A stretch of 64,000 nt of DNA from contig QFXG01000014.1 in NCBI GenBank assembly GCA_003402285.1, positions 62,001-126,000 of the forward strand, read 5' to 3'. Shown here piece after piece: positions 1 to 64,000 of the stretch. The notes beneath the pieces are model-generated. The model searched no databases and was not told where the DNA came from. It saw nothing but the letters and a program-made list of their open reading frames with translations. Source of the stretch: Candidatus Nitrotoga sp. SPKER. GTDB lineage: Bacteria > Pseudomonadota > Gammaproteobacteria > Burkholderiales > Gallionellaceae. Numbering within the stretch: the first letter of the stretch is position 1; every line of letters begins with the position of its first letter. The translations under genes were made by a program, and so were the position numbers.

Positions 1-839
1 TAACTCCCCAGACCGGGGATACCAAAGAATGATTCGGTCAGCAAGCTACCCATGAACAGCAGAGGTATGACCACCACGACCCCGGTTAAAATCGGGATCA
101 TTGCATTCTTAAGCACGTGACGGAATAACACGCGCAATTCCGACAACCCCTTGGCGCGAGCGGTCCGTACATAATCCTTGCCAATTTCTTCCAAAAAAAT
201 CGTTCGATACCAACGGCTACTGGCACCAATACTACCCATTACACCAATCAAAACAGGTAACAGCACAAACTTAATACTGTCCATACCGCTCGCATAGCCA
301 GAAATTGGCACCCAGTGCCACAATTTACTCGCCACGAACTGGCCGCCAATAATGTAAAACAGACCGGAGATAGACATCAGCAAAACGCAGAGTGACACCC
401 CCAGCATATCCAGCGCCGTCGCTCTGAATAATGTCATTAACAGCGCAAAAGTAATGTAAATGAGCAGGCCAATCAGAAAAGTAGGGAGGGCAATAGCGAG
501 ACTAGGCATCATGCGGGTCTGAATTTCACGCGCAACATTACGCCCGTCGTTGGATGAACCAAAATCAAATGCAAACATTCTGGCCGATTTCTGGAAAAAA
601 ATCGTATCGCTGATTTTTCTTACGCCCTCTGCGTGGGCATTAAATAGCAACGGTTTATCATAACCATGTTGCTGCTTCCATTTTTCGATGGCTTCAGGCG
701 TAACACGCTTCATGCCCAATTGCATCCGCGCCATATCGTCTGCTGTATTCACCACGAAAAAAAGAGAAAAGGTGAGCAGATTCACACCGATCAAAATCGG
801 GATAGCATATAAAATGCGGCGAATCAGATAGGCGATCAT
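1..839 (-). CDS. Oligopeptide-type ABC transporter permease (YejB/DppB-like), partial
   Basis: Inner-membrane permease of a peptide/nickel-type ABC importer; the C-terminus lies beyond the left edge. The reading frame opens with an ATG at 839 (MIAYLIRRILYAIPILIGV), the usual N-terminal helix of DppB/YejB proteins, followed by a long periplasmic loop (NTADDMARMQL... FGSSNDGRNV) and then several hydrophobic segments. A region near 150-200 reads SSRWYRTIFLEEIGKDYVRTARAKGLSE, containing the cytoplasmic EAA-like loop (DYVRTARAKG) that contacts the ATPase. The long loop before helix 2 resembles YejB of microcin C/oligopeptide systems more than DppB. A family 5 solute-binding lipoprotein is encoded upstream on the same strand (1647-3785) and is probably its partner, although a small secreted gene lies between them. 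Family assignment is firm; substrate is unknown. Confidence 0.85.
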   Translation of the reverse strand, partial: MIAYLIRRILYAIPILIGVNLLTFSLFFVVNTADDMARMQLGMKRVTPEAIEKWKQQHGYDKPLLFNAHAEGVRKISDTIFFQKSARMFAFDFGSSNDGRNVAREIQTRMMPSLAIALPTFLIGLLIYITFALLMTLFRATALDMLGVSLCVLLMSISGLFYIIGGQFVASKLWHWVPISGYASGMDSIKFVLLPVLIGVMGSIGASSRWYRTIFLEEIGKDYVRTARAKGLSELRVLFRHVLKNAMIPILTGVVVVIPLLFMGSLLTESFFGIPGLGS

Positions 840-1154
840 TTAGAGAGAGCTGTAAGGGACACTTACCCACCATAATGAATGAGAGACGATACATAAACGT
901 ATCTATGTTCGCCAGTGAAAATGAGTTGTATATTTAAATTAACAACTTGCTGTTTTTTAATATAAGCAAGCTGTTATTCACATTCCCATCATCCTAAAAG
1001 GCCCGAGAGGCTTAACCTATTTTTTTCAAGCACTTTAATTTAAGGCTTTTTTAAATACAGGTTACCGTCTTGATCATCTGCCTCTGTTCCAATCAAACTG
1101 GTTTGCCCGCTTTGATGTGCAGTGCTAGTTCAGTTCGGCTTCCGTTTTTTATTC
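840..1154. other. Intergenic region, nothing recognised
   Basis: This 315-base AT-rich stretch lies between the permease start and the end of the small secreted gene, both on the minus strand. I see no ORF with a plausible ribosome binding site, no strong terminator hairpin and no RNA gene. Confidence 0.4.
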
Positions 1155-1469
1155 CTAATTAGCTTTAGCGGGAACATCATGCTCCAACAACAATTTTTGC
1201 CTTGCTACATCACGCGGGATGCATACCATTTCCGAACCAATTTTCTGTTCAATTCCCTTCACTCTGGCACAAACCATTATAGGACCTGATGGAGTTGCTT
1301 TCGGGCCACGACACCAGCCATCAGAAGGCGTAGTTTTAAAATCTATCCACACGCCTTCAGCTGCTTTGCATTCTTCAGGATCGGCAGGATATGCGTGACT
1401 AATTACGGGCACAATTGCCAACGTTGCAATCGACACGACTCTAAATATTGTTTTTCCAAAATGACTCAA
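1155..1469 (-). CDS. Small secreted protein of unknown function
   Basis: A protein of about 104 residues with an N-terminal signal sequence (FRVVSIATLAIVPVISHA, cleavage probably after SHA) and a mature part with four cysteines (EECKAAEGVW, DGWCRGPKA, MVCARVKG, MVCIPRDV) that could form two disulfides in the periplasm. I chose the TTG at 1469 as start because AAAGGA lies about six bases upstream; the same frame stays open to 1535 without a binding site. The gene sits between the solute-binding protein and permease of a peptide transporter on the same strand. Nothing in the sequence ties it to transport. I do not recognise the family. It is called a gene because of the signal peptide, conserved-looking cysteines and good start context. 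Confidence 0.6.
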   Translation of the reverse strand: MSHFGKTIFRVVSIATLAIVPVISHAYPADPEECKAAEGVWIDFKTTPSDGWCRGPKATPSGPIMVCARVKGIEQKIGSEMVCIPRDVARQKLLLEHDVPAKAN

Positions 1470-1646
1470 AATTATTCCTTTCTTTAAAAATTGCGGCAAA
1501 AAAGGTGTTGCCGCACACCTGCATGATACGCTCAAAAAATTTAAAATTTAATCAGGCGTTCTTACAAAATCGTCTTACACTTTAACACTTAATCCGAAAT
1601 TATCTTCGCCAAACCGCGGATTTTATTGTCTCTGCAAAAAATATAA

Positions 1647-3785
1647 TCATCGCGCCTCTTCTCGCTGCCGCAATACACGCCACAGCCACCAGCCCAGTAA
1701 AGCAAACGCGATACCCATCAACCACAATGGCCATAACTTCGGCTGGTTCCAGCTACTACGCAGCTCATCACGCTGTGCTGCGTCTATGCGCAAATATTTA
1801 ACATTGTTATTAGCCATTTTATTAGGCTTGCTGTTATATATCCAAGCATGGCGCAATGCATAATCCTTAGGATGTTGCCCCCATATCCAGGGCGAATCAC
1901 GGCGCAAAATTTCCAGCATTTCATCAATTATTTCCTGACGCGCTGGGCCGTTTTCCATGTTCTTCATCTTCTCAAAGAGGCGGTCATATTCCGGGCTATT
2001 GTAATTCGAGGCGTTTTCACCACCTTTCGCGACTTTGCCTTGCGCACCGTGCAGCAGAAATAAAAAATTCTCCGGATCGGGATAATCAGCATTCCAGCCG
2101 AAATAAAACATCTGCGTATCGCCTTTACGTATCTTATCCTGAAAGCGGTTGTAGTCAGTGCTGCGCGCTACCAGTTGTAAATTCAGTTTGTCGAGTTGCT
2201 TGCGTAGCCAGTCCAGACGCGATTTGCTGCCCACGCCGGTGGCGGTCGTATCAAGATAGATAATCAACGGCTGTTTTGTTTTTTCATCCAAACCCCCAAG
2301 GTAACCGGCTTCGGCCAGCAGCTTTTTCGCTTCATTAATTGATTTACGTTGAGGTTTACCATTAACCCAGTCATACACATAATGATTAATGCCCGCTTTG
2401 CCTTCTCGATAGCCAAAAATACCAGGGGGGATAGGTGATTGCGCGCTAATGCCACGGCCGTTAGCAAAAATGGAAATGAATTCCTCAAAATCCACCGCAA
2501 TAGAAATGGCACGACGCAACTTGGTCGCACGTTCACTCGCCCCGCCTACAACCGGATCAAGCCAGTTGAAACCCATATAGGAAGTAGAAGTGGCGACCGA
2601 GGTAGAAAGCTTGATGCCTTGGGCTTTCATCTCGTCTGTAACGTTGGTCTCGCCACCCACATTCACCTGTACCGCTTGATCAAAACTATCGGAACTGATA
2701 CCTGCAGCATCGTAATAACCTTGCAGAAATTTATTCCAGTAGGGGATGGTTTCTTTTTCCAGACTAAACACGACTTTGCCGATTAGCGGCAGAGGTTTGC
2801 CCGCGTCAGCCAGCAGCCCCGCTTCTTTATCTCCCGCTTCACCTTCCGTCGGATAGACTTCGCCGGAGAAATGCGGATTACGTGTTAGAACCATACGTTG
2901 GTTGGGATCATTTTCCGATAGATAGTATGGCCCACTCCCTACCGGCCACCAATCCAGAATCAGGTTGCGTTCAGACATTCCATCCTGCGCATAAAAGCGC
3001 TCGGCTTCCACTGGCATGGGTGAAAAAAATGTCATAGCCAACCAATATGCAAACTGTGGATATTTACCGTAAATCTTGATACGGTAAGTATGGTCATCCA
3101 CTATTTGCACTCCTTCCAACGGATAATCACGGAGATCAAGGAAAGTGTTGGGGCTCTTTTTTTTAGCGAGCTGTAAAGTTGCGATATACTCTTTAAGGCC
3201 GACAATGTAATCCACCATGAGCCCGGCAATGGGCGAATGAATGGTCGGGTGAGCTAGCCGTTTAATTTGATATACATAATCCGCCGCTTTCACTTCACGC
3301 GTACCGCTATGCGGAAAATCATTCAGTGAATGAATATTGCGTAAATCATTGCTTGTAAGCGCATGATATTCCAGTTCACCTTTGGCATCACGCGCAAAAG
3401 CCGGATGTGGCTGGTAATTCAAATCGCTACGCAAATGAATTTCATACACACTAAATGCCACCTTATCGGCAGGCGCATCATCTGGTAGCAGCTGGTTATT
3501 TTTGTCCAGATACCTCACCGTCGGCATTTCACTGGCCGCTTGCGGCACGAGCGTATAGGGACGCTTCAGGAAATGATATTGCAGCGGCGGTTGATATATC
3601 TGCGCAAGAAATATATATTCATTCTCGCTATAGGCTGACACCGGATCAAGATGTTTAGGCCTTTCGGTAAACGCAGAATAATAAATTGACTTACCCTTAT
3701 CGCTGACCGGGTAGGGGTTATTCCACAAACCGCCGTCACAGGCCGCAAGTATCAAAAGCAGCGGTAAGTAATGTAAGTATTTCAT
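1647..3785 (-). CDS. Family 5 extracellular solute-binding lipoprotein of a peptide ABC transporter
   Basis: Periplasmic binding component of an oligopeptide-type importer, 712 residues from the ATG at 3785. The N-terminus MKYLHYLPLLLILAACDGG is a lipoprotein signal with lipobox LAAC (Cys16), which fixes the start; an open frame runs further upstream to 3905 without support. The SBP_bac_5 fold is recognisable from FTERPKHLDPVSAYSENEY, GSGPYYLSENDPNQRMVLTRNP and the ligand-lobe segment DTQMFYFGWNADYPDPENF. It is longer than typical OppA/DppA (about 530-550) and has a C-terminal hydrophobic helix, LWPLWLMGIAFALLGWWLW, followed by a basic tail, so the protein may be anchored at both ends. The probable partner permease lies downstream on the same strand at 1-839. 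Substrate is not predictable. Confidence 0.88.
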   Translation of the reverse strand: MKYLHYLPLLLILAACDGGLWNNPYPVSDKGKSIYYSAFTERPKHLDPVSAYSENEYIFLAQIYQPPLQYHFLKRPYTLVPQAASEMPTVRYLDKNNQLLPDDAPADKVAFSVYEIHLRSDLNYQPHPAFARDAKGELEYHALTSNDLRNIHSLNDFPHSGTREVKAADYVYQIKRLAHPTIHSPIAGLMVDYIVGLKEYIATLQLAKKKSPNTFLDLRDYPLEGVQIVDDHTYRIKIYGKYPQFAYWLAMTFFSPMPVEAERFYAQDGMSERNLILDWWPVGSGPYYLSENDPNQRMVLTRNPHFSGEVYPTEGEAGDKEAGLLADAGKPLPLIGKVVFSLEKETIPYWNKFLQGYYDAAGISSDSFDQAVQVNVGGETNVTDEMKAQGIKLSTSVATSTSYMGFNWLDPVVGGASERATKLRRAISIAVDFEEFISIFANGRGISAQSPIPPGIFGYREGKAGINHYVYDWVNGKPQRKSINEAKKLLAEAGYLGGLDEKTKQPLIIYLDTTATGVGSKSRLDWLRKQLDKLNLQLVARSTDYNRFQDKIRKGDTQMFYFGWNADYPDPENFLFLLHGAQGKVAKGGENASNYNSPEYDRLFEKMKNMENGPARQEIIDEMLEILRRDSPWIWGQHPKDYALRHAWIYNSKPNKMANNNVKYLRIDAAQRDELRSSWNQPKLWPLWLMGIAFALLGWWLWRVLRQREEAR

Positions 3786-3862
3786 GACGCGAGAGTTTAT
3801 CCGAAATACCGCTATCCGTGGTAAAGTTACAATCACTTTTAAACTTATAAATGGGCAGCAAG

Positions 3863-4933
3863 ATGAATTCGATTTGGCAAGATTATTTGCGGGAACAAGG
3901 AGCAAAAATAGAAGATGGTATTGTGCAGTATTTCGGTGCCGGGCACGGCGAACAGGCTGCTGCAGACGATGGCATAGTATTGTGTTATTTAAGCCACTTA
4001 GGCGTACTTAAGGTTTCTGGTGAAGATGCTGAAACCTTTCTACAAAATCTGCTTAGCAGCGATGTACGTGAAGTCACACCATGGCATGCCCAACTCAGCA
4101 GTCTGAACAGTCCAAAAGGACGAATGCTGGCCAGCTTCCTTATCTGGCGTAAAGGAGTGCTGGATGATGCAGACAAAGCTTTTTTCCTGCAACTACCGCT
4201 CAGTTTATGTGCCGATATCCAGCAACGTCTATCCAAATATATCCTGCGCTCCAAAGTAAAAATTGAAGATGTGACCGATCAACAGATCAGTTTCGGTTGG
4301 GCCGGAGAGGGCTCAGAGGAACAATTAAAGGAATACTTAGGCTCGGTTCCGGTAGAACCCTGGGGAGCGGAAGAAGTAGGCAATCGGGTATCGGAACACA
4401 ATGATACTGGCGTCATTCGTCTCGGCGAGCAACGCTTTCAAATCAACACAACTGCCGAGCACGCATTGGCCCTATGGCAAAAACTCATCGTCGCCGCGCG
4501 TCCCGTTGGATCCCCCTGCTGGGATTGGCTCACCATCCAGGATGGCATTCCAGTCATTATGCCAGCCACCCAAGAGCAATTTGTGCCACAAATGGCCAAC
4601 CTGGAACTAATCGGCGGCGTAAATTTTAAAAAAGGATGTTACCCAGGCCAGGAAATTGTTGCACGCATGCAGTATCTCGGCAAACTCAAACGACGCATGT
4701 ATCTGGCGCATATCGAAAGCGATACCCCTCCACAACCGGGCGACGAACTCTTCAGCGCGGATATGGAAGGTCAGGCCAGTGGCATGGTAGTCAACGCATC
4801 ACCTGCTCCGGAGAGCGGTTATGACATGCTGGTGGTGGTGCAGATTAGCAGCCACAAAGACCAAACTGTGCACTGGAAATCTCTGCAAGGTGCGCCGTTA
4901 AAATTCATGAGATTGCCTTATCCGATCTATTAA
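3863..4933 (+). CDS. ygfZ: YgfZ/GcvT-like folate-binding protein
   Basis: Cytoplasmic tetrahydrofolate-dependent protein of the YgfZ family, which supports assembly or repair of certain iron-sulfur enzymes such as the tRNA methylthiotransferase MiaB. The signature motif KGCYPGQEIVARMQYLGKLKRRM, with its conserved KGCYxGQE, is present about two thirds of the way along, and the N-terminal half has the GcvT-like LKVSGEDAETFLQNLLSSDV. Start chosen at 3863 (MNSIWQDYLREQGA), the usual family N-terminus; an in-frame ATG at 3851 is possible. It is divergent from the solute-binding lipoprotein gene, with the promoters in the short gap near 3790-3860. Length of about 356 residues is normal. Confidence 0.9.
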   Translation: MNSIWQDYLREQGAKIEDGIVQYFGAGHGEQAAADDGIVLCYLSHLGVLKVSGEDAETFLQNLLSSDVREVTPWHAQLSSLNSPKGRMLASFLIWRKGVLDDADKAFFLQLPLSLCADIQQRLSKYILRSKVKIEDVTDQQISFGWAGEGSEEQLKEYLGSVPVEPWGAEEVGNRVSEHNDTGVIRLGEQRFQINTTAEHALALWQKLIVAARPVGSPCWDWLTIQDGIPVIMPATQEQFVPQMANLELIGGVNFKKGCYPGQEIVARMQYLGKLKRRMYLAHIESDTPPQPGDELFSADMEGQASGMVVNASPAPESGYDMLVVVQISSHKDQTVHWKSLQGAPLKFMRLPYPIY

Positions 4934-4989
4934 AAATCAAGCAAGAATGAGGCGAAAAAATCAGATAATATTTTTTTGCTGTCCGTCCT

Positions 4990-5023
4990 AATGTAGGCTC
5001 AAAACAGCATGAGGGCCTACATT
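4990..5023. other. Inverted repeat between convergent genes
   Basis: AATGTAGGC at 4990-4998 pairs with GCCTACATT at 5015-5023 around a 16-base loop. It lies between the convergent ends of ygfZ and the acetyltransferase gene, as expected for a shared terminator. Neither strand has a clean uridine tract directly after the stem, so its function is uncertain. Confidence 0.35.
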
Positions 5024-5043
5024 TAAAAAATTACAAGCTGGCT

Positions 5044-5472
5044 TTAGAGATCTTTTAAGCATAACTGCATCTCGATGTGCGGTATGTTGGCGTCCATAAA
5101 AATTTCACCTACTTCCGCAAAATTAAAACGCAGATAGAATGGCACAGCCTGTATTTGAGCACCTAACGCCACCTCAACATAATGTTGGCTACGTGCATAA
5201 TCCAGCAACAATTCCAGTAATGAACTGCCCACTCGTTTGCCACGCCATTCTGGCAGCACAGCTATTCGTCCAATGTGACCATCAGCGGAAATGCGTCCGC
5301 AACCAATCGCATCACCTGTAGCACTTAATGCCAATACATGCTGGCAGGCTTCATCTAACCCGTCCCATTCCATCTCGGCAGAAACGCCCTGTTCACGCAT
5401 GAACACAGTCTCGCGTACCACACGTAATAGAGCTTGACCGTTATCCCAAGAAAGTAGATGTACGCTAAACAA
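5044..5472 (-). CDS. GNAT-family N-acetyltransferase
   Basis: A 142-residue single-domain acetyltransferase. The acetyl-CoA pyrophosphate-binding segment IAVLPEWRGKRVGSSLLELL (V-x-x-x-x-R-G-x-x-x-G) is clear. The N-terminal VVRETVFMREQGVSAEMEWDGLDEA resembles YjcF/ElaA-type GNAT proteins, whose substrates are mostly unknown. The frame opens with a TTG at 5472 and there is no nearby ATG. Its end faces ygfZ. Upstream on the same strand is an L,D-transpeptidase gene with a 50-base gap, so co-transcription is possible. Confidence 0.85.
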   Translation of the reverse strand: MFSVHLLSWDNGQALLRVVRETVFMREQGVSAEMEWDGLDEACQHVLALSATGDAIGCGRISADGHIGRIAVLPEWRGKRVGSSLLELLLDYARSQHYVEVALGAQIQAVPFYLRFNFAEVGEIFMDANIPHIEMQLCLKDL

Positions 5473-5522
5473 CTCGCTTATAACATTCGCTCCCCATCAA
5501 ACAACCGGATATACACTGTAGA

Positions 5523-6101
5523 TCAGATGGCAATATAGACTTCGGTATTGACCGGAACAAGGTCGAACAACTCCAGAAGGTCGGCATTGCGCATACGCAC
5601 ACAACCCTTCGAGCCAGGTTCGCCGAGCTGAGTATTTTCGGGCGTACCATGTATATAAATATAGCGACGCATGGTGTCACACGCACCTAAGCGGTTGAAA
5701 CCCACTTCACTACCCGATAACCACAATATGCGCGTCAATATCCAATCCCGCTCTGGATATTGCGCCCCTAATTCTGGCGTATAAATTTCGCCGGTGGGAC
5801 GACGCCTGATAAACACAGTGTTGAGCGGCTGATTTGCGCCGATTTTAGCGCGAATAATATGCTTGCCACGCGGCGTGCAAAAGCTGCCGAATTTCTCACC
5901 CACTCCATTAGCAGCGGTAGAAACTGGATAACGATGCACGGGCATGCCTGAATCATCAAGTAACTCAAGTGTTTGCGTGGCTATATGAATTTTAATTTTT
6001 ATAATATAACCCCACGCAGCTGTGTAGCTAAATCTGTCTTTAGTATTTTTAAGAATATCAAATTTAACTAAATTTATAAAATACTTAAACGTAATTTTCA
6101 A
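5523..6101 (-). CDS. L,D-transpeptidase, YkuD domain
   Basis: Cell-wall enzyme of the YkuD family that cross-links peptidoglycan stem peptides through an active-site cysteine. The catalytic motif is intact: IHGTPENTQLGEPGSKGCVRM, with the conserved His and the Cys in SKGC near residue 169 of the longest frame. The domain begins around residue 33 (IKIKIHIATQTLELLDDSGMPVHRYPVSTA). The start is unclear. The longest frame begins with a TTG at 6101 and gives about 30 AT-rich residues that do not resemble the family or a signal peptide. Related cytoplasm-start proteins begin right at the domain, which here would require an ATT or ATA codon near 6000. Domain call is strong; the N-terminus is not. 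Confidence 0.85.
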   Translation of the reverse strand: MKITFKYFINLVKFDILKNTKDRFSYTAAWGYIIKIKIHIATQTLELLDDSGMPVHRYPVSTAANGVGEKFGSFCTPRGKHIIRAKIGANQPLNTVFIRRRPTGEIYTPELGAQYPERDWILTRILWLSGSEVGFNRLGACDTMRRYIYIHGTPENTQLGEPGSKGCVRMRNADLLELFDLVPVNTEVYIAI

Positions 6102-6311
6102 ACATTGCAGTCCACAAAAAACGGTTCAGCACTCAAAATGAAAGACCGTGAATTTTACATAAAACAACATTTAGCCTCGATAAGTGCCTTACCGCACAGA
6201 TTGTCTAATAAGTTAAGAACGATAATCTCTCTCGAAATGATGCTCAGAAATATGGAACTTTCATTCTCATCATAAATTAATAGCTTGTTTAATCTTAATG
6301 GAGGTAATTTA

Positions 6312-6764
6312 ATGAATACTATTCTCAACCAAACACGATCTGCTTTTTATATCGGTACTTTTGCAGTCAGCGTTTTGATTGGTGGCATTGGCCTCGCATC
6401 CGCTGCCTCAATTAATGCAACCCTGAATGGTGACCAAGAAGTACCGCCCGTTAGCACTTCCGCGTCCGGCATAGGGAAAATAGAAGTGGCATTAGACAAA
6501 TCCATTCGTGGATCGATAACGACTACGGGAATCGATGGTACAGCAGCTCATGTTCATGAAGCTCCGGCAGGAAAAAATGGGCCGGTTATCATCACTCTTA
6601 AAAAAACGTCTGCCAATGTTTGGGAAATTCCATCCGGCGCCAGTTTAACCGACGCGCAATTTGCTAATTACAAAGCCGGAGATCTTTACCTAAACGTTCA
6701 TAGCGTAGCCCATAGAGACGGAGAAATACGTGGCCAAATAAAAGAGGATCGCAGCCATCGTTGA
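6312..6764 (+). CDS. Secreted CHRD-domain protein
   Basis: Exported 150-residue protein with a signal segment (AFYIGTFAVSVLIGGIGLASAA) followed by a single CHRD domain: INATLNGDQEVPPVSTSASG at the start, AAHVHEAPAGKNGPVIITL in the middle and LYLNVHSVAHRDGEIRGQI at the end, all hallmark blocks of this immunoglobulin-like module first seen in chordin. Bacterial CHRD proteins are periplasmic or extracellular with unknown roles. The ATG at 6312 has a strong GGAGGT six bases upstream. A stem-loop and a tiny proline-rich ORF follow. Family identification is confident; function is not known. Confidence 0.88.
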   Translation: MNTILNQTRSAFYIGTFAVSVLIGGIGLASAASINATLNGDQEVPPVSTSASGIGKIEVALDKSIRGSITTTGIDGTAAHVHEAPAGKNGPVIITLKKTSANVWEIPSGASLTDAQFANYKAGDLYLNVHSVAHRDGEIRGQIKEDRSHR

Positions 6765-6776
6765 AACAACAACCCT

Positions 6777-6798
6777 AACCCCATCAACAGATGGGGTT
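6777..6798 (+). terminator. Stem-loop after the CHRD gene
   Basis: A perfect 9-bp stem, AACCCCATC and GATGGGGTT, closes a four-base AACA loop 12 bases after the CHRD stop codon. It is followed by CAGTATTCTTT, a weak T-rich run. It could be a leaky terminator or processing site separating the CHRD gene from the small ORF at 6826. Confidence 0.55.
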
Positions 6799-6825
6799 CA
6801 GTATTCTTTGACAAGAGAGCAAATA

Positions 6826-6981
6826 ATGTCACCAAACTTTCCCAGCCATCGCCCCGGTCAAGAGCCTAGGATACCTCCAGAGCCACACACACATCCAACA
6901 CCCCATCCCATTAACGATCCACCACCCTACGATCCAGATCCTTCTCCGTGGAATCCAGATGATGATCCACCAAACGAATAA
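6826..6981 (+). CDS. Tiny proline-rich protein (51 residues), hypothetical
   Basis: An ATG at 6826 preceded by AAGAGAG about six bases upstream opens a 51-codon frame ending with TAA at 6979-6981. The product, from MSPNFPSHRPGQEPRIPPEP to WNPDDDPPNE, contains 19 prolines, several histidines and an acidic C-terminus, with no signal peptide or membrane segment. Such a composition indicates an unstructured polyproline-rich peptide. It lies 61 bases after the CHRD gene on the same strand, beyond a stem-loop. The biased composition and good start context favour a real gene, but I recognise no family and it could be a fortuitous frame. Confidence 0.45.
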   Translation: MSPNFPSHRPGQEPRIPPEPHTHPTPHPINDPPPYDPDPSPWNPDDDPPNE

Positions 6982-7459
6982 GCAAGAGGGAAACTGATTA
7001 ATCCTACGTTCTTGTACACTCTGTTAGTATTTTTATACTACCGCTCGTCATTTGAAAAAATATTTTTCGGATGCTCCAATTAATCACATTATCCTAACGA
7101 ATTATCGCTTCATGCTTCCAAATAGCCGAACCAAGGATCTCAATCCCCCATCCCCGAAAAAAGCCATAAGTTCAATCAGGTATTCCCGAAAAATTAGTTA
7201 GACGCAAAAAATCCGCTATCTATCACAATCAAGAGAGCGGTGTTTAAAAAACTCTCCGTTTAATGCCTGTCAGGGGAGACTTTGAGCTACAAATAATTAT
7301 TGGGGGAATTATCTGCACTCACTAGCAAAAAACGGGAGTGATTGCAGAATAATGGAATGTGGGTTAATTATCTGTGCGGTACCGCACTTTATTTATTAAT
7401 TTCACATAAAACAGAGTAGGCATTAAGCTTACATGATCGACTTTTAATAAATAGTGATT
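6982..7459. other. Intergenic region with short palindromes
   Basis: No gene is apparent in these 478 bases between the proline-rich ORF and the end of tadA. It holds a small hairpin, TAGTAT-TTTT-ATACTA at 7025-7040, a loose inverted repeat (TGCACTCACT near 7313, AGTGATTGCA near 7336) and a perfect 14-base palindrome at 7374-7387. Confidence 0.4.
7374..7387. promoter_or_regulatory. Perfect 14-bp palindrome, possible operator
   Basis: GTGCGGTACCGCAC is a perfect palindrome inside a gene-free stretch. It could be a binding site for a dimeric regulator, but no promoter or regulated gene can be assigned because the nearest gene, tadA, ends here rather than starts. Confidence 0.25.
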
Positions 7460-7996
<537 letters not shown>

Positions 7997-8156
7997 TCAA
8001 ACGCAACTTTAGTGTGTAGCGTAGCATCGGCGCTTTCACCCGGCTCACCTTTATTATCATCTCGCATATGTATGCTTCAGCTATACGCCTGAAGCACCTT
8101 TAAATTGACATCAGATGCGCTACCATCCTGTCACAGACAATTTATGTGAACAACCC

Positions 8157-9131
8157 ATGAATCGGACAGAGCGTTTTTACAAAATTGAGCAACTACTGAT
8201 TTCACATCGAGTCGTACCCATTTCCACCTTTCTGGAAGCGCTTGGGATTTCACCGGCCACATTTAAGCGTGATCTGGATTACCTGCGTGACCGAATGAAC
8301 ATGCCCATCGAGTGGGATCGGAACGCCAGAGGGTATCGATATGCAACAACCCACCCAAATAACAAATCCTCTACCCTGCCTGGAATGTGGTTTTCTGCAT
8401 CAGAGGTGTATGCTCTGCTGACAATGCAACACCTGCTCGCCAATCTTGGCAATGGCTTGTTGAGCAGTCATATCGCACCCTTGCAGACCCGCCTTAAAGC
8501 CCTGCTTGGCAGTGCAGACCATAGCGTTGAAGAAGTCGAAAAACACATCAAATTGGAGCACGCCACCCGGCGCACCTTACCTCTTCAGTGTTTTGAGACG
8601 ATCGCCACGGCAACATTGCAACGGAAGCAACTGCGAATCACTCACTTCAATCGTCAGAACGGGCAAGAAAACGCCCGCATTATTTCACCCCAGCAGCTTC
8701 TGTTCTATCGGGATAACTGGTACGTCGACGCATGGTGCCATCTGAGAGAAGGAATCCGTAGTTTCTCTATTGATGCCGTCCGTCATGCGGAATTGTTAAA
8801 AGCATCTGCAATTGAATTGTCGCAACATGAACTCAAGAAATATTTCAACAAAGGCTACGGTATATTCTCAGGCATAAAAGTAGCTTGGGCAAAACTCAGG
8901 TTTACCCCAGAGCGAGCACGATGGGTCTCCACTGAAAAATGGCATCCCGAGCAAAAATCTCGATTTGAGAAAAATGGATATTATTGTTTGAAGGTACCTT
9001 ATTCCGATGACCGCGAACTATTAATGGACATACTCAAGCACGGTACTGAAGTTGAGGTTATAGCACCTGTCACACTAAGAGCAAACATCCAGAAATTGCT
9101 TGAATCCACTTTGGCGCAATATAAAACCTGA
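8157..9131 (+). CDS. WYL-domain transcriptional regulator next to the cas operon
   Basis: DNA-binding regulator of the YafY/DeoR-HTH plus WYL class. The N-terminal winged helix reads MNRTERFYKIEQLLISHRVVPISTFLEALGISPATFKRDLDYLRD. The middle has the WYL core LLFYRDNWYVDAWCHLREGIRSFSIDAVRHAELL, and the C-terminal WCX-like part ends LLESTLAQYKT. WYL domains sense nucleic-acid or nucleotide ligands, and several WYL proteins regulate CRISPR or other defence loci. This gene is co-oriented with and just upstream of the small ORF and cas3, so I infer a role in controlling the cas operon. The ATG at 8157 matches the family N-terminus; the frame is open further upstream to 8115. Confidence 0.87.
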   Translation: MNRTERFYKIEQLLISHRVVPISTFLEALGISPATFKRDLDYLRDRMNMPIEWDRNARGYRYATTHPNNKSSTLPGMWFSASEVYALLTMQHLLANLGNGLLSSHIAPLQTRLKALLGSADHSVEEVEKHIKLEHATRRTLPLQCFETIATATLQRKQLRITHFNRQNGQENARIISPQQLLFYRDNWYVDAWCHLREGIRSFSIDAVRHAELLKASAIELSQHELKKYFNKGYGIFSGIKVAWAKLRFTPERARWVSTEKWHPEQKSRFEKNGYYCLKVPYSDDRELLMDILKHGTEVEVIAPVTLRANIQKLLESTLAQYKT

Positions 9132-9142
9132 AATTTATTTTT

Positions 9143-9167
9143 CAGTAGCTCACGCCATGAGCTACTG
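9143..9167 (+). terminator. Perfect stem-loop after the WYL gene
   Basis: CAGTAGCTCA at 9143-9152 and TGAGCTACTG at 9158-9167 form a perfect 10-bp stem with a five-base loop, starting 12 bases after the regulator stop codon. No uridine tract follows, so it could be a factor-assisted terminator, an RNA stabiliser or an operator between the regulator and the cas genes. Confidence 0.5.
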
Positions 9168-9215
9168 CCCCCACTATCATGGGTTCATCCAAATTAATTT
9201 AATAAGGAGAAACCC

Positions 9216-9311
9216 ATGTGGAAAGAATTCAAAATTGACCCAGATCGGCTGGTATTTTTTGGATGCATGTTCGGGGGAATTGTGTTGGCTGTTGTGAATT
9301 TGATGTATTGA
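9216..9311 (+). CDS. 31-residue putative membrane peptide upstream of cas3
   Basis: ATG at 9216 with a strong AAGGAG seven bases upstream opens a frame of 31 codons ending with TGA at 9309-9311. The product starts MWKEFKIDPDRLVFF and continues GCMFGGIVLAVVNLMY: a charged N-terminal dozen residues, then about 18 hydrophobic residues sufficient for one membrane helix. It lies between the WYL regulator and cas3 on the same strand, 58 bases before cas3. I recognise no family. The excellent binding site and amphipathic layout support translation. It could be a small accessory membrane protein of the locus, a leader peptide, or a passenger. Confidence 0.55.
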   Translation: MWKEFKIDPDRLVFFGCMFGGIVLAVVNLMY

Positions 9312-9369
9312 AAATTGTGGAAAGACAGACACCTTCTCTCGATGCAAGCCTTTATTAAGGACGGATGAA

Positions 9370-12132
9370 ATGAGCGAACCGAAATCATATTATCGTTATT
9401 GGGGCAAGGCACAACCATCCGAGGATGGTCAGGCAGCGTTTCACCTGTTGCCGTTTCATTGCCTAGATGTGTCAGCGGTCGGTATGACTTATCTTGAGCG
9501 GTCTTCTTTGCTTAAATCCTGCTGTGAATTGCTTAATTGTTCTAAACAGGCATTTTTATCATGGTCGGCTTTTTTGTTGGCGTTGCACGATTTGGGGAAA
9601 TTCAGCGAAGCATTCCAATCACAACGACCTGATTTAATTTTTGCGTTGCAAAAACGTGAACTGAACCCGACCAAAATATACAGCGAGCGGCATGACTCAT
9701 TGGGTTATTGGTTGTGGGATGAATACCTTGTTGACGAAATTCTGCTGAAAATAGACATCGATGATTCGCGTCAAACCCAGCGCAGTCTCAAGTGTTGGCT
9801 GTTAGCTGTGACCGGGCATCATGGTATGCCGCCCAAACCAAGTGGAAATGCAGATAATTTTTTCCGTAATGAAGACAAGCAAGCAGCCGCAGACTTTGTA
9901 CAAGCGATGGGCAAATTGTTGCTAACTGACGAAGCCAAGCATATTCCCACAAATGTGAACACGAAAGATTTTCAGCGTCTCAGTGAAATGATGTCGTGGT
10001 GGTTTGCGGGGATTACGGTGTTAGCCGACTGGCTCGGTTCAAATACTATTTTTTTCCCATATCAAAACCAGTCCACAGATTTGGAAAAATACTGGGAATA
10101 TGCACAAGCTCAAGCAACCAAAGCATTAGCTCAGTCAGGGGTTTATCCATCTACCATTGAAAATGGACTCTCTTTCAAAGATTTATTTCAGAAGATTCAA
10201 GAAGCATCACCATTGCAGCAATGGGCAGTGTCAGTGGAAATGCCACAAGCACCGCAAATCTACTTGCTGGAGGATGTAACAGGAGCAGGAAAAACTGAAG
10301 CCGCGATAATGTTAGCTTATCGCCTAATAGAGCAAGGTTTGGCGGAAGGTTTTTTTATTGGATTACCGACGATGGCGACTGCCAATGCCATGTACAAGCG
10401 TGTAGCAGAAGTCTATCAAAAACTCTTTACTGACAATGCCAATTTAGTATTGGCACACGGACATAAAAAACTGGTGGAAGAATTTGCAGCTACTATTTTC
10501 CCCTCAGACACACCAGAACAGGATGGTGCACAACTGGATGAGACCGCTTCAGCGCGTTGCAGTGCATGGCTGGCTGACCATAGCAAACGTGCATTATTAG
10601 CCTCAGCTGGAATAGGAACAATAGACCAGGCTCTGCTAGCTGTTTTGCACAGCAAGCATCAATCGCTTCGCTTATTAGGTTTGTTCAATAAGGTGCTGAT
10701 TGTTGATGAGGTACATGCTTGTGATGCTTATATGCAAGGCGTACTGGAAGTACTGCTGGAATTCCATGCACGCACTGGTGGCCCGGTAATTTTATTATCA
10801 GCCACGTTACCCAACCGTATGAAACAAGCCTTGCTCAACGCCTATGCCAAAGGTCGACATTCAGCCCTCGCGCCTACGTTACGATCAGATGCCTACCCAC
10901 TGGCAACAAGCTGGCACGATGGTCAAACTGTTTTGCTGGAAAATGCGCTGACCTCACGAGCCTGCGTTTCCCGCATAGTGCAAGTGCATTACGAAATCGA
11001 TGATGAAAAAGTTTTTGCGCACATTATTGCTGCGTTACAGCAAGGTCAATGTGTAGGATGGATACGCAATACCGTAGCAGATGCGATGGCCGCCTACGAA
11101 CGCATATCCCAAGCGATTTCCCCCGAAAAAATAACGCTATTTCATGCCCGCTTTGCCCTAAAAGATAGGCTGGACAAAGAAGAACAAGCGCTGTCATTTT
11201 TTGGCGAAGGCAGCAAACAACATGATCGGCAAGGACGTCTAATGATTGCCACACAGGTCGCCGAACAATCATTAGATGTAGATTTCGATGCGCTGATTAC
11301 CGACCTCGCACCAATAGACCGTATTTTGCAACGAGCAGGACGTTTGCAGCGTCATGTGCGCGATGCTCACGGCAATCGTTTACTTGCAACTGCTAAAGAT
11401 AAGCGGTCAGCACCATGCTTGTGGGTATATGCTCCCGTGTGGACAGATCAACCAAAGGCAGACTGGTACAGCACTGTATTCAACAAAGCCCAATATGTTT
11501 ATGGGCATCATGGTCAACTGTGGCTTACGGCAAAGGTGTTACAGAAAGGCAGCTTCACTATGCCAGCCGATGCCAGGTACATGATTGAATCCGTCTTTTC
11601 AGAAGCAGAAATACTGCCGGAATCTCTTTCTAAAAATGCTTTAAAAGCAGTAGGGCAAGATATGTCAGAAGCCAGTTTGGCGCAGCTAAACACGCTAAAA
11701 ATCGACGGTGGTTACAAGCGCGGCGAAATCGGTGACTGGTGGAGCGAAGCCAAAACCCCTTCTCGCTTGGGCGAAGAAACAATGGAAGTCATGCTGGCAA
11801 AGTGGGTTGATGGAAATTGGCAGCGTTGGGCGGAGGGTGTGTGGACATACAGCATGGTAAAAGTGGCATCCCGATTGTTGGCAAGGGTAGATACACCATC
11901 TGATCCAACACAAAAAGCAGCTTATGTGTATTTGCAACAGACCTTGCCCAGCCAAGGTAAATGGTGCGTTTTGCTGCCATTGATACAACGTGTGGATGGG
12001 ATATGGCAAGGGCAGGCATGGACTGCCGGAAATGAGCAATCAGGGAAAAAACCAGAGCTTCTGACATGGTTTTACGATGCGGATTTGGGTTTGCGAGTAG
12101 CAGAACCTCAAAATGGAGCGACAGTAGAATGA
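9370..12132 (+). CDS. cas3: Type I-E CRISPR helicase-nuclease Cas3
   Basis: Interference effector that is recruited to Cascade-bound R-loops, then nicks and degrades target DNA while translocating. The 920-residue protein has an N-terminal HD nuclease (LLALHDLGKFSEAF, His73-Asp74; later TGHHGMPPK) fused to a superfamily 2 helicase with Walker A EDVTGAGKTEAAIML near residue 300, the DEVH box IVDEVHACDAYM near 445, motif III LLSATLP and motif VI region DRILQRAGRLQRH. Length and HD-helicase order match Cas3 of E. coli type I-E. ATG at 9370 has AAGGACGG upstream. It overlaps cas8e by four bases (ATGA), so the whole operon is probably one transcript. Confidence 0.97.
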   Translation: MSEPKSYYRYWGKAQPSEDGQAAFHLLPFHCLDVSAVGMTYLERSSLLKSCCELLNCSKQAFLSWSAFLLALHDLGKFSEAFQSQRPDLIFALQKRELNPTKIYSERHDSLGYWLWDEYLVDEILLKIDIDDSRQTQRSLKCWLLAVTGHHGMPPKPSGNADNFFRNEDKQAAADFVQAMGKLLLTDEAKHIPTNVNTKDFQRLSEMMSWWFAGITVLADWLGSNTIFFPYQNQSTDLEKYWEYAQAQATKALAQSGVYPSTIENGLSFKDLFQKIQEASPLQQWAVSVEMPQAPQIYLLEDVTGAGKTEAAIMLAYRLIEQGLAEGFFIGLPTMATANAMYKRVAEVYQKLFTDNANLVLAHGHKKLVEEFAATIFPSDTPEQDGAQLDETASARCSAWLADHSKRALLASAGIGTIDQALLAVLHSKHQSLRLLGLFNKVLIVDEVHACDAYMQGVLEVLLEFHARTGGPVILLSATLPNRMKQALLNAYAKGRHSALAPTLRSDAYPLATSWHDGQTVLLENALTSRACVSRIVQVHYEIDDEKVFAHIIAALQQGQCVGWIRNTVADAMAAYERISQAISPEKITLFHARFALKDRLDKEEQALSFFGEGSKQHDRQGRLMIATQVAEQSLDVDFDALITDLAPIDRILQRAGRLQRHVRDAHGNRLLATAKDKRSAPCLWVYAPVWTDQPKADWYSTVFNKAQYVYGHHGQLWLTAKVLQKGSFTMPADARYMIESVFSEAEILPESLSKNALKAVGQDMSEASLAQLNTLKIDGGYKRGEIGDWWSEAKTPSRLGEETMEVMLAKWVDGNWQRWAEGVWTYSMVKVASRLLARVDTPSDPTQKAAYVYLQQTLPSQGKWCVLLPLIQRVDGIWQGQAWTAGNEQSGKKPELLTWFYDADLGLRVAEPQNGATVE

Positions 12133-13814
12133 ATTTATTGGAAGAAAAATGGTTACCCGTTCGCCGCAACACCGGGCAAGTGGACTGGATCACACCGCAC
12201 CAAATTACCGAGCCGGATATTGTGGCGTTTGCAGCTAGCCGAGCCGACTTCAACGGTGTGTTGGCGCAAATGATGATTGGCTTGTTGCAAACGACGACCC
12301 CAATTGATGACGAAGACGACTGGGAAGGCCTATTAGATACACCACCTACTGCCGAAGACCTGCAAAAATGGTTTGTACCAACTGCCGAGGCATTCGTGCT
12401 GGATGGTGATAGCGCTCGATTCATGCAGGATTTCAGCCTAACCACAGCAGAAGGTGCGGAATGCACGATTGATGCGCTATTAATCGACTCTGCGGGTGGT
12501 TCGGCGATTGACAAGAACACCGATCATTTCGTCAAACGCGACACCGTAAAAGCGATGTGTCCGCATTGCGTGACGACGGCATTATTTACCTTACAAACGA
12601 ATGCACCCGCTGGCGGTGCGGGACATCGCACCAGTTTGCGGGGCGGTGGCCCATTGACTACGTTGTTAGTTGCCACGCCATCACGTAGCTTATGGCAAGA
12701 TTTGTGGCTCAACGTAAAACCACAACGCATTTTCTTGCAGCAAGGCGGCGATGCAAGAAAGTCTGCAAAGTACTTTACCTTTCCTTGGCTAGCCGAGATT
12801 ACCCAGATTCAACCAGTCGGTGGCGAAACACAACCACTGCAAGTGCATCCGCACCATGTATTTTGGGCTATGCCGCGTCGTATCCGCGTTGACTTTACGG
12901 ATGTGCAAACCGGGGTGTGCGATATTTGCAAACGCGATTCGACACAGCTGCTGCATCGTTATGTCACCAAGCCGCAAGGCTTGAATTATAAAGGCGTGTG
13001 GCGACATCCGTTTTCTCCCTACTACGAAACAAAAGAAGGCTGGTTGCCTGTGCATCCTCAACCGGGAGGTTTTAGCTATAAAAACTGGCTGGCCTGGGTG
13101 CTGGGGGTTAAGCAAGGGAAAAAATCAGTTCAAGCCGCTGGGGTTGTAGATTACTTTTTGCAAGCGCGAAAAAAATATCAGAAATCAGGCCAGTTCAGGC
13201 TATGGGTGTTTGGCTATGACATGGACAATATGAAACCCCGTTGCTGGTACGAAACCACCTTCCCTTTGTATAGCTTGGCAGAAGCAGCACGGTCTACCCA
13301 GACGCAGATTCAAAATTTGATCGCCGACAGAATTGAAGCATCAGAGCAAGCCGTCTTTTATTTGCGACAGGCCGTCAAACAAGCATGGTTTGGTGAGAAT
13401 GATTTGCGCGGCGATTTGAGCTTTGTTGATAAAGCGTTTTGGGACAACACGGAACCCGATTTTTATCAGCAGCTAAACAACTTAATGAAACAGGCTCGCA
13501 CCGAGGCAAACATTGACATGGATGATGCCAATTTCATCATTGCCTTGGGCGAAACGTGGCACAAAGTTTTAATCAAATGCGCGACCAAGCTGTTCGATGT
13601 GGATATTGTCGGGGCAGGCTCTATCGGCCAGCAAGACCCACGCCGTATTGCCGAGGCCTATAACAGTCTGCAAAGAAATATGCGCGGCGATGCGATAAAA
13701 ACGATCTTGCGTTTGCCCGTGACTGAGAAAAAAAGCAAGCCTGGCACAAAAGGTAAGAACGCCAAATCAACCGCCGAGCCATCAATTCAAACATCAATGC
13801 AGAGGGAAGAATAA
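12129..13814 (+). CDS. cas8e: Cascade large subunit Cas8e (Cse1/CasA)
   Basis: Large subunit of the type I-E Cascade complex that recognises the PAM, helps open the target and recruits Cas3. The protein of 561 residues begins MNLLEEKWLPVRRNTGQVDWITP, the typical Cse1 N-terminus. It contains the family block MCPHCVTTALFTLQTNAPAGGAGHRTSLRGG and a second Cys pair, VCDICKRD, that could bind zinc. The ATG at 12129 overlaps the cas3 stop as ATGA, deciding against the longer open frame from 12066. A basic C-terminal tail rich in Lys and Ser follows the four-helix bundle. Confidence 0.95.
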   Translation: MNLLEEKWLPVRRNTGQVDWITPHQITEPDIVAFAASRADFNGVLAQMMIGLLQTTTPIDDEDDWEGLLDTPPTAEDLQKWFVPTAEAFVLDGDSARFMQDFSLTTAEGAECTIDALLIDSAGGSAIDKNTDHFVKRDTVKAMCPHCVTTALFTLQTNAPAGGAGHRTSLRGGGPLTTLLVATPSRSLWQDLWLNVKPQRIFLQQGGDARKSAKYFTFPWLAEITQIQPVGGETQPLQVHPHHVFWAMPRRIRVDFTDVQTGVCDICKRDSTQLLHRYVTKPQGLNYKGVWRHPFSPYYETKEGWLPVHPQPGGFSYKNWLAWVLGVKQGKKSVQAAGVVDYFLQARKKYQKSGQFRLWVFGYDMDNMKPRCWYETTFPLYSLAEAARSTQTQIQNLIADRIEASEQAVFYLRQAVKQAWFGENDLRGDLSFVDKAFWDNTEPDFYQQLNNLMKQARTEANIDMDDANFIIALGETWHKVLIKCATKLFDVDIVGAGSIGQQDPRRIAEAYNSLQRNMRGDAIKTILRLPVTEKKSKPGTKGKNAKSTAEPSIQTSMQREE

Positions 13815-14323
13815 TGGAAGAGAAAAAATCAACACCTGTCGATGTCCTTTTTGCAAAACCGTTATTTCAATGGTGGCAAGGGTTAGAAGAAGACCGTGCC
13901 AGCCGCGCAGTATTGCGACGATGTGCAACACTCGATGCGGTCACGTTAAGTGATGCTTACCAGCTTTTTTATCGTTATATGCTGACTTGCGGCTGGCCAG
14001 AAGATGCCAGTGAATGGCAAAGAGATAAATTGGCCGCCATCGCCGGATTGTTGGCACACGTCAAAACTGACGACACGCAACGCTTGCCCATCAAAATGTC
14101 TGAATTAACAGGTGACAGGCCTTTGGTGTCAGAACTCCGCTTTCGTGATTTGCTAAAAGTCGAAACCACCGATGATTTGTTCATCAGCTTGCGTCGCGCT
14201 TTACCCTTGATGGGATATCAGGCCAGCATTGAGCAACTGGCACACGATGTTTATTGGTGGAATGACGACACCAGAAAAAAATGGGCTTACAGCTATCGTT
14301 GGCCTACCAAGCCTTCAGCCTAA
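13814..14323 (+). CDS. cse2: Cascade small subunit Cse2 (CasB)
   Basis: Small helical subunit present in two copies in type I-E Cascade, where it stabilises the displaced DNA strand. The 169-residue product carries FQWWQGLEEDRASRAVLRRCATLDAV, the basic helix typical of Cse2, and ends VYWWNDDTRKKWAYSYRW, a well-conserved C-terminal block. Its ATG shares the last base of the cas8e stop codon (TAATG), indicating translational coupling. Confidence 0.94.
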   Translation: MEEKKSTPVDVLFAKPLFQWWQGLEEDRASRAVLRRCATLDAVTLSDAYQLFYRYMLTCGWPEDASEWQRDKLAAIAGLLAHVKTDDTQRLPIKMSELTGDRPLVSELRFRDLLKVETTDDLFISLRRALPLMGYQASIEQLAHDVYWWNDDTRKKWAYSYRWPTKPSA

Positions 14324-14366
14324 ACTTCCTACCAAACCATTTACAAAAATATTCAAGGAGAAAACC

Positions 14367-15437
14367 ATGTCCCGCTTTATTCAATTACATATTCTGACCA
14401 GCTACCCACCCTCAAATCTGAATCGCGATGATACCGGTCGCCCGAAAACAGCCGTGATTGGCGATTGCACGCGCTTGCGTATTTCTTCGCAAAGCTTGAA
14501 ACGGGCTTGGCGTACTTCTGATATTTTTGAGTCCGCGCTGAAAGGTCATATTGGCATACGCACCAAAGAGATGGGGATAAATATTTATCAATCGCTAACC
14601 AAACAAGGTGTCAATGAAAAAAATGCGCGTGAATGGGCAAAAGCAATTGCCAGTCAGTTTGGCAAATTGAAATCTGATAAAAAAGCCGAAAATAACGAAG
14701 ATTTGCACGTTGAGCAATTGGTACATTTCAGTCCTGAAGAAGAAAAAGCGATTGCTGATTTGGTAACTCAATTAGTAGCATCAGCCGCTGCGCCCACAGA
14801 GGATAACCTGAAGCTGCTGCGAAAGCAGCACACCGCAGTGGATATTGCAATGTTTGGCCGAATGCTGGCTTCATCACCCTCCTTTAATACAGAAGCTGCC
14901 ATACAAGTAGCTCATGCCATTACCGTGCATAAGGCCGCCATAGAAGATGATTATTTTATTGCCGTTGATGATCTCAATACTGGCGAAGAAGATAAAGGTG
15001 CCGCGCATATCGGCGAACTTGGTTTTGGTGCGGGTGTTTTTTATTTGTATATCTGCATTGACCGTGAACTGTTGCAGGCAAATTTGGGGGGCGATGCCGA
15101 ATTGACACAAAAAACCTTGACTGCTTTCGTGCAAGCAGTCACCAAAGTATCGCCCACTGGCAAACAAAATAGTTTTGCTTCGCGCGCTTATGCGGGTTTT
15201 GTGCTGGCAGAAAAAGGCGATCAACAGCCACGCAGCTTGGCCCAAGCTTTTCTCAAACCAATAAAACCCAATCCAGAAAAAGGTGAGGACACCATGACTC
15301 GCGCCATCAAAGAATTAACCAAACGCCGCGACAATTTCAACACGGTATATGGTGATTGCGCCGACATCAGCACGCAATTTAATATTGAAACGGGTGAAGG
15401 TAGCCTAAGTGCTATAGCCGCATTTATAGCGGAATAG
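14367..15437 (+). CDS. cas7e: Cascade backbone subunit Cas7e (Cse4/CasC)
   Basis: RNA-binding backbone protein, six copies of which coat the crRNA spacer in Cascade. The 356-residue protein begins MSRFIQLHILTSYPPSNLNRDDTGRPKTAVIGD and has the conserved LRISSQSLKRAWRTSDIF, followed by the thumb and palm region DIAMFGRMLASSPSFNTEAAIQVAHAIT. ATG at 14367 has AAGGAG six to eight bases upstream, which decides the start against an open frame running into cse2. A 43-base gap separates it from cse2. Confidence 0.96.
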   Translation: MSRFIQLHILTSYPPSNLNRDDTGRPKTAVIGDCTRLRISSQSLKRAWRTSDIFESALKGHIGIRTKEMGINIYQSLTKQGVNEKNAREWAKAIASQFGKLKSDKKAENNEDLHVEQLVHFSPEEEKAIADLVTQLVASAAAPTEDNLKLLRKQHTAVDIAMFGRMLASSPSFNTEAAIQVAHAITVHKAAIEDDYFIAVDDLNTGEEDKGAAHIGELGFGAGVFYLYICIDRELLQANLGGDAELTQKTLTAFVQAVTKVSPTGKQNSFASRAYAGFVLAEKGDQQPRSLAQAFLKPIKPNPEKGEDTMTRAIKELTKRRDNFNTVYGDCADISTQFNIETGEGSLSAIAAFIAE

Positions 15438-15442
15438 CGGCC

Positions 15443-16207
15443 ATGGAAACATTGATTTTTCAACTACAAGCGCCCTTGTCTTCCTGGGGCGAAGTGGCCG
15501 TAGGCGAGTATCGCCCCAGTGCAGAATATCCAAGCCAGTCCGCCATACAAGGTTTGTTGGGTGCTGCATTGGGCATAAATCGTAACGATGATGCGGCACA
15601 AACGGCATTACGCACTGGTTATCGCTTGGCAGTCGGTGTATTGAGTCAGGGGCGGTTGTTGCGCGATTTCCATACCGCGCAAGTACCCAGTCGCACTGAT
15701 CTAAAAATGCGTCCACACGCCACGCGACGAGACGAATTGTCATTGCCAAAACAAAAGCTAAACACCATTTTGTCGAGCCGTGATTATCGGCAGGATGCTA
15801 CCGCTTTAGTAGCGGTACAAACGGTCGCGAACGCACCTTATTCATTAACGCAATTAACCAACGCATTGAAGAAACCCAAATTTGTGCTGTATCTAGGGCG
15901 TAAGTCTTGCCCTGTTGCTGCGCCTTTACATCCCCGTGTCTTAAACGCAGAAACCATCAACACGGCATTTGCGGATTACCAACAACAATTGGCTAAGTTG
16001 TGGCAACAGCAATTGCCGAAACATATCGAGCCAATTAATTTGAGCGTTCAGAAAATTGCCTGGGGTGATGATTTTGGTGCAAATGATTTATCTGTCGTAG
16101 GTGTGCAACGGGACTTAAGCATTACCCGTAAAGATCAAGTGATTACTCGCCAAGGCTGGCAGTTTGCTGACCGCAACGAACATATCGCTTTGCTAATGAA
16201 GGGATAA
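15443..16207 (+). CDS. cas5e: Cascade subunit Cas5e (CasD)
   Basis: Cascade subunit that caps the 5-prime handle of the crRNA. The 254-residue product starts METLIFQLQAPLSSWGEVAVGEYRPSAEYPSQSAIQGLLGAALG, the RAMP-fold N-terminus diagnostic of Cas5e, and contains RDFHTAQVP and a C-terminal VGVQRDLSITRKDQVITRQGWQFADR. It starts five bases after cas7e and ends five bases before cas6e. Confidence 0.95.
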   Translation: METLIFQLQAPLSSWGEVAVGEYRPSAEYPSQSAIQGLLGAALGINRNDDAAQTALRTGYRLAVGVLSQGRLLRDFHTAQVPSRTDLKMRPHATRRDELSLPKQKLNTILSSRDYRQDATALVAVQTVANAPYSLTQLTNALKKPKFVLYLGRKSCPVAAPLHPRVLNAETINTAFADYQQQLAKLWQQQLPKHIEPINLSVQKIAWGDDFGANDLSVVGVQRDLSITRKDQVITRQGWQFADRNEHIALLMKG

Positions 16208-16212
16208 ACATC

Positions 16213-16914
16213 ATGTTTTTTAGTGTGATTACTCCGGAAGAACGCCTGTTGCGACAAGCCGCGCATGAACTAGCACAATCGCCCTATGCCGAACATCAAT
16301 GGTTGTGGAAATTTTTTCCCAGCAGTGCAGATCAAACACGCGATTTTATTTTTCGTCGCCATGAGCTTGAACAGATACCACGTTTTTATGTGGTGTCAAA
16401 ACGCCCACCCACAGCATTTAGCGAGGCATGGCAAGTACAAAGCCGAAGCTATGTTCCGCAATTGCTAGAAGGCCAGCGTTTGTCCTTCCAGCTTTGCGCC
16501 AATCCGGTGGTGACCAGAAAAAACGACGCCGGAAAATCCCAACGGCATGATGTTGTGATGCAAGCAAAAAAACAGCTTTTGACTGAGCGTGGATTGAACT
16601 TTGATGCGAAATGGAAGGAATGGCCAAACGAAGATGATAAGCCTGTGTTGTACGAGCTGGTGCAGAAGTATTGCATCGATTGGTTGCAGTCGCGCGCCGG
16701 CAATCATGGTTTTAAGGTGATAGCAGCCAGCGTTGACGCCTATCAGCAAAATAAAACAGGCAAGCGCGATATTCGATTCAGTACCGTGGACTTTTCAGGT
16801 GAGCTATTTATCACCGATCCAAAATTATTCCAGCAAACGCTATTTAATGGTCTAGGCCATGCCAAGGCGTTTGGGTGTGGTTTGCTACTGGTGAAAAGAA
16901 TAGAAACCGAATGA
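16213..16914 (+). CDS. cas6e: CRISPR RNA endonuclease Cas6e (CasE)
   Basis: Endoribonuclease that cuts the pre-crRNA at the base of each repeat hairpin and stays bound to the product within Cascade. The 233-residue protein has YAEHQWLWKFFPSSADQTRDFIFR near the N-terminus; His28 aligns with the catalytic His of E. coli Cas6e. The C-terminal glycine-rich loop GLGHAKAFGCGLLLVKRI is present. It is tightly placed between cas5e and cas1e (3-base gap). Confidence 0.95.
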   Translation: MFFSVITPEERLLRQAAHELAQSPYAEHQWLWKFFPSSADQTRDFIFRRHELEQIPRFYVVSKRPPTAFSEAWQVQSRSYVPQLLEGQRLSFQLCANPVVTRKNDAGKSQRHDVVMQAKKQLLTERGLNFDAKWKEWPNEDDKPVLYELVQKYCIDWLQSRAGNHGFKVIAASVDAYQQNKTGKRDIRFSTVDFSGELFITDPKLFQQTLFNGLGHAKAFGCGLLLVKRIETE

Positions 16915-16917
16915 CAT

Positions 16918-18106
<1,189 letters not shown>

Positions 18107-18213
18107 TCTTACGCAGGAGCATGGCCGTTCTTTAACAAGCTAAATTGATGTAAAAATTCGGTAGAATATTGAATCAGTATATAAACATTAATAATCAATT
18201 TATTATATTTAGT
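18107..18213 (+). promoter_or_regulatory. CRISPR leader
   Basis: The 107-base AT-rich segment between the cas2 stop and the first repeat is the expected position of a type I-E leader, which carries the array promoter and recruits Cas1-Cas2 to the first repeat. It contains a consensus IHF site at 18193-18205. No strong minus 35 and minus 10 pair is obvious. Confidence 0.75.
18193..18205 (+). promoter_or_regulatory. Consensus IHF binding site in the CRISPR leader
   Basis: AATCAATTTATTA matches the IHF consensus WATCAANNNNTTR at every defined position and ends eight bases before the first repeat. In E. coli type I-E, IHF bends the leader at about 9-35 bases upstream of the first repeat so that Cas1-Cas2 can integrate spacers there. 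Position and sequence agree with that role. Confidence 0.7.
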
Positions 18214-21171
18214 GTGTTCCCCACGCTCGTGGGGATGAACCGCCTCGGCATTGCTACTTGGCAACGTATTCAAAGTGTTCCCCACGCTCGTGGGGATGAA
18301 CCGCGAGCCCACCTACAGCGATACCAGCCTGCCCAGTGTTCCCCACGCTCGTGGGGATGAACCGAGGGATACATAGGAGGCGTGAAACGCCGCCCGGTGT
18401 TCCCCACGCTCGTGGGGATGAACCGACAATCCTGTATCAAAAATAAATTCATCACCAGTGTTCCCCACGCTCGTGGGGATGAACCGGGCTACAAATTGGC
18501 GGTGAGGAAACGCAATTCGTGTTCCCCACGCTCGTGGGGATGAACCGTATGGACGAATCAGATCGCGCCACCCAACACGGTGTTCCCCACGCTCGTGGGG
18601 ATGAACCGATCCATCTTATAAGCGCGCTGGGGAAATAGGCGTGTTCCCCACGCTCGTGGGGATGAACCGCCGATTTAATTTTCCAGATTTGGTAAAGTGT
18701 TGTGTTCCCCACGCTCGTGGGGATGAACCGCCGAATCCATCGCTGGGATGGTGGATGGCGGCGTGTTCCCCACGCTCGTGGGGATGAACCGCCGGATGAA
18801 AATATACGGCTGGCTGGTGGGTTGTGTTCCCCACGCTCGTGGGGATGAACCGGGGTTCATCATGAAAGCAACATCTACACAAACGTGTTCCCCACGCTCG
18901 TGGGGATGAACCGAACACGCCCTGATACCGGGCTTTCCAGCGGTTGTGTTCCCCACGCTCGTGGGGATGAACCGGCGTGCAAAGGCTTACCTGCGACACC
19001 TGACACGTGTTCCCCACGCTCGTGGGGATGAACCGTAGATGTAATGGTCGTGTTCTTTTTTAGGGCTGTGTTCCCCACGCTCGTGGGGATGAACCGTTTA
19101 TTCCGGGTCAATCAGGCCAAAATCTGAAGTGTTCCCCACGCTCGTGGGGATGAACCGTTTTGCTTGATATCCGCTGCAAGGTTGAATTCCGTGTTCCCCA
19201 CGCTCGTGGGGATGAACCGAAATCGAACCCACCAGCCAGCCGGATATTTTCGTGTTCCCCACGCTCGTGGGGATGAACCGCTGACCGATCTAACGCGCTT
19301 AATAGATGCACAGTGTTCCCCACGCTCGTGGGGATGAACCGAACGGATGGCTGGGAACATGGCGGTGGCGGCAGTGTTCCCCACGCTCGTGGGGATGAAC
19401 CGCAGCTCATGGCAACCAGGCCTGATTACTTCAAGTGTTCCCCACGCTCGTGGGGATGAACCGCACGGATAAATAATGAACCTAAAAAACATAACGTGTT
19501 CCCCACGCTCGTGGGGATGAACCGTGTTATTTAATAACTGGCTAAGTTGCCAGCTCGTGTTCCCCACGCTCGTGGGGATGAACCGATATCCAGCGCCAAT
19601 CTACCGCGCCGGTGTCGGTGTTCCCCACGCTCGTGGGGATGAACCGGTAACTGGTTTTCTCGTGGATTTATCAACTTAGTGTTCCCCACGCTCGTGGGGA
19701 TGAACCGTGGTTGACGGAACAGATACCTGGCGTGGCGATGTGTTCCCCACGCTCGTGGGGATGAACCGTGCGAGCCTCTTGCCAAATATCTGCTTCTCGT
19801 GTGTTCCCCACGCTCGTGGGGATGAACCGATAATTCAACATTTAAACCAACTTTCGAAGCTGTGTTCCCCACGCTCGTGGGGATGAACCGACTGCCGAAG
19901 AAAAAGAATTACAGCGGCTAAAGTGTTCCCCACGCTCGTGGGGATGAACCGGAGTTTAACAGTTGGCCTATACCGCATTTGATGTGTTCCCCACGCTCGT
20001 GGGGATGAACCGAGCGCGAAATAATATTAATGAGGCTGGAAACAGTGTTCCCCACGCTCGTGGGGATGAACCGCATGCGTACCGAGCAGGAAGCATCGGT
20101 GGCGAGTGTTCCCCACGCTCGTGGGGATGAACCGTGAGGAAATTAAAGAAGCTGAAGAAATAGCAAGTGTTCCCCACGCTCGTGGGGATGAACCGAGCGC
20201 AAACGAGGCTATTACTGCCGCTGTAGCGTGTTCCCCACGCTCGTGGGGATGAACCGTGATGGATTCCCCACTTTCGCAGCCGTAATCAGTGTTCCCCACG
20301 CTCGTGGGGATGAACCGAATCCAGATGATTACCGATTGCCTGTTGCCCCGTGTTCCCCACGCTCGTGGGGATGAACCGTAAAGAATTGGGCACGTTTATA
20401 TTGTCCAGGTGTGTTCCCCACGCTCGTGGGGATGAACCGCCGGTGAAAAAATTGCATTTAAGCTGAACGATGTGTTCCCCACGCTCGTGGGGATGAACCG
20501 AATGGTATGGACTGGACGCAGGTGGATAATTTGTGTTCCCCACGCTCGTGGGGATGAACCGCCTGTCGGAACTGTTGTAATCCAATCTGACGGGTGTTCC
20601 CCACGCTCGCGGGGATGAACCGTCCCGGCTCCATACTATCCCCTCGAATCTCAAGTGTTCCCCACGCTCGTGGGGATGAACCGATATTGGCAATTATGAA
20701 ATCAAATGCTGATGCGTGTTCCCCACGCTCGTGGGGATGAACCGTAAATATATTCTTGGCGGCCCAATGCGCTGCAGTGTTCCCCACGCTCGTGGGGATG
20801 AACCTTCATCAACCATGTCATCGAATCGCTCACCGGCGTGTTCCCCACGCTCGTGGGGATGAACCGGTGGAGTTGTCCCAATACCAAGAAGTGTTAGTGT
20901 GTTCCCCACGCTCGTGGGGATGAACCGTCGCACTGCTTCCTCAATAACTGGCACTCTCCGTGTTCCCCACGCTCGTGGGGATGAACCGCCGTATTTCCAC
21001 GCAATTCAAAATTTCACGCCGTGTTCCCCACGCTCGTGGGGATGAACCGATGGAACCATTGTTCCGGCGCATGGCAATGGCGTGTTCCCCACGCTCGTGG
21101 GGATGAACCGACCAACACGCGATTTTCATTGGAGCTTCCAGCGTGTTCCCCACGCTCGTGGGGATGAACCA
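18214..21171 (+). CRISPR. Type I-E CRISPR array, 49 repeats and 48 spacers
   Basis: A 29-base repeat beginning GTGTTCCCC, with palindromic core CCCCACGCTCGTGGGG and ending ATGAACCG, recurs every 61 bases from 18214 to a last copy at 21143. I count 49 repeats and 48 spacers; 47 spacers are 32 bases and one (19158-19190) is 33. Repeats are identical except the copy at 20594 (T to C at repeat position 17), the copy at 20777 (last base T) and the terminal copy at 21143 (last base A). The core folds into a six-bp hairpin with a GCTC loop, the substrate for Cas6e. The leader and cas2 are at the left, so the newest spacers should be on the left and degenerate repeats are, as expected, at the distal end. 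No two spacers looked identical by eye. Confidence 0.98.
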
Positions 21172-21204
21172 TCCCTGCTGTCGGTTCCGGTAGACCACTA
21201 CAGA
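21172..21204 (-). other. Possible insertion-sequence end abutting the array
   Basis: Right after the terminal repeat comes a stretch ending in TAGACCACTACAGA (21191-21204). The same 14 bases occur at 27783-27796, at the outer end of a decayed IS3-like element. On the minus strand both read TGTAGTGGTCTA, starting with TG as IS3-family ends do. Here only about 30 bases could belong to such an element, so this may be a footprint of an IS that trimmed the array, or a chance match. Confidence 0.3.
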
Positions 21205-21335
21205 ACGCTTTCTCAGAAGGCGCGATAAGTACCTCCTCTGGGAGGCATTGCGCAATACCACGTTTTACGAACGAGTATGTTTACTATTTCGACAGAGCAC
21301 TTGCCCCTCAAGTTATCTAGATAATAATTTTTATA

Positions 21336-24300
21336 TCAATCAAATTTAAACACATAAAACACATCAACCGCGCTATCTAATCCGGCTTGAGTTACAACTT
21401 TAATTTTTGGCGTGAGATTGTAAGTGAGTTTTGTAATGCCTATGTTTGTGGTGGTGAGGCCACGTTCATAGCTAAGATATGCGCTTGAAGAAATGCGCTT
21501 GCCGACAGTGCCAATTTGGGTGGCGAGGGGGTTATTACTCGTGCTGCTCGTATCTTGTCTGAAGGATATTTCATCAACGCCTAATGCTCGACTTAACTGT
21601 TGTGTGAGTCCTTCGCCTGATGGTTGTCCGCCGAGAATTGACTTAGCAGCAGTGAGTAGCACTGATGTGTCTATATTGGCTGAATTGAGTGCGTGTCCAA
21701 AGACAATCCAGGAAAGTTTTTCTGCATCCGTTACATTGGGCGTGGAAACCAAGCGAATGACGGGACGACGAACCGAGCCTGAAATTTCAACGCCAGCTTC
21801 AATAGCGAGTTCATTGCGCATTGCAAGGATGCTTAATCCGGGATCATCCAAAGGGCCACTAAAATTCACGATACCGCGCTCTACAGTTAATTGTTGCCCA
21901 TAAGCCAAGTATTTGGCTTTGTCAGTCGCTATAGTGCCTGTCACCGTTAGCTTGTTTTGGTCATTTGTTTTTAGATGTAATGCACCTTTAAGCTGACCCT
22001 CAAGTCCTGCCGCGCGTACATAAAACTGTTTCCCAAGATCAATAGTCGAATCTAAATTGATATTGAATTTCTGTGTGGTTTGTGATGATCGCCCGCTTAT
22101 AACAATGTCATCAGCTAACTGTGGTCGGTTGCTTGATGGTCGTATCAAAAAACCAGCGTCTGCAGTAATGTTGCTGTTTAATGTCAGTGTCTTGCCACTG
22201 AACTGGGCTTGACCACTTCCTGAAGCAATAATCCAGTGCTGTGATTTTAGTGCAATAGGGAGATGGTCGAGTTTAATTTTTAAATGGCTATCATTGCTAA
22301 CCAAACCTATCGTGCCGGTTATATCAAGGTTGCCAGGTTTCTTTGGGATATTTACTTTCGCCAATAAGTTATCGCGGGGATTAGCTACGAAAGGTGATGT
22401 GAAGTTAAATGTATTTATGTGCAATAAGTTGCGGTCAAAATTGGCGTCAAGTCTGCCCTGCTCTAGCTGCAGTCCGTGGTCTAATAATGTAAAGGTTAAA
22501 TCTTTTCCTTGAACATTGCCTGAGAACAGAGGGTTCTTTAACGTGCCGCTTAGTTTTGCCTGTAAATCTAGCTGACCGCCACTTTTTATATTGTCACCGA
22601 GTAACGCTCCAATGCGGGAAATATCATCCATTTTGATGGCGATCTTACCTTCAAGTGCGGCGCCAGGTAAGATGGTCCAGCCCGAGTCTAATAACGTGAG
22701 AGGCAGTGCAATGCTGGCCCGGCTTGTGCCAATGTGCTTGCCTTTGGCGACTAATTCACCCGTCAGGATGCCATTATTTGCATGGCTGGTGACTTGTAAT
22801 TTTTCCAAACCCAATGGAAAGGGAAGTTCTCCGGGTAGAATCCAGTCGCCTTTTTCACGTGTAATTTGTAAGCTGCCGGTTAATTGCCTGGCCGCTTTCA
22901 CATCCCAGTCGCCGCCAAGTTCTAGCGTTCCTTGAGTTTCCTCAGTATCACTTCCATGGCGTAAAGAAATCCCGGTGAATCGACCTTGGGTATGCCATTT
23001 ATCAGGTGTCCATTGGGTGGTGTTCAATCGTATTTCACCCTTGCCAAGGGATAACTTAGTAGCGTCTAGTGTTGCATGATTTGCACTGACTTTGAGTTGG
23101 GTAGCCGCTTGCAGCTTCAGGGGTACGGCACCACTTGACGATAGTTCAGTTAACTTGCCGGCCCAATATGATGGGAAATTAATTTTATCAATTGGTAGTA
23201 ATCCACCGACAGCTTGTAAAGTTATTTTATTTTTATCATCAAGTTGTAGCTTGGCTTTAATCTCATGATCAGATTGCTGACCATCAATGGTGATGTTCAA
23301 CTGTTGCGCAAGCGTTTTATCGGACTTGCGGTAGTTGTTCGCCTGTAAATTAAGTTTAATGGCAGTATTTTGTAGATTTCCTTGCGCAATTATATGGTGT
23401 AAATAATGTCCGCCAGGTATAGAAAACTTATCGGCCGTAAGATCAAACTGTAAGACGGGTGATGTTAGAGAACCACCAAAATTACCTTGTAAGTTAAGTG
23501 CGCCGCCAAATCCAAAGCCTATTTGAGCCAACATGGGCGCTGTTATTTCTAAGTGCATACGGTCATCTGGCGCACCGATTTTGCCTTGCGCACGAAGGCG
23601 GTTTGAACCAATGAAAAGTTCAATATCCGCTTTGGCTCGGCCAATGTTGACGAAATCTATATCGCCATGGCCTGCCACTGGTTGCTTAGCAAATTGACTT
23701 TTTTCGAATTTAAAACTTAACAAACCGGCTGGCTGTGGACTGAGATTACCAGACATGGCCAGCTGCGCATTAAGATCCGATTCAGATGTTTGAATAAATT
23801 CAGCGAGATTAAAATGCTCTAACTGGCCGTTAAAATTAAACTGTTGTTGACCACCAAGGCCAAATTTACCATGTCCAGTGAGCGTTGATTGGTTGCGAGT
23901 CAGCTTGAGTTCTTGTAAATGGATCGTTGCTGCTGCATGTGTAAATTGAGCGTTCAGATTTAGTGTTTTGTCTTTAAGAACAATAATGCCTTGTTGTTTT
24001 TCTGTATTGCCACCGAGCTTGATATGACCATTAAGCCGGGCAGCTTGCAAACGCGTATCCAATGCAAGTGGATTAAGTTGTTTTATGTCTAAATTGGCTG
24101 AGCCGGAAGATAGGCCAGTGTTCCATGTAAAATTACCAGAGATTATTCCTTCGTCTAACAAATGTAACAAAAGACCGTCAAATTGTAGTGAATCCCGGGT
24201 TATTTTAAGACGCATTTTAATATCATGTACCGGCAAGCCTCCTTGATCTAAAGCCTTTGGTAATTTATTTTTAATCATTAAATTGCCGGCTAATTGCGAC

Positions 24301-25208
24301 TGCTGGTTTCCTTGTAAGTTAATGGATAGCAATAAATCAGCTTTGGGCGTTTTGGGTGAAAATTGTTGGGGATTAAATCCATCCAAAGATAAACGCAATG
24401 CGCCAATCGGAAAGGATGCAAAGGGCTGTATTAATATATCACCGTCACCATTAAGAACGTCGCCCGCTGCAGTAATGGATATCTTCAGTTGAGATAAATT
24501 GCCATTAATAGCTGCGTTGATACGGGTTTCTGATAATGACGTTTCTGCAATTTCTGTTAAGCCGACGAGCTTAGCCTTAGCGGTTAGCTTAAAGGGCTTA
24601 TTTCCTTCCAGATTAGCGGAAGCATAAAGTGATCCAAATTCTGAATTGAGACTTAAATGGGATAGGTGATGTTGCTGTCCATCACTTTCTAGCGCTGCTT
24701 TTAACTTTGATATGGTGAATTCAGCTTTCTTTGTATTTTTGGAAAATAAACTTAAAGAGTTAATTTCAATATTTTTTATTGAAATAGCAAAGGGTAGGGT
24801 AATGTGTTCAGGTAATAATAAGGGGGCTGAAGAAGGCGGCGTGAATATTTCGACTTCTCGCGCAGATAATTGCTTCACAATAAGTTGCTTTGAAAAAAAT
24901 GCCTTCGGTTGCCAGTCAAATGCAAACTCGGTAAGTTTGAATTGCTTATCTTTGCTGGTGATATGAATTGATTGAATCTTGATAGTGCTGAACGTGCCAC
25001 TTACACCAGAAAATTTATAATTTCCTAAGCTAATGGATGAAACCGTTGCAAGTAGCCATTGCAAGCCCGGCGTTGTGGTTAATACCCAGGTACCAAAGGC
25101 TGCGCCACATAATGTTGCAATAAGCGATGCAGTAACGATCCAGCGCAATATTCTGCGTTTCTTTTTTATAGTGTCTGGATTTGTAGTTATTTGTTTTGAC
25201 AAAATCAA
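21336..25208 (-). CDS. tamB: Translocation and assembly module protein TamB
   Basis: Large inner-membrane-anchored protein that spans the periplasm and, with TamA, supports outer-membrane protein insertion and phospholipid transport. The 1290-residue product has one N-terminal membrane helix (ILRWIVTASLIATLCGAAFGTWVL), a very long stretch of beta-strand repeats with AsmA/TamB character, and the C-terminal DUF490 domain (VTGTIATDKAKYLAYGQQLTVERGIVNFSGPLDDP ... SYERGLTTTNIGITKLTYNLTPKIKVVTQAG). It ends in FKFD, a beta-strand tail. The start is a TTG at 25208 overlapping the tamA stop (TTGA); no better start with a binding site is visible. Translationally coupled to tamA. Confidence 0.93.
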   Translation of the reverse strand: MILSKQITTNPDTIKKKRRILRWIVTASLIATLCGAAFGTWVLTTTPGLQWLLATVSSISLGNYKFSGVSGTFSTIKIQSIHITSKDKQFKLTEFAFDWQPKAFFSKQLIVKQLSAREVEIFTPPSSAPLLLPEHITLPFAISIKNIEINSLSLFSKNTKKAEFTISKLKAALESDGQQHHLSHLSLNSEFGSLYASANLEGNKPFKLTAKAKLVGLTEIAETSLSETRINAAINGNLSQLKISITAAGDVLNGDGDILIQPFASFPIGALRLSLDGFNPQQFSPKTPKADLLLSINLQGNQQSQLAGNLMIKNKLPKALDQGGLPVHDIKMRLKITRDSLQFDGLLLHLLDEGIISGNFTWNTGLSSGSANLDIKQLNPLALDTRLQAARLNGHIKLGGNTEKQQGIIVLKDKTLNLNAQFTHAAATIHLQELKLTRNQSTLTGHGKFGLGGQQQFNFNGQLEHFNLAEFIQTSESDLNAQLAMSGNLSPQPAGLLSFKFEKSQFAKQPVAGHGDIDFVNIGRAKADIELFIGSNRLRAQGKIGAPDDRMHLEITAPMLAQIGFGFGGALNLQGNFGGSLTSPVLQFDLTADKFSIPGGHYLHHIIAQGNLQNTAIKLNLQANNYRKSDKTLAQQLNITIDGQQSDHEIKAKLQLDDKNKITLQAVGGLLPIDKINFPSYWAGKLTELSSSGAVPLKLQAATQLKVSANHATLDATKLSLGKGEIRLNTTQWTPDKWHTQGRFTGISLRHGSDTEETQGTLELGGDWDVKAARQLTGSLQITREKGDWILPGELPFPLGLEKLQVTSHANNGILTGELVAKGKHIGTSRASIALPLTLLDSGWTILPGAALEGKIAIKMDDISRIGALLGDNIKSGGQLDLQAKLSGTLKNPLFSGNVQGKDLTFTLLDHGLQLEQGRLDANFDRNLLHINTFNFTSPFVANPRDNLLAKVNIPKKPGNLDITGTIGLVSNDSHLKIKLDHLPIALKSQHWIIASGSGQAQFSGKTLTLNSNITADAGFLIRPSSNRPQLADDIVISGRSSQTTQKFNINLDSTIDLGKQFYVRAAGLEGQLKGALHLKTNDQNKLTVTGTIATDKAKYLAYGQQLTVERGIVNFSGPLDDPGLSILAMRNELAIEAGVEISGSVRRPVIRLVSTPNVTDAEKLSWIVFGHALNSANIDTSVLLTAAKSILGGQPSGEGLTQQLSRALGVDEISFRQDTSSTSNNPLATQIGTVGKRISSSAYLSYERGLTTTNIGITKLTYNLTPKIKVVTQAGLDSAVDVFYVFKFD

Positions 25209-26998
25209 AAAGTAACGGCTATAGAAAAATGAAGTCGAAACAAGCCTGTTTTATGTCCACGAGCTAAATCCAGTGCCAATGGACCAGCCGGGCTACGCCA
25301 GCGTAAGCCCGCGCCATACCCAACTGCAGGATTAAATTTTTTCCAACTATCCGCAGCGTTACCAATATCGGTAAATACCGCACCACCCCATTTGTCCAGT
25401 AGCCAGTGAGTGTATTCAATGGTGCCGGTTGCCATTGTGCGTCCACCCACGATAGCATTTCCTTCATGGACGCCTAAACTCAGGAAATCATAACCACGTA
25501 CAGAATTAATTCCTCCTGCCCGAAATAAATATTCCTGTGGGATACCAAAACGTGATTCAGCCACTGTAAAACCTGCTTCGCCACGTATGAATAGCACATC
25601 ACGTTTGCCAATAGGCCACCAGAACTGTTGGCGTGCGTATGTGCGTAAAAAAGTTTGGTCAGACAAAACCTGTTGACTGGCACCACCAATGCGTATTTCT
25701 GAAATACTACCTTGTCGAATATTGAGTGGATCGTCGACTTTATTTTTGCGCCACTGCCAATCTATGACAAGTGCTTCGTTGTTTTCCCTGATACCACTAG
25801 AAGGTATTCTTTTTTCTCGTTGCCAACTTAAACCTAGTTGACGTTGAACAGTTTTGGTTACATACCTTCTTGTAAAGTTGGTACTCTGGTTGATAGTTTC
25901 CAGCCCCTCAATATCTGTTAGTTGCAGGCGTGAGCCTAAAGAGTATTGGATGTGGTCTTGGTTTGGCAAAGTGTCAATACCCGCAAATAAAGTTTGCTGC
26001 TTTTGTTCTAAACGCAATGTGGAGTTGAGATTTAAAGAGCGATCAAGAAAATTATAGTTTTGAAAGTTGATCTCACCTCGACCACCATTGTTTGAGCTGT
26101 ATCCCGCACCCAATGCTATGCTTTTTGATTTTTTTTCAGTCAGCTGGACGAGTATAGGCGCAGCTTTGTGCAATGATCTGTCAGGGTTAATACTCACAGA
26201 GACCGAGCTAAAATTAGGCACTTTTTGTAGGGAATCTTGAAATGAAAAAAGTAATTCTCTGCGATAAGGATCGCCAGGTTTAAAGGGTAAAAAATTCTCA
26301 ATTTTGGTATCTTGATAACGCTCCAGACCAGTAACGATTAATTCCCCAAAGTAAAAGGCTGGTCCAGAATCAACAACAACGATAAGTTTTGCCTGTTTAT
26401 TTTTGCGGTCTACAAAAGCTTTACTATCTATGATCTCTGCTGAAGCATAATCTTTATGCTTAATGTCTGACAATAACTTGGCCTTAGCTTCTTCCCAATC
26501 GTGGGAACGAAAAGGTTTGCCTGTTTTTAATGACCATGCCTCACGTAACTGTTGTATCCGCTTTTGTTGTGCATTTGTATTGGCCGTGAGTTCGCCCCTG
26601 AACTCAATGGTTACTTCGCTGACGAGTGTGCGTGGCCCAGGTTGAACAACAATCTCGAAGTCTTCAGACAATTTACGGGTTAGTGTCACTGTAGGCGAGA
26701 AATAGCCCTCAGTAGCTAATAATTGACTGATCTCACGTTTAGCTCGGCGTAAAAAAACATGTTTTGATGTTTCATCAACGAGTGGGGCATCGGGTAGTTC
26801 AAAATGTTCCTGTAGCAAGGCATTAATTGAATTTGGCGCGGACAGTGTTACGTTGGATAAGTTCTTTTTGTTAAATAACGGTTGTGTTATTTGTTTAAGG
26901 AATGATTGCGCTGATGCAGGCTGACTAGCAAATGTAATAGTCAGGAGTAACAGTAGAGACCAGCGATCAAATAGAAAATTACTAATAAATTTTGCCAC
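25205..26998 (-). CDS. tamA: Outer-membrane assembly factor TamA
   Basis: Omp85-family barrel that works with TamB. The 597-residue protein has a signal peptide (SLLLLLTITFASQPASAQ), about three POTRA modules (for example SEVTIEFRGELTANTNAQ and FGELIVTGLERYQDTKIENFLPFKPGDPYRRELL) and a C-terminal 16-strand barrel with FIRGEAGFTVAESRFGIPQEYLFRAGGINSVRGYDFLSLG, which includes the loop 6 VRGYDF motif, ending in RLHFSIAVTF with a terminal aromatic. It starts with a GTG at 26998 and shares a four-base TTGA overlap with tamB. Confidence 0.93.
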   Translation of the reverse strand: MAKFISNFLFDRWSLLLLLTITFASQPASAQSFLKQITQPLFNKKNLSNVTLSAPNSINALLQEHFELPDAPLVDETSKHVFLRRAKREISQLLATEGYFSPTVTLTRKLSEDFEIVVQPGPRTLVSEVTIEFRGELTANTNAQQKRIQQLREAWSLKTGKPFRSHDWEEAKAKLLSDIKHKDYASAEIIDSKAFVDRKNKQAKLIVVVDSGPAFYFGELIVTGLERYQDTKIENFLPFKPGDPYRRELLFSFQDSLQKVPNFSSVSVSINPDRSLHKAAPILVQLTEKKSKSIALGAGYSSNNGGRGEINFQNYNFLDRSLNLNSTLRLEQKQQTLFAGIDTLPNQDHIQYSLGSRLQLTDIEGLETINQSTNFTRRYVTKTVQRQLGLSWQREKRIPSSGIRENNEALVIDWQWRKNKVDDPLNIRQGSISEIRIGGASQQVLSDQTFLRTYARQQFWWPIGKRDVLFIRGEAGFTVAESRFGIPQEYLFRAGGINSVRGYDFLSLGVHEGNAIVGGRTMATGTIEYTHWLLDKWGGAVFTDIGNAADSWKKFNPAVGYGAGLRWRSPAGPLALDLARGHKTGLFRLHFSIAVTF

Positions 26999-27406
26999 AG
27001 GTATCCATAGACAATTATTGCTCTAAATTTAATGCACGCCAGGAAGGGAGACTTCAAGTGCAAAGTGACATAGCCAATCGACAGCATTTGATAGCAAGAA
27101 ATGTGAGCGATTGCACAATACGATAATAGTCTGAGGGATATCTGCGGTGAAACACATCTTTAGAAATCGTCTTAACTATATCAGCTATTTACCCCTTCAC
27201 AGAATCTTGAATAGTGCGAATTAGCCAGAGGAATACTTTCTATAAGCATTTGAACGTCTTCATCAGCTTGTTTCTTAATGATCATTTCATCTTGATTCCA
27301 TGAACACTAATTTGCTTAAGGAAAATTTCTAATGGATACCATTAGGCACCCCGTTGATTTTATTGGATTCGCGCTTTCAATGGATAATCCTGAATTAATA
27401 TAAGTT
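26999..27406. other. Intergenic region upstream of tamA, no gene seen
   Basis: About 400 bases separate tamA from the IS remnant. I find no coding frame, no orfB-like transposase sequence and no missing 3-prime part of the methyltransferase. There is a small inverted repeat CTAATGG-ATA-CCATTAG near 27330. The tamA promoter must lie within or near this region. Confidence 0.4.
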
Positions 27407-27794
<388 letters not shown>

Positions 27795-28421
27795 GACATT
27801 GGAACGAGACGCCAGGGACCCCTGGGATCATTGTTTGGCTTTCTATACGCTGAACGTGTTTTGCATCTGGTTCAATCCGGTTTCGTACCACCTTGAAGTG
27901 TTCCGCATCTATGGCGTAGCAAATCACATAGTCGTGAACGTCTCCGATTGCAGAGTTGTTATCACGCGAGTATCGTTTTTGCCAAACGTTTTGTGCGACG
28001 AATGACTTTAGACCAAAAACCTCGTCTAGTAAGACTCTCAGGTATGGCATTTCCCTATCATCAATCGTGATTCACAGCGAACCATCTTCCGACAGCAACC
28101 GCCGAATAATTTCCAACCTGTCGCGCATTAGCGACAGCCAGATCGAATGCTCTACCCCGTCGTCATAATGCGTGAACGCGCTGCCGGTGTTGTACGGCGG
28201 ATCAATAAACACGCACTTCACTTTCCCCGCAAACTCCGCCTCCAAAGCCTTCAACGCCAGCAAGTTGGCTCTGAAGATGAGTGGGGTGTCGAAAATATCG
28301 TTCTCTGTCATTCGAGGCTTCGCGTGATAACTCTTTCCCGTGTTTTCCAGCAAAACGCACGGCTCTGACCTAGCCGAGTATTCTTGCCGATCCAGGTGAG
28401 CGCTAGGTTTTGTCGCTTCAT
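27795..28421 (-). pseudogene. Type III-like adenine-specific DNA methyltransferase (Mod), broken and truncated
   Basis: Homology runs from the ATG at 28421 (MKRQNLALTWIGKNTRLG), which overlaps the herA stop as ATGA, through the catalytic motif VKCVFIDPPYNTGSAF and WLSLMRDRLEIIRRLLSEDGSL to QKRYSRDNNSAIGDVHDYVI and a last piece RKPNNDPRGPWRLVPM. Lesions seen: a one-base frameshift near 28360-28380; an in-frame TGA at 28072-28074 where relatives have Trp (SEDGSL-stop-ITIDDRE); a frameshift near 27845-27855; and truncation by an IS end at 27794. Beta-class enzymes carry the target-recognition region and the SAM-binding FxGxG after DPPY, so both are lost here. It cannot make an active methylase. 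It was originally the fourth gene of the DUF2130-SIR2-HerA operon. Confidence 0.85.
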
Positions 28422-30181
28422 TTATCTACACACTTACTTTGCCGTCTCAAGCTCTCAACGGCAACTTTGATTGCATGCGTATTTGAGGATTTCTCTCCCC
28501 ACTCACGCCAGAAGTTTTTGGTAAGACTCAGTGGTGTCGCCTTTGGCTTGTCCAATTTAATTCGTGACGGAAGAAGAATTGAATCGCCTAGAACAATAGC
28601 CTCTCCAATGTCAAGGAGCGGCAGTACATCAGCAATACCAGCCATGCTATCAGGCATTACTGACTTCACTGCTGATTGGTCCTGTTCATTGGTAAGTCTT
28701 AAGGCAATAAAATTATTGCACTGGCTCAGGATTGTTTTGCTGACGTCCGAAGGACGTTGACTCACGACCAAGAGCGCGAATCCGTATTTTCTGCCTTCTT
28801 TAGCAATACGCTCAAAGGTATCTAGTGCCCGTTTAGTTGCCGCATCAGCATCAGACCTGACTGGTAAGTATAGGTGTGCCTCATCACATACAAGACATAC
28901 CGGGGTACGAGCATCAGCTTTCATCCAGAACTGAACGTCATAAAGAACTCGCGCTAAAACACTGACTACAGTTGGTAGAACATCAGAAGGAACCTCGGAA
29001 AAATCAACTACTTTTATTCCTGAGCGCGAAGCTGACTTTGTAGATAAAAACATTTCTGCCAGACTTTGCAGCCATTCATATGAGCTTGTATCCAATGGAG
29101 TTTGAAATAAAAAACCATATCGTCGATCTGAAATTTTTGCCTCTAATCTACTTATGAATCTAGTAAGTTTTCCATGCCACGGCCCTTGCTTTTCACGATT
29201 AGAGCTACCAATAACCATTTCTTGATCGTCATTTATCAAACTATCCCTGACCGCATTCAGGTCATAAGGAATCGGAGAATCTACTGTAAAGGAAGAAAGA
29301 ACTTCTGTGAGGTTCAGGCCTTCAAGAGATTTTCGTTTCTGGTCAAAAACGACGTTGGTAAAACGCATAGCCTGATTAGGTGCATTGTCATCGCTCCGAT
29401 CAAGCAATATGGAAAGCATCTCTTCCCGATTGAGGAGCCAGTGAGGCAAGAACAGACTGGTGGGCTTGGGTTCTACAAGATCGCCGGGGCCAGCAATTTT
29501 TAGATATTCAGCATACCCATGAGTTCGATCTTTTGCCAGCGATGCATACTCTCCATGCATATCGAGGAGAACAATATTTGGATGATTCAGCGTATTCGCT
29601 CGCTCAAGAAGTGCCGCTACCGTGTAACTTTTTCCACTACCTGTGCTGCCAAGAATTGCTGCATGCCGCTGAAAGAACCTGTCTCCGTCTGCTACCGCCT
29701 CAGCGGTCGGATCAATGGCAAAATGCCCTAGACGAAGTGCTTTGTCCGCCGGAACATCTTGTGACAAGACCCCCATGAATGCCGTCAAATTTACCCCGTG
29801 AATGAGGTGACATGCTTGATCAATTTGTGGGCAAGAATTCGCTCCTCGCTTGAATGTCGGGCCCGAGCCGCCATCCTTTATTCGGTAAGTTCCCACCAAA
29901 ACAGCTCGTATAGTGTCTTGCATTTCATCCGGCTTTGGCGACGTATCATCATCCGGCGCTTCATTAAGTCCAATTGCGTCGGAAGGTAATCGTGTGATCC
30001 GCTCGACAATTGATATTAGATATTGATGTCCTGTAGCACCTTGGATAGCAATTAAATTACCTACCATCACTTTCTTGAGCAATTCATGGTCATCAATATG
30101 AATGAACACACGCATCGTATCCACAGACATAACGCGTCCAATGGGGCTTTCACTTTCAAAAGACATTACGGTTGAAGCCAT
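28418..30181 (-). CDS. HerA-type hexameric ATPase/translocase of a SIR2-HerA defence pair
   Basis: A 587-residue FtsK/HerA superfamily ATPase. It has an N-terminal HAS-barrel-like region (GRVMSVDTMRVFIHIDDHELL), Walker A GSTGSGKS at about residues 178-185, Walker B VCLVCDEAHLYLP near 430 and a sensor/arginine-finger region ALLVVSQRPSDVSKTILSQCNNFIALRLTNEQD. HerA proteins form DNA-translocating hexamers. When paired with SIR2 proteins they assemble a complex that depletes NAD during phage infection. The ATG at 30181 shares one base with the SIR2 stop (TGATG) and has AGGAG eight bases upstream, inside the SIR2 gene. Its own stop overlaps the methylase start. Strong translational coupling on both sides. 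Confidence 0.9.
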   Translation of the reverse strand: MASTVMSFESESPIGRVMSVDTMRVFIHIDDHELLKKVMVGNLIAIQGATGHQYLISIVERITRLPSDAIGLNEAPDDDTSPKPDEMQDTIRAVLVGTYRIKDGGSGPTFKRGANSCPQIDQACHLIHGVNLTAFMGVLSQDVPADKALRLGHFAIDPTAEAVADGDRFFQRHAAILGSTGSGKSYTVAALLERANTLNHPNIVLLDMHGEYASLAKDRTHGYAEYLKIAGPGDLVEPKPTSLFLPHWLLNREEMLSILLDRSDDNAPNQAMRFTNVVFDQKRKSLEGLNLTEVLSSFTVDSPIPYDLNAVRDSLINDDQEMVIGSSNREKQGPWHGKLTRFISRLEAKISDRRYGFLFQTPLDTSSYEWLQSLAEMFLSTKSASRSGIKVVDFSEVPSDVLPTVVSVLARVLYDVQFWMKADARTPVCLVCDEAHLYLPVRSDADAATKRALDTFERIAKEGRKYGFALLVVSQRPSDVSKTILSQCNNFIALRLTNEQDQSAVKSVMPDSMAGIADVLPLLDIGEAIVLGDSILLPSRIKLDKPKATPLSLTKNFWREWGEKSSNTHAIKVAVESLRRQSKCVDK

Positions 30182-31221
30182 CAAATAACTCCTTTATTGA
30201 ATCCATCAAGATGCCAAAGCTCTTCATCAACAATTAATTCTTCCCCGCTCGAATTGCTAATCCGAGTTCTGGAATCCGTGTCTGATACTGAACACAGAGC
30301 AATGACCTGAACGCCACTGCTATTGGCAATAGCTTTCTTAGCATTTTCTGAAAGTTGCTTTGTTATGATTACAGTGGGTTTCGTGAGCTTGAGATCAGGG
30401 CAGAGATGTTGTTCTAAATGATCGTCATTAAAACCGTACCCAATGAACATCAAGCGAGTGGCATTAGCCACACATTTGTTCCCAGAAGTCCGCTGATCGT
30501 CGAACGCCCAGCGAAAACTTTCTCTGTACTTGCTTGATCCGGGCGTAATGATGATTGGCGTCTTTCCGATGTTTATCGGACACCTAACCACACGCCCATC
30601 TATATCGAACCAATCCAGGCTGCCATGCGGTTTATAAATACACAGGTTTGCGACGGATCGAAACATCGCATTTTTTCCTGCCATGAACAACTCCCGATGA
30701 GAATCTGCTGATCTTTTTGGGTCAGAATGGCCAATAAGATGACCCACAAAACGGGTATCTACTCCGATGCCAGCCGCTTCTGTGGCAAATTCAATAAGTC
30801 GGTCGTAGTTCGGCGTAATGAGGTGAAATTTCTTCCCTGCCTTGAAGAGATGTTTAACAAAAGTCGTGAAAGGTAGAATCTTCGCTCCGGAAATTACTCG
30901 CGCAAAGACCTCCAATTCCTTTTCCAGTATGAAGCGCGCAGTGGCTTCTACAATTACATCGACAGTCGTGGCTTTTAGGTTCACTTTCCCCATTGCCGCT
31001 TCAAGATGATCACCAGCATCTAATGCAGCAACCATATCATTCCATGCCATATCGGGTGCAGTGTCTAAACAAGGGGGAATGACATTCTTAAGATGCATGC
31101 CAAGTGGCCACATGCCCGGTATTCCCTCAGCCATCGACAAGCCCGTCCCGACAATAAGAAGAAGTCCTTCTTGTAGATGATCTTGAAGCAATCGCTTTAC
31201 CTCTGTAAGTTCGAGCGCCAC
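30181..31221 (-). CDS. SIR2-like domain protein, probable NAD-consuming defence effector
   Basis: A 346-residue protein with a SIR2_2-type NAD-binding domain. Visible motifs are LLIVGTGLSMAEGIPG (GxGxS, residues 25-29), TPNYDRLIEF with Asn138 and Asp140, KPHGSLDWF with the presumed catalytic His199, and the defence-type signature FIGYGFNDDHLEQH (261-272). In defence systems such domains hydrolyse NAD to stop phage growth. Immediate pairing with HerA downstream matches the known SIR2-HerA class. It starts with GTG at 31221, three bases after the DUF2130 stop, with AAGGA at a good distance. All key residues look intact, so the gene is probably functional. Activity is inferred from family knowledge only. 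Confidence 0.9.
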   Translation of the reverse strand: MALELTEVKRLLQDHLQEGLLLIVGTGLSMAEGIPGMWPLGMHLKNVIPPCLDTAPDMAWNDMVAALDAGDHLEAAMGKVNLKATTVDVIVEATARFILEKELEVFARVISGAKILPFTTFVKHLFKAGKKFHLITPNYDRLIEFATEAAGIGVDTRFVGHLIGHSDPKRSADSHRELFMAGKNAMFRSVANLCIYKPHGSLDWFDIDGRVVRCPINIGKTPIIITPGSSKYRESFRWAFDDQRTSGNKCVANATRLMFIGYGFNDDHLEQHLCPDLKLTKPTVIITKQLSENAKKAIANSSGVQVIALCSVSDTDSRTRISNSSGEELIVDEELWHLDGFNKGVI

Positions 31222-31224
31222 GGA

Positions 31225-32511
31225 TCATCCTTCAAGTGCGTTTGGTTCGCTTAGAGTTCGTAACTCCAACCCCTCAATCTCCTGCAACGACTTCCCTGCA
31301 ATCCCCTGCAAGTCCCCATACATCCCAACCGTCGCACCCATCACACGCATAATCTGCTCTTCTCGCTTGGCCCATTGCTTCATAATGACTTTTCTTTCCT
31401 TGTCTAGATCTTCCTGCATGGTAGAAAAAGCTTCAACGATGGCTTCAACGCGCTGGCGAAAACGCGGGCCGGTGAGGTACTGGTAGACCATTTCGGTCTT
31501 GGTCTGTTGACCTTCGGTGGACTGCCGCGCAAGGGCAAGCTCCAGCAATGACTGGCGCAAAACCATCGCTACCGGCAATGCGGCGCGGGGATGTGTTACC
31601 CAGACGCCATCTACCATTTCGAAAGTTTCAACGCCTTTTGGCAATATCTGGCTTACGATCACGGCGATTTCTGCCTTTGCGGTGCGCTGGTCTCCGCGAA
31701 GTTTTACCAGCCAGGCATCGCTCCAGTTTTTGGTGCGCTTGAACTCCCACAAAATAGTGCCGCCGGAGTGGCCGCCAGCTCCGACAACACGGTGCAGCAC
31801 ATCCCCGCCATATTCACCTTTTGGTACTGGCTCGATGGCATCGAAAGGAAATTTGGTGCGCAACAGATTTTCCAGCTCCAGTTCCTGGACTTCGCCCTGC
31901 AATTGTTGTGATCCTTGCTCAGCCCGACGCTTAAGGTCTTCAATCTGTTTCTGCATCGCGGCAATGGTCTGCTCTTTCTCCATTACCTTGAGCTTCTGTT
32001 CGTCCTCGGCTTCTTTTTTGGCTTGCGTACGGACGTGGGTCAATCCATCCTGTACCCGTTTTTCTACCGTGAGCTCCAGTTCACGCTTGGCATCATCGAG
32101 TTCACGCTGCTTTTTGATGAGTTCGGTTTGTGCCTTTTGTGCCTCGGCCAATTTTTCATTGTTTGTTTTAAGCACCTCTTGCAATTCAGACAGTTCACGT
32201 GCCTTGTTTTCCAGTTCGACGGCACTGGCAAGTTTAGCTTTCCTGGATTCCTCAGCAATAACGCGAGAACGTTCTGCTTTTAACTGTATCGCAACTTGAT
32301 CGGCCACTTGATCGTCGAGTTTGCGCTTATCTTCTGCAAGCTGCTTTTCCTTGTCGCGCATAGCCTGTTCGCGCTGTACGATGTCATTGTCCTTCTGCGC
32401 TAATTGTTGCTCAAATTGCTTACGTGTCGCCGCGATCAGAGGTGCTGCCAATGATTCTGTGAGTTTGATCTCAGTCTTGCAGCTTGGACAGGTAATGGTA
32501 GGTTCGGTCAT
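31225..32511 (-). CDS. DUF2130 coiled-coil protein, putative nuclease-like defence component
   Basis: A 428-residue cytoplasmic protein. The N-terminus TEPTITCPSCKTEIKLTESLAAP has a CPxC zinc-ribbon half, followed by about 190 residues of charged heptad-like coiled coil rich in Glu, Lys and Gln, then the DUF2130 domain: YGGDVLHRVVGAGGHSGGTILWEFKRTKNWSDAWLVKLRGD and VSQILPKGVETFEMVDGVWVTHPRAALPVAMVLR. The EFKRTKNW segment in a beta strand resembles the E-x-K end of PD-(D/E)xK nucleases, as proposed for the family, but catalysis is unproven. It is the first gene of the DUF2130-SIR2-HerA-methylase operon. ATG at 32511 has AAAGGG upstream. DUF2130 also occurs outside defence loci, so its role here rests on context. 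Confidence 0.82.
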   Translation of the reverse strand: MTEPTITCPSCKTEIKLTESLAAPLIAATRKQFEQQLAQKDNDIVQREQAMRDKEKQLAEDKRKLDDQVADQVAIQLKAERSRVIAEESRKAKLASAVELENKARELSELQEVLKTNNEKLAEAQKAQTELIKKQRELDDAKRELELTVEKRVQDGLTHVRTQAKKEAEDEQKLKVMEKEQTIAAMQKQIEDLKRRAEQGSQQLQGEVQELELENLLRTKFPFDAIEPVPKGEYGGDVLHRVVGAGGHSGGTILWEFKRTKNWSDAWLVKLRGDQRTAKAEIAVIVSQILPKGVETFEMVDGVWVTHPRAALPVAMVLRQSLLELALARQSTEGQQTKTEMVYQYLTGPRFRQRVEAIVEAFSTMQEDLDKERKVIMKQWAKREEQIMRVMGATVGMYGDLQGIAGKSLQEIEGLELRTLSEPNALEG

Positions 32512-32825
32512 GCTTCGCCCTTTCTGGATTTTTCGTCAGCTCGCCAGTAAACCGCCTGCTTCACGGTGAGCCACTCTGAGCAATGGATAACTGACGAAAC
32601 GATAGCGACGAGAACCTCGACATCACACCCGTTTCATTTACAGTGATCCTCATGCTAAATTGATTTGTGGCGTTTGTTTAGCTGCCTATTCATGCGTTGG
32701 AGTGTATGTCAATATCGACATGCTTGCGAGATGCGTTCTGAAATTTGACTCAACCAACCCATACTTATTTCGCAGAAGCGTTAAAGAGGAATGAAAAATT
32801 GATCCAATCAATTTCGATTAAACCT

Positions 32826-34844
32826 ATGAACGAGACAATATTTCAATTGGGACGGGGCGTTTGTGGAAATTTTGAACGGGCTGTCGAACTCGAATGGCTG
32901 GTCACTAATGGTATGGGCGGATACGCTTCCGGCACAGTCGGCGATCTGAACACACGCCGCTACCATGGTCTGCTCATGGCCGCGTTGTCCCCTCCGGCGG
33001 GGCGCACCTTGCTGGTAGCAAAGGTGGATACGACGGTGCGTTATAGAGGAAAAATCTATCATCTTTTCTGCAACGAGTTCATTGACGGTACGGTATCGCC
33101 TCACGGATACCTTCACCTCGAATCTTTTTTTCTGGATGGTACTGTCCCGGTGTGGCATTACGCGCTGGCAGACGCATTGATCGAAAAACGCGTGCTAATG
33201 GCACGTGGGCAGAACACCACCTATCTGCATTTTCGTGTGTTACGTGCGAGCGATACGCTCGAACTCGAACTGACACCGCTATGCACATACCGGGATTATC
33301 ACAGCCATAGCCATGGGGGTTGGGATATGCCTATCCGCAAGATAACGAATGGCTTCGAAGTGCATGCATTCCAGGGCGCGCGTCCTTACCGCATAATCTG
33401 CGATGGCGCCCGATTTATTGCTGACCCCGCCTGGTACTGGAATTTCAAACACCGAATGGAGACCGCGCGCGGACTGGATGATAGCGAAGATTTATTCTGC
33501 CCCGGACGTTTTACCCTGTCTCTTGATGATGGGCAGCATACGGCATTGGTGATTTCCGCCACATCGACTTCACCAGAAAGTTTTGCTGTTGTCAGTGCGC
33601 AAATTCACCAGTCTTCACAAACACTGCTTGCCGTGCTTCCCTCTGATGCGCCACGCTGGATAAGACAGATGGCACTGGCCTCCGACCAATTTATTGTCGA
33701 TCGTTACCGGGATGGCCATCCGGCGGGCAAAACCATCATCGCCGGTTATCCCTGGTTCGGCGATTGGGGTCGCGACACCATGATCGCATTGTCCGGTCTG
33801 ACCTTGGTGTTACAGCGTTTTGATATAGCCACAAACATCTTGCGCATGTATGCCGCGCACCTCAGCGAGGGCATGTTGCCAAATCGCTTTCCCGACCAAG
33901 ACGAAATGCCGGAATACAACGCAGTGGATGCAACGTTGTGGTATTTCCACGCAGTGGATCAATACACCAGGCGCAGCGGCGGTATCGCACTGGCGAAAGA
34001 ACTCTATCCGGTACTTGTCAATATCATCGAATATCATCGCAAAGGCACACGTTATGGCATCAAGGTTGATGTCCGGGATGGCTTGCTGGCTGCTGGCGAG
34101 GACGGGACGCAATTGACCTGGATGGATGCCAAGATCGGTGATAGGGTAGTGACGCCGCGCATCGGCAAGCCTGTCGAAGTGAATGCACTTTGGTATAACG
34201 CGCTGGTTATCATGGCCGATTTGAGCAAACAGCTGAACAAGATTAAATCGGCTGACGAATATCGTGAGGCAGCAGCGCAAGTACGTTTAAACTTCCAACG
34301 TTTCTGGAATGGCGAACAAGGTTATTTATGCGATGTAATCGATGGACCGGAAGGCGTGCCTGATTCTGATGGACGAAGATACGACCCGCGCCTGCGCCCC
34401 AACCAAATACTCGCGGTAGCGTTGCCTAATAGTCCGTTGACCGGGGAACAACAAAAGGCAGTCGTGGATATCTGCGCGCGCGAGCTGTTAACCTCTCATG
34501 GTTTGCGCAGCCTGGCACGCAATCAACCGGGTTACGTTGCTTACTATCAGGGCAATCCCATGCAACGCGATGCGGCTTATCATCAAGGTACCGTTTGGGC
34601 CTGGCTCATCGGGCCGTTCGTGGATGCGCACTACCGCGTCTATCGGGATGTGGACAAAGCGCGTTCCTTTCTTGAGCCACTGGGATTGCACTTGGGCGAA
34701 ACCTGTATCGGCAATGTCGGCGAAATATTCGATGCCGAACCGCCATTCACACCGCATGGTTGCTTTGCTCAGGCATGGAGTGTTGCAGAAGTGCTGCGCG
34801 CATGGCTGGATTTACATGATGCCTCAATTGAGAAAGGGAAATGA
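32826..34844 (+). CDS. Amylo-alpha-1,6-glucosidase / glycogen debranching-type enzyme
   Basis: A cytoplasmic glycoside hydrolase of about 672 residues. The N-terminal GDE domain begins FQLGRGVCGNFERAVELEWLVTNGMGGYASGTVGDLNTRRYHGLLMAAL, typical of archaeal/bacterial debranching enzymes. The C-terminal (alpha/alpha)6 catalytic domain shows GYPWFGDWGRDTMIALSGLTLV, PEYNAVDATLWYFHAVDQY and YHQGTVWAWLIGPFVDAHYR. Expected role is hydrolysis of alpha-1,6 branches in glycogen or related glucans. ATG at 32826 is used. A TTG at 32799 with AGAGGA upstream is an attractive alternative giving nine more residues. It overlaps the GH63-like gene by four bases, so the two enzymes are made together. No glycogen synthase or branching enzyme is in the window. 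Confidence 0.87.
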   Translation: MNETIFQLGRGVCGNFERAVELEWLVTNGMGGYASGTVGDLNTRRYHGLLMAALSPPAGRTLLVAKVDTTVRYRGKIYHLFCNEFIDGTVSPHGYLHLESFFLDGTVPVWHYALADALIEKRVLMARGQNTTYLHFRVLRASDTLELELTPLCTYRDYHSHSHGGWDMPIRKITNGFEVHAFQGARPYRIICDGARFIADPAWYWNFKHRMETARGLDDSEDLFCPGRFTLSLDDGQHTALVISATSTSPESFAVVSAQIHQSSQTLLAVLPSDAPRWIRQMALASDQFIVDRYRDGHPAGKTIIAGYPWFGDWGRDTMIALSGLTLVLQRFDIATNILRMYAAHLSEGMLPNRFPDQDEMPEYNAVDATLWYFHAVDQYTRRSGGIALAKELYPVLVNIIEYHRKGTRYGIKVDVRDGLLAAGEDGTQLTWMDAKIGDRVVTPRIGKPVEVNALWYNALVIMADLSKQLNKIKSADEYREAAAQVRLNFQRFWNGEQGYLCDVIDGPEGVPDSDGRRYDPRLRPNQILAVALPNSPLTGEQQKAVVDICARELLTSHGLRSLARNQPGYVAYYQGNPMQRDAAYHQGTVWAWLIGPFVDAHYRVYRDVDKARSFLEPLGLHLGETCIGNVGEIFDAEPPFTPHGCFAQAWSVAEVLRAWLDLHDASIEKGK

Positions 34845-37537
34845 CCATGACCACCGCCTCAACTCCGCGCAAGTCACATCCTAAAAAACAGAGCAACCGA
34901 AATATGCCCCTCAGTGAAGAAAAGAAACGGCTCATCGCGCGAGAAATAGATGAACCGGAATGGTCCAGATGGGGGCCTTACTTGAGCGAACGCCAATGGG
35001 GAACAGTGCGTGAAGACTACAGCCCGCACGGTGAAGCCTGGGAATATTTCAGCCACGATCACGCACGCAGTCGTGCCTATCGTTGGGGTGAAGATGGCAT
35101 CGCCGGGATCAGCGACAAATACCAGCATTTGTGTCTAGGGCTGGCACTGTGGAACAAGCACGATCCGATTCTGAAAGAACGGCTGTTCGGATTGACCAAC
35201 AATGAGGGCAACCACGGCGAAGACGTCAAAGAGCTGTACTACTACCTGGATGCCACACCGACTCACTCTTATTTGAAAATGCTTTACAAATATCCCCAGC
35301 AGGCCTATCCCTACGCCAGGCTGGTGGAAGAAAACGGACGGCGTGGCCAGGACATGCCGGAATTTGAACTGATCGATACCGGCGTCTTTGCCGATGACCG
35401 CTACTTCGATGTATTTGTGGAATACGCCAAGGCCGACCCGCACGATATTCTGATGCGGGTTACCGTACACAATCGCGGCCCCGACAATGCACCGCTACAC
35501 ATTCTGCCGCAGCTATGGTTCAGAAACGAGTGGACATGGGATGGGCAAACCAAAAAACCGGAAATATCCGTCTCTAAACAGGATGTCATCCGCTTACAAC
35601 ATCCAAAATTAGACACGTATTACTGCCACTTCGATGGTGCAAAAGAATTGCTGTTCTGCGATAACGAGACCAACGTACAGCGCCTGTATGGCACACAAAA
35701 TAAAGGCTATTTCAAGGATGCTTTTCATGAGCACGTCATTCATGGCAACCCTCACGCCGTCAATCCGTTACAAAGCGGCACCAAGGCGGCAGGGCACTTC
35801 GTTTTTACAATACCGGCACAGGGAAAGATTGAGGTTCGCTTGCGCCTTTCCCGCGCCGCGAATACGCACCCTTTCAAGGATTTTGACGCTATTTTTAATT
35901 TGCGCCAGGCCGAAGCTGACGAGTTTTATGCGGTACTGCAAGCTGATATTGCTGACGAAGATGCGCGCCTGATCCAGCGCCAGGCCTTTGCTGGCATGAT
36001 CTGGAACAAACAGTTCTACTACATCGATATTCCCACATGGCTGAAGGGTGATCCGAGTATGCCCACACCGCCTAAGGAACGACTTAACGGACGAAACAGT
36101 GAATGGCAGCATCTGAACAATGCAGACATCATTTCAATGCCCGACAAATGGGAATACCCTTGGTATGCCGCATGGGATCTCGCTTTTCACTGCGTCACGA
36201 TGGCAGACATTGATCCGGTATTCGCCAAAAACCAACTGCTGCTGATGACGCGCGTTTGGTACATGCATCCGAATGGGCAAATTCCCGCCTACGAATGGGC
36301 TTTTGGCGACGTGAATCCCCCGGTACAGGCATGGGCAGTGTGGGAGGTATACAAAGCCGAATCCGATGCAAACAATGGCGGTGGTGACCTCGATTTTCTT
36401 GAGCGCGAATTGCACATGCTGCTGCTGAATTTTACCTGGTGGGTGAATCGCAAAGATATCGACGGACACAACATATTTCAGGGAGGTTTCCTCGGTTTGG
36501 ATAACATTGGCGTGTTTGACCGCAGTGCGCCGCTACCCACCGGCGGGCATATCAATCAAGCCGATGGCACCAGCTGGATGGCTATGTATGCACTTAATCT
36601 GATGCGTATCGCACTCGAATTAGCACAGCACAATCCGACCTACGAGGATATTGCCACCAAATTTTTTGAGCACTTTCTGTACATTGCACAATCCTTAAAT
36701 AATATCGGCGATCACGGGGTCGGTCTATGGGATGAGGAGGATCAATTTTTCTATGATGTGCTGCGTACTCCCGATGGCGGGATGATGCCGCTCAAGGTTC
36801 GTTCCATGGTGGGTCTTATCCCGCTCTATGCCGTGGAAATTCTCGAACCGGAGATACTTGATCGGCTGCCAAATTTCAAACGACGACTAGAGTGGTTCAT
36901 GAGAAACCGCCCCGAATTGGCAACGCTCGTCTCTCGCTGGCATGAGCCGGGACATGGCAACCGTCGCCTACTATCGTTATTGCGTGGCCATCGCATGAAA
37001 GCCCTCTTGCAGCGTATGCTGGACCAGACCGAATTCCTTTCCGACTATGGCATACGTTCTCTCTCGCGCGCTCATAAAGATGCGCCCTATATTTTCCACT
37101 GCATCGACAATCCGATGAGCGTCAGCTACCAACCAGCCGAATCAGAATCAGGAATGTTCGGCGGCAATTCCAACTGGCGCGGCCCAATCTGGTTCCCGGT
37201 CAATTATCTGTTGGTGACTTCACTGCGCCGCTTCGCCGAATTTTACGGAGATGCATTCAAAATTGAATGTCCTACCGGTTCTGGAAACATGCTCACTATC
37301 CATGCCGTTGCCGATGAACTGGCACTGCGCTTAACGCGCTTATTCAAACGCGATGAATCAGGACAGCGGCCAGTGTTCGGCGATCAAACCAAGTTTCAGG
37401 AAGACCCGCACTTCCGGGACTATATTTTGTTCCATGAATATTTCCATGGCGACAACGGTTGCGGAGTGGGCGCCTCACATCAAACCGGCTGGAGTGGCTT
37501 GGTAGCAAAGTTGTTACAACCGCACAAGCATGACTGA
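34841..37537 (+). CDS. GH63-like (MGH1-type) glucosidase
   Basis: A large 898-residue protein of the bacterial GH63 / mannosyl-oligosaccharide-glucosidase-like group, hydrolysing alpha-glucosides. Diagnostic stretches include EYFSHDHARSRAYRWGEDGIAGISD near the N-terminus, YPWYAAWDLAFHCVTMADIDP (the catalytic acid region), FLGLDNIGVFDRSAPLPTGGHINQADGTSWMAMYALN and NSNWRGPIWFPVNYLLVTSLRRF. It ends in HQTGWSGLVAKLLQP. No signal peptide, so cytoplasmic. The ATG at 34841 overlaps the stop of the upstream debranching-type enzyme (ATGA); a second ATG at 34847 is also possible. The coupling suggests both enzymes act on one storage or osmolyte glucan. Precise substrate unknown. Confidence 0.85.
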   Translation: MTMTTASTPRKSHPKKQSNRNMPLSEEKKRLIAREIDEPEWSRWGPYLSERQWGTVREDYSPHGEAWEYFSHDHARSRAYRWGEDGIAGISDKYQHLCLGLALWNKHDPILKERLFGLTNNEGNHGEDVKELYYYLDATPTHSYLKMLYKYPQQAYPYARLVEENGRRGQDMPEFELIDTGVFADDRYFDVFVEYAKADPHDILMRVTVHNRGPDNAPLHILPQLWFRNEWTWDGQTKKPEISVSKQDVIRLQHPKLDTYYCHFDGAKELLFCDNETNVQRLYGTQNKGYFKDAFHEHVIHGNPHAVNPLQSGTKAAGHFVFTIPAQGKIEVRLRLSRAANTHPFKDFDAIFNLRQAEADEFYAVLQADIADEDARLIQRQAFAGMIWNKQFYYIDIPTWLKGDPSMPTPPKERLNGRNSEWQHLNNADIISMPDKWEYPWYAAWDLAFHCVTMADIDPVFAKNQLLLMTRVWYMHPNGQIPAYEWAFGDVNPPVQAWAVWEVYKAESDANNGGGDLDFLERELHMLLLNFTWWVNRKDIDGHNIFQGGFLGLDNIGVFDRSAPLPTGGHINQADGTSWMAMYALNLMRIALELAQHNPTYEDIATKFFEHFLYIAQSLNNIGDHGVGLWDEEDQFFYDVLRTPDGGMMPLKVRSMVGLIPLYAVEILEPEILDRLPNFKRRLEWFMRNRPELATLVSRWHEPGHGNRRLLSLLRGHRMKALLQRMLDQTEFLSDYGIRSLSRAHKDAPYIFHCIDNPMSVSYQPAESESGMFGGNSNWRGPIWFPVNYLLVTSLRRFAEFYGDAFKIECPTGSGNMLTIHAVADELALRLTRLFKRDESGQRPVFGDQTKFQEDPHFRDYILFHEYFHGDNGCGVGASHQTGWSGLVAKLLQPHKHD

Positions 37538-37705
37538 TTAACCAAAAAAGTATGATGCTTTTATAGCTCTCTCGTGTGCTTGGACGCGGAAAACGCAGAT
37601 GATGCGCTACAAAAATGAAATGGTCAGTTTAGGTACATTACAGTTGCCTTTATTAGCATTTTTAGAGTGCCTACTTTACTTAGCGGTTACATCAATGGAG
37701 GTCAT

Positions 37706-38047
37706 ATGCATTTAACAAAAGATTTCAGCGAATTTAATCTTAGGATGATTAATGAACTACAAGGAATATTCAATCCCAATGTAGAACCATGGGAATCCGA
37801 AGACGGTACATTGCTATTTCGTGGGCCAATTGAAGGACACGAAAACCCTAAACACATCGGTACTCATGTTGCAGTTTCGTTGGAAATGGATGTTCGAATT
37901 GCTCTTAGAAATGCAACACCTGAAAAGCGCGAAGAAATGACCGAGAGGTACTTGAGCTGCTTGGGGACTGAGGTCAAGTGCCAGTACAATCCAAAAAAAC
38001 TTGACCCATACGCATTGGATATTGTCGGGCATCCTCTCCAAGATTAA
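37706..38047 (+). CDS. Hypothetical cytoplasmic protein
   Basis: A 113-residue acidic soluble protein without signal peptide or membrane segment, beginning MHLTKDFSEFNLRMINELQG and ending DPYALDIVGHPLQD. It contains two cysteines (SCLGTEVKCQY) and a segment RNATPEKREEMTERYLSC that looks helical. The ATG at 37706 has GGAGGT five bases upstream, strong support for translation; the frame is open further back without a site. It lies between the glucosidase gene and a solute-binding protein gene on the same strand. I do not recognise its family. Confidence 0.65.
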   Translation: MHLTKDFSEFNLRMINELQGIFNPNVEPWESEDGTLLFRGPIEGHENPKHIGTHVAVSLEMDVRIALRNATPEKREEMTERYLSCLGTEVKCQYNPKKLDPYALDIVGHPLQD

Positions 38048-38101
38048 TGCACGTTGCACATAGGGTTAGACGTCGCATATCTTTTAGCAAAGGAGCACAC
38101 G

Positions 38102-39274
38102 ATGGACGCATTAACCCAGACAAAATTTACTCGACGACATTTTATTCAACTGGCACTCGCAGGATCGCTGGCTCTCCAAACATCAAGCCATGCATCCGCC
38201 CAGACTGCTGACAGCCGGGCGAATGGAGAAGCACCGTTTTTGCCGCCGCTTACCCCTGAGGTGGAAACAAAGACTCTGGATGAATTACACCAAGCCGCCC
38301 TCGCCGAAGGCGCTGACCTGATCGTCTATGCGGGTGGGGATCTGCCCAATGCGCAGGCCGCCGTCGAACAGGCCTTCAAGACACGCTTTCCTGGCATGAA
38401 CATCCGCATCCTTGTCGACCTAAGCAAATATCACGACGCACGGATAGACAATCAGCTCGCGCGCGGCAAGCTCGAATGCGACGTTGCTCACCTGCAAACC
38501 TTGCATGACTACGACCGCTGGAAAGCAGAGGGGCATTTATTGCTCTACAAACCCTTGGGCTGGGAGCATGTCTACCCGGATTTTCGCGATCCCGATGGAG
38601 CTTACGTGGCGGTCAATGTTTTTTGCTTCAGCAACATCATCAATACAGGGCTGGTGACTGATGCAGAAGCCCCACGCGACGCATTGGACTATCTCGACCC
38701 TAAATGGAAAGGGCGGATCGTCCTGACCTATCCGCACGACGACGACGCCGTGCTGTACCAGTTCGACCGGATCATCAGTGAGCGCGGGTGGGGCTATATG
38801 GATCAGTTGATGACACAGGATGTGCAATGGATTCGTGGCACGGTGCCGGCTCGCATGGTGGTTGCGAAGGGCGACAAGGCGGCAACCTTTACTGCCTCAG
38901 GCCCGTTGACCACGCCTCCCGGCAGCCCATCCAAACTCATACTGCCGAAGAACGACAGCTTTCTCACGTGGCCTCAAACCGGCACCATCTTCAAGGCTGC
39001 GCGCCATCCGGCGGCAGCGAAACTCTACATGAGTTGGCTGCTGTCGAAAGAAATGCAGGAAGGTCGTGGGCTGTGGCCAGTACGGCGCGACATGTCGCCA
39101 CCGCCGGGATTCGGACCGGTCATCAATTACCCAACCTATCCGGTGCGCTTCCGCGCCTTCATGCAAGATCGCGCGCGCATTGAGCGCCTGAAGTTCCAGA
39201 TGGAGCACTACATTGGAGCCGTCCAAGGGCCAAATCCAACTCAAGTGCACGGGCTGTATCCCGTTGGACGATGA
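38102..39274 (+). CDS. Tat-exported extracellular solute-binding protein (iron-type)
   Basis: A 390-residue periplasmic binding protein. The N-terminus TRRHFIQLALAGSLALQTSSHASAQ carries a twin-arginine motif and AxA cleavage site, implying export in folded form. The mature part (ADLIVYAGGDLPNAQAAVEQAFKTRFPGMNIRILVDLSKYHDARIDNQLARG, later LDYLDPKWKGRIVLTYPHDDDAVLYQFD and ARHPAAAKLYMSWLLSKEMQEG) is typical of Fe(III)/family 1 binding proteins of ABC importers. ATG at 38102 has AAAGGAG upstream, overriding the longer frame. No permease or ATPase is adjacent, so it is an orphan component or a sensor. Ligand is unknown. Confidence 0.85.
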   Translation: MDALTQTKFTRRHFIQLALAGSLALQTSSHASAQTADSRANGEAPFLPPLTPEVETKTLDELHQAALAEGADLIVYAGGDLPNAQAAVEQAFKTRFPGMNIRILVDLSKYHDARIDNQLARGKLECDVAHLQTLHDYDRWKAEGHLLLYKPLGWEHVYPDFRDPDGAYVAVNVFCFSNIINTGLVTDAEAPRDALDYLDPKWKGRIVLTYPHDDDAVLYQFDRIISERGWGYMDQLMTQDVQWIRGTVPARMVVAKGDKAATFTASGPLTTPPGSPSKLILPKNDSFLTWPQTGTIFKAARHPAAAKLYMSWLLSKEMQEGRGLWPVRRDMSPPPGFGPVINYPTYPVRFRAFMQDRARIERLKFQMEHYIGAVQGPNPTQVHGLYPVGR

Positions 39275-39350
39275 TTGCGATAGCCGCCATTTCAGATCGA
39301 TGTCTAACAAGCTATTTTGAAAGCGTCCGTTTCAAGATTCATAATTAGTC

Positions 39351-39884
39351 ATGATTTTTGTTGTGAAGAGTACCAATAATATGAGCGGGTGTTTCCAACA
39401 AATTGTCCTTGTCACTTCACTGCTGATGTCGCTAGCCGCTCACTCTCAAAGCGAAGAAAAAGCATTTGTGCCGGACGAGGTGTTTGCCGGGCGTTCTGAG
39501 GGCAAAGGAGAAATGCAGCTGTTTCTAGGAAAAAATCGCCCATTTACCGTTGAAAGTCTCGGGGCTACACAAGCTGATGGCCGTTTTAAGCTTGAGCAAA
39601 ATGTACAGTTTGAGGGAGAGCCCGTTCAGTCACGTTCCTGGATGATATGGCAAACCACTCCGGGTCATTACACGGCAACGCTTACCGAAGCTTCAGGGCT
39701 TGTCGTGGGTCACACCGAGGGAAGCCGACTAACTTTACGCTATCCGCTGAATAATTGGGGCTTGGTAATGCACCAAATTCTTGATCTTACTCACGATGGC
39801 AAAACAGTACTGAACTACGGCAGCATTCGTTTTTTGGGCATCCCAATCGGTCAACTGCGAGAAACGATACAATTAACGCATTAA
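39351..39884 (+). CDS. DUF3833-like exported protein
   Basis: A 177-residue protein with an N-terminal hydrophobic signal (FQQIVLVTSLLMSLAAHS). The mature part resembles DUF3833 proteins: VFAGRSEGKGEMQLFLGKNRPFTVESLGATQADGRFKLEQNVQFEGEPVQSRSW and GLVVGHTEGSRLTLRYPLNNWGL, a small beta-rich lipocalin-like pattern. An internal ATG at 39381 directly before MSGC would place a Cys at position 4 but without a lipobox, so a soluble periplasmic protein is more likely. The start is uncertain. Family resemblance is by eye and moderate. Confidence 0.65.
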   Translation: MIFVVKSTNNMSGCFQQIVLVTSLLMSLAAHSQSEEKAFVPDEVFAGRSEGKGEMQLFLGKNRPFTVESLGATQADGRFKLEQNVQFEGEPVQSRSWMIWQTTPGHYTATLTEASGLVVGHTEGSRLTLRYPLNNWGLVMHQILDLTHDGKTVLNYGSIRFLGIPIGQLRETIQLTH

Positions 39885-40049
39885 CATTAAACTAGTTCAT
39901 GCATAACGAATTGCGCAGCAAAAACACCTGTATCGCTTTACGCGACTTGGAAAATCAAGCTAGATGGACGATAGAAGTTGAACTATGTAATGCATGAGCA
40001 CTATCATTCGGTCGCAAAGTTCCACTTTTTACCTAAACAAGGAGTACAC

Positions 40050-40676
40050 ATGAAAATAAATGTGCAATGGATTTCCAGGATTTTTTTCTTTCTTGCTTTA
40101 GCATCATCGGCCACAGCGCACGCACAGGCAGTCGATATGAAGGCGTTGACCGAGCGTTTGAAACAGGGTGGTTACGTCATTGTCTTTCGCCATGGAGCGA
40201 CCAATCGCGATCAGGCGGACACGGATCCCTTAAATTACGACAACACTGCCCAGCAGCGCGTGTTGAGTGAAGGCGGCAAGGCATTGGCCGCTCAGGTGGG
40301 CGCTTCTTTTAAAGCGTTACAAATTCCGATTGGTAAGGTTTACACCAGCAAATTCAATCGGGCGGTGGAAACCGGAAGGTTGATCGGTGGCACTGAAGTG
40401 ACATCCACTCTCGATATCACTGAAGGTGGCCTCATCGTCACGCCAATCGAAAATGATCGTCGGGCTGAGGCATTGAAAAAAATGGCAGCGACACCCTCTG
40501 AACCTGGAAAAAATACGCTCCTGGTCACGCATAAGCCGAACATCATCGACGCCTTCGGGAAGGATTGGTTTGAAGTAAAAGAGGGGGAGGCATCGATCTT
40601 TCAACCGGATGGAGCCGGAAAGGCAGTGCCGGTCGCTCGAGTCCAAGCTATTGAGTGGATCAAGGCCGCAAAGTGA
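40050..40676 (+). CDS. Periplasmic histidine phosphatase superfamily protein
   Basis: A 208-residue exported phosphatase-fold protein. The signal peptide reads WISRIFFFLALASSATAHAQ. The histidine phosphatase motif is intact: YVIVFRHGATNRDQ with the catalytic R-H-G, TSKFNRAVETGRLIGG with the second conserved Arg, and NTLLVTHKPNIIDAFG with the second His. Members of this branch act on phosphorylated metabolites or have lost activity; substrate unknown. ATG at 40050 has AAGGAG eight bases upstream. Its end faces minE across a nested inverted repeat. Confidence 0.87.
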   Translation: MKINVQWISRIFFFLALASSATAHAQAVDMKALTERLKQGGYVIVFRHGATNRDQADTDPLNYDNTAQQRVLSEGGKALAAQVGASFKALQIPIGKVYTSKFNRAVETGRLIGGTEVTSTLDITEGGLIVTPIENDRRAEALKKMAATPSEPGKNTLLVTHKPNIIDAFGKDWFEVKEGEASIFQPDGAGKAVPVARVQAIEWIKAAK

Positions 40677-40687
40677 GTTTGCAGCCC

Positions 40688-40766
40688 TTCACCCGGTAAA
40701 TTTGTTAAATTCGTGATTAATCAGGTACGTTGTTTTACAGCTGCCCCCAGTGTAAAACCGGGTGAA
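40688..40766. terminator. Nested inverted repeats between convergent genes
   Basis: The outer arms TTCACCCGGT (40688-40697) and ACCGGGTGAA (40757-40766) are perfect complements. An inner perfect pair, GTTTTACA (40732-40739) and TGTAAAAC (40751-40758), overlaps the right outer arm, so the two structures compete. The position between the ends of the phosphatase gene and minE suggests a bidirectional terminator, with the inner hairpin flanked by T and A runs. Confidence 0.45.
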
Positions 40767-40769
40767 TAC

Positions 40770-41054
40770 TCATCGATTGTTGCGCATTTTGTCCGGCAAT
40801 GTAATGTTCAGTTCAAGCACATCATATTCGCCGTGCTTCTCTAATTGAACATTGATCGATTCACGATCTATATGAATGTATTTTGCAATAACAACCATCA
40901 GCTCTTCTTGGAGTGCAGGTAAATAGTCTGGAGTGGGAGCGCCTCTTCCGGCACGTTCGTGAGCGAGAATAATTTGTAAACGTTCTTTAGCGACGACGGC
41001 AGTTTTTTTATCGTTACCGCGCAGGTAGCTGATTAAGTCAGCAATCATGGACAT
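40770..41054 (-). CDS. minE: Cell division topological specificity factor MinE
   Basis: Drives pole-to-pole oscillation of MinD by stimulating its ATPase. The 94-residue product contains the anti-MinCD helix region [31 protein letters not shown] and the C-terminal topological domain [40 protein letters not shown]. The ATG at 41054 lies one base after the minD stop, giving [13 protein letters not shown]; a second ATG at 41048 is possible. Last gene of minCDE. Confidence 0.96.
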
Positions 41055-41055
41055 C

Positions 41056-41871
41056 TCAACGGCCTCCCAGCAATCGTTTAAAGAATCCCTTTTTTTCTGC
41101 GGTAACGAAACGCATCGGCAATCCTGCATCGCCCATGAAGCGTCCCACTACATCCCGGTAGGCTTCAGCTACGTCACTTTTATCCAGATGGATCGCTGGT
41201 GTGCCCGCATTAGAAGCTTGAAGGACTGATTCCGATTCCGGAATTACACCAATCAACGGAATACGCAAAATTTCCTGGATATCAACAACCGACAACATTT
41301 CCCCCGCCTCTACCCGCTTGGGATCGTAGCGGGTCACCAGCAAATGTTCTTTCACAGGTTCGAGACCATCTACCGCACGTTTTGATTTGGCTGCAAGAAT
41401 TCCAAGAATCCGATCCGAATCCCGCACCGACGAGACTTCCGGGTTAGTGACGATCAAAGCTTCATCTGCAAAATACATTGCAGTGAATGCACCTGATTCA
41501 ATGCCTGCCGGGGAGTCACATACAATACAATCAAAACTTTCTTTGAGCTCGTTAAGAATACGCTCAACACCTTCCAGGTTGAGTGCATCTTTATCTCGAG
41601 TCTGGGATGCAGGGAGAATGTACAGGTTGTCGCAGTTCTTATCTTTGATGAGTGCCTGCTTAAGGGACACTTCGCCATTGATGACATTGATGATGTCATA
41701 CACCACACGCCGCTCGCAGCCCATGATGAGATCCAAGTTGCGCAAACCCACATCGAAATCGATGACAACCGTTTTGTTTCCCCGTAGGGCAAGACCGCTG
41801 GAGAAGCTAGCGCTGGTTGTGGTTTTACCTACACCACCTTTCCCTGAAGTAACTACAATAACTTTAGACAC
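41056..41871 (-). CDS. minD: Septum site-determining ATPase MinD
   Basis: Membrane-associated ATPase that recruits MinC and oscillates with MinE. The 271-residue protein has the deviant Walker [15 protein letters not shown] at the N-terminus, [30 protein letters not shown] and an amphipathic C-terminal membrane-targeting helix, [13 protein letters not shown]. The start is a GTG at 41871 with AGGAA seven bases upstream. It is in the middle of the minC-minD-minE operon. Confidence 0.97.
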
Positions 41872-41935
41872 GTTTATATTCCTGAATAAAATTTAGGTGT
41901 ATTTTACCCGTAAATGAGGAAGCTAAAAAATTCCT

Positions 41936-42772
41936 TTAGCTCAACAAGGGCTGAATAATCAAATCAGAGCAATCCAGATGCACTTGAACGGATTTGCCGC
42001 GCAAATTTTCGGGAATGCCGTTCTCAAACACCTTGAAACAGCCGGCAATAGAAACCAGTTCTGCCTCCAGGCTATGCACAAAAATACGCGCGTTTTCGTT
42101 GCCTTGAGCACCCGCGATGACCCGACCCCGTAAGGGAGCGTAAATGTGAATGTCTCCGTCAGCAATCAGCTCTGCACCTGCATTGACAACGCCCAGTACA
42201 ACCAGACTAGCCCCCTCCGCATAGATTCTCTGGCCCGTACGAACTGGTTTGTTAATGATCATGGTCGGACGGAAAGCGGGGAGTACTTGGGAAACTGGTT
42301 TTTGAATCTGGGTATCTGAGTCAAGGATGCGACTGTTATTAGGTTCACCGACTCCAGTTTCTATCGCCAATCCTGGCAATTCCGGCTGGCTATCTTCTGC
42401 ATCAATGCTTGTGGTTGTCGTAGAAGTCGATACCGACTTTAATGCGGGCCTGATAATCGTGTCAGGGAAAAGCCCCAAACCTGACTGAACGGCGGCTTCA
42501 CGTTGTTCCGTGGATCCCCCAACAACACCCGTGGCACGCATGCCATGGTCCAGCATGAATGACATAAGATCCACAAAGTCTGGCGAAAGATTGGAATTCG
42601 CGATGGCAGAGAGATCAAGCGCTACAGGCGTATTGGAAAAAAAATCCTGCGTTTTATTGAAACGCATATCCAACTGTTTTTTAAGTTGATCCATGTCGGT
42701 TGTATGGACATAGAGTACAAATAAAGAGAGATTGGCAATTTTGATTTTGAATGCCGGTTCTTCGCGTGCCAT
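41936..42772 (-). CDS. minC: Septum site-determining protein MinC
   Basis: FtsZ-polymer antagonist that blocks division near the poles. The 278-residue product has an N-terminal MinC_N domain (AFKIKIANLSLFVLYVHTTDMDQLKKQLDMRF), a variable linker with a threonine-rich run (STSTTTTSID), and the C-terminal right-handed beta-helix (RTGQRIYAEGASLVVLGVVNAGAELIADGDIHIYAPLRGRVIAG). First gene of minCDE; 64 bases before minD. Confidence 0.95.
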   Translation of the reverse strand: MAREEPAFKIKIANLSLFVLYVHTTDMDQLKKQLDMRFNKTQDFFSNTPVALDLSAIANSNLSPDFVDLMSFMLDHGMRATGVVGGSTEQREAAVQSGLGLFPDTIIRPALKSVSTSTTTTSIDAEDSQPELPGLAIETGVGEPNNSRILDSDTQIQKPVSQVLPAFRPTMIINKPVRTGQRIYAEGASLVVLGVVNAGAELIADGDIHIYAPLRGRVIAGAQGNENARIFVHSLEAELVSIAGCFKVFENGIPENLRGKSVQVHLDCSDLIIQPLLS

Positions 42773-42893
42773 ATTTTTTAAGTTGTTTTAGTGTCTGTTA
42801 CTAAGCTTGATCGGACTCCGCCCTCTAAATTTGGAGAAGGTCGCGCAGTTTAACGATACCTTCTTTAACCTAGGCAAATACTAGAGTCAGTGT

Positions 42894-43688
42894 TCAACTT
42901 TGCCAAAATTTCCACCACGAGTGTGGATTAACAACTGGCTTAACACCATCTTTCGCAAAATTTTTATCCAGCACGCGCTGTGAATCGTCGCGTAAATCTT
43001 TCAGCCCTAGCGCATCGTAGGCCTGCACTATAATTTGTAACGCCTCACGTGTAACCGGAGCCTGCGGAAAATCAATGAGGACGCCATTAGCACGATTGAC
43101 AGCGGCCACATAAGCTCCACGACGTAAATAATAACTTGCGACTTGCGTTTCATGGCGCGCCAGCGCATTGATTAAATATTGCATGCGTAATTTTGAATCG
43201 GCTGCATATTTGCTGTTAGGAAAACGTGTAACCAGATCCTTGAAAGCATCAAAAGCCTCGCGCGGCCCCTTGGGATTACGCTCGGATACGTCGGGGTGAA
43301 ATCCCTCACCAAACAGACCGAGATCTTCATCGAAATTGATCAAACCTTTCAAGTAATAGGCATAATCCACGTGCGTACTATTCGGGTACTGCTTAATAAA
43401 GCGCTCCACCGCAGAAAGTGCTGATTCAGGTTCACTCTGCTTATAGTACGCATATGCAGTTTCCATCTGTGCCTGCTGTGCATACCGTCCGTAAGGGTAT
43501 CGAGATTGCAAGGTCTCAAATAATTTGATGGCGCCAGCGTAATTGGCACTATTCATCTGTTCCGTGGCCTGTGCATAAATTCCCTCGGCGGAATCCGCTG
43601 TCGCGGAAGCGGGTTTCTGATCCTTCGGAGAGAAAATATTACACGCGGTTAGCATGAGCAGCAGAATTAAAGTTAAACTATGGCGCAT
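42894..43688 (-). CDS. bamD: Outer-membrane assembly lipoprotein BamD
   Basis: Essential lipoprotein of the BAM complex that inserts beta-barrel proteins. The 264-residue protein begins MRHSLTLILLLMLTACNIF with lipobox LTAC, followed by tetratricopeptide repeats: EGIYAQATEQMNSANYAGAIKLFETLQSRYPYGRYAQQAQMETAYAYY and ALSAVERFIKQYPNSTHVDYAYYLKGLINF. The ATG at 43686-43688 overlaps the divergent rluD start in the tetranucleotide CATG, so there is no spacer between the two genes. Confidence 0.95.
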   Translation of the reverse strand: MRHSLTLILLLMLTACNIFSPKDQKPASATADSAEGIYAQATEQMNSANYAGAIKLFETLQSRYPYGRYAQQAQMETAYAYYKQSEPESALSAVERFIKQYPNSTHVDYAYYLKGLINFDEDLGLFGEGFHPDVSERNPKGPREAFDAFKDLVTRFPNSKYAADSKLRMQYLINALARHETQVASYYLRRGAYVAAVNRANGVLIDFPQAPVTREALQIIVQAYDALGLKDLRDDSQRVLDKNFAKDGVKPVVNPHSWWKFWQS

Positions 43689-44703
43689 GGCAGAATCCAA
43701 AAAAATATTATCCAATTATACCGCAAACCTTTCTGCACCTGACTCGCTTACATTGAAGACTACTCCACTCTCGTTCAACGTCTCCAACGAATGCGCGGGG
43801 ATGCGCCTTGATCAGGTATTAGCCAGGTTGTTGCCAGAGTATTCTCGTAGTCGTCTCCAAGACTGGATCACGCAGCAGCAGGTTAAACTCGATGGCGCGG
43901 CAACCACTTCCAAACAAAAAGTATGGGGCGGCGAAGAGATAGAAGTCATCCTTCAATCAAATCCTGCTGAACAACCTTATCAGGCCGAGGATATCGAGCT
44001 AAACATTTTGTTTGAAGATGACAGCATACTCATCATCAACAAACTGGCAGGATTGGTTGTACATCCAGGGAGCGGAAATTGGCATGGCACTCTACTTAAC
44101 GCCTTGCTTCATCATTCACCCCAACTTTCTGAAATACCGCGCGCCGGCATTGTACATAGACTGGACAAGGATACCAGCGGTCTGCTGGTCGTTGCAAAAA
44201 CACTTACCGCACAGACGGCGCTGGTTCGCCAGCTACAGGCCCGCAGCGTGCAGCGCGATTACTATGCGCTGGTATATGGCGAGGTAGTACGTGCCGGTAC
44301 GGTAAATTTACCTATAGGTCGTCATCCTACGCTGCGCACCAAGATGGCAGTAGTGGAAGACGGCAAACCCGCAACCACGCATTACACCATAGCGGAACGT
44401 TTCCCCGGCTGCACCCTGCTTCGCTGCAAATTGGAAACCGGACGCACTCATCAGATCCGCGTTCACCTTGCCTTTATTCGCCATCCGCTGGTTGGTGACT
44501 CTGTTTATATCAAAGGGGCTCAAAAATGCACGCCACAATTACGTCCCATTTTGGCCGCTTTCCCACGCCAGGCATTGCACGCGACTCAACTTGGGCTGGA
44601 ACATCCAATAACGGGCGAATGGTTAGAATGGCAAACTCCCATGCCAGACGACATAACACAGCTACTACAGAACATCAGGAGCACATTAAATGAACCTGCT
44701 TGA
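43687..44703 (+). CDS. rluD: 23S rRNA pseudouridine synthase RluD
   Basis: Makes pseudouridines in helix 69 of 23S rRNA (positions 1911, 1915, 1917 in E. coli). An N-terminal S4 domain, MRLDQVLARLLPEYSRSRLQDWITQQQVKLDG, is followed by the RluA-family catalytic motif GIVHRLDKDTSGLLVVAKT with the catalytic Asp near residue 158, and ETGRTHQIRVHLAFIRHPLVGD. ATG at 43687 gives about 338 residues and shares bases with the bamD start; an ATG at 43801 (MRLDQV) is a shorter alternative. Its end overlaps pgeF by 14 bases. Confidence 0.94.
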   Translation: MAESKKILSNYTANLSAPDSLTLKTTPLSFNVSNECAGMRLDQVLARLLPEYSRSRLQDWITQQQVKLDGAATTSKQKVWGGEEIEVILQSNPAEQPYQAEDIELNILFEDDSILIINKLAGLVVHPGSGNWHGTLLNALLHHSPQLSEIPRAGIVHRLDKDTSGLLVVAKTLTAQTALVRQLQARSVQRDYYALVYGEVVRAGTVNLPIGRHPTLRTKMAVVEDGKPATTHYTIAERFPGCTLLRCKLETGRTHQIRVHLAFIRHPLVGDSVYIKGAQKCTPQLRPILAAFPRQALHATQLGLEHPITGEWLEWQTPMPDDITQLLQNIRSTLNEPA

Positions 44704-45427
44704 CCACTGCATTATCCCTGACTGGCCAGCTCCCAAAAATATCAGGACATTACAAACCACACGTAACGGCGGAATAAGTACTGCTCCCTATAACAATCTC
44801 AATCTCAGCAGCAACGTAGGCGATGTGCCTTTAGCCGTAGCGCGCAATCGCATGCTGTTGGAACCAATGTTACCAAGCGAACCGGTGTGGCTTAAGCAAG
44901 TGCATGGTGTGGTAGTAGCTGATGCAGCACTGGCCGAATGTTGGCCCGAGGCCGATGCCTGTGTATCGACGCACCCGGGCGCAGTATGTGTAGTAATGAC
45001 CGCGGATTGCCTACCTGTATTACTGTGTAATGATAAAGGCAGTATAGTCAGCGCAGTGCACGCAGGATGGCGTGGATTGTGCGATGGGGTCATTGAACAC
45101 ACCATACGTGCCATGAACGTGCCTCCTAATACACTCATGGCCTGGCTTGGACCTGCAATAGGTCCACGAGCTTTCGAAGTAGGAGATGACGTGCGTACAG
45201 AATTTATTGGCAAAGATCAACAAGCCGCAGTTGCCTTCATACCTGGTACATCCGGAAAATGGTTCGCTGACATTTATCAACTCGCAGGCCTGCGCCTGAG
45301 TGCATCGGGGGTCACGCGTGTGTACGGCGGCGGCTTATGTACTTATACAGACAGCGCCAATTTCTTCTCGTATCGGCGCGATAATGTGACGGGGAGAATG
45401 GGAACATTTATCTGGCTGGATACGTAA
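44690..45427 (+). CDS. pgeF: Laccase-domain (YfiH/PgeF) protein
   Basis: A 245-residue zinc-binding protein of the multicopper-polyphenol-oxidase-like YfiH family, reported to act on purine nucleosides or to correct misincorporated amino acids in peptidoglycan. Conserved blocks are MTADCLPVLLCNDKGSIVSAVHAGWRGL with the metal-binding Cys and His, GPAIGPRAFEVGDDV and VYGGGLCTYTDSANFFSYRRD. It overlaps rluD by 14 bases in another frame, a common rluD-yfiH arrangement. Confidence 0.94.
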   Translation: MNLLDHCIIPDWPAPKNIRTLQTTRNGGISTAPYNNLNLSSNVGDVPLAVARNRMLLEPMLPSEPVWLKQVHGVVVADAALAECWPEADACVSTHPGAVCVVMTADCLPVLLCNDKGSIVSAVHAGWRGLCDGVIEHTIRAMNVPPNTLMAWLGPAIGPRAFEVGDDVRTEFIGKDQQAAVAFIPGTSGKWFADIYQLAGLRLSASGVTRVYGGGLCTYTDSANFFSYRRDNVTGRMGTFIWLDT

Positions 45428-45624
45428 TTACCATGTTCTCAGCGCTGCGAAAGCAAGATAAACAGATAGTTAACATGGGGAAACTTACAAACTTTCCATG
45501 CCTTACATTTAAAATTTCAGCCGTTAAATATCATCAGAAAATTTCATAAGCTTGCTTGGAAATACAAGTCGATCGGACGAACTAATGCACAATAATTTTT
45601 TAACCAGATTTGGTAGCTTCTACC

Positions 45625-47481
45625 TCATCTGCATAGTTCGCCAAGCAATTCTTTAATATCCAAAATTAATATAATTTCACCTTCGCTGGACATCGTCACG
45701 CCCGCCACACCCTTAGGCCGGAAAGTATCCAATGATTTAATTACCACATCATCGTGTCCGGCAAAACCATCGGCTGAGAGAATGAAACTATTTTTTTCGA
45801 TCTGCATCAGCACGCCTACTTCAGGTCTTTCAGTCTGCTCCCAGCCGATCAAGCTAGCCAATGACAGTACTGGCAAGACCTCACCGCGCACCACCATGGT
45901 GGCTTTTCCAGCTATCTGTTGCAAATCATTCGGTGGAACCGATAAAATCTCTCGTACCAATGACAATGGCACAGCAAATGATTGATTGCATAGCCGTAGC
46001 AAGAGTACAGGCAGGATCGCTAACGTGAGTGGCAATGAAATGGTGAACTCACTCCCCTTACCTGGCACCGATGTAATACCGATAGTGCCACTCAACTTCT
46101 CAATGTTTGTTTTCACCACATCCATGCCGACCCCACGGCCGGACACACTAGAAATCTCATCTTTAGTTGAAAATCCCGGGAGCAAAATCAAACCTAAGCT
46201 TTGTTCATCGTCCAGATTACTCACAGATTCCGCATTAATTATGCCCTTCTCGATGGCCTTGTTGCGGATCACCTCGGGACGCATGCCCTTACCATCATCG
46301 GTTATCCTAATGATGATGTGATCTCCCTCCTGTTGAGCACTTAAATGCACTAAGCTCTTCGCTGCCTTACCCACTGCTGCACGCTGCTCTGCACTTTCCA
46401 CACCATGATCCACCGCATTGCGAATCAAATGCACCAACGGATCGTTAAGATCCTCAATCATGGTTTTATCGATCTCGGTCTCTTCACCGGATAACACCAA
46501 CTCAACATCCTTGCCCAGTTGACGCGCCAAATCGCGCGCCAAACGAGGATATTTATTAAAAAGGCGGCCGATAGGCTGCATACGCGTCTTCATCACTGCA
46601 TTTTGCAAATTTACCACTAGCATATCGAGCTGACTGACCGACTCATCTAATGCAAGCAATGTAGCCGCGTCAGATCGCCCTTGCAGAATGTCAGTACGTA
46701 AATGGGTCAGGCGATTTTTGGTCAATCCAATTTCACCGGAAAGATTGAGCACTTGGTCCAGCCGATCAGTATCTACACGAATTGTATTGTCCTTGCCCGC
46801 TTCATTTTCGCGGCGCCCGGCAGCTGGAGCTTTATTGCCTGGTATATCGTTGCCACGTCGACCAAACGAACGAACTTCCGACAGTGGTGTTTCTACGTTA
46901 CTTGCTGGCGCATGTATTGCAGCTGGCAAAGGAGAAACTAACGCTGCTTCGGATTCAGCCTGAACTTGAACAGGTGAAGTACCCACCAAGGTCTGGTACA
47001 AAATATTCCAGTCTGGGCTAGCCATCGAATTATCCACCCCAGATTCAGGCATGGCCACTTGCGATACAACAGCCTGAGCTACAACCGCCTCCCCACTCAA
47101 GGCGGCGTGCAGTGCAGCAATCAGGTGGGGCGGAGCGGCTTCTGGCTGCCTGTATTGTGCTAATGAATCAAACATCTGCCTGACCTGTCCAGTCGCTGCA
47201 AAAATCGCGTCCATAAGATCCGCATCCAGAACTAACTCACCGTTACGCAGATTATCAAACAGATTTTCTGTGAGATGGCATAACGTAACCAGCTCCGTCG
47301 CATTTAAAAATCCGGCGCCACCCTTAATGGTGTGGAAGCCCCGAAAAATGATATTGAGCAGATCGCGATCATGAGGCTGCTTTTCCAAGTCAATCAGTTT
47401 ACTATCGACATCAGACAACAGTTCAGATCCTTCCGTTAAAAAATCCTGCATTAGCTCTTCCATGCCCGCAAAATCATTCAT
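45625..47481 (-). CDS. cheA: Chemotaxis histidine kinase CheA
   Basis: Receptor-coupled kinase that phosphorylates CheY. The 618-residue protein has an N-terminal Hpt domain with the phosphorylated His in FRGFHTIKGGAGFLNA (about residue 50), a linker, a dimerisation domain (RVDTDRLDQVLNLSGEIGLTKNRLTHL), the ATPase domain (LIRNAVDHGVESAEQRAAVGKA, IIRITDDGKGM, GRGVGMDVVKTNIEKLSG) and a C-terminal CheW-like domain. It follows cheZ with a one-base gap and is last in the transcribed order cheY-cheZ-cheA. Confidence 0.95.
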   Translation of the reverse strand: MNDFAGMEELMQDFLTEGSELLSDVDSKLIDLEKQPHDRDLLNIIFRGFHTIKGGAGFLNATELVTLCHLTENLFDNLRNGELVLDADLMDAIFAATGQVRQMFDSLAQYRQPEAAPPHLIAALHAALSGEAVVAQAVVSQVAMPESGVDNSMASPDWNILYQTLVGTSPVQVQAESEAALVSPLPAAIHAPASNVETPLSEVRSFGRRGNDIPGNKAPAAGRRENEAGKDNTIRVDTDRLDQVLNLSGEIGLTKNRLTHLRTDILQGRSDAATLLALDESVSQLDMLVVNLQNAVMKTRMQPIGRLFNKYPRLARDLARQLGKDVELVLSGEETEIDKTMIEDLNDPLVHLIRNAVDHGVESAEQRAAVGKAAKSLVHLSAQQEGDHIIIRITDDGKGMRPEVIRNKAIEKGIINAESVSNLDDEQSLGLILLPGFSTKDEISSVSGRGVGMDVVKTNIEKLSGTIGITSVPGKGSEFTISLPLTLAILPVLLLRLCNQSFAVPLSLVREILSVPPNDLQQIAGKATMVVRGEVLPVLSLASLIGWEQTERPEVGVLMQIEKNSFILSADGFAGHDDVVIKSLDTFRPKGVAGVTMSSEGEIILILDIKELLGELCR

Positions 47482-47482
47482 T

Positions 47483-48256
47483 TTAGAACCCCATGCTTTC
47501 TAGCAAATCATCTACTTGATTCTGATTAGTTACCACATCGGCTCGGCCTGACGGATTTATTACCGGGCCATTCAACAACCCAGCATGAGGATCATGGTTA
47601 GCTTTAGATGGAGAACTTTCAACCAGCAACTCCACAAGTTGCTTTTCCATATTTTGCGTTACTTCCACAATTTTTTTGATGACTTGCCCAGTCAGATCCT
47701 GGAAGTCTTGTGCCATCATGATTTCCGTCAAGTAGGCATTAGTGGCTTTTGCTTGTTTGGGCACCTCAGCCAAAAAAGCACAGGTTTGCGTTACCAAACC
47801 CTTAAATTTCTCGGTATCAAGTTGTTTATCAAAAAGCAGCTGCCATTCCCGCGCTAGTAGCTGAGAATCAACCTCAAGCTTTGTCATGATAGGCTGCGCA
47901 GCCTCAGTGGCATTTAACACCCGTTCAGCCGCTTTTTCAGTCATGGTAACGACATAACCCAGGCGATCACGAGCATCAGGAATAAAAGATGCGACTTTTT
48001 CGAGATCTTTGTCATAGCCAAGTTCATGCAGAGTGTCATGAAACTTGCGCGTCATTTGCCCTAGCTTGTTTACAACATTGCCCGATGGAGTACCCGCATC
48101 AGCACTCTGGTTTGGCTCCTTATTATCCAAAGACGACGCAATATTGACAGTCTCTTCTTCACGACCATTACTCGCCGAAGCAATGCTGTCAAACAAAGCT
48201 TCCAAATCATCTGAATCTTGTCCTGCAACTGCTTTCTTAGTCATGGCATCACTCAC
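47483..48256 (-). CDS. cheZ: CheY-P phosphatase CheZ
   Basis: Dephosphorylates CheY-P to end the tumble signal. The 257-residue protein shows the catalytic helix [32 protein letters not shown], with the conserved Gln in QDFQDLTGQ, and the C-terminal CheY-binding tail [14 protein letters not shown]. Its GTG start at 48256 overlaps the cheY stop (GTGA); an ATG four codons further in is an alternative. Confidence 0.94.
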
Positions 48257-48642
48257 TTTTGCATGGTCAGGAAAATTTTCTTTAGTTTTTCATCTAGCGT
48301 GGCAGCAGTAAAAGGCTTAACAACATATCCACTTGCACCTGCTTGTGCCGCCTCAATAATGTTTTCGCGCTTAGCTTCAGCGGTCACCATCAATACTGGT
48401 AAATGTTTCAGTGTTGCATCAGCACGAATTGCTCTAAGCAGTTCAATGCCAGTCATATTAGGCATGTTCCAATCCGACACCACAAAATTAAAGCTCTCAC
48501 TGTGTAGTTTTTTTAATGCATCGACACCATCTTCCGCCTCTTGCACATTGACGAAACCAAGCTCCTTGAGTAAGTTACGTACGATACGCCGCATTGTGGA
48601 AAAATCGTCCACCACCAAAAATTTCATATTTGCATCTACCAC
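48253..48642 (-). CDS. cheY: Chemotaxis response regulator CheY
   Basis: Single-domain receiver that binds the flagellar switch when phosphorylated. The sequence [40 protein letters not shown] ... [16 protein letters not shown] ... [32 protein letters not shown] is close to E. coli CheY, with the phospho-acceptor Asp in SDWNMPNM and the conserved Lys in VVKPF. I chose a GTG at 48642 because GGAGG lies seven bases upstream and it gives exactly the E. coli length of 129 residues; an ATG at 48627 lacks this spacing. Confidence 0.96.
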
Positions 48643-48766
48643 GATATACCTCCAGTTACTTTTATTTCTCAAAGGAACAACAGCAAGAAATTTAATACCA
48701 TTTAAGGCGTTACATTTTTCTAATTTTTACTCTTGTTTCTTATTCTGTTAATCATTTCCAGATACA

Positions 48767-49744
48767 TCAAACCAGCAAAGGCCGCAAGGTATTGCTCAAT
48801 ACCGCCACATCAAACTTGGGCACGTAATAATCTACCCCCACCCGCTTCCCCATATCGCGGTTGGCATCGGATGATAAAGACGAATGCATCACCACCGGGA
48901 TACCATCAAAACGTCTATCAGCCTTGATATGTTGAGTCAGCACGTAACCATCCATTACCGGCATTTCCGCATCTACGAGCACAACTTGAATCTGATCATG
49001 CAAATTGGTACCACTACTCTGCGCAGTATCCGCCAACCCCTTCAAACGCTCCCATGCTTCCAGCCCATTATTGGCCTGCAAATTTTTAACACCCATCTTA
49101 TCTAACACTTCGCTTATTTTCTTACGCGCTACTGCCGAGTCATCCACGAAAAAGATACATAATTCATGGCCATTTTCAATTTTATCCACACTACCTACCA
49201 CATCCTCACCAAATGCGCTGGCAAGAACCTGCTCGACATCCAGTATCGAAACAAGTTTACCGTCAGGCAGCTCAGTGATCGCAGTAATCATGTCTTTGTT
49301 GCCTGAAAACATGTCGTCTGCAGGGCGTACCTTATTCCAGTCAACTCGAATAATGCGATCTACGTCATGCACTAAAAAACCAAGAATATGACGGCTATAT
49401 TCGGCCACCATCATCGTGCTTTGGTCGCTCGACATTGTTTCATCAAGCCCCATGAATTTAGCCAAGGTCAACACAGGAAGAATGTGTCCACGTAATGACA
49501 CAATACCGTCCACACCCGCTGGCATATTGGGGGTCTTGGTGATCGCCATCGCATGACATACTTCCTTGACTTTGAATACATTAATACCAAACGTTTCCGG
49601 AGTACCCAAAGAAAACAGCAGTATCTCCATCTTGTTAGAACCAGCTAAACTGGTTCTGGCATCCACAGTATCGAACAGGCTGCCCGTGCTCTGCGACAGA
49701 GACGTATTGTCCGCCAATTGTGATTGGTATTCGGCAATCGACAT
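48767..49744 (-). CDS. cheV: Chemotaxis coupling protein CheV (downstream copy)
   Basis: A 325-residue hybrid of CheW-like coupling domain and receiver. The CheW part reads NKMEILLFSLGTPETFGINVFKVKEVCHAMAITKTPNMPAGVDGIVSLRGHILPV. The receiver begins LCIFFVDDSAVARKKISEVLDKMGVKNLQA and has the phospho-acceptor region VLVDAEMPVMDGYVLT. It starts two bases after the stop of a second cheV, so they are a tandem duplicate pair. CheV can link receptors to CheA in place of CheW and may buffer phosphate. Confidence 0.93.
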   Translation of the reverse strand: MSIAEYQSQLADNTSLSQSTGSLFDTVDARTSLAGSNKMEILLFSLGTPETFGINVFKVKEVCHAMAITKTPNMPAGVDGIVSLRGHILPVLTLAKFMGLDETMSSDQSTMMVAEYSRHILGFLVHDVDRIIRVDWNKVRPADDMFSGNKDMITAITELPDGKLVSILDVEQVLASAFGEDVVGSVDKIENGHELCIFFVDDSAVARKKISEVLDKMGVKNLQANNGLEAWERLKGLADTAQSSGTNLHDQIQVVLVDAEMPVMDGYVLTQHIKADRRFDGIPVVMHSSLSSDANRDMGKRVGVDYYVPKFDVAVLSNTLRPLLV

Positions 49745-49746
49745 GA

Positions 49747-50703
49747 TCAGTCCTTTCTGTTTCTGGTCAGCAGGCGCGCAAGTGTCTGCGAAAGCTTCTG
49801 CGGTTCAAATTTTGGTACATATTCATCCACACCGACTGCCTTGCCAAGCTGTTGATTAGATTCACTAGAAAGCGAAGAATGCATCAACACCGGAATGTTA
49901 GCAAAGCGCTTATCTTCCTTAATCATGCGCGTAAGCATGTAACCGTCCATTTCCGGCATCTCTACATCGGTAAGGATGACCTGCACCATATCACTCACAG
50001 GTATCCCAGCCGATTCGGCATAACTAGCAATTCTCTGCAATTCATCCCACGCCTTGCGACCATTAATAGCAGAAAGATGATTAACTTGCATAGCATCTAA
50101 TGTGCTGACAATCTGCTTACGGGCCACTGCGGAATCATCGGCAAAAAATACCGTGCGATCCGACACACCTATGGGCTTGACTGCCTTCAGTGCAAGGTCA
50201 TCATCAATATGTCCAGTTTCAGCTAACACTTTTTCCACATCCATCATCATCACCAACCGCCCATCAGCCAACTCTGTGACTGCAGTCACTAAGCCTCCCA
50301 TTTGGGCATTAAGCATTTCTGGTGGCACCCTCATAGAAGCCCAATCGAGGCGCAAAATGGTATCCACTGCATCGACCAAAAAGCCCTGAGTGTGCCCATT
50401 GTATTCAGTGACCACCATAATTCCTGGTTTAACGTCAGTCTGCACTCCAGTATATTTTGCCAAATCGATCACTGGCACCAACACTCCACGCAGGCTTACC
50501 ATACCCTCCACTGAGTCCGGCATTTCTGGCGCATGAGTAATAGCCGGCACACGCATCACCTCACGCACCTTGAACACATTGATACCAAATATTTCACAAC
50601 GTCCCGTTCGATTGTCCAAACCAAGCGTGAACATCAGAATTTCTAATTTATTGGTACCGGCCAGCTTGGTACGCCCATCTATATTTCTAAGCAATTCAGA
50701 CAT
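49747..50703 (-). CDS. cheV: Chemotaxis coupling protein CheV (upstream copy)
   Basis: A 318-residue CheW-receiver fusion related to the adjacent copy but clearly diverged: NKLEILMFTLGLDNRTGRCEIFGINVFKVREVMRVPAITHAPEMPDSVEGMVSLRGVLVPV, then VFFADDSAVARKQIVSTLDAMQVNHLSA and VILTDVEMPEMDGYMLTRMIKEDKRF. It has an insertion, LDNRTGRCE, in the CheW domain that the other copy lacks. Preceded by the receptor gene with a gap of about 118 bases. Divergence implies an old duplication and possibly separate receptor partners. Confidence 0.93.
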   Translation of the reverse strand: MSELLRNIDGRTKLAGTNKLEILMFTLGLDNRTGRCEIFGINVFKVREVMRVPAITHAPEMPDSVEGMVSLRGVLVPVIDLAKYTGVQTDVKPGIMVVTEYNGHTQGFLVDAVDTILRLDWASMRVPPEMLNAQMGGLVTAVTELADGRLVMMMDVEKVLAETGHIDDDLALKAVKPIGVSDRTVFFADDSAVARKQIVSTLDAMQVNHLSAINGRKAWDELQRIASYAESAGIPVSDMVQVILTDVEMPEMDGYMLTRMIKEDKRFANIPVLMHSSLSSESNQQLGKAVGVDEYVPKFEPQKLSQTLARLLTRNRKD

Positions 50704-50821
50704 GACTAACCCCGTTACTGTAAGCCCCTCTCCCTAACACTTCGTTCCTCTTATTCACTCTCGAGAGAGAATTACAAATTGGACGATACGCCGGGAGTAT
50801 GCGGCATTATTATTTTAGTAA

Positions 50822-52807
50822 TTACACCTTAAAGTGGGCCACAGCGGCCTCCATATCTTCAGCCAATTTCTCCAACCGTAATATATCCTGTCCGACATTC
50901 TCAATTGCCGCATAGTTTTCTTCTGCCATTTGCGCGATATTTTCAACGTGACGAGCAATTTCATGACTGCCCTTGCTTTGTTCATCCACCGATGCAGCAA
51001 TATTACTCACCCCACTACTGACATCTGTTACAGAAGCGCCCGCCTGAACCAGCATATTGGACACCGTGTTAATCTGCTGCTGAGTAGATTTCAATGACTG
51101 CAAACCATGCTCAATGGCTTTTTCAACATTGCTGGACTGACTATCCATGGTGCTGGTTACCTTGTCGATTTCACGAGCCGATTGCGCAGATTTTTCAGCC
51201 AATTTGCGAACTTCGTCTGCCACTACTGCAAAACCTCGCCCTTGTTCACCCGCACGTGCCGCTTCAATCGCCGCATTCAAAGCTAACAGATTGGTTTGAT
51301 CGGCGATATCTTTAACTTGTTGAGTCATGCTGGCAATTGTGCGTGCGCTTTGTACAAAATCACCGACCGATGCGGCAATCTGATTCACCGCTTTTTCAAT
51401 GCTGGCAATTTCGAGAATCATGACTTCGGCGCTTTGATTACCTTGCTTGGTTTGCTGCAAACTTTGCTCGGAAAGCTTGTGTACATCTGCAGCAGTCGCC
51501 GCCACTTCTGAAATACTCACCGTCATCTGTTCCACCGCAGCCGCTGTGGAAGCTGCCGCCTCACTCTGCGACTGCGAACTGTGAGTAATTTTCAAAGAAG
51601 TTGTAGAAAGCTGAGTAGTACTTTGGCGAACCTGTTTGGAACTTTCAATCACATTATTAATAATGACTTGCATACTACCAATCAGAAGATTGAAGGAATT
51701 ACCCGTCTCGGCAATTTCATTCTCACCTTCCATCACGATGCGATGCGTAAGATCATTGTCGCTCTGAATAAGGGCAATCGTTTCACGCAAAGAGTGCAAT
51801 TCGGAAATAATACTTTTGACGATAAACATCCCCGCCATCACGGTCACAAAAATAGCGAGCAACCCGAATATCACACTAGCCATAAAAGCCGTACGGGCGC
51901 TCCCAGCATCAGCAGCAGCAGAGGTTCGTATGCGTTCAGCAAGCAAATTCTCAACTTCTTTCATGTTATTTATCTTGGCGGTAATACTACTAAACCACCG
52001 GGTTGGCTCAATACCAAAATCACCCGCCGCCACTTTTTCTATCACGACCTTGCGCATTGATTCCACTTCATCCACAGATGAACCAAACATCTTGCTTTTG
52101 TAAAATGCGCGAGCTTCATCAGTCGCATAATTAACAAAAGTATCCAGATGCGTCAGCTGCGCAGAAATATGGCCTATAAAAGTCCGATACTGTGCCGGTT
52201 CAATTTTGTTGGTTGTAAATACCGGCACCATTAATGCGCGCTCCTGTCCGGTACGTTCCTTAGCGTAAAGAAAAGCAAGATATGCCGTCATTTGTTTAGC
52301 TACCCCCAAATCACTGGCCTGCTCTGTGATCACCGGCATTATTTCAAGCAAATTGGCGACGGTTTTGGTGTAATAACCAGCAGCTTCTGGCGCGGTGATT
52401 CTGAACTGCGAGGCAGCTTCACGGTTATCTTTAAGACCATCCAGTTTGCTTATTGCGGCATCCACCGTTGTACGGAGGGATATGGGCATACTGGCCATAT
52501 TAAGATGAGTATAACTACCCTTGAGCACCCCTAATTTCTGATCCGTTTCAGCGCGATATCCCGGCAAATCATTGGCAAATCGCTCACCTTTAGATTGAAC
52601 AAAACCAGCCGTGGCACCACGTTCAATTTGCAGCTGATGCGTAGCATCACCTATAGCAACAGCAAAGTTCATCAATGCTTCGGTTTGCGTCAGACTTCTC
52701 CACTCTCCATAGCTTTGCTGAGCATTAATAGCTGAGAAAATAATCAACCCGATCAGCGGCAGAGCCAACAACAGTATCAATTTTTTTGATATAGATATAT
52801 TTTTCAT
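50822..52807 (-). CDS. Methyl-accepting chemotaxis protein with NIT sensor domain
   Basis: A 661-residue receptor: a first membrane helix ([21 protein letters not shown]), a periplasmic all-helical nitrate/nitrite-sensing-like NIT domain ([42 protein letters not shown]), a second membrane helix ([27 protein letters not shown]), HAMP, and the signalling hairpin with ERTGQ-like and [47 protein letters not shown] tip sequence. It probably senses a small anion and feeds the adjacent CheV/CheA proteins. ATG at 52807 is used; another at 52819 is only four codons upstream. First gene of the chemotaxis cluster. Confidence 0.92.
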
Positions 52808-53507
52808 GATTTGCCACATGCCTTATATAAAAAACTATTTATTACAGAGCAACAATTAATTTGAATTATTTTTTGACCTCAACCTGAATCACTTAATTGT
52901 CTATGCTGCGTAATGATTAAAATTCTTAGTTTCATAAATTAAATCGGGACCTACAATGATCAGTTTTAGAAAATACTACCCCACCACTATCTATACCTTC
53001 GCTTCACGTACACCAGTTTTTTTACGCAATAATATGTGACGCAACGCCACGTAAAAAATACACTTCTTACAACTACTTGTAACGGCTGCACAACTAAAAA
53101 CTTTAGGAGGTGTTTTTTACTTCACTGTAGCCGGCAACGTGACGCTGCTGCTATCCTGTGATAATGGTATTGCGAAAATGAAAGTAACAACCGCTAGAAT
53201 AGAAAGAGATTTGCTTTAGTTATCGGATGTTAAACCCACATGAATTAACAATCCTGAGCCAGTTTTAATAGCTCAATTTAAAGAGGGATGATTTTGAATA
53301 AAAGGGATGTGAACATGAGATCGCCAAGCGATATCATAAATTAATGGCACTACTGTCGTTTAGCCAATATCGCTCACTAAACCTTTATGTCTTGGCACTG
53401 GTGAAACCTACCTGCCTACAGGTAAATTATTGATAATAAAGGTACATCAATAGCAAACCCTGAGTAACTTATTCAGAATTGCCTTTAGCAACGTTACATT
53501 CTGTATA
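52808..53507. other. Gene-free region upstream of the receptor gene
   Basis: Roughly 700 bases between the MCP start and the next terminator hold no convincing gene. An AGGAGG-like site near 53105 is not followed by a start codon at a useful distance. Frames such as the 27-codon one at 52956 lack ribosome binding sites. The MCP promoter should lie at the left end. Confidence 0.4.
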
Positions 53508-53542
53508 AATGTTAAGGCCAGCTTAAAGCTGGCCTTAACATT
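53508..53542 (-). terminator. Rho-independent-type terminator of the small secreted protein gene
   Basis: A perfect 16-bp stem (53508-53523 with 53527-53542, core AAGGCCAGCT and AGCTGGCCTT) with a three-base loop begins 16 bases after the stop codon of the minus-strand gene at 53559. On the minus strand the stem is followed by TATACAG, so the uridine tract is short, but the stem is very stable. Confidence 0.75.
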
Positions 53543-53558
53543 ATTAATTGCGCAATAT

Positions 53559-54026
53559 TTATTTACTGACCCATTGCTTGTAACCTGAGTTTGCAGTGAA
53601 ATGACTTTGGCCTAATGTATCGCCAGATCCTTCCGGTCTGCCTGTGGTTGCTGCATCTTTTCCAGCACCATATGCTTTACTGTCGGTATGCTCATTATTT
53701 GCAGATGTAGCATCTATCCGCCTAAATTCTGACATACGGTTACCATCATCATTTTTATAGCCAGGATCGATTGTGCCATCTCGGTTCCGCGAATTATTAT
53801 TTTTTGCTCCAGGTTTATTCACTTCCCCAGGCTGATCACGTGGACCATCAAAACCAACATACTGTTTGCAGCAATTCCATGGGGTATTCAGACCTTTCCC
53901 TGTAAACGGTTCAGCTTTATCTTGTGTCATTGCTGGCATAGGCGCCGAAATAGCTTGCGCCTGCGCTAGCGAAGCGCCAAATACAAAACAGGAAGCAATA
54001 GCGAGACTAATAATACTTTTTTTCAT
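53559..54026 (-). CDS. Secreted glycine/asparagine-rich protein of unknown function
   Basis: A 155-residue exported protein. The signal peptide is MKKSIISLAIASCFVFGASLAQAQ. The mature part is hydrophilic, rich in Asn, Asp, Gly and Lys (GAKNNNSRNRDGTIDPGYKNDDGNRMSEF), with a single Cys pair in NTPWNCCKQYVGF, and looks largely disordered. The ATG at 54026 has AAGGAG eight bases upstream, and a strong terminator follows, so it is a well-defined monocistronic gene. I do not recognise the family. The DGTIDPGYKNDDGN stretch has calcium-loop-like acidic spacing, but that is only an impression. Confidence 0.75.
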   Translation of the reverse strand: MKKSIISLAIASCFVFGASLAQAQAISAPMPAMTQDKAEPFTGKGLNTPWNCCKQYVGFDGPRDQPGEVNKPGAKNNNSRNRDGTIDPGYKNDDGNRMSEFRRIDATSANNEHTDSKAYGAGKDAATTGRPEGSGDTLGQSHFTANSGYKQWVSK

Positions 54027-54437
54027 GAGAAGCTCCTTAATATAAAACTTGCGAGATTAGTTGAATAGAATCAAGGCATACCAAGCTTCTACACCACAGG
54101 CTTTTACGGAGCCTACCCATACTCCAAATTCGGCAGACTCAGACTAGCATACTACGGGGCAGCTTCGGAATGTGTCAAGAACTTTGAGGCCACCAAGTCA
54201 AAAAAATTAGTGTTTATAGGATTCTCTAAATATTGCTTAAATCAAATCTAACCAGGCTTAATGCAACACCTTGCCCCATGAATTTTCTCCGATTCGTCCT
54301 GAACGCTATTAATTCAGCTCTTGTTACTTTGTCATCATTTAAGGTCAAAGCCTAATTGATATTTGTAACTAAAGTGAAATTCCAGGTCATGATCAGCGCT
54401 AGGGTATAATTGCAGCACTCTTTTCGCCACATCCCCT
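54027..54437. other. Divergent intergenic region
   Basis: These 411 bases separate two divergent genes and hold their promoters. A TATAAT box near the right end is noted separately. No other coding or RNA feature is visible. Confidence 0.4.
54405..54410 (+). promoter_or_regulatory. Likely minus 10 box for the RNase II-family gene
   Basis: TATAAT occurs 28 bases before the ATG at 54438, a suitable distance for a sigma-70 minus 10 element. The sequence 17 bases upstream (CCAGGT) is a poor minus 35, so this is only tentative. Confidence 0.35.
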
Positions 54438-56297
54438 ATGAACATTTTTTACGAAGAAGACGGCGCTTTCAAGGTCGGATCGATACTCACTGACAGCATC
54501 ACCTCACTGCAAGTGGAAAGCACGCATGGCAAGCGCAGCAAAATCAAAGCCACTAACGTGCTATTACGTTTTGCCCAGCCGGGGCTGGCTGAGTTTATGA
54601 CGCAAGCCGAAAGCATCGCAGCAGACATAGATGTTGAATTTTTGTGGGAATGTAGCCCGTCGGATGATTTTGGCTTTAATGAGTTGGCCAGTGAATATTT
54701 TGGCCATACGCCCTACCCCACCGAAGCAGCGGGCACCTTGATTCGCCTGCACTCCTCGCCAATGTACTTTTACAAAAAAGGCAAGGGGTATTATAAGGCC
54801 GCACCGCCGGACGCACTCAAATCTGCGTTAGCCAGCGCCGAAAAAAAACGCCTGCAAGCCGCCTTACAAGCGCGGTACACCAACGAGTTAATCGCTTTCA
54901 CCCTACCGCTGGAATTCACCGACAAATTGCCGCATCTGCTATACAAACCAGATCGCAACACCCTTGAAGTAAAAGCGCTGGAAGCCGCCTCCACCGCTAC
55001 GCATTTATCAGCCGCACATTTGTTGCAACGCTGCGGAGCAGTTCCTTCCACGCAGGCTTATCATTTACAACGTTTCTTGTTTGAAAATTTTCCGCATGGA
55101 ACCGGTTTCGCTGAGATCGAACTACCTGCCTGGCCTGACCTGCCCTTAGCAGAAGATGCTGCATTTAGCATAGATGATGCGACTACCACAGAAATCGACG
55201 ATGCTTTTTCAGTTAGAAAACTTGCCAACGGTAACTGGCGTATCGGTGTACACATTGCCGCCCCTGTCTTGGGCATAACGCCCGGTTCACCAGGTGATGA
55301 CATCGCGATGCAGCGCATGTCCACGGTATACATGCCTGGGGACAAGATCACTATGTTGCCAGACAACGTGGTACAAGCATTTACCCTAAATGCCGACAGA
55401 ATTTGTCCATCGCTTTCCATGTATCTCGAAGTGGATGCCGACACCCTGGCCGTGCTCAGCACGGAAAGCCGCATTGAACGCATCCATATCGCCGCCAACC
55501 TCCGTCATGACACGCTGGAACCCCTATTCAACGAGGAAACTCTAGCTGTCGGCAAGCAGGATTTTTCCTTTGCAGCCGAGCTCACGCTATTATGGAATTT
55601 AGCGAAAAAACTGGAAGCAACACGTGGCAAATCCGCCGACAATAATATCCAGCAGGTGGATTACAATTTTCACGTGGAAAACGATCGCGTCACCATCACT
55701 ACTCGGCAGCGTGGTTCACCCATCGACAAGGTGGTGGCGGAGCTGATGATTTTCGTAAATTCGGAATGGGGGAAGCTGCTCGCGACGCACGACGTAGCGG
55801 GCATCTACCGCACGCAAAACAATGGCAAGGTGAAGATGAGTACCGTGCCGGCACCCCACCAAGGGTTGGGCGTAGCGCAATATATGTGGTCAAGCTCGCC
55901 GTTGCGCCGTTACATAGACTTTATAAACCAGCGCCAGATTATCAGCCTGTTGCGCGAAGAGCCACCCACCTACGCTAAAAACGACACAACCCTGTTCGCC
56001 GTAATGCGCGACTTCGACACTGCCTATAACCTTTATAACGAATTTCAACGCAATATGGAACGTTACTGGTGCTTACGCTGGCTGCTGCAGGAAAACATTG
56101 AACAAGCCGAAGCGCTGGTACTACGCGAAAATCTGGTGAAATTCGTCCAAATTCCACTGGTGGGCCGCATCCCATCCTTACCGGAATTGCCACCCAACAC
56201 GCGGGTAATTTTGGAGATAGGCGAAATTGACCTGCTTGACCTGAATTTCAATGCCCACTTTATCTCCAAGGTTGAGGAAGAGGCCACCGTTTGCTAA
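54438..56297 (+). CDS. RNase II/R-family exoribonuclease (RNB domain)
   Basis: A 619-residue 3-prime to 5-prime exoribonuclease. The catalytic RNB domain is clear in AFSIDDATTTEIDDAFSVRKLANGNWRIGVHIAAPVLGI, with the metal-binding aspartates in DDATTTEIDDAF, and downstream GNKITMLP-type (GDKITMLPDNVVQAFTLNADRICPSLSMY) and SSPLRRYIDFINQRQI blocks. It lacks the C-terminal S1 and Lys-rich tail of RNase R. It matches a compact betaproteobacterial RNB protein rather than canonical rnb or rnr, so I give no symbol. It overlaps the TonB-like gene by seven bases. Confidence 0.9.
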   Translation: MNIFYEEDGAFKVGSILTDSITSLQVESTHGKRSKIKATNVLLRFAQPGLAEFMTQAESIAADIDVEFLWECSPSDDFGFNELASEYFGHTPYPTEAAGTLIRLHSSPMYFYKKGKGYYKAAPPDALKSALASAEKKRLQAALQARYTNELIAFTLPLEFTDKLPHLLYKPDRNTLEVKALEAASTATHLSAAHLLQRCGAVPSTQAYHLQRFLFENFPHGTGFAEIELPAWPDLPLAEDAAFSIDDATTTEIDDAFSVRKLANGNWRIGVHIAAPVLGITPGSPGDDIAMQRMSTVYMPGDKITMLPDNVVQAFTLNADRICPSLSMYLEVDADTLAVLSTESRIERIHIAANLRHDTLEPLFNEETLAVGKQDFSFAAELTLLWNLAKKLEATRGKSADNNIQQVDYNFHVENDRVTITTRQRGSPIDKVVAELMIFVNSEWGKLLATHDVAGIYRTQNNGKVKMSTVPAPHQGLGVAQYMWSSSPLRRYIDFINQRQIISLLREEPPTYAKNDTTLFAVMRDFDTAYNLYNEFQRNMERYWCLRWLLQENIEQAEALVLRENLVKFVQIPLVGRIPSLPELPPNTRVILEIGEIDLLDLNFNAHFISKVEEEATVC

Positions 56298-57157
56298 TTC
56301 TATTCAAACAGCCAATCACCATTGCCTTGGCATTTTCGCTAGTGCTGCATGCTTTTATGCTGTTTGGCATCGGTTTCGCCCTGCCTGACCCACGCAAAGC
56401 GAATGATTTCCTGCAACCACTCCAAGTAGTACTGGTCAACAGCAAATCAAAATCGCGCCCTGTTAAGGCCGATGCCTTGGCACAAAACAATCTCGACGGC
56501 GGTGGCAATACAACTGAAGATCGTTACGCAAAAAGCCCGCTGCCTACCTTGACCGATGACAAACAATTCACGCCGGAGCAATCTGCGCAACGCGTGCAAC
56601 AACTTGAACAAGGCGTCAAACGCCTACTGGCACAAGCAGCTACCAGCACATACAGCATACCGCAACAAAAAACCCAAGGACAAAAACAACATCAAAATGC
56701 GAGTGACAATACGAATAACCCAGACATGATACAACGCAAGCTGGAGATCGCACGTCTGGAAGCACAGATTAACAAGGATTTTGAAGCTTACCAAAAATTA
56801 CCCCGACGGAAATTTATCGGTGCGCGCACCCAGGAATATCGCTTCGCCAAATATATTGAAGACTGGCGCATCAAAGTAGAACGCGTAGGAAACATGAACT
56901 ACCCCCAGGTTGCACGCCAAAAAAATATTTATGGCACACTGCAACTCAGCGTCTCCATCCGTGCTGACGGCAGTGTGGAAAAAGTGGAGGTGAGTCGCTC
57001 ATCCCGGCAGCCCATCCTGGATGCTGCGGCGCGACGTATCGTAAAACTGGCTGCGCCTTTTTCCCCTCTACCGCCTGATATTCGCAAAGACACGGACATT
57101 CTCAATATCACACGTACTTGGACTTTTACTTCAGCTGACACTCTGCGAAGTGAATAA
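56291..57157 (+). CDS. Energy transducer TonB-like protein
   Basis: A 288-residue protein with one N-terminal membrane helix (PITIALAFSLVLHAFMLFGIGFAL), a long linker with Gln-rich segments (QQKTQGQKQHQNASDN) and a C-terminal TonB domain: YPQVARQKNIYGTLQLSVSIRADGSVEKVEVSRSSRQPILDAAARRIVKLAAPFSPLPP. The linker is not the proline-rich EP/KP repeat of classical TonB. ExbB and ExbD are not nearby, so it may share partners elsewhere. The frame starts with a TTG at 56291 inside the preceding RNB gene, with GAGGAAGAGG upstream, implying coupling. Confidence 0.88.
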   Translation: MLILFKQPITIALAFSLVLHAFMLFGIGFALPDPRKANDFLQPLQVVLVNSKSKSRPVKADALAQNNLDGGGNTTEDRYAKSPLPTLTDDKQFTPEQSAQRVQQLEQGVKRLLAQAATSTYSIPQQKTQGQKQHQNASDNTNNPDMIQRKLEIARLEAQINKDFEAYQKLPRRKFIGARTQEYRFAKYIEDWRIKVERVGNMNYPQVARQKNIYGTLQLSVSIRADGSVEKVEVSRSSRQPILDAAARRIVKLAAPFSPLPPDIRKDTDILNITRTWTFTSADTLRSE

Positions 57158-57318
57158 CAGGTTTTTAAAAATAAGAATTGCCAATATATTTCGTTTAGCA
57201 AGCATCCATAAAATAAGCAAATTACCTATTTTATTTTTACGCCTCTCGCCCTATTATTAGAACTCTAGATTATGAAACTGCATTAAAGACAGCTATTGAC
57301 CTATTCAGAATTGATCAT

Positions 57319-57717
57319 ATGACACGAAAATGGAAAAACTTAAGCTTGATTGCACTACTGTCAATACTGCAATGTATTGCGCCATTGGTGCATGCACATA
57401 TCAGCGATGATTTCCATTCTGGCAACATACATTTCCATCTCAATGGTGACATACTCGATCATGCTGACGCTGCAACTATCCAGCCAGAGCTGAGTGACAT
57501 AAAGGCGGAATTGCCAACCATCGGCATGGCGCAGGAATATAAAAATGATTACATCCTGTTGTTGACAGATTATCCAGGGGCATCACACACCAGATTACCA
57601 ACTTCTTTATTCAACGCAATACCTCTAGCCACTCTTGTCCAAACAAAACATATTTCTTTTAATTCATCATACTACCGTCCTCCAGCTCAGGCACCTCCTG
57701 TCTTTACGATTGAATAG
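57319..57717 (+). CDS. Small exported His-rich protein upstream of czcCBA
   Basis: A 132-residue protein with a signal peptide (LSLIALLSILQCIAPLVHA) and a histidine cluster right after it (HISDDFHSGNIHFHLNGDILDHADA, about six His in 25 residues) that could bind divalent metal in the periplasm. Its position just upstream of czcC parallels CzcI/CzcE-type accessory proteins of metal efflux loci, though the sequence does not match CzcI motifs. ATG at 57319. A 291-base gap separates it from czcC, so it may have its own promoter. Function inferred from context only. Confidence 0.65.
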   Translation: MTRKWKNLSLIALLSILQCIAPLVHAHISDDFHSGNIHFHLNGDILDHADAATIQPELSDIKAELPTIGMAQEYKNDYILLLTDYPGASHTRLPTSLFNAIPLATLVQTKHISFNSSYYRPPAQAPPVFTIE

Positions 57718-58008
57718 TGGTCGTAGCATTTTTATGGGTTAAGCGAGACTCTTCTCACAGGGTTTGCATAGCAAAAACTCTTACAACCACTCGCCCCTGC
57801 GAACCTCGCTCGTTTATTAAGCAACTATGTGAATAAGCGGTGCAGTTATTCTTATATCCGACGAACAAAAATGCTTAACAAATCCTAATGCTAAGGAAGC
57901 TGGCGCGCATTTATAAATATTCGGGTTAAATTAGCGAAACGTTATTTTTTACATTTAACTGTTTCGAGGTCTCGCCGGATTTTTTTCCTATTTCATCAGG
58001 AGAATTGA

Positions 58009-59292
58009 ATGATGAAACGTCTTTTACCGCTTGGGTTGGCGATGATAATTTTCAATCCCTCTTTAGCGCTCGAGATAAAAAGCCTCGGCAATTATGGGGC
58101 TATCGACAGTGCCGCACTGCGCGTTACCGAACCAGCCGCTCCACTTACGCTAAAAGCCGCTCTCGAACTAGCCTATGGCGCCAATGCAGCCCTGTCTACC
58201 GCCAAACGGGAACTTGAAGCAGTCACTGGATCGATCCTTCAAGCTGGCCTTCTACCAAACCCAAGAGTGGAGGCGTTAATTGAGGATCCACGGCCTGAAA
58301 ATCGTCTCACCGCAGTATACGTCAATCAGCCATTAGAGCTCGGTGGTAAGCGACCCGCGCGTATTGCCGCCGCCGAGCGGCGCCTGGATGTCGCCTCAGC
58401 TGAATTGAATGCCATGCGTGCAGAAATTCGCGCAGCCGTCATGGTGGCTTTTTTTGATGTGCTTGTAGCGCAAGAACGTTTTCTTTTAACGCAAGGGTTG
58501 GTCGAACTTTCTCAGCGCGCAACCACGGCTGCCGCAAAACGCGTGACTGCGGGCAAGGTTTCACCGGTCGAAGAAACAAAGGCGCGAGTGGCCGAAGCAA
58601 GCGTTCGGGTCGAACTGAGTCAAGCATCCACCAGCCTGACAATGGCGCGCAAACGCCTCACAGCTATATGGGGAAATGCAACGCCTCGCTTCGAACGGGC
58701 TGAAGGTCAGGTTGAAGCACTGCCCGCATTACCCACGCTGAAAGATTTGACTGCCCGTTTGGCAAATGCACCCGGATTGGCGCGCGCGCAGCTTGAAGTG
58801 AATCGCCGACAGGCACTGGTAGAAGTAGAACGTAGTCTTCGTATTCCAGATGTAACTGTTAGTTTAGGTGGCAGACGTAACGTGGGCGTCAATCAAGCAC
58901 TTCTTGGCGTGTCATTGCCGATCCCGATCTTCAATCGCAATCAAGGAAATATTCTGGAGGCACAACGCCGCACCGATAAGGCACGGGACGAGCTGTCTGG
59001 AACCGAGATCCGTCTCAATAATGAAATTACTCAGGCACTCGAACGCCTTAATGTTGCCCGCCAAGAAATTGAAGTTTTACAGCGCGAGATTTTACCCGGT
59101 GCGCAAAGTGCCTACGATGCGGCGACCAAAGGTTTTACTATGGGTAAATTCAGCTTCCTTGAAGTACTCGACGCTCAGCGCACACTGTTCCAAGCCAAAT
59201 CTCAATATCTGCGCGCCTTGGCAGAAGCACATCGATCTGCTGCCGAAATCGAGCGTGTTCTTGGCGAAGCGCCCGATAGTTCACCGCTCTGA
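58009..59292 (+). CDS. czcC: Outer-membrane channel of a metal efflux RND pump (CzcC family)
   Basis: A TolC-family outer-membrane lipoprotein-like channel, 427 residues. A signal segment (LLPLGLAMIIFNPSLALE) is followed by two repeats of the OEP fold: AALELAYGANAALSTAKRELEAVTGSILQAGLLPNPRVEALIEDP and APGLARAQLEVNRRQALVEVERSLRIPDVTVSLGGRRN, plus GFTMGKFSFLEVLDAQRTLFQAKSQYLRALAEAHRSAAEIERVLG. It forms the outer exit of a tripartite heavy-metal exporter with czcB and czcA directly downstream. ATG at 58009 has AGGAG six to ten bases upstream. Confidence 0.92.
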   Translation: MMKRLLPLGLAMIIFNPSLALEIKSLGNYGAIDSAALRVTEPAAPLTLKAALELAYGANAALSTAKRELEAVTGSILQAGLLPNPRVEALIEDPRPENRLTAVYVNQPLELGGKRPARIAAAERRLDVASAELNAMRAEIRAAVMVAFFDVLVAQERFLLTQGLVELSQRATTAAAKRVTAGKVSPVEETKARVAEASVRVELSQASTSLTMARKRLTAIWGNATPRFERAEGQVEALPALPTLKDLTARLANAPGLARAQLEVNRRQALVEVERSLRIPDVTVSLGGRRNVGVNQALLGVSLPIPIFNRNQGNILEAQRRTDKARDELSGTEIRLNNEITQALERLNVARQEIEVLQREILPGAQSAYDAATKGFTMGKFSFLEVLDAQRTLFQAKSQYLRALAEAHRSAAEIERVLGEAPDSSPL

Positions 59293-59335
59293 TAACCGTT
59301 AAGGTCAGCCGCTACAACGCCACAAGGACATCACC

Positions 59336-60859
59336 ATGAAACTGGATTTAAACAAAAAACAAACTATTTATATTGCCATTGTTGTGGCGATCGGCATCGT
59401 AGTCGCCATACTCATTCTCAGCAGCCAAGGAGGCACAAAGCTGCACGAAGAGGCTAAAAATGCGCATGACGACCACTCACACAACAATCACTCAAAAAAT
59501 CACTCAGAAGCTGAACCGCAAACAGGCCAGCACGGTGGAAAGTTATTCACACAAAACGGCTATGGGGTTGAAATAACGATCTTCGAAGAGGGCGTAGAAC
59601 CGGAGTTCCGCATCTATACCTACAAAAACGGCAAGCCCCTCGATCCTGCCACCAGCAAAGTTACCATCACCCTCGAGCGCCTTGGTCGCAAGCCTCAAAA
59701 AATTACCTTCATCAAGCAAAATGATTATCTAAAAGGTAACGCAATCGTTGAGGAACCGCATTCTTTCAAAGTAACGATCGACGCGCAATTCGACAATAAA
59801 CCTTACTCGTTTACCTATGAGCAGATTGAAGCACGCGTGAGCATGACCGATCAACAGATCAAACAAGGCAACATCGAAATGCTGACCTCTGGACCAGCGC
59901 GCATTAAGAGCACGTTGCAACTGATTGGTCACATCAGTTTCAATGAAGATCGGGTAGTGTATGTTGTGCCGCGACTAGCCGGAGTCGTTGAGTCGGTAGG
60001 CGCAAATGCCGGTGACCCAGTGCGCAAAGGCCATATTCTGGCAGTGATTTCCAGTCAAGCGCTGGCCGATTTGCGAAGTGAACTTCTGGCAGCGCAAAAA
60101 CGGTTGAGCTTGGCGCGCACTACATTCGAGCGCGAAAAAAGCTTATGGGAAGAAAAAATTTCCGCCGAGCAGGACTATCTGCAAGCACGCAACATCATGC
60201 AGGAAGCTGAAATCATCGTGCAAAGTGTAAAACAGAAGCTGGCTTCGCTCGGTGGCTCTTTGACAAACAACAGCAATCTCACGCGCTATGAAATCCGCGC
60301 GCCCATTGATGGCATCGTGATGCAAAAACAAATTTCGGTCGGCCAAGTACTCAAGGAAGATGCCAACATTTTTGTCGTGGCTGATTTGTCTACAGTTTGG
60401 GCGGTATTGACCATCTATTCCAAAGATCTGAATACCGTAAAAATCGGACAGAAAGCCATCGTGAAAGCAAGCTCTTTTGATTTCCAGAGCAGTGGCAGCG
60501 TGGAACATCTTGGCGCATTGCTGGGCGAGCAGACCCGCACAGCAGAAGCACATATCATTCTGCCTAACCCCAAAGGCATCTGGCGACCCGGTCTACCTGT
60601 CAATATCGAACTGGTGGCTGATGAAGTGGAGGTGCCAGTAGCAGTCTCCGCAGATGCCATCCAGACAGTGCGCGATTGGACGGCTGTCTTCGTCCGCTAT
60701 GGACCATTCTTTGAAGCACAACCACTGGAACTGGGACGTAGCGACGGCAAGTTTATTGAAGTGGTCAAGGGTTTGAGTGCGGGCGAGCGGTACGCCGCAA
60801 AGAACAGTTTCCTGATCAAGGCTGACTTGGGCAAAGCCGGCGCAAGCCATGACCATTAG
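59336..60859 (+). CDS. czcB: Periplasmic adaptor of a metal efflux RND pump (CzcB family)
   Basis: A 507-residue membrane-fusion protein linking the CzcA pump to the CzcC channel. It has an N-terminal membrane anchor (TIYIAIVVAIGIVVAILIL), then a histidine-rich metal-binding stretch (HEEAKNAHDDHSHNNHSKNHSEAEPQTGQHGGK), a beta domain, a barrel-sandwich lipoyl region (VVYVVPRLAGVVESVGANAGDPVRKGHILAVISSQALADL) and a C-terminal domain, ending in a short His tail (GASHDH). The His cluster suggests direct metal capture. Forty-three bases after czcC and nine before czcA. Confidence 0.93.
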   Translation: MKLDLNKKQTIYIAIVVAIGIVVAILILSSQGGTKLHEEAKNAHDDHSHNNHSKNHSEAEPQTGQHGGKLFTQNGYGVEITIFEEGVEPEFRIYTYKNGKPLDPATSKVTITLERLGRKPQKITFIKQNDYLKGNAIVEEPHSFKVTIDAQFDNKPYSFTYEQIEARVSMTDQQIKQGNIEMLTSGPARIKSTLQLIGHISFNEDRVVYVVPRLAGVVESVGANAGDPVRKGHILAVISSQALADLRSELLAAQKRLSLARTTFEREKSLWEEKISAEQDYLQARNIMQEAEIIVQSVKQKLASLGGSLTNNSNLTRYEIRAPIDGIVMQKQISVGQVLKEDANIFVVADLSTVWAVLTIYSKDLNTVKIGQKAIVKASSFDFQSSGSVEHLGALLGEQTRTAEAHIILPNPKGIWRPGLPVNIELVADEVEVPVAVSADAIQTVRDWTAVFVRYGPFFEAQPLELGRSDGKFIEVVKGLSAGERYAAKNSFLIKADLGKAGASHDH

Positions 60860-60868
60860 GAGACCCTC

Positions 60869-63800
60869 ATGTTCGAAAAAATAATTCGTTTTGCCATTGA
60901 TCAGCGCTGGCTGGTATTGGTGATGACGGTTGGCATGGCTGCACTGGGGGTCTTTAGTTATCAGAACTTGCCAATCGATGCCGTTCCCGATATTACCAAT
61001 GTGCAAGTTCAAGTAAATACGGCAGCACCTGGGTATTCGCCGCTGGAATCCGAGCAGCGCATCACGTTTCCGATCGAAATCGTCATGGCCGGTCTACCCA
61101 ATCTGCAGGAAACCCGATCGCTATCGCGCTATGGATTATCGCAAGTCACCGTGATTTTCAAGGACGGTACCGACATCTATTTCGCCCGCCAGCTTGTCAA
61201 TGAGCGCATTCAGCAGGCCAAGGGCAACTTACCGGCGGGGATCGAACCCGGCATGGGACCCATTTCCACCGGCCTGGGGGAAATTTTCATGTGGACGGTC
61301 GAATCCAAGGAAGGGGCACGCAAGGCTGATGGCACGCCTTACACTTCCACCGACCTGCGCGAAATCCAGGACTGGGTCATTAAACCGCAACTGCGCCATG
61401 TGCCCGGCGTGACCGAAATCAACAGTATTGGCGGTTACGTGAAGGAATTCCAGGTGGCACCGTTCCCGGACAAATTAGTAGCCTATGGTCTGTCACTGCA
61501 AGATCTGGTTGCAGCCCTGGAGCGTAACAACAACAACATTGGAGCGGGTTATATCGAAAAGCGCGGCGAACAATATCTGATCCGCGCACCCGGTCAGGTA
61601 GCCACCATCGAAGACATCGGTAACATTATTGTTAACAGCCAACAAGGCGTGCCTATCCGAATTCGAGAAGTAGCGGAAGTCGCCATCGGCAAGGAACTTC
61701 GCACCGGCGCCGCAACCGAGAACGGGCGCGAAACGGTGCTTGGCACCGTGTACATGCTAATCGGCCAGAATAGCCGAACAGTCTCCCAAGCCGTCGCCAA
61801 ACGCCTGGCAGAAATCAACCGCACGCTGCCGCAAGGCGTGGTAGTTCATGAGGTCTATAACCGCACGATTCTGATTGACAAAGCTATCAACACCGTCAAA
61901 AAAAATCTGATTGAAGGCGCGCTGCTAGTGATTGCGATCCTGTTTCTATTTCTCGGCAACATCCGCGCCGCCATTATCACTGCTCTGGTCATTCCACTGG
62001 CTATGCTGTTCACTTTTACCGGCATGGTCACGAATAAGGTCAGTGCCAACCTGATGAGCCTGGGGGCTCTGGACTTCGGCATTATCATTGACGGTGCAGT
62101 GGTAATTGTAGAGAGCTGCATACGGCGGCTTGCCCATACGCAAGCCTTAGTGGGTCGGGCATTAACACCCGAAGAGCGCTTTCATGAGGTCTTTACAGCC
62201 TCTAAAGAAGCACGTAGACCCCTTTTGTTTGGTCAGCTAATTATCATGGTGGTTTATCTGCCAATATTTGCACTCACCGGCGTGGAAGGAAAGATGTTCC
62301 ATCCGATGGCGTTCACAGTAGTGGCTGCTTTGCTCGGGGCCATGATTCTATCGGTCACCTTTATTCCTGCGGCAGTGGCGGTATTGATCGGCCATAACGT
62401 CAGCGAAAAAGAAAATCGCTTGATGACCCTGGCCAAACGCGGCTACCAGCCTATGCTTAATTTTGCAATGCTTAACAAGCAGTTGATATTGATCATTACC
62501 ATTGTCACCGTGATACTTAGTGGCCTGCTTGCCACGCGTATGGGTAGCGAATTCGTACCGAGCTTAAACGAAGGTGATATCGCACTGCATGCACTACGCG
62601 TTCCAGGAACCAGTCTGTCGCAGGCAGTCGAGATGCAAGCTGAGCTGGAGCGGACAATCAAGCAATTTCCTGAAGTCGACACGATTTTTGCCAAGATGGG
62701 AACCGCCGAAATTGCCACCGACCCCATGCCGCCTAACGTCGCCGATAATTTCGTGATGATGAAACCGCAGTCTGAATGGCCTGATCCGGGGCGTAACAAG
62801 GTCGACCTGGTCGATGCCATGCGGCACGCAGTAACCAAAGTACCCGGCAACAACTATGAATTCACCCAACCAATCCAGATGCGGTTCAACGAGTTGTTAT
62901 CCGGCGTTCGCAGCGATGTAGCCGTAAAAGTATTTGGCGATGATATGAATATGATGAACCATACCGCCAATGAAATTTCAAACGTGTTGGCTCAAATTCC
63001 CGGCGCAACGGATGTCAAAGTTGAACAAACCACCGGTTTACCTATGCTTACGATCCAGATAGATCGTGAAAAAGCTGCTCGCTATGGTGTCAGTGTAGGG
63101 GATATACAAGATGCAGTTACCATTGCGATGGGCGGCCAGAAAGCCGGCGTGTTATTCCAGGGCGATCGCCGCTTCGACATTATCGTGCGCCTGCCTGAAA
63201 AGCTGCGAAGTGATATGGAGGCGCTTAAACGACTGCCGATTCGTTTGCCTGACAATCAAGCCAATAGCCAATTTCGCTCCAATTATTTGCAAATGGCTGA
63301 CATTGAACACTTTGGGACCACTGGTCGCCCCCCATCCAACTATATCCAACTGAGTGATGTCGCAATCATTAATGTGGTGCCTGGACCAAACCAGATCAGC
63401 CGCGAAAACGGCAAACGCCGCGTGGTGGTAACAGCTAACGTACGGGAACGGGATATTGGCTCGTTCGTCACCGCAGCCAAACTAGAGATTCAACAGAAAG
63501 TCCCGATACCTGCTGGTTATTGGACAACCTGGGGCGGCACCTTCGAGCAAATGCAATCAGCGGCAAAGCGTTTGCAAATTGTGGTTCCTGTCGCACTGCT
63601 GCTGGTATTTATGCTGTTGTTTGTGATGTTTAAAAATGTAAAGGATGGACTGCTGGTATTCACCGGCGTGCCGTTTGCCTTGACCGGCGGGATACTGGCG
63701 CTGTGGCTGCGAGATATTCCACTTTCTATTTCGGCGGGAGTCGGCTTCATTGCGCTCTCAGGTGTTGCCGTGCTCAATGGCCTAGTGATGATCTCCTACA

Positions 63801-64000
63801 TTCGATCTTTGCGGGATGCAGGTATGCATCTTGATGCAGCAATCCAGGAGGGGGCGCTCACCCGCCTACGCCCGGTGCTAATGACGGCACTGGTAGCCTC
63901 CCTGGGCTTCGTACCCATGGCCATCGCGATCGGCACCGGTGCTGAAGTACAACGCCCGCTCGCGACGGTTGTAATTGGAGGTATTTTGTCATCCACTGCA
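60869..64000 (+). CDS. czcA: Heavy-metal efflux RND transporter (CzcA family), partial
   Basis: Proton-driven inner-membrane pump for divalent cations, open to the right edge (1044 codons seen; full proteins are about 1030-1070). The first helix and PID motif (RWLVLVMTVGMAALGVFSYQNLPIDAVPDITNVQVQV) are typical. The transmembrane signature SLGALDFGIIIDGAVVIVESCIRRL matches the DFGxxxDGAVVxVE motif of CzcA-like divalent pumps rather than the monovalent CusA form. Two large periplasmic loops flank it, and later helices include VALLLVFMLLFVMFKNVKDGLLVFTGVPFAL. ATG at 60869 has AGGAG upstream. It forms czcCBA with the two upstream genes. Confidence 0.95.
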   Translation, partial: MFEKIIRFAIDQRWLVLVMTVGMAALGVFSYQNLPIDAVPDITNVQVQVNTAAPGYSPLESEQRITFPIEIVMAGLPNLQETRSLSRYGLSQVTVIFKDGTDIYFARQLVNERIQQAKGNLPAGIEPGMGPISTGLGEIFMWTVESKEGARKADGTPYTSTDLREIQDWVIKPQLRHVPGVTEINSIGGYVKEFQVAPFPDKLVAYGLSLQDLVAALERNNNNIGAGYIEKRGEQYLIRAPGQVATIEDIGNIIVNSQQGVPIRIREVAEVAIGKELRTGAATENGRETVLGTVYMLIGQNSRTVSQAVAKRLAEINRTLPQGVVVHEVYNRTILIDKAINTVKKNLIEGALLVIAILFLFLGNIRAAIITALVIPLAMLFTFTGMVTNKVSANLMSLGALDFGIIIDGAVVIVESCIRRLAHTQALVGRALTPEERFHEVFTASKEARRPLLFGQLIIMVVYLPIFALTGVEGKMFHPMAFTVVAALLGAMILSVTFIPAAVAVLIGHNVSEKENRLMTLAKRGYQPMLNFAMLNKQLILIITIVTVILSGLLATRMGSEFVPSLNEGDIALHALRVPGTSLSQAVEMQAELERTIKQFPEVDTIFAKMGTAEIATDPMPPNVADNFVMMKPQSEWPDPGRNKVDLVDAMRHAVTKVPGNNYEFTQPIQMRFNELLSGVRSDVAVKVFGDDMNMMNHTANEISNVLAQIPGATDVKVEQTTGLPMLTIQIDREKAARYGVSVGDIQDAVTIAMGGQKAGVLFQGDRRFDIIVRLPEKLRSDMEALKRLPIRLPDNQANSQFRSNYLQMADIEHFGTTGRPPSNYIQLSDVAIINVVPGPNQISRENGKRRVVVTANVRERDIGSFVTAAKLEIQQKVPIPAGYWTTWGGTFEQMQSAAKRLQIVVPVALLLVFMLLFVMFKNVKDGLLVFTGVPFALTGGILALWLRDIPLSISAGVGFIALSGVAVLNGLVMISYIRSLRDAGMHLDAAIQEGALTRLRPVLMTALVASLGFVPMAIAIGTGAEVQRPLATVVIGGILSSTA

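What the first reader, a model, noticed from the sequence alone, without database searches (positions are those of the whole stretch)
27795..32511. Four-gene DUF2130-SIR2-HerA-methyltransferase operon, a possible variant or extension of SIR2-HerA defence
Three intact genes and one dead gene are joined with almost no gaps on the minus strand: DUF2130 to SIR2 three bases, SIR2 to HerA one-base overlap (TGATG), HerA to the Mod-like methylase four-base overlap (ATGA). SIR2-HerA is a known NAD-depleting anti-phage pair. A DUF2130 protein with zinc-ribbon half, long coiled coil and a putative PD-(D/E)xK-like domain as first gene, and a type III-style methyltransferase as fourth, are not part of the minimal pair as I know it. 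The coupling suggests they work together, possibly as a sensor or DNA-targeting layer.
Basis: partly seen in the sequence, partly recalled or inferred. Interest (0 to 1): 0.75.

Follow-up and report, generated by a model that had tools for sequence, protein, structure and literature searches.

The report
Swappable defence slot in restriction locus
In a nitrite-oxidising bacterium, a known two-gene anti-phage alarm (SIR2-HerA) sits as replaceable cargo inside a broken restriction-modification locus, between a probable nuclease gene and a dead methyltransferase, and relatives carry other defence genes in the same place.

Summary
The four genes and their tight junctions are real. They are not a four-part SIR2-HerA system. 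Comparison of 84 DUF2130 loci shows a larger layout: SNF2 helicase - DUF2130 - [slot 1] - Mod - [slot 2] - Res, a type III restriction-modification locus with interchangeable cargo. In 21 loci with at least 150 aa of Mod, slot 1 holds SIR2-HerA in 5 (two lineages, HerA 29% alike), other defence-type genes in 13, unassigned genes in 2, nothing in 1. Eight other genomes of the genus (Candidatus Nitrotoga) have DUF2130 at 92-96% identity while the next genes differ; homology stops about 30-45 nt before the gene's end and resumes 8 nt after the window's Mod ATG. Of 10 SIR2-HerA pairs found without using DUF2130, 3 lie in such loci, 3 between type I hsdS and hsdR, 4 elsewhere. An Aliarcobacter plasmid carries DUF2130-Gabija-Mod-RhuM-Res. 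The window copy is a remnant: no helicase or Res, Mod dead, DUF2130 and SIR2-HerA intact. Most likely SIR2-HerA acts alone by depleting NAD; DUF2130, probably a PD-(D/E)XK nuclease, belongs to the host locus. Embedding is known; this layout looks new.

The parts
31225..32511 (-). DUF2130 gene: CxxC knuckle, long coiled coil, predicted PD-(D/E)XK-type domain; first gene of the preserved part and left border of slot 1
   Evidence: PF09903, 270 bits; C8, C11, D237, E256, K258 invariant in 28 sequences
31256..31271 (-). left edge of the variable slot: pairwise DNA homology between Nitrotoga loci stops here, 31-46 nt before the end of the DUF2130 gene
   Evidence: gene nt 1241-1256 in the window's eight Nitrotoga pairs; sharp C-terminal divergence
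30181..31221 (-). SIR2 (SIR2_2) NADase-type effector of the slot cargo, intact
28418..30184 (-). HerA-type ATPase, partner of SIR2, intact (ATG start possible at 30181)
28413..31271 (-). slot 1 as occupied here: SIR2-HerA cassette, replaced by other genes in relatives
27795..28421 (-). dead remnant of type III methyltransferase gene mod (frame breaks, internal stop, 3' part missing)
27511..27726 (-). transposase fragment next to the truncated end of mod
   Evidence: translation; Pfam HTH_Tnp_1, HTH_23

Best explanation
The feature is the surviving middle of a mobile type III restriction-modification locus whose fuller form in relatives is SNF2 (DrmD-like) helicase - DUF2130 - slot 1 - Mod - slot 2 - Res. 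Slot 1 is exchangeable; here it holds a complete SIR2-HerA cassette. Shown: layout, sharp slot edges, exchange of contents, intact motifs in the window, no helicase or Res and a dead Mod there. Inferred: when the locus is whole, Mod and Res methylate and cut; DUF2130 acts with them as an accessory DNA nuclease; the cargo (SIR2-HerA, Gabija, OLD, AAA_13, GmrSD, IetAS and others) is a second layer for phages that escape or inhibit restriction. In the window only the cargo and DUF2130 can still work: SIR2-HerA would sense phage infection by itself and deplete NAD. New cargo probably arrives by recombination in DUF2130: two loci carry a displaced second copy of the DUF2130 3' end in front of the older cargo.
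For: 84 loci read: Mod follows DUF2130 on the same strand in 27 of 84 (25 of 70 with at least 6 kb downstream), precedes it in 0 of 84 (56 with at least 6 kb upstream), lies antisense downstream in 0 of 84 (tblastn E <= 1e-6). In 21 with at least 150 aa of Mod, slot 1 is SIR2-HerA 5, AAA_13/PDC-S06 5, OLD/AAA_15 3, SMC-like ATPase 2, AAA_15 plus Dam 1, GmrSD 1, ImmA/IrrE plus PIN 1, unassigned 2, none 1. SNF2 relative (at least 800 aa aligned) upstream on the same strand in 12 of 18 with at least 3 kb: within about 30 bp in 5, with 0.6-3.8 kb between in 7. The gene after DUF2130 is on the same strand in 23 of 23 Mod loci (20 within 130 bp) and in 32 of 49 loci without Mod (16 within 130 bp). 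G006 against G007: DUF2130 92%, Mod start 85%, Mod end-RhuM-Res 93% DNA identity, slot contents unrelated. Displaced DUF2130 3' ends: L040 (139 bp, 95%), L093 (159 bp, 84%), weak traces in L063. SIR2-HerA also between type I hsdS and hsdR in G015, G288, G277, and without DUF2130 or Mod in G262, G027, G104, G278 and at 4 of 4 plasmid places read. Same layout with Gabija in Aliarcobacter.
Against: No function was measured. Mod-anchored reading found DUF2130 in only 1 of 26 regions, a fragment at a contig end, also with a wider profile, so DUF2130 is not universal in this Mod family; many of those regions are cut by contig ends. 57 of 84 DUF2130 loci have no Mod, and in the phylum sample 0 of 19 described DUF2130 places show this Mod, Res, SNF2 or the type I queries (the three closest to the window's have only 0.6, 1.5 and 5.3 kb downstream), so DUF2130 often lives alone. 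The 84 are the best 80 of 152 DUF2130 hits plus 4, so they over-represent Nitrosomonadales. The 27 Mod loci include fragments of 48-113 aa. SIR2-HerA is one of the two commonest cargoes, which leaves room for a preference. The window's SIR2-HerA may be unexpressed.
Confidence: 0.74

Rival explanations
1. DUF2130, SIR2, HerA and Mod form one four-component system in which DUF2130 and Mod sense or target DNA and gate the SIR2 NADase.
For: Tight junctions with overlaps; order conserved in six loci including different hosts and two SIR2-HerA lineages; SIR2 lies within 5 kb of DUF2130 in 3 of the 19 phylum-sample places described (L187 and L188 with HerA, L190 cut by the contig end).
Against: 16 of 21 Mod loci lack SIR2-HerA in the slot; 7 of 10 independently found SIR2-HerA pairs lack DUF2130-Mod; equally tight junctions occur with other cargo, for example L084, L088, L095; two-gene SIR2-HerA systems are reported as anti-phage defence (passages of PMC12198126, PMC11263360).
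Confidence: 0.09
2. DUF2130 is an ordinary chromosomal gene whose 3' end happens to be an insertion site; it has no working link with restriction or with the cargo.
For: DUF2130 stands alone in what looks, by lengths and strands of the following frames, like a shared site in Nitrosospira and Nitrosovibrio (L079, L083, L091, L113); displaced 3' ends; 0 of 19 phylum-sample places show the restriction genes searched.
Against: Inside Nitrotoga DUF2130 itself changes genomic site: contiguous homology upstream of its ATG is 0-171 bp outside the genomes that share the debranching-enzyme site. A SNF2 relative precedes it in 12 of 18 Mod loci. It precedes Gabija-Mod-RhuM-Res and type I operons in other phyla.
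Confidence: 0.15
3. A decaying defence island with no function left in this genome.
For: Mod dead, no Res or helicase found beside it, transposase fragment at the edge; G322 copy has HerA broken by a frame break and a DDE transposase.
Against: DUF2130, SIR2 and HerA are open with the motifs checked; low dN against high or saturated dS versus G322 for DUF2130 and SIR2.
Confidence: 0.12

Closest known systems
SIR2-HerA two-gene anti-phage system
   Same: Adjacent SIR2_2 and HerA genes, PADLOC SIR2 354 bits and HerA 756 bits; solved HerA relatives such as 9c1m, 8ziq, 8xau and SIR2 relative 8yhx; NYD and H motifs present.
   Different: Sits inside a type III locus; scores far below the NCBIfam anti-phage SIR2 and HerA equivalog cut-offs (35.6 of 500; 315 of 850), so another subfamily than those.
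Defence genes embedded in restriction-modification operons (for example DarTG2 between hsdS and hsdR; Septu in Hma)
   Same: Cargo lies between core genes of a restriction locus, edges sharp, contents vary (passages of PMC12255303 and PMC12629846). Several slot proteins hit PADLOC candidate models PDC-S02, S05, S06 and HEC-06.
   Different: Type III locus led by SNF2 and DUF2130, two or three slots; the passages read describe type I and Hma.
Type III restriction-modification (Mod-Res)
   Same: The relative G007 has Mod (PDLC03636, 719 bits) and Res (PDLC03648, 714 bits).
   Different: Additional DUF2130 and, in many relatives, SNF2 genes; the window has no Res and no working Mod.
DISARM class 1
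   Same: The SNF2 protein's best PADLOC match is DrmD (PDLC02619, 696 bits), near a methyltransferase gene.
   Different: The methyltransferase is type III Mod followed by type III Res; drmA, drmB and drmC were not searched for.

Membership tests
SIR2-HerA | adjacent SIR2_2-domain gene and HerA-type ATPase gene | tested here: met
SIR2-HerA | NADase catalytic residues (NYD and H) | tested here: met
   TPNYD at 136, KPHGS at 197; role of N, Y, D and H from passages of PMC11263360
SIR2-HerA | ATPase Walker A and B in HerA | tested here: met
SIR2-HerA | NCBIfam equivalog cut-offs for anti-phage SIR2 and HerA | tested here: not met
   35.6 of 500; 315.4 of 850; 174.1 of 800 bits
SIR2-HerA | NAD depletion and phage protection | not testable with these tools
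   needs experiment
Type III restriction-modification | intact Mod and Res subunits in the window | tested here: not met
   Mod broken, no Res match in 11 kb downstream; met in relatives such as G007
Embedded defence cargo in a restriction locus | defence genes between conserved core genes, contents exchanged while flanks are kept | tested here: met
PD-(D/E)XK nuclease (DUF2130 C-terminal half) | conserved D and ExK in the alpha-beta core | tested here: met
   D237, E256, K258 invariant in 28 sequences down to 38% identity; helix ending at 220, strands 225-228, 238-243, 249-258, helix 266-277, strand 282-287 with block pLDDT 82-94 (overall pTM 0.39)
PD-(D/E)XK nuclease (DUF2130 C-terminal half) | significant structural match to a solved nuclease | tested here: inconclusive
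   0 of 355 matches at E <= 0.001; many of the best (E 0.02-0.1) are entries that I recall as bearing such nucleases: SPARDA, DdmD, MspJI, McrBC, Bax1; coiled-coil entries such as Rep15:Rab3B are among them too
DISARM class 1 | drmA, drmB, drmC present | not tested
   only DrmD similarity of the helicase was scored

The most novel reading that the evidence does not exclude
SNF2-DUF2130-Mod-Res is an undescribed kind of restriction locus with a built-in docking place: DUF2130 is a dedicated nuclease of the restriction machinery whose 3' end also serves as the recombination port through which new defence cargo (SIR2-HerA, Gabija, OLD, GmrSD, AAA_13) is plugged in under one promoter, in several phyla.
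Probability: 0.3. Interest if true: 0.66.

Novelty: new variant of a known kind. Interest (0 to 1): 0.46.

Why it matters
It places an uncharacterised Pfam family (DUF2130) at a recurrent position in restriction loci and predicts a nuclease role. It gives a natural series in which the same flanking genes carry different defence cargo, so questions about why defence systems are embedded in one another (backup, shared promoter, joint transfer) can be tested by swapping cargo in one locus. The slot also gives a search handle: unassigned slot proteins (for example 430 aa in G006, 668 aa in L042) are candidates for new defence genes.

Tried and rejected
Close SIR2 relatives in viral contigs: none. 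Window DUF2130 DNA in E. coli genomes: none. Solved-structure sequence search with DUF2130: only two weak coiled-coil hits. First structure model from 29 close sequences had an unreliable nuclease half (mean pLDDT 67.7, many segments under 50), so a more diverse alignment was used. Hypothesis that DUF2130 always leads this Mod family: rejected by Mod-anchored reading (1 of 26). Hypothesis that DUF2130 is always a restriction component: rejected, 57 of 84 loci lack Mod and 0 of 19 described places of the phylum sample show the restriction queries. The profile used missed distant DUF2130s; positions were used instead, where L182 could not be placed, leaving 19 of 20 described. Because of that miss, absence of DUF2130 was checked again at the end with a profile of 41 sequences (12 of them from the sample) that finds DUF2130 in 20 of 20 sample regions: 0 of 11 regions around the seven other SIR2-HerA pairs and the four plasmid pairs, 1 of 26 Mod regions, 0 of 2 Roseomonas and Deinococcus regions. 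Type I genes were sought with Chryseobacterium and G288 queries in the 84 loci; none matched at E 1e-8.

Rows dropped before counts: loci with under 3 kb upstream were left out of the SNF2 count (3 of 21); loci with under 4 kb downstream and no Mod were left out of the tree label (7 of 84); one internal stop in L078 was set to X for the tree. On that tree Mod presence needs at least 17 changes among 77 labelled loci, 27 with Mod; no shuffled control was run. In one search 12 of 84 loci were left out (short flank or no frame found).

Papers: passages only of PMC12255303, PMC10952713, PMC12629846, PMC9503650, PMC12198126, PMC11263360, PMC12839542; search listings only for the rest. The preprint by Payne and co-workers on embedded defences was not seen; it is known from the reference lists of two of these papers and from recall, so earlier description of this slot there cannot be excluded. 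The word DUF2130 occurs in 3 held papers (listing only; none has a defence title). The listings showed no paper that by title or abstract start describes this locus.
Full report
OBSERVATION. The broken gene aligns with the intact Mod of G007 over residues 14-189 with an internal stop and frame breaks and then ends; a transposase fragment lies beside it. The genome is of the genus Candidatus Nitrotoga: same-genus genomes G008, G015, G001, G009, G017 and G012 have contigs of the same lengths as named Nitrotoga records L038-L042 and L047.

DUF2130 IS CONSTANT, THE NEXT GENES ARE NOT. Nine of 61 genomes searched have a close DUF2130 (E <= 1e-60), all in this genus: the window's own and eight others at 92-96% identity. 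After it come, in the eight: SIR2-HerA of another lineage, then intact Mod, RhuM, Res (G007); SIR2-HerA and scraps of Mod and Res (G008); two unassigned proteins, then Mod, RhuM, Res (G006); ImmA/IrrE plus PIN (G009); a cargo like that of G006, then AAA_15 plus Dam (G001); a 668-aa unassigned protein and a Mod fragment (G017); a 230-aa protein that was not scanned (G015); nothing recognised (G012). Window and G007 share DUF2130 at 96% but SIR2 at 24% (212 aa aligned) and HerA at 29%, so the pair was replaced, not diverged. In the window's eight Nitrotoga pairs DNA homology ends at nt 1241-1256 of DUF2130; against G006 and G007 it resumes at window 28413, 8 nt after the Mod ATG.

THE WHOLE LOCUS. 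A scan of genome contigs (84,980 species by the tool's text) found 152 DUF2130 relatives and kept the best 80; with the window, G322, G006 and G007 this makes 84 loci. Mod lies downstream on the same strand in 27 of 84, upstream in 0, antisense downstream in 0; Res downstream in 23 of 84, 3 of them without Mod. In 21 loci with at least 150 aa of Mod, slot 1 is SIR2-HerA in 5 (window, G007, L057, L099, L103), AAA_13 proteins (PADLOC PDC-S06) in 5, OLD/AAA_15 in 3, SMC-like ATPase in 2, AAA_15 plus Dam in 1, GmrSD in 1, ImmA/IrrE plus DUF4411 PIN in 1, unassigned in 2 (L031, L109) and empty in 1 (L081). Slot proteins of L045, L048, L054, L070, L075, L084, L088 and L095 were scanned themselves; those of L051, L056, L061, L073 and L093 are named after scanned members of their cluster. 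Between Mod and Res lies RhuM, a YhcG nuclease, a Zeta-like protein, another gene or nothing. A SNF2 helicase, best PADLOC match DrmD, lies upstream of DUF2130 on the same strand in 12 of 18 loci with enough sequence, within about 30 bp in 5 and with 0.6-3.8 kb between in 7. G322 keeps the order, with DUF2130 85%, SIR2 81%, HerA segments 81-93% and Mod 76% identical, HerA interrupted by a DDE transposase and only 80 aa of Mod.

REVERSE VIEWS. SIR2-HerA pairs found without using DUF2130 number 10: G000, G007, G015, G027 (61 genomes); G262, G277, G288, G322 (369 genomes); G104, G278 (369 genomes). Three lie in DUF2130-Mod loci, three between hsdS and hsdR of type I operons (G015; G288; G277), four elsewhere (G278 is cut by a contig end). 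No DUF2130 lies in the seven other regions. The hsd names are by eye, backed by tblastn matches to annotated Chryseobacterium subunits and to each other. On plasmids 281 records match this SIR2; 214 are from Klebsiella, Citrobacter, Escherichia, Enterobacter, Serratia and Salmonella, genera that do not occur among the 37 records with a relative of the window's DUF2130 at E 1e-50; 0 of 4 SIR2 plasmid places read have DUF2130 or Mod next to the pair, though one has other restriction genes about 3 kb on (L011). Mod-anchored: 24 of 369 class genomes have this Mod; of 26 regions read, DUF2130 is in 1 (edge fragment, L129), a SNF2 relative in 10, an IetAS-type pair in 5, named after the scanned pair of L118. 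So DUF2130 is a lineage-linked part of the locus, not a constant of the Mod family.

OTHER PHYLA. An Aliarcobacter plasmid has DUF2130 (33.5% identical to the window's) - GajA - GajB - Mod - RhuM - Res (PADLOC GajA 633 bits, GajB 897, MTase_III 563, REase_III 498). Two Chryseobacterium plasmids have DUF2130 in front of a type I methyltransferase, S subunit, HTH, PIN and helicase. Of 10 DUF2130 plasmid places read these are the 3 with restriction genes downstream. Roseomonas and Deinococcus plasmids have SNF2 - gap or cargo - Mod - Res without DUF2130. In a phylum sample of 349 genomes, 21 have DUF2130 at E 1e-30; of 20 places read, 19 could be described and 0 of 19 show the Mod, Res, SNF2 or type I queries; the three more than 75% identical to the window's are each followed within 4 bp by another gene: an OLD-like one (by eye, like L095), SIR2, and a 498-aa unassigned frame (two of the three end within 1.6 kb).

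HOW CARGO ARRIVES. Two of 84 loci hold a displaced second copy of the DUF2130 3' end before an older cargo: L040, 139 bp at 95%, 1041 bp downstream; L093, 159 bp at 84%, 1833 bp downstream; L063 shows two short traces. In L040 the stretch before the displaced copy matches G006 at 94% over 2.3 kb including DUF2130. This fits single-crossover integration of incoming DUF2130-cargo DNA in DUF2130; a site-specific recombinase is not excluded. Contiguous upstream homology between Nitrotoga loci reaches only 0-171 bp beyond the ATG outside the genomes that share the debranching-enzyme site (window, G006, G012; enzyme named by eye), so DUF2130 and what follows seem to move together.

WHAT DUF2130 IS. 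D237, E256, K258 and the CxxC are invariant in 28 sequences down to 38% identity. The second model has the helix-strand-strand-strand-helix-strand order of PD-(D/E)XK at block pLDDT 82-94; that this order is typical is general knowledge. Foldseek gives no match at E <= 0.001; entries that I recall as nuclease-bearing (SPARDA, DdmD, MspJI, McrBC, Bax1) are frequent among the best weak hits, beside coiled-coil entries.

MECHANISM. Shown: architecture, exchange, intact motifs. From the literature (passages of PMC12198126 and PMC11263360): SIR2-HerA assembles into a large complex with NADase activity. Inferred: in the window the pair acts alone; DUF2130 is a leftover accessory nuclease of the restriction machinery that may still act or simply provide promoter and leader for SIR2-HerA.

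NOVELTY. Embedding of defence genes between restriction genes is established for type I (passages of PMC12255303, PMC12629846). What I did not find described (listings) is DUF2130 as a positional partner of restriction loci, the SNF2-DUF2130-Mod-Res layout, and SIR2-HerA as its cargo. The embedding preprint cited by those papers could not be read, so this is stated with reserve.

CHECK. On re-reading, absence of DUF2130 was first based on queries that miss distant members; one search repeated it with a wider profile and the counts stood.

Noticed in passing
L020:3670-13814 (Nitrotoga G015); L016:3954-10980 (G288); L017:1-9045 (G277): SIR2-HerA pairs lie between hsdS and hsdR of type I restriction operons in three genomes, one of them of the window's own genus.
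   Followed up: partly
L153-L171: 19 viral contigs encode DUF2130; in several the next genes look like replication or recombination genes (polymerase-like, SNF2-like, PD-(D/E)XK-like, all by eye), which suggests a DNA-metabolism role.
   Followed up: partly
L174:7662-16719; L175:2249-11279: Chryseobacterium plasmids: DUF2130 precedes a type I restriction operon with an HTH-PIN pair between S and R genes.
   Followed up: partly
L041:9310, L042:9684: The same stretch (the end of what looks like guaA by eye plus about 260 bp) lies upstream of DUF2130 in two Nitrotoga genomes, in L041 apart from the gene itself; a related stretch lies in L040: possible attachment-site remnant of an integrative element.
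   Followed up: partly
L033:693-7331; L019:522-1976; L038-L042 downstream: Wadjet-type jet genes (JetC by PADLOC; the others by eye) follow Res or its remnants in several Nitrotoga genomes.
   Followed up: no
L106, L108: Rhodoferax and Sulfurimicrobium records carry nearly identical DUF2130 (short end branches) followed by SIR2-HerA or its remains, pointing to recent transfer.
   Followed up: no
L187, L188, L149: SIR2-HerA lies within about 5 kb of other DUF2130 genes in three further contexts, separate or divergent from them.
   Followed up: no
L014 (G322), 5498-14990: The relative of the window operon sits among genes that look like nif genes by eye.
   Followed up: no
L031:11856-13148 and L042:11658-13664: Slot-1 proteins of 430 and 668 aa without any Pfam or PADLOC match at E 1e-5: candidates for new defence genes.
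   Followed up: no
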